Part shown: one piece after another, positions 1 to 13,190 of the stretch
Numbering within the stretch: position 1 is the first letter of the stretch
Layout: the number at the start of each line of letters is the position of its first letter
Source of the DNA: Chlamydia trachomatis
GTDB taxonomy: Bacteria > Chlamydiota > Chlamydiia > Chlamydiales > JAAKFR01
Assembly (NCBI GenBank): GCA_945861315.1
Contig: CAMAUB010000021.1
Location: 1-13,190, forward strand
Length of the DNA stretch: 13,190 nucleotides
Reading direction: 5' to 3'
Translations under genes and position numbers: made by a program
The notes under the pieces: model-generated
What the model was told of the DNA's origin: nothing
Databases searched by the model: none
What the model saw: the letters and a program-made list of their open reading frames with translations, nothing else

Positions 1-150
1 TCCGGAATGATAATTTTGACCTGCGTGAAAGCCTCGCGATTGATAGATCGTAACTGACCCCATATTTCTAATATTGGGTCAGTTACGATCTATCAAGCCC
101 GAGAGCTTTGACGCGGTGAAAATTATCATTCCGGATTTAATCGACTATAA
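1..150. repeat. Palindromic hairpin element, copy 1 (left end cut off)
   Basis: A large imperfect palindrome centred at position 68. Positions 40-60 and 76-96 are perfect 21-bp inverted arms. Positions 1-17 and 119-135 are perfect 17-bp inverted arms. The 22-nt middle segments (18-39 and 97-118) pair with a few mismatches and single-base bulges. The tip folds further: ATATT (62-66), loop TCT, AATAT (70-74). Positions 136-150 are the reverse complement of the 15 bases that begin copy 2 (13071-13085), so a full element should be about 165 bp with 32-bp perfect terminal inverted repeats, and copy 1 lacks its first 15 bases here. No reading frame inside suggests a transposase. This is the form of a non-autonomous palindromic repeat or MITE. 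It covers the 3' end of birA and may also act as a transcript-end hairpin, although it has no terminal T-run. Confidence 0.9.
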
Positions 151-707
151 AACGGTTCAAATCCTTTCTCAAAGTAGAGCTTCAGGTCGTGTTGAAAGTA
201 ATCTGTGAGTTGTCCTAGAATAGCTGTTACATCTTCTTTCTTTTTTAGTTCATTGAACAGCGATGTTGCCGGTTGAGTGATCTTTTCAAGGGCCGCTAAT
301 TCCATGTTCACATTGAAGCCAACTCCTAAAATAACGCCCATCGACTTCACCTGAGGAACTGTTTCACACAAGATTCCTGCAATCTTTTTTTTCTCAATTA
401 AGATGTCATTGGGCCACTTGATTTGGCCTTTAAGATTTTTGTTTTCAAGTAGCTTGGAAATAGAAAGAGACATGACGTGCGTCAGTTGAAGAGGATCGCA
501 TTGCTCACTTATTGGAAAAAAGCAGTAGGTAGCGTAAAGATTGATTCCTTTTGGAGAGATCCAGCTACGACCATACCGCCCTCGAGCAGCGCTTTGCTCA
601 TCAGCACTTACAAGTGTGAGCGCTGCTTTATCAAAAGAACCAAGATTTTTCTTGGCCCACTCATTTGTTGAGTCTAACGTTTCAAAGTGATAATGCTTTA
701 ACTTCAC
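126..707 (-). CDS. birA: Biotin-protein ligase, catalytic domain only (BirA)
   Basis: Biotin--[acetyl-CoA-carboxylase] ligase: it makes biotinyl-AMP and transfers biotin to the carrier lysine of acetyl-CoA carboxylase for fatty acid synthesis in the cytoplasm. The 193 residues show the family blocks in order: LDSTN (11-15), RGRYGRSW (42-49, biotin/ATP loop), KWPND with the conserved lysine (97-101) and GVGFNVN (128-134). There is no N-terminal helix-turn-helix, so it is a monofunctional ligase rather than a repressor. The start is GTG at 705-707, preceded by GGAAAA (713-718). It overlaps the upstream hydrolase by 26 bp, implying co-transcription. The last seven residues (YSRLNPE) and the TGA stop lie inside the palindromic element, and little is left of the small C-terminal domain often found after the catalytic core, so the 3' end may have been replaced by an element insertion. 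Counterpart of C. trachomatis CT725 by context. Confidence 0.93.
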   Translation of the reverse strand: MKLKHYHFETLDSTNEWAKKNLGSFDKAALTLVSADEQSAARGRYGRSWISPKGINLYATYCFFPISEQCDPLQLTHVMSLSISKLLENKNLKGQIKWPNDILIEKKKIAGILCETVPQVKSMGVILGVGFNVNMELAALEKITQPATSLFNELKKKEDVTAILGQLTDYFQHDLKLYFEKGFEPFYSRLNPE

Positions 708-1644
708 GATGCTTTTCCATAAATTCCAACATCATCTCACACATCTCTGTGATGAGACCTTTGTGGAAGAAAGCATGCCCCATTCCAGGAATTAAGTTCA
801 AAGTTGAATCTTGCAATGCTTCATTAAGAGCCATGCCACCACGTGTGGCTAAAATCAATGCATCCTTTTTTCCATGAATAATCAACGCAGGCGTATCAAT
901 ATAATGGAAGATATTAGCTCGCTCATCCAACGTCCTCATCATCTCAAAAGTGGCTTGTGCATGGAGACTTGGACCCTCCCCATACGGATGACGCGTGCGA
1001 TGGTATTGCTTGTCAATGTAATCAATAGCCAATTCTTGATCGACAAGATAGTCTCCATTAAAAAACTCAAGTGCCCAAAGGTAAAGAGGAAGGGCCTTCT
1101 CATAATTTTCTGGAAGAGGGGCCGTGAGGTAGGCGACAGCTATTGCCGTTAATTTTAGCTCTTCCCAAGTAAGAGATTTTTCAAGGCGCGGTGTGATCCC
1201 AACAGGAGCTGTTGACATCAGCGTAAGAGAACGTAGACGGTCAGGGTAGTTTGCTGCAATAAACTGAGAGACCATTCCACCCATTGAGTGTCCAACTAGG
1301 TGCACCTTATCAATCCCATAGTCATCTAGGATAGAGATTGCATCGGCTGCCAAATCAATCATATCAAATTTTTCATAAGATGGACCAGAAAGACCAATAT
1401 TACGCTGATCAAAACGGATGACAAAGTAGCCTGCATCAATAAAGTGCTTGAGAAAATAGTCATTCCAACAATAGGCGTGAGCTCCACACCCATGAATGAA
1501 CAAAACTGCATTATCCTTTTCTAGATTTCCAAAAGACTCAGTCCAAAGCTCTTGATTTTTATTAATAACCATTCGCTCTTCTGCATACGCAGTATGAACG
1601 AAGCAAAGGAGGAGTATGCATACAAGTAATTTTTTCATATTCAT
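682..1644 (-). CDS. Secreted alpha/beta hydrolase
   Basis: An alpha/beta-hydrolase-fold protein of 320 residues; substrate unknown. The N-terminus is a clear signal peptide (basic MNMKK, a hydrophobic stretch, cleavage likely after AYA at about residue 21), so the enzyme should act in the periplasm or outside the cell. Visible elements: oxyanion-hole HG at 51-52, RFDQRNIGLSG (77-87), nucleophile elbow GHSMGG with Ser120, acid Asp261 in HGKKD, and His290 in GMGHAF, so the catalytic triad is complete. The start is ATG at 1642-1644. A second in-frame ATG (1636-1638) would give MKKLLV, also a good signal peptide, and I cannot separate the two. It is the first gene of a leftward pair with birA. 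An alpha/beta hydrolase beside birA recalls BioH of biotin synthesis, but the signal peptide and the GHSMGG elbow argue against that role. A general esterase or lipase is as likely. Confidence 0.85.
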   Translation of the reverse strand: MNMKKLLVCILLLCFVHTAYAEERMVINKNQELWTESFGNLEKDNAVLFIHGCGAHAYCWNDYFLKHFIDAGYFVIRFDQRNIGLSGPSYEKFDMIDLAADAISILDDYGIDKVHLVGHSMGGMVSQFIAANYPDRLRSLTLMSTAPVGITPRLEKSLTWEELKLTAIAVAYLTAPLPENYEKALPLYLWALEFFNGDYLVDQELAIDYIDKQYHRTRHPYGEGPSLHAQATFEMMRTLDERANIFHYIDTPALIIHGKKDALILATRGGMALNEALQDSTLNLIPGMGHAFFHKGLITEMCEMMLEFMEKHREVKALSL

Positions 1645-1748
1645 CTCAACTTAATAACTCGATGTTATAAAGACTTTATAAAGAATTTTGGTTTTTGAAA
1701 AGGTAAAAGAATGATTACAAAAATATAAAGGTATGCTATCCCTTAGGT
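1645..1748. other. AT-rich divergent intergenic spacer
   Basis: This spacer must carry promoters for both the leftward hydrolase-birA pair and the rightward MOMP-like/rodA unit. It is very AT-rich. Candidate rightward -10 boxes are TATAAA (1724-1729) and TATGCT (1732-1737), and TTGAAA (1695-1700) resembles a -35 box, but no pair has 16-18 bp spacing. On the minus strand there are TATAAA and TATAAC boxes near 1664-1682 without a matching -35. CTTTATAAAG (1674-1683) is a perfect 10-bp palindrome of unknown meaning. No promoter can be assigned firmly. Confidence 0.5.
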
Positions 1749-2585
1749 GTGAAATATATTCTTTTACTTCATTTATTTTTATTGCTTGGCGTAGCTGAGG
1801 CTTTGCCAGTTTACAATCCAGCGGCAGCCTCTCTTCTCTCACAAGGAGTTAAATGTGAGGCTCCAGTAGAATACTGCTGTTGGTATGATGTATTTAGCTT
1901 CAATCTTGGTTTTACAGGTTACTATGTTCGTGACCATAAAATGGAACTCACTGGAGCTAAGAGTGATGAGATCAGAGATTTTTCAAAAAGGACAAATGCA
2001 GGCTATATTGCCATAAATACATGCAATCGCTTTGAGATTTTTTCAACTCTAGGTGCAACAAATCTGCTTACGACTATTCCTGCTCGAGGTTTATCTGTTC
2101 CTTTGAATGAAAAAGTCGATGTTCGTACAGACACAGCTTTTTCTTGGAGTGTGGGAGCACGTGCAACTATTTTTCAATGTGGTTGTTTCGCATTTGGGGT
2201 TGAAGGAGAATACTTTAATACAAATCCAAATATAAATTCTACCACAGTAGCATCAAGTGTAGGTGAACCTAATGGACTTAGCTACAAATATAAAGAGTGG
2301 CAAATTGGATTTGGTGCAGCATACCGCATTAATATCTCTTCAGATTCAACTGCATTAATTCCCTATTTGGCAGGTCGCTATGGAGGGACAACTGTAGATT
2401 CAGCAAGTGCGGTTTTTAAAGATCCTGCTTCCCACACACTGATTTTTTCAAATATGAAGCAACTTCGCTCGTGGGGTTATGCCGTTGGAATAACGCTTGT
2501 AGGTTGTGACAAAATTCAAGTAACGGCTGAAGGTTCTTTCCTCAATGAAACAGCCTTCCTAATTAACTCAACCCTCCGCTTTTAA
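1749..2585 (+). CDS. MOMP-family outer membrane protein, copy 1
   Basis: A beta-barrel porin of the chlamydial major outer membrane protein family (Chlam_OMP), 278 residues. The signal peptide ends at AEA (residue 18) and the mature protein starts LPVYNPAAASLL, like the LPVGNPAEPSL start of Chlamydia MOMP. Further blocks match MOMP: NTCNRFEIFSTLGAT, RTDTAFSWSVGARA followed by CGC, a YKEWQ motif, and the C-terminal strand ending in LRF, whose final Phe is the usual signal for BAM-mediated insertion. Seven cysteines suit disulfide cross-linking in the envelope. It is about 110 residues shorter than Chlamydia MOMP (about 390), mainly through loss of the long variable loops. The start is GTG at 1749; a stop at 1704-1706 excludes anything much longer, and no properly spaced ribosome site is visible. 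It is followed after 15 bp by a paralogue and probably shares its transcript. Confidence 0.92.
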   Translation: MKYILLLHLFLLLGVAEALPVYNPAAASLLSQGVKCEAPVEYCCWYDVFSFNLGFTGYYVRDHKMELTGAKSDEIRDFSKRTNAGYIAINTCNRFEIFSTLGATNLLTTIPARGLSVPLNEKVDVRTDTAFSWSVGARATIFQCGCFAFGVEGEYFNTNPNINSTTVASSVGEPNGLSYKYKEWQIGFGAAYRINISSDSTALIPYLAGRYGGTTVDSASAVFKDPASHTLIFSNMKQLRSWGYAVGITLVGCDKIQVTAEGSFLNETAFLINSTLRF

Positions 2586-2590
2586 AGGAG
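2584..2590 (+). promoter_or_regulatory. Strong ribosome binding site for momp-like 2
   Basis: AAAGGAG lies 10 nt before the ATG at 2601 and overlaps the stop codon of momp-like 1. It fixes the start of the second gene and suggests the two are translated from one mRNA. It contrasts with the first gene, which shows no such site. Confidence 0.8.
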
Positions 2591-2600
2591 CGCTACTATC

Positions 2601-3431
2601 ATGAGGATCCTTCTGCTTATCGTCTTAATGACGACCATTGCAGAGGCCCTGCCCATGTACAATCCTGCAGGAGCCTCTCTATTGACAGATGGAGTGATTT
2701 GCACACCAGGTCCCGTTAATTACTGTGATCCGTGGGACTCTATGAGTTTTAACATTGGCTTTACAGGCTGGTATGTTCAGCAACATCCGATGTTGGCACA
2801 TGTGAAAAACAGACCAGATACCATTCATGATTTTTCATATCGGATGAATGGCGGCTATTTGTCTTTGAACATCTGTGATTGTGTTGAAGCATTTTCAGCC
2901 ATTGGTGGAACAAATTTTTCTATTAACTATCCAGCCCAAACATTAAATAAACCAAGTAGTTCAGCCAAGTTAAATGTACGTACAGATACATCATACTCAC
3001 TCAATGTTGGAGGCAAATGGAGTGCGTGGGAGTGCGGCAACTTTCTTATGGGTTTGGAAGTAGAATATTTTGGAGCAAAATCGAGAATTATTTCTGTAGG
3101 AACAACAGAGCTCAAGCGCGTTCATCTTCACTATAATGAGTGGCAAATTAGTGGAGGGGGGAGCTATCGCATCAATATTTCGGGCTGCACAACAGCTTTA
3201 CTTCCCTATGCTGGAATTCACTATAGCCGCACCCATACGAGTTTTGGCAAACATCAATCTTTTATAGATGAAGATGGTGATAGGCTTTTACTCATTTCTT
3301 CAAGGTCACTAAGACATGTGGGCTACTCATTTGGAGCAACTCTAGTTGGTTGTAATAAAATTCAAGTCACAGCGGAAGCAACATTTATTAGCGAAACAGC
3401 ATTTTTGATCAACTCTACCTTCCGCTTTTAA
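2601..3431 (+). CDS. MOMP-family outer membrane protein, copy 2
   Basis: A second MOMP-family porin of 276 residues and a clear tandem paralogue of the preceding gene. The signal peptide ends at AEA (residue 16); the mature start is LPMYNPAGASLL. Blocks shared with copy 1 and with Chlamydia MOMP include NICDCVEAFSAIGGT, VRTDTSYSLNVGGKW, EWQISGGGSYRINIS and the C-terminal KIQVTAEATFISETAFLINS ending in FRF. Seven cysteines are present, as in copy 1, though not all at the same places. The last 40 residues are nearly identical to copy 1, whereas the segments between conserved strands differ strongly, as expected for exposed loops under diversifying pressure. The ATG start has a strong AAAGGAG site. 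rodA follows 25 bp later without a terminator. Predicted role: porin and structural protein of the cysteine-linked outer membrane. Family assignment is firm; which solute it passes is unknown. Confidence 0.92.
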   Translation: MRILLLIVLMTTIAEALPMYNPAGASLLTDGVICTPGPVNYCDPWDSMSFNIGFTGWYVQQHPMLAHVKNRPDTIHDFSYRMNGGYLSLNICDCVEAFSAIGGTNFSINYPAQTLNKPSSSAKLNVRTDTSYSLNVGGKWSAWECGNFLMGLEVEYFGAKSRIISVGTTELKRVHLHYNEWQISGGGSYRINISGCTTALLPYAGIHYSRTHTSFGKHQSFIDEDGDRLLLISSRSLRHVGYSFGATLVGCNKIQVTAEATFISETAFLINSTFRF

Positions 3432-3456
3432 AACTTTAGGAATACTATAGTGAATC

Positions 3457-4593
3457 ATGTGGAATCATCGTTATTTACATCGTATTGACTGGCGCATTGT
3501 TCCTGTCATTATAGCCTTGATGATTATCTCTTTATTGGTGATTTCAGCAACAGACCCCGCATTTATCTCAAGTCCCGGACAGGTTGGATTTTTTACGCCC
3601 AAAGTTCAAAGACAAATCCAACGTTTTATTTTAGGTTGGGCTGTCTATATTTTCTTTGCAGGCATGGATTACAATAAGATTAGAGAGTGGGCATGGATCT
3701 TATATGTCATCATGCTGATCAGTTTGATTGGCCTTTTTTTTGCCCCCTCCATTCAAAATGTTCACAGATGGTACCGTATTCCAGGCATTGGAGTGAGCGT
3801 TCAACCCTCAGAGTATGCAAAGCTCATTGTTGTGATTGCCATGAGCTGGTTTTTAGAGCGTAGCGCTTCGACAGCATCAACTTGGCGCACAAGTTGTCAA
3901 GGATTACTAATTGCTGCTATTCCCTTTATTCTGATTTTCAAGCAGCCAGATCTTGGCACTGCACTCGTTCTTTGTCCTGTCACACTTGTGATGTTTTATT
4001 TGGGAAGTTTACATCCCAAAATGGTACGTATCATGATGATCTTAGGAGCTTCTGCTCTCGCTTTTATTTTGCTTATTTTCAGTGGCGTATTCTCTCATGA
4101 GAAAATGCAACCCTATGTGACAAAAGTGATGAAAGAGTATCAGTATGAGAGGCTCAATCCCAACAATCACCACCAGTGGGCAGCAACAACTGCCATTGGA
4201 GTTGGAGGCATTAAAGGAAGCGGCTGGCGCTGCTCAGAATTTACCGGCCGAGGATGGCTCCCCTATGGTTATACCGACTCTGTTTTTCCAGCCTTTGGTG
4301 AAGAATTTGGCTTACTGGGCCTTTTGCTTATGCTAGTGCTTTTTTACGCATTGGTCTACTTCGGTTTCCAGGTGACCGTAAAATCAAAAGACCATTTTGG
4401 ACGCATGCTTTCTGCAGGAGTCTCAGTTTACATCGCTATGCATATTCTTGTGAATATAGGTATGATGTGCCATCTTCTTCCAGTAACTGGCGTTCCTCTA
4501 ATTTTAGTGTCATACGGAGGATCTTCCATTTTTGTTACCATGGCAGCACTTGGCATTTTACAAAGTATCTATAGCAGAAGGTTTATGTTTTGA
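3457..4593 (+). CDS. rodA: SEDS peptidoglycan glycosyltransferase RodA
   Basis: A polytopic inner-membrane protein of 378 residues of the SEDS (FtsW/RodA/SpoVE) family, which polymerises lipid II into glycan strands together with a class B PBP and MreB. Visible signatures: Trp105 in HRWYRIPG, QPSE (116-119), KQPDLGT (162-168), QWAATTAIGVGGIKGSGW, the extracellular loop YTDSVFPAFGEEFG whose Asp274 corresponds to the catalytic aspartate of RodA, and VTGVPLILVSYGGSS near the end. About ten hydrophobic segments are present. The ATG at 3457 is the only sensible start, because an in-frame TGA lies at 3451-3453; TAGGAA (3437-3442) is a rather distant ribosome site. Chlamydiae lack FtsZ and divide with MreB-directed peptidoglycan, so RodA is expected to be essential. 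The placement directly after two MOMP-like genes suggests co-expression of envelope components. Its stop overlaps the next gene by 4 bp. Counterpart of C. trachomatis CT726. Confidence 0.95.
   Translation: MWNHRYLHRIDWRIVPVIIALMIISLLVISATDPAFISSPGQVGFFTPKVQRQIQRFILGWAVYIFFAGMDYNKIREWAWILYVIMLISLIGLFFAPSIQNVHRWYRIPGIGVSVQPSEYAKLIVVIAMSWFLERSASTASTWRTSCQGLLIAAIPFILIFKQPDLGTALVLCPVTLVMFYLGSLHPKMVRIMMILGASALAFILLIFSGVFSHEKMQPYVTKVMKEYQYERLNPNNHHQWAATTAIGVGGIKGSGWRCSEFTGRGWLPYGYTDSVFPAFGEEFGLLGLLLMLVLFYALVYFGFQVTVKSKDHFGRMLSAGVSVYIAMHILVNIGMMCHLLPVTGVPLILVSYGGSSIFVTMAALGILQSIYSRRFMF
4575..4580 (+). promoter_or_regulatory. Ribosome binding site supporting a TTG start
   Basis: AGAAGG inside the 3' end of rodA lies 9 nt before the TTG at 4590-4592. 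It is the main reason for choosing this start for the small downstream gene, whose next in-frame ATG would remove 22 residues. Confidence 0.6.
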
Positions 4594-5024
4594 GTGACCA
4601 TCCATTTATTTTTAGGTCAGGTATTTGGGAAGGAGGAGGCAAAATCTGTTTCAGCATGGCTGAAGATGAGCTTGATTTTGTCATGCGGTGGACCATTCTT
4701 CCTGCTGAAGATAGTAAAATTTATTTTAATCAACAGATTAATATACCAGAGCTTGGCCAGAGCATGAAAAACAACTTCAGCCTCTTTGAAATTCGACAAA
4801 AAAACTTTTCTATCGAGCTTCAAAACCAGATGGTTGGAAAAGTGTGCGGAAAAGGGGTTGTCGATACAAATATCATCGCCTGGGAATTTAGAGAGCCGAG
4901 TCAAGCATTTGATGGCTTTGAAATCTACCAGTTACAAGGGAACCTAGGCTACAAGATGCGTGCCGAATTTTCCGCAGGTGAAGGACTTCGCACCTATGTA
5001 AACGGAACCATCTCCCCAATATAA
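4590..5024 (+). CDS. Hypothetical protein, beta-rich, coupled to rodA
   Basis: A 144-residue protein that I do not recognise. It starts with TTG at 4590, sharing the four bases TTGA with the rodA stop, a typical translational-coupling arrangement, and AGAAGG stands 9 nt upstream. There is no signal peptide or membrane segment, so it is probably cytoplasmic. The sequence alternates polar and hydrophobic residues throughout (for example KICFSM, FVMRWTIL, FSIELQNQMVGKVCG, GYKMRAEFSAG) with glycine turns, which suggests an antiparallel beta sandwich or small barrel. SGIWEGGGKI near the N-terminus recalls the G-x-W entry of lipocalin/calycin-like barrels, but that is only a resemblance. Coding on this strand is credible from the operon position, the ribosome site and the tight 4-bp gap to the convergent gene. 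A function in wall synthesis with RodA is possible but rests on position only. Confidence 0.72.
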   Translation: MSDHPFIFRSGIWEGGGKICFSMAEDELDFVMRWTILPAEDSKIYFNQQINIPELGQSMKNNFSLFEIRQKNFSIELQNQMVGKVCGKGVVDTNIIAWEFREPSQAFDGFEIYQLQGNLGYKMRAEFSAGEGLRTYVNGTISPI

Positions 5025-5028
5025 TGAA

Positions 5029-8000
5029 TTAGAGTTCTTTGTAAAGCGTTTGGGCGTCTTCAAGGACAATTGGAAGAATGTCGACAAGAGTTGGGAACCA
5101 GTCAAGGCCTCGTTTATAGACAAGACGTGCTGCAATGTGCGCTGCGATAATCGCCTTTTTGTGGTTGGATGGAACACGCTCTAGTAGCTGCTCTTGGTAG
5201 TGGGTGCGCAAGAATTTAGGGCAGTAGTATAGAAAGCACTTGGTAAGAGGATTTTCTGGATTTGACGAGAGCTCAATTTTCTCCAAGTAGGAGATGAGCT
5301 GATCGGTAAACAAATTGATTCGCTTTGATATGTCATCTGACAGGTCTGTTAAAGAGGTTCCATTTTTTTTATGAGTCTCAAAAAGCAGGGTAGCCTCATA
5401 AAGAGCAAGCTCTTGCAGGCGGATCAAAATCTCTTTAATAAGTACTTCTTTGTGTTCTAGAAACTCCTCATCTTTGAGGGTTAAGCCACAAAGGATTTCA
5501 AAAGAAGAGCAGATAACACCCCCTTTATTTGCAGAGCTATCTTTAATAATTAAGACCCCTTTCTCCTCAAGAGCGCGGCGAGCTAAAGGAGAGAGATAAA
5601 GGTTTGCCCCTTCAACAATCCCTTTTGATGTGGGCTCACCTGTCTTTGTAAGAAAATCTTTGTAGTTAGTGTCAGCAAGTGTGCGAGGACGACCACCGCA
5701 GGGGACAAAGATGTCGGCTTTGGTTTGATGCATGTTGTGGCGAAATAGAGCATTCATCTCATTACCAGAAATCCAAACAGCAGTAACGCTGCCATTGAGG
5801 CTTCTCCAACAAAGAGTTTGCTGCGTGTAAGCAGAAGGTTCGCGTTTTGTATCGCGGTCGAGCAAAAAACCACCCTCTGTTAGTTTTTCATAAGGGTAGT
5901 GACGAATCGATTTCCCCTCATGAAAGAGTTTGACAAGAGCATCAAGATCTAATCCCTTTGGATCATTGATGGTGCCAGAGATGTCTGTAATAGATAGGAT
6001 TTTAGCTGTTTGCGGATAGTTTTTGTGTAGATTATAGATGAAATTGCCTGCAACATCTCCATCAGGGCCACCTGACATTTTAATTGTGAAAAGATCATGG
6101 ACTGGATCGATGCCGAAGTGTTTTAACATCTGTTGAACATAGATATGCACTCCAAGGGAGGTCACACCATACTGTTTGTGGTTGATTCCAAGATGGGGCT
6201 TTCCACTAATGAAAGCGCTGCCAGGCCTATAATGATCTTTACTACTCTCATGAGCGATCCACTCAATCATGTTGTTGTGCAAGTTTTCATCAGGACCTAA
6301 ATAGAGATATTCTGGTTTTTGCCAGTAGTCAACAACATGTTTTGCACGCAGTACACCATCTGGATAGCAGTTGACAAGAGAGAGTAAGTTTTTAATAAAA
6401 GAGCGCTGTGTTTGGTAGAGGTATTCAAGCTTCTGCTCCTTGATAAATTTTTCTATTCTTATATTGGTCTCTTCATCTTCTATTCCTGCACTTTCAAGCT
6501 CACGACGAAGAATTTGTGCCTCAGATTCTAAACGTTCATAAGGCTTGAGAAAGATGACGCATTTAGCACCACCTTCAGGGATGTCTTTATTTTTGTTATT
6601 TTGAGTGTAAGCTAAGTTGTAACACTCTGAAAAAATTGTGCTCAACTCAGCTAACATTCTCTCTTTTTTCTCGGGATAAATTGTGCGAAGGCCCCCACGA
6701 GAGAGGTCTTTAAAGCGGATATGAAAGCCAAAATAGTGCATTCCTTTGAGATAGAAAATGGCAAATGGAAGTTCTGGAAAAACTTTTTTTCTGTCGAAAG
6801 GAGCGTGATCAAGATAGTGAGGATCAAGCCGGAATGCAAGGGAGGTTTTGTTGTTTACGTAGAAATTTGTTTTGAGCGTGTAATGAACAAAATTCATCGC
6901 TTGGAGCAAGATGTTTTTTCGCCTGATGTCATAGTATTCATGCCCCGTATCTAACTGATCAACGAGATTTAGAAAATCTAGCCGAGATTGTTCATATTTT
7001 GTTAAATCGTGACGGGAGGGATGAAACTTATGTTCAAATGTTTCTAAGAGTTTGACTGTTAATTCCGGATGACGACACAGCCCCTCCTCAATATGCTCAT
7101 AGTTATAGAGATTGGCATCAACATTCACAAGAACCTGATGAACAAAAGGTAAGATTGCATGCAGTAAACTGGCAAGATTACCCCGAATCAAACCAGGTGA
7201 AACAAATGTTGATTCAATGAGATCAGCCCATCCAAAATATTTAAGTGTCACAACCTCCTGGAGAAAATCAGCAAGATCCGTTGCCTCCCAAGCAGCTTCT
7301 TTTTTTGCGCCATGGAGGGAAAAAGATAAAAGAAACACAGACTCAGTAGTATACGGATTTATATAGGTCGCGTTGACCCGCTCCATCACCAAATTATGTT
7401 GATGGACAACCTTTGCAAGTCGATGAAGGAAATTATGTTTTTGAACATTTTTCCAAGCCATTATGATGTGCATAGAAGGAGAATTGTTCACAGACCAATT
7501 CTCTTCATACTTAACTTCATATTGGCAATGATCCCGCGTTTGAGCTCTCTCAAACATTTCAAGAGCAATGAGTTGTCTATCAATTGGAATTTTTCGCAGA
7601 AAAGGAACATTACATTTAGAAATCAGATCAAGACAGTGCTGCTCTGTTCGATTTGGATTTCGAGCAATTAGACTGCTAACCAACTCTTCAATATGCGCAT
7701 CAGGTAGAGGCTCTCCTACCGTTTCAACAGCTTCTGTGAAATAAATGATCCCGATTCTTAGTTCTATCTTCTTTCCTAAATAGGGGAGAGGATTCCTTGA
7801 GATGTAGCTTGTGTAATTTTTGATCCCATATAAGGGGTAATTCTCCAAGATCTTCACATCAGCTCCAGGACTATCTACGCAAAGAATCATTGCTGAGTTC
7901 TTTAGATGAATTTCCGAGAAGAAGTTTTGAACTTCAAAGCCCATAAGAGAGTGGACGATGAGCAAGACCCTCATCTCATTTACCTCTTTAAAGAAGATCT

Positions 8001-8100
8001 CAGACATGCTCTCTTTAAGCCAAAGGTACATCTTTTCAAAGCGAATCGTCTCTTGCTGAAGAGCTTGTCTTAAATCTGAAGGAGTTGCTCCCCCATCCAT
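5029..8100 (-). CDS. Large NAD-specific glutamate dehydrogenase
   Basis: Oxidises glutamate to 2-oxoglutarate and ammonia with NAD+ (EC 1.4.1.2), feeding the TCA cycle. At 1023 residues it belongs to the roughly 115-kDa class typified by yeast Gdh2, not the 450-residue GdhA type or the 1600-residue bacterial type. About 450 N-terminal residues form the poorly conserved extension. The catalytic part shows FKDLSRGGLRTI (about 465-476), NKDIPEGGAKC (about 505, glycine-rich substrate loop with lysine), SGGPDGDVAGN (about 680, dinucleotide-binding turn), PCGGRPRTLADTN (about 800), GIVEGANLYLSPLARRALEE (about 830) and IIKDSSANKGGVICSS (about 855), so it appears catalytically complete. The ATG at 8098-8100 is preceded by a very good GGGGGAAG site. 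It is the last gene of the serS unit, 26 bp after the metal ATPase. In C. trachomatis, as I recall, rodA and zntA are adjacent with no such gene between them. Confidence 0.93.
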   Translation of the reverse strand: MDGGATPSDLRQALQQETIRFEKMYLWLKESMSEIFFKEVNEMRVLLIVHSLMGFEVQNFFSEIHLKNSAMILCVDSPGADVKILENYPLYGIKNYTSYISRNPLPYLGKKIELRIGIIYFTEAVETVGEPLPDAHIEELVSSLIARNPNRTEQHCLDLISKCNVPFLRKIPIDRQLIALEMFERAQTRDHCQYEVKYEENWSVNNSPSMHIIMAWKNVQKHNFLHRLAKVVHQHNLVMERVNATYINPYTTESVFLLSFSLHGAKKEAAWEATDLADFLQEVVTLKYFGWADLIESTFVSPGLIRGNLASLLHAILPFVHQVLVNVDANLYNYEHIEEGLCRHPELTVKLLETFEHKFHPSRHDLTKYEQSRLDFLNLVDQLDTGHEYYDIRRKNILLQAMNFVHYTLKTNFYVNNKTSLAFRLDPHYLDHAPFDRKKVFPELPFAIFYLKGMHYFGFHIRFKDLSRGGLRTIYPEKKERMLAELSTIFSECYNLAYTQNNKNKDIPEGGAKCVIFLKPYERLESEAQILRRELESAGIEDEETNIRIEKFIKEQKLEYLYQTQRSFIKNLLSLVNCYPDGVLRAKHVVDYWQKPEYLYLGPDENLHNNMIEWIAHESSKDHYRPGSAFISGKPHLGINHKQYGVTSLGVHIYVQQMLKHFGIDPVHDLFTIKMSGGPDGDVAGNFIYNLHKNYPQTAKILSITDISGTINDPKGLDLDALVKLFHEGKSIRHYPYEKLTEGGFLLDRDTKREPSAYTQQTLCWRSLNGSVTAVWISGNEMNALFRHNMHQTKADIFVPCGGRPRTLADTNYKDFLTKTGEPTSKGIVEGANLYLSPLARRALEEKGVLIIKDSSANKGGVICSSFEILCGLTLKDEEFLEHKEVLIKEILIRLQELALYEATLLFETHKKNGTSLTDLSDDISKRINLFTDQLISYLEKIELSSNPENPLTKCFLYYCPKFLRTHYQEQLLERVPSNHKKAIIAAHIAARLVYKRGLDWFPTLVDILPIVLEDAQTLYKEL

Positions 8101-8103
8101 GCG

Positions 8104-8111
8104 CTTCCCCC
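8104..8111 (-). promoter_or_regulatory. Ribosome binding site of glutamate dehydrogenase
   Basis: Read on the minus strand this is GGGGGAAG, three bases before the ATG at 8100, the most purine-rich site in the leftward unit. It falls in the 26-bp gap after the ATPase stop and suggests that the last gene is efficiently translated in its own right. Confidence 0.65.
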
Positions 8112-8126
8112 GCTTGAATTGTAAGT

Positions 8127-10079
8127 TTATTTACGCAATAACCTTAATGCGTTTAATCCTACAATAACAGTTCCGCCTTCATGGATCAAGACCGCAAGCC
8201 AAAGTGGGATTAATCCTAGGAGAGCAGGAAGGGTCGCAAAAAGAATTGCGCCCCCGGCAAGAATGACATTTTGACGCACAATTGACACAGTTGAGTGAGC
8301 TTTTGCCATTAACCAACCAAGTTTCTCGATATTATCTTGTAATAGAACAATATCGGCTGCAGATGCAGCAGTATGTGTCCCTTGGCGGCCCATTGCAATT
8401 CCAACAGTTGCACGAGCTAAAGCTGGAGCGTCATTGATTCCATCACCTATCATGACAAGGTCTTCTTTTTCAGCAAGTTGAATAATATGCTTTAGTTTGT
8501 CTTCAGGTGTTAGATCGGCATAGTATTCTGTTAGATGCGCTTCAGCTGCAATAATTTGCGCACTAGCCTTGTGATCACCTGTCAACATCACAAGCTTCAT
8601 TTTCCATTTATTTTTAAGAGTGGACAGCGTCTCAATTGTCTCTTTACGCAAGCGATCTTTGAAACGAAAGTAGGAGATCTGATCACCAATTAAGAGAAGC
8701 GCTATAAGCTGATCTTCTTGATGCTCTTGATGTTTTATTGCTTTAGTATTACTCACCTTACTGTGGATCCATTTAGCATTGCCCATATAGACACGCTTCC
8801 CCTGGTAGGTCGCCTCAATGCCAAATCCTGGAATGGATCGAAACTCACTAATTTTTGCAGGTTTAGAACCTTTTTCTAAAGCATAGCTACAAAGAGCAGT
8901 AGCAATGGGATGGTCAATATTTTGTTCAAGTGCATAAGCAATGCAAAGGGCTTCCCCAGAGGGTGCGTCAATACAGGTTAAGGAGCCTTCAGTCAACGTT
9001 CCGGTCTTATCCATAGCAAAGGTCGTGCAGCGAGATAGTACATCTAAAATGATACCTCCTTTGAGTAAGATACCTTGTTTGGCGCATGAGCTAATGGCAC
9101 TTAAATAGGCTATTGGGATCGCCAAGATAAGGGCGCAAGGAGAGGCTGCAATCAAAAAGGCTAGGGCACGATAGATAGATCCTTTGGGTCCAAGGTAACC
9201 AAGGGAGGTGAAAAATGGAAAACTGATAGCAATTAAAAATGAGAGCATAATAATGGTCATCGCATAGCGGTTAGTGACCTTATCAAACCATCTTTGTAAT
9301 TTGGGCTTAGTTTCTTGAGCTTGAGTAATCAAGCGAATAATTCGAGTTACAGTTGAATCACCGCTAGAATGGGTTACACGTATTGTTAAAGCTCCCTCTA
9401 AATTCGAAGAGCCAGATTGAACAAGATCTGCAACTTTACATGAAATAGGCAGATTTTCACCAGTGAGATGGACAAGACTAATTGATGAGCTTCCGAAGAC
9501 AATCTCTCCATCTAAGGGGATGAGCTCTCCTGCTTTAACGTGAATCAATGTTCCTGGATTAATATCTTTGACTGAGCGAGAAATTAATGTTCCATCATCT
9601 TGGACAACATGTGCAGATCTTGGAGAGAGATTTTTTAATGAGTGAATAGCTCCTTTTGCTTTTGAGCTAACAGCACGCTCCATTGCACTTGAAAAGGAGA
9701 ATAAGACAAGTAGTAGCCCCCCCTCTTTTCCACTGCCAATAAAGACAGATAAAAAGGCTGCTAAAACCATCAAAACATCGATATTGATTACAAATGAGGC
9801 TAAATCTTGGATGGCTGAAATTAAGGCAGGTACTCCCGCAAAAAAATAAGTTAGCAAAAGAAAGAGATTCACAAGGGAGTCATGTTCTGGAAAAAAAGAT
9901 AAAGTGAAAGAGCAGAGCAAAAAAAATGCGGCAATCAGTGATGACTTTAACTTAATATTTTTTCCCCAAAGGCGAGAAGAGGGGCTAAGAAAAGGACTAA
10001 TGCTCTCTTCCATCCCAGAATCAAAAAAGGGTTCAAATAGTTCGGCAGCTGCGCGTGTTGAAGAGAAAAATTGTGTCAT
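8127..10079 (-). CDS. P1B-4-type heavy-metal export ATPase (ZntA/CoaT-like)
   Basis: A P-type ATPase that should pump divalent transition metal out of the cytoplasm. Motifs in the 650 residues: TGE (actuator, about 205), SPC in the membrane helix IAASPCALILAIPIAY (about 312), DKTGT with the phosphorylated Asp (about 354), MLTGD, GDGINDAPAL (about 545) and HEGGT in the last membrane helix (about 632). SPC in place of CPC together with HEGGT is the signature of subgroup P1B-4 (CoaT, CtpD, PfeT), linked to Co(II), Fe(II) and sometimes Zn(II), so the usual zinc/cadmium label inherited from C. trachomatis CT727 is probably too specific. No N-terminal CxxC heavy-metal domain is present. About eight hydrophobic segments are visible. 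The ATG at 10077-10079 has only a weak GAG upstream. The gene lies 15 bp after a VIT1/CCC1-like gene, a likely functional partner. Confidence 0.93.
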   Translation of the reverse strand: MTQFFSSTRAAAELFEPFFDSGMEESISPFLSPSSRLWGKNIKLKSSLIAAFFLLCSFTLSFFPEHDSLVNLFLLLTYFFAGVPALISAIQDLASFVINIDVLMVLAAFLSVFIGSGKEGGLLLVLFSFSSAMERAVSSKAKGAIHSLKNLSPRSAHVVQDDGTLISRSVKDINPGTLIHVKAGELIPLDGEIVFGSSSISLVHLTGENLPISCKVADLVQSGSSNLEGALTIRVTHSSGDSTVTRIIRLITQAQETKPKLQRWFDKVTNRYAMTIIMLSFLIAISFPFFTSLGYLGPKGSIYRALAFLIAASPCALILAIPIAYLSAISSCAKQGILLKGGIILDVLSRCTTFAMDKTGTLTEGSLTCIDAPSGEALCIAYALEQNIDHPIATALCSYALEKGSKPAKISEFRSIPGFGIEATYQGKRVYMGNAKWIHSKVSNTKAIKHQEHQEDQLIALLLIGDQISYFRFKDRLRKETIETLSTLKNKWKMKLVMLTGDHKASAQIIAAEAHLTEYYADLTPEDKLKHIIQLAEKEDLVMIGDGINDAPALARATVGIAMGRQGTHTAASAADIVLLQDNIEKLGWLMAKAHSTVSIVRQNVILAGGAILFATLPALLGLIPLWLAVLIHEGGTVIVGLNALRLLRK

Positions 10080-10094
10080 AATATACTCGAAATT

Positions 10095-10865
10095 TCAATT
10101 TTGCAAGTTGTATGGGTATAGAGCTTGTAAAACATAATAGGCTACTCCAAAAGCGACTATAGCAATTGATAAATTCCAAATAAGTGCTGGAAGAATTTGA
10201 TTTTTTTCATGGAGCGCAGCAACACAAGAGGCGATGCAAACAACAAAGATACTAGCTATCAACATTCCATAGATAGGTATCAAAAAGTAGAAAAAAGCAC
10301 AAAGCAGAAGGGTACAAAATCCACCAACTAAGGCTCCGAGGCACTGCTTGATCGGATGTTCATACGCTTGCAGCGTCAAGCCAAGCTCCTCTTCAAGCAT
10401 CACCTTGAGCAGCCGGTCATTATCTGCCATAAGCACATCAATGACATCTTCTAGAAGCTTTCCCTCAAATCCTTTTGCTGCATAGAGCGCTGTCAACTCT
10501 TCGCGCTCTTGACCTCGGTTACTTTCAATTTCAAAGCGTTCCTGTTCAATCACACGATGCAGCCGCTCTAACCTTGCCCAGCCAAGTTGCGCGCTACGGC
10601 CAGTCTTCCAGGATAAAAGGCCTACGCCAAAGGCTATTAAAATCGCTGTCATGAGCGCAAAGGGAACTTGAAGGACAAAAAGAAGCAGCCAGAAAATGAA
10701 AAGATAAACGGCAAGTTCGCGGGCGCAATCAGCACCAGCTGAAAGATGACCTGGCATCTCGGTCCCATGTGATTCAGAGAGAGCCACAATTCCTTCAGCT
10801 CTTTTTTGAATAACATGATCAATTGCGTCTTTGTCGTGAAAATGTTCGGTCATAAGCCTTATCAT
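10095..10865 (-). CDS. VIT1/CCC1-family membrane transporter (CT728-like)
   Basis: A 256-residue inner-membrane protein related to the VIT1/CCC1 iron/manganese transporters. Two hydrophobic segments (about 50-85) are followed by a charged helical stretch with the family's cytoplasmic signature: many Glu residues in ERLHRVIEQERFEIES, then LYAAKGFEGKLLEDVIDVLM and LLKVMLEEELGL, which in this family form the metal-collecting domain, and then about three more membrane segments. The N-terminal DG-containing helix 1 motif of canonical VIT1 proteins is not evident, so transport activity is less certain than membership. The start at 10863-10865 overlaps the mnmH 3' end by 47 bp; a second ATG (10851-10853) with AAGG seven bases upstream would shorten the overlap to 35 bp and is equally plausible. 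Its place between mnmH and a P1B-4 ATPase matches C. trachomatis CT728 and suggests a shared role in metal balance. Confidence 0.8.
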   Translation of the reverse strand: MIRLMTEHFHDKDAIDHVIQKRAEGIVALSESHGTEMPGHLSAGADCARELAVYLFIFWLLLFVLQVPFALMTAILIAFGVGLLSWKTGRSAQLGWARLERLHRVIEQERFEIESNRGQEREELTALYAAKGFEGKLLEDVIDVLMADNDRLLKVMLEEELGLTLQAYEHPIKQCLGALVGGFCTLLLCAFFYFLIPIYGMLIASIFVVCIASCVAALHEKNQILPALIWNLSIAIVAFGVAYYVLQALYPYNLQN

Positions 10866-11703
10866 AGTACTCTAGAATGAATTGTACTGCATTAAAAAAG
10901 TCATCTTGATTAATTGCTAAAATGACTTCTTTTGTTCTCTCTCTTCCAAGTTTTTTTTGAAGTCGAGTCACAGCTTCAATTAAATCTTTTTTTGGATAGT
11001 GGGCGTAAAGCGCAATAAGCTGGGCTATCCTCTTCTCTTTAGGTGCTTCTATAACAATTTTTTGACTCTTTTGCATAGCAGCAAAGAGAGGATCTGGAAC
11101 CTTACATGTTCCAATCATTTTGCTCTCATCCTCAATCCAAATGGGACCAGATAGTTTAGATAGACGGGTAGCTAGTAAATTTTCAAAATGTTCATTTGTG
11201 GGCTGTCCAGGAAGTCCAAGCATCCCAAAACTACTGCCTCGATGATTTGCAGCCCCCTCCAAATCAAGCATAGCCTCCCCCATCTTTTCTAGTTCGTGCA
11301 GCCGCTGCGTCTTTCCACTTCCTGTCAAGCCAGTGAGAACTTTAAATGTACGCGGGGCGGCAAGTGTTTCTAAGACCCACCGCCTAAAAGTTTTGTAACC
11401 ACCCTTTTTGACTGAGCACTCCATGCCAGCTGACTTGAAAAGCCACTGCATCGAATGGCTTCGCATTCCACCTCGCGAGCAGTAGAGCTCAATTTGATCA
11501 TTGTAAGCTCGCCCTTCAATGACAAAATTGGCAAGTTTTGGACCAACAAATTGTAGGCCAAGATCAAACGCCTTTTGTTGTCCCAAATGCTTATAGAGCG
11601 TTCCAACCTCAGCGCGCTCATGATCAGAAAAAAGGGGAAGATTTTTAGCACCGGGGATATGCCCCTTTGCAAATTCACACGGGCTACGAACGTCGATGAG
11701 CAT
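10819..11703 (-). CDS. mnmH: tRNA 2-selenouridine (geranyl-2-thiouridine) synthase MnmH
   Basis: Modifies the wobble 2-thiouridine of tRNAs for Lys, Glu and Gln, replacing sulfur by selenium through a geranylated intermediate. Two domains are seen: an N-terminal rhodanese domain (LIDVRSPCEFAKGHIPGAKN at the start, catalytic Cys75 in YCSRGGMRS) and a P-loop domain (GLTGSGKT, 125-132; DLEGAANHRGSSFG, 147-160; IEDESKMIG). At 294 residues it is about 70 shorter than E. coli YbbB (364): it starts almost directly at the DVR strand, lacking about 20 N-terminal residues, and has shorter inserts and tail. The ATG at 11701-11703 is 3 bp after the serS stop. A TAA two codons upstream rules out extension, and no Shine-Dalgarno sequence is visible, so translation may depend on re-initiation after serS. 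Selenium use would need SelD, which is not in this window. Confidence 0.92.
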   Translation of the reverse strand: MLIDVRSPCEFAKGHIPGAKNLPLFSDHERAEVGTLYKHLGQQKAFDLGLQFVGPKLANFVIEGRAYNDQIELYCSRGGMRSHSMQWLFKSAGMECSVKKGGYKTFRRWVLETLAAPRTFKVLTGLTGSGKTQRLHELEKMGEAMLDLEGAANHRGSSFGMLGLPGQPTNEHFENLLATRLSKLSGPIWIEDESKMIGTCKVPDPLFAAMQKSQKIVIEAPKEKRIAQLIALYAHYPKKDLIEAVTRLQKKLGRERTKEVILAINQDDFFNAVQFILEYYDKAYDRTFSRQRRN

Positions 11704-11706
11704 TAT

Positions 11707-12984
11707 TTATTGGGTTGGTATGAGTTGATGTAGGCCAAGCTTCTCTGCCAAAACAGGGGGCAAAGTGACAGAACCATCACTATTTTGACAACTCTCCAAA
11801 ATTGCCACCATCAAGCGGGGAGTTGCCAAGCCAGACCCATTAAGCGTATGCACAAGCTCGGCCTTTCCCCCCCTATCCTTAAATCGAATTTGAGAGCGGC
11901 GTGCTTGGTAATCGGTACAATTTGAAATTGAAGAGACCTCATAGTAGCGATTTTGTCCTGGCAACCAAACCTCCACATCAACCGTCTTTGCTGCTGTAAA
12001 AGACATATCGCCTGTGACAAGCTTTGTAAGGCGGTAGTGAAGACCAAGCCCCTGCAAAATTTCCTCTGCAATTGATAACATCTCTTCAAACATCTCTTCA
12101 CTCTTTTCAGGGTGGGTAAAGGCAAACATTTCCACCTTGTTAAATTGATGCACACGAATAAGACCTCGCTCACCAGCACCTGCAGCACCCGCCTCTTTTC
12201 GAAAGCAAGGAGTGTAAGCTGCATACTTAATTGGCAGCTGATCTTCTGGCAAAATCTCATCAAAATGAAGCCCATTGAGTACAACCTCTGCTGTTGGAAT
12301 CAAAAAAAGAGGATGAGTATCATCATGAATTTCATAAAACTGCCCTTCAAACTTTGGCATTTGCCCAGATCCAAACATTATATGCGGCCGCACAACAGCT
12401 GGAGGCAACCAAAATTCAAATCCTCGAAGCACTTGAATATCAATCATATAAGTTAGCAATGCCCACTCAAGCCTCGCTCCAAGCCCTCGATAGCCCGGCC
12501 ATCCGGCCCCTGAAGTTTTTGCTGTATGCTCAAAATCAAAAAGTTTTAGCTTTTCATTCAGCTCAAGGTGATTCTTTGGTGTAAAGCTGTGTGACTTTTT
12601 CTTGCCAAACTCCTTAATAACAACATTTTTCTCTTTGTCCTGAGAGATCAAAACATCATCCATAGGCAAGTTTGGAATACGAGAGAGCGCATCGACAAAT
12701 TTCGCTTCAACGTCGGCAAGAACATGATGAAGAGTAGAGATCTGCTCGCCAATAGAGCGAACCTCACTCATCAGCTTTTCAGCAGATTCTCCCTGCTTTT
12801 TGAGCTCTCCAACTTTTTTAGAGTCGCTATTGCGCTTATTTTGCAGCTCTTCAACTTCTATTTTGAGCGCACGCACCTTTTCATCGAGCATAAGCACGTC
12901 GCCAAGATCAAGCGTTGGCTCCTTTCTACGAATTTTTTCAAGGATAGCAGCATGGTTTTTGCGTATCAATTTAATGTCTAGCAT
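11707..12984 (-). CDS. serS: Serine--tRNA ligase
   Basis: Charges tRNA-Ser with serine (class II aminoacyl-tRNA synthetase, also used for tRNA-Sec). At 425 residues it has the usual length. The N-terminal 100 or so residues form the tRNA-binding antiparallel coiled coil, rich in Lys and Glu heptads (LIRKNHAAILEKIRR, EVEELQNKRNSDSKKVGELK). The catalytic core has motif 1 around FWLPPAVVRPHIMFGSGQMP, motif 2 CFRKEAGAAGAGERGLIRVH (about 260) and motif 3 LNGSGLATPRLMVAILE (about 380). NGSGLATPR replaces the NGTALAVGR more familiar from E. coli. The ATG at 12982-12984 has no Shine-Dalgarno site; a promoter lies only 11 bp upstream, so the mRNA may be nearly leaderless. First gene of the leftward five-gene unit. 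Counterpart of C. trachomatis CT729. Confidence 0.97.
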   Translation of the reverse strand: MLDIKLIRKNHAAILEKIRRKEPTLDLGDVLMLDEKVRALKIEVEELQNKRNSDSKKVGELKKQGESAEKLMSEVRSIGEQISTLHHVLADVEAKFVDALSRIPNLPMDDVLISQDKEKNVVIKEFGKKKSHSFTPKNHLELNEKLKLFDFEHTAKTSGAGWPGYRGLGARLEWALLTYMIDIQVLRGFEFWLPPAVVRPHIMFGSGQMPKFEGQFYEIHDDTHPLFLIPTAEVVLNGLHFDEILPEDQLPIKYAAYTPCFRKEAGAAGAGERGLIRVHQFNKVEMFAFTHPEKSEEMFEEMLSIAEEILQGLGLHYRLTKLVTGDMSFTAAKTVDVEVWLPGQNRYYEVSSISNCTDYQARRSQIRFKDRGGKAELVHTLNGSGLATPRLMVAILESCQNSDGSVTLPPVLAEKLGLHQLIPTQ

Positions 12985-12995
12985 AATGGTTTATT

Positions 12996-13024
12996 ACTAT
13001 ATGCGAAATTTGATAGAGCAACAA
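12996..13024 (-). promoter_or_regulatory. Sigma70/sigma66-type promoter of the serS unit
   Basis: On the minus strand, TTGTTG (13024-13019) and TATAGT (13001-12996) are separated by exactly 17 bp. The -10 box matches five of six consensus bases and the -35 box keeps TTG. Only 11 bp separate the -10 box from the serS ATG, so the transcript would start about 3-6 nt before the gene. Everything down to the glutamate dehydrogenase could be read from here. Confidence 0.6.
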
Positions 13025-13045
13025 TACTTTTTTATGCGCTACGCA

Positions 13046-13062
13046 CTCTCCCTTGGGGAGAA
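13046..13062. other. Short GC-rich inverted repeat upstream of serS
   Basis: TCTCCC (13047-13052), a three-base TTG loop and GGGAGA (13056-13061) form a compact 6-bp hairpin in otherwise AT-rich DNA, about 10 bp from the palindromic element. No T-run follows on either strand, so it is not a standard terminator. It may be a remnant of another repeat or the end of a neighbouring transcript. Confidence 0.35.
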
Positions 13063-13070
13063 GGGTCGGC

Positions 13071-13190
13071 TTATAGTCGATTAAATCCGGAATGATAATT
13101 TTGACCTGCGTGAAAGCCTCGCGATTGATAGATCGTAACTGACCCAATATTAGAAATATGGGGTCAGTTACGATCTATCAAGCCCGAGAG
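13071..13190. repeat. Palindromic hairpin element, copy 2 (right end cut off)
   Basis: Same element and same outer orientation as positions 1-105, with 15 further bases of the left terminus (TTATAGTCGATTAAA, 13071-13085) that copy 1 lacks in this window. From 13086 to 13190 it is identical to copy 1 except at five positions in the tip (13146, 13152-13154 and 13160), all explained if the 15-bp centre (13146-13160) is inverted. It lies 46 bp upstream of the serS -35 box, and the window ends before its right arm is complete. Confidence 0.9.

Follow-up and report, generated by a model that had tools for sequence, protein, structure and literature searches.

The two ends of a 13,190-bp chlamydial contig are probably insertions of a single Chlamydiota MITE, a short transposon without genes, of about 163 bp, which was moved most likely by IS630-family transposases and whose centre was inverted in one of the two copies, probably by polymerase template switching. 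This contig, the whole stretch of DNA analysed here and hereafter called the window, is complete, its serS and birA proteins each being listed with a single contig of 13190, and belongs to a chlamydia-like bacterium of the Chlamydiales. Both of its ends are located inside the repeat, which is to be expected when a repeat interrupts assembly.

Copy 1 occupies positions 1-149 (about 149 of the 163 bp) at the 3′ end of birA, and its left end is lost at the contig start; it was delimited by the repeat search, the end motif CTATA at 145-149 and comparison with relatives. Copy 2, delimited by the repeat search and the end motif, occupies 13072-13190 (about 119 of the 163 bp) within ribD, and its right end is lost at the contig end. 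If the element has 163 bp here as in its relatives, approximately 14 bp would be missing from copy 1 and 44 bp from copy 2. Both copies, with all of their parts, are given on the forward strand. The hairpin centre of copy 1 (61-75, CATATTTCTAATATT) has the usual orientation and is flanked by a left inner arm at 40-60, which is a perfect 21-bp complement of the right inner arm at 76-96. Outside the arms are two asymmetric mid/outer segments, the left one at 18-39 (GACC...GTGAAAGCC, type L) and the right one at 97-118 (GAGAGCTTTGAC, type R), and the right terminal inverted repeat covers 115-149. In copy 2, the left terminal inverted repeat (13072-13106) begins with TATAG, the inner arms are located at 13125-13145 and 13161-13181, and the centre between them (13146-13160, AATATTAGAAATATG) has the inverted, derived orientation. 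The repeat search showed 97% complementarity between the 36 nucleotides at 115-150 and those at 13071-13106, and the outer 15 bp at 136-150 pair with 13071-13085. The original prediction had recognised a real repeat pair at 1-105 and 13086-13190 but gave it too short an extent, as these two terminal stretches also belong to it. When positions 1-149 were folded as single-stranded DNA, the free energy was -58.5 kcal/mol (z = -18.3), and none of 200 shuffled sequences folded equally well. Rfam gave no match in the window at the gathering threshold, and neither copy contains an open reading frame of 80 or more amino acids.

Alignment of 1-105 with 13086-13190 gave exactly five mismatches (61, 67, 68, 69 and 75), as had been claimed, and a single inversion accounts for all of them, since the two stretches match at 105 of 105 positions once 61-75 has been reverse-complemented in one of them. 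With five substitutions, the probability of hitting precisely these positions and producing precisely these bases is about 4e-11. The inversion itself was thus predicted correctly, but its size of 15 bp is not fixed: because the arms at 40-60 and 76-96 pair without a mismatch, 22 nested intervals, from 40-96 down to 61-75, fit the window data equally well and the inverted tract is between 15 and 57 bp. The centre is reverse-complemented between perfect arms and the remainder is unchanged, which is the pattern of loop inversion by template switching, and in the explanation favoured here copy 2 is a recent inversion event.

The insertion of both copies into genes had been overlooked in the original prediction. 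The biotin-protein ligase gene birA (126-707, reverse strand) takes its final codons, YSRLNPE and stop, from the end of the MITE. On the forward strand, a 5′ fragment of ribD (13001-13084) has 24 codons resembling the ribD of locus L001, after which the gene is broken by copy 2 and runs into MITE sequence and a stop. L001 ribD likely represents the empty site at the protein level, and the sequence to the right of copy 2 is outside the contig. Since the end of birA recurs in inverted form beside ribD, the contig might have been chimeric or folded back on itself. This reading was rejected because the copies in genome G094 place those 15 bp in the end of the element, and the resemblance between the C-termini of this birA and that of L001 is for that reason taken as chance.

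The repeat, which has TATA ends and a length of about 163 bp, is a non-autonomous hairpin MITE, in that it is short and non-coding and has terminal inverted repeats and many dispersed copies. Its ends were examined in genome G229, where 30 different loci carry copies. Its copies are 163 bp long in 26 of 29 cases, 162 bp in two and 164 bp in one; of the 29 left ends 27 carry TATACT, of the 29 right ends 27 carry AGTATA, and insertion probably occurs at TA. The window copy was matched in 50 of 232 Chlamydiota genomes, and the core of a relative in 71 of the 232, about a third. In G036 the end motif occurred 261 times on the forward and 247 times on the reverse strand, with a control count of 0. 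Scans with exact-arm patterns gave no match in the genome contig or viral contig collections, which thus lack exact copies of these arms, and plasmids likewise gave no match. The literature searched contained no paper describing this chlamydial hairpin transposon family, which is apparently undescribed so far.

With regard to mobility, G229 carries an insertion sequence with an open IS630 transposase frame (219.8 bits against a cut-off of 100), the two ends of which share 20 of 26 (counted by hand) and 21 of 26 positions with the end of the MITE. Matches to DDE_3, the IS630 transposase domain, are present in G055; none was found in G036 or G094, for which such a mover is putative. In G036, inspection by eye of 12 of the 19 end pairs more than 230 bp apart revealed no transposase between the ends. 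From the resemblance of the ends, the mover is most likely an IS630-family transposase with similar ends, and genome-wide copying most likely proceeds through a transposase acting on the ends and not through the hairpin itself.

We then scored centre orientation against arm asymmetry, as the original prediction had proposed, among copies whose centre fits the pattern. Of 227 such centres, 36 that are symmetric by the pattern were left out, and 72 of the remaining 191 have one or both arms untyped, including copy 2 of the window, in which the contig end truncates the right arm; 119 copies were therefore scored. With the centres aligned to one orientation, the arm order was LR (usual) in 83, RL (inverted) in 23, LL in 11 and RR in 2, counts that may favour the usual orientation because the queries were in that orientation and at most 40 candidates were scored per genome. 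Among the 106 copies that combine an asymmetric centre with two unlike arms, 23 are thus inverted, and they occur in 10 of 29 informative sets, so that a single fixed orientation, which would have spoken against the prediction, does not hold. Both orientations coexist in six genomes, and in G036, G055 and G090 they do so on copies sharing one end type. G055 has two further half copies (L084 and L089), located at contig ends, that also look inverted and are outside the count. The inverted state in G087, G084, G103 and G122 may be inherited from a few events. In G229, which has the most scored copies, all 23 have one orientation and all 30 aligned copies have the same centre. Comparison of flanks (30 hits, of which 29 were within one genome) revealed no orthologous site with both orientations, and the stretch of perfect pairing beside the centre was no longer in inverted copies (median 6) than in usual ones (median 9). 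Taken together, loop inversion is real, recurrent and rare.

The LL and RR copies show that arms are also homogenised. In L163 and L168 of G036 the right half mirrors the left at 74 of 74 bases, and L074, L075 and L077 of G055 have mosaic arms. In addition, some inversions are imprecise: that of L088 is accompanied by the loss of 14 arm bases and that of L175 by approximately 14 extra bases from arm duplication, as mutation would produce but a clean switch would not. These features suggest a model in which the long imperfect hairpin is prone to switching of DNA polymerase between its arms as templates. Two hops within the perfect inner arms would leave the centre reverse-complemented, and hops elsewhere would copy one arm onto the other. 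The original prediction had offered recombination between the arms or strand switching at the hairpin; the latter fits best, as inversions recur and some come with arm deletion or duplication, and we infer that template switching rather than recombination is the cause.

Its suggestion of a flipping or actively copied DNA hairpin was not supported. Perfect inverted arms flank the invertible centre in the window, and both orientations occur in the window as well as in the six genomes, as would be seen if a site-specific invertase flipped the centre as a programmed switch. Such a switch should invert precisely between conserved sites, whereas L088 and L175 are imprecise and the inner arm sequences differ between genomes. 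Moreover, the orientations are far from 50:50 (83 to 23), a fast switch is unlikely given 23 to 0 in G229, and scanning of ten window proteins gave no recombinase match. We therefore regard the invertase as very improbable. An assembly or amplification artefact of the palindrome is also improbable as the source of the inverted centre in copy 2, though not to the same degree. Copy 2 is at a contig end, its arms are perfect palindromes, and serS and birA of the window are each listed with one contig only, all of which would agree with an artefact. On the other hand, the left asymmetric mid segment is only 21 bp from the centre, so that their order is settled by ordinary short reads; the element begins at TATAG within ribD and not at a random chimera point; and inversions of the same type are found inside contigs, near 53.8 kb of contig C6 and near 351 kb of C11 in G036.

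Ectopic homologous gene conversion would leave marks similar to those of template switching and is harder to set aside, yet we still consider it unlikely. Here, copies would pair in the opposite sense, left arm with right arm, so that the centre is converted in the flipped direction and longer tracts homogenise the arms. Within a genome the element has numerous, almost identical copies, those of the window are identical outside the centre, and arm homogenisation is observed. Against this, perfect homology on each side of the centre in the window is only 21 bp, which is short for RecA exchange, and inversions accompanied by arm deletion or duplication are not expected.

Template switching, the preferred cause, is a mechanism already known, and the element is what is new. 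Switching at inverted repeats of S. cerevisiae leads to arm homogenisation and spacer inversion (PMC8604942), both of which are also found in the chlamydial MITE, although the yeast arms are about 10-16 bp with spacers of 2-5 bp in single genes and the MITE is a multi-copy bacterial mobile element with a 15-bp centre. Likewise, inverted loops of rRNA hairpins, including bacterial examples, are explained by one template-switch event (PMC8794818), as proposed for the MITE; those loops are mostly four nucleotides and in conserved genes, whereas the tract here is longer and in a transposon. Among repeats, PMC2229807 describes RUP of Streptococcus pneumoniae (tabulated there with 107 bp and a 9-bp contiguous terminal repeat; proposed mobiliser IS630-Spn1). 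RUP is similarly a short, non-coding, multi-copy repeat with TA ends resembling those of an IS630-family insertion sequence; compared by description only, the chlamydial MITE differs in being about 163 bp long, with arms that pair along nearly all of it, a conserved inner core and centre inversions. The Rickettsia palindromic elements are palindromes of 105-146 bp, described as fused in frame within proteins (PMC2229807). The resemblance lies in palindromes, some inside genes, of obligate intracellular bacteria, but in the chlamydial window ribD is terminated at a stop by copy 2, and birA only acquires a new end from copy 1.

A largely similar core, consisting of an AAAGC mid segment with a one-base bulge, an inner palindrome and a CATATT...AATATT centre, was found with at least three different kinds of end (TATA..., AGGAACTGTGCAACAATAA... 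and GTACACTGTAAGG...), and in G076, G077 and G080 unlike end types occur on one core within a single genome. This raises the speculative and rather doubtful idea that the hairpin core, and not the ends, is the conserved unit. Unlike arms are kept in 132 of the 149 copies with both arms typed despite recurrent arm copying, for which reason the bulge and mismatch may be under selection, and arm copying may bring new ends. If so, selection could act, for example, via a protein that recognises one of the single strands in its folded form, and arm copying would be a possible route to ends from different transposon families. The element interrupts assemblies as well as genes, ribD being the example in the window. 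With numerous near-identical copies that each carry their own orientation marks, the family amounts to a natural archive of template switching at long palindromes in bacteria, and complete genomes could show how often loops are inverted relative to how often arms are copied.

Over the 105 aligned bases, copy 1, the repeat at the start of the window (1-149), and copy 2, the repeat at its end (13072-13190), mismatch at positions 61, 67, 68, 69 and 75, and reverse-complementing the centre of one copy (61-75 in copy 1, 13146-13160 in copy 2) clears all five. A single inversion thus explains the differences, as the original prediction had it; the 15-bp tract assigned to that inversion is one fit among several, because the inner arms of copy 1 (40-60 and 76-96) are perfect complements, so that 22 nested intervals, from 40-96 down to 61-75, fit equally well and the inverted tract is bounded only to 15-57 bp. 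As single-stranded DNA, copy 1 (149 nt) is predicted to form a single long hairpin (-58.5 kcal/mol, z = -18.3), and none of 200 shuffles was as good. Copy 1, the majority of copies in the genome G055 and two loci of G094 (L020 and L040) all read left arm, CATATTTCTAATATT, right arm, which is why copy 2 is regarded as derived. The lack of any other difference across the shared 105 bp makes this inversion a recent one.

Every centre that fitted a simple pattern, whether in the loci retrieved, in the stretches of G036 or in the window, was then scored for its orientation relative to the asymmetric arms. An arm was typed as L where AAAGC is followed by A, C or G, and as R where it reads AAAGCTC or AAAGCTT. 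The window and 44 genomes, 45 sets in all, yielded 227 centres, and 191 of these are asymmetric. When the asymmetric centres were set to one orientation, the 119 with both arms typed comprised 83 LR (the usual order), 23 RL (inverted), 11 LL and 2 RR. As had been proposed, orientation is consequently not fixed, and the centre has been turned relative to the arms repeatedly; copy 2 of the window is an additional inverted case, outside the count since its right arm is cut. LR or RL copies are present in 29 sets, of which 19 had LR only, four RL only (G084, G086, G103 and G122) and six both (G036, G055, G080, G081, G087 and G090). The two orientations are away from equilibrium (83 versus 23, binomial p = 4e-9 assuming independent copies, though the copies are not independent), and sampling may favour the usual one, as the queries themselves had it and no more than 40 candidates were scored per genome. 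G229 is 23 to 0 for the usual orientation, with the same centre in 30 of 30 aligned copies. In G087 the ends differ between usual and inverted copies, and the inverted state there may therefore have been inherited and amplified; usual and inverted copies share their end type in G036, G055 and G090.

Three facts favour template switching as the source of the inversions, namely arm copying, mosaic arms and imprecise inversions. The existence of LL and RR copies indicates that arms are copied onto each other, and in two G036 loci (L163 and L168) the left half is mirrored by the right half at 74 of 74 bases. Mosaic copies, in which one arm has an R middle and an L outer part, occur at three G055 loci (L074, L075 and L077), and of the two imprecise inversions one (L088) has lost 14 bases of an inner arm and another (L175) carries about 14 extra bases next to the inverted centre. 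The element resembles in this respect repeats in yeast genes, for which Abraham and Hazkani-Covo ascribe arm homogenisation plus spacer inversion to template switching (PMC8604942); loop inversion is also known from rRNA hairpins, bacteria included (PMC8794818). Ectopic gene conversion may alternatively have produced the inversions or the arm copying. Inverted and usual copies could not be told apart by the length of the stem, and a search for an orthologous site carrying both orientations found none.

The family is widespread: the window copy matched 50 of 232 genomes of the order (E<=0.01), and the core of a relative 71 of 232 genomes of the phylum (E<=0.001). Many copies can occur in single genomes. 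A 21-base end motif (<=2 mismatches) was found in G036 261 times forward and 247 times in reverse, with 0 for the reversed control, and 1.2 Mb scanned held 108 pairs of ends within 3 kb of each other. Of these, 28 span 161-164 bp, and two further classes span 48-55 bp (20 pairs) and 63-82 bp (17 pairs); in seven the ends overlap, and 19 are spaced by more than 230 bp. The 48-55 and 63-82 bp pairs are probably internal deletion forms. Of 29 G229 copies with both ends, 26 are 163 bp, two 162 bp and one 164 bp, and TATACT on the left and AGTATA on the right are each present at 27 of 29. The window copies fit a length of 163 bp, in which case about 14 bp are missing from copy 1 and about 44 from copy 2. 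Judged by eye, the inner arms of G229 L359-L388 seem to vary in pairs, for instance GATTTTAAG with CTTAAAATC versus GATCTTAAG with CTTAAGATC. Unlike terminal repeats surround the same hairpin core within one genome (L029/L100 in G077, L034/L292 in G080, L038/L094 in G076); several unlike end types carrying one core is the most unusual lead.

An insertion sequence in G229 (L390:952-2070) has an open frame of 353 aa matching IS630 transposase NF033545 (219.8 bits, cut-off 100), and its left and right inverted repeats equal the element's end at 20 of 26 (counted by hand) and 21 of 26 positions (five mismatches), respectively. From these ends we infer that the element would be moved by an IS630-type transposase with similar ends, an argument of the same form as that linking pneumococcal RUP to IS630-Spn1 (PMC2229807). 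DDE_3 matches numbered 11 in G055 and three in G229; none was found in G036 and G094, and the G036 end pairs inspected showed no transposase between them, both of which count against a general IS630 claim. At two G055 loci (L085 and L086) the centre is broken by the same foreign sequence, and a DDE_3 (IS630) match adjoins L085 on contig C30.

The window is a whole contig, the serS and birA proteins each being assigned to one contig of 13190 nt, and both its ends lie within the repeat, an expected effect of a high-copy repeat on assembly. Its genes (NCBIfam) include serS, mnmH, a heavy-metal P-type ATPase, a rodA/ftsW relative and birA, and a 1023-aa protein has weak glutamate-dehydrogenase matches. 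The best relative is Chlamydiales bacterium SP4CHLAM17, with 69% over the best segment of that 1023-aa protein; genes and relatives alike point to Chlamydiales. Two adjacent proteins (1749-3431; 278 and 276 aa) are related to each other and share a 113-nt repeat (73%) close to their ends; they had no NCBIfam match. Locus L001 has the same gene order: ribD (TIGR00326, 294.2 bits, cut-off 156.35) and serS are divergent, and birA lies at the far end. In the window, a 5′ fragment of ribD (13001-13084) runs for 24 codons (MRNLIEQQYFFMRYALSLGEKGRL) before the element starts with TATAG; beyond codon 24 the L001 gene goes on ...RLTAPPNPWVG, where the window meets copy 2, and the remainder of this riboflavin-synthesis gene is absent from the contig. 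At the other end, copy 1 supplies the final codons of birA (YSRLNPE and stop, 126-150), giving it a new C-terminus.

This family was not found described in the open-licence literature searched on chlamydial MITEs and palindromic repeats (including PMC3733652, PMC9723776 and PMC2878342), and a description outside that literature is possible. The Waddlia genome paper tallies repeats >200 bp (PMC2878342), a threshold at which a 163-bp element would be missed. Elements of this type and mutations of this type are already known; the interest lies in their meeting in one widespread, many-copy family.
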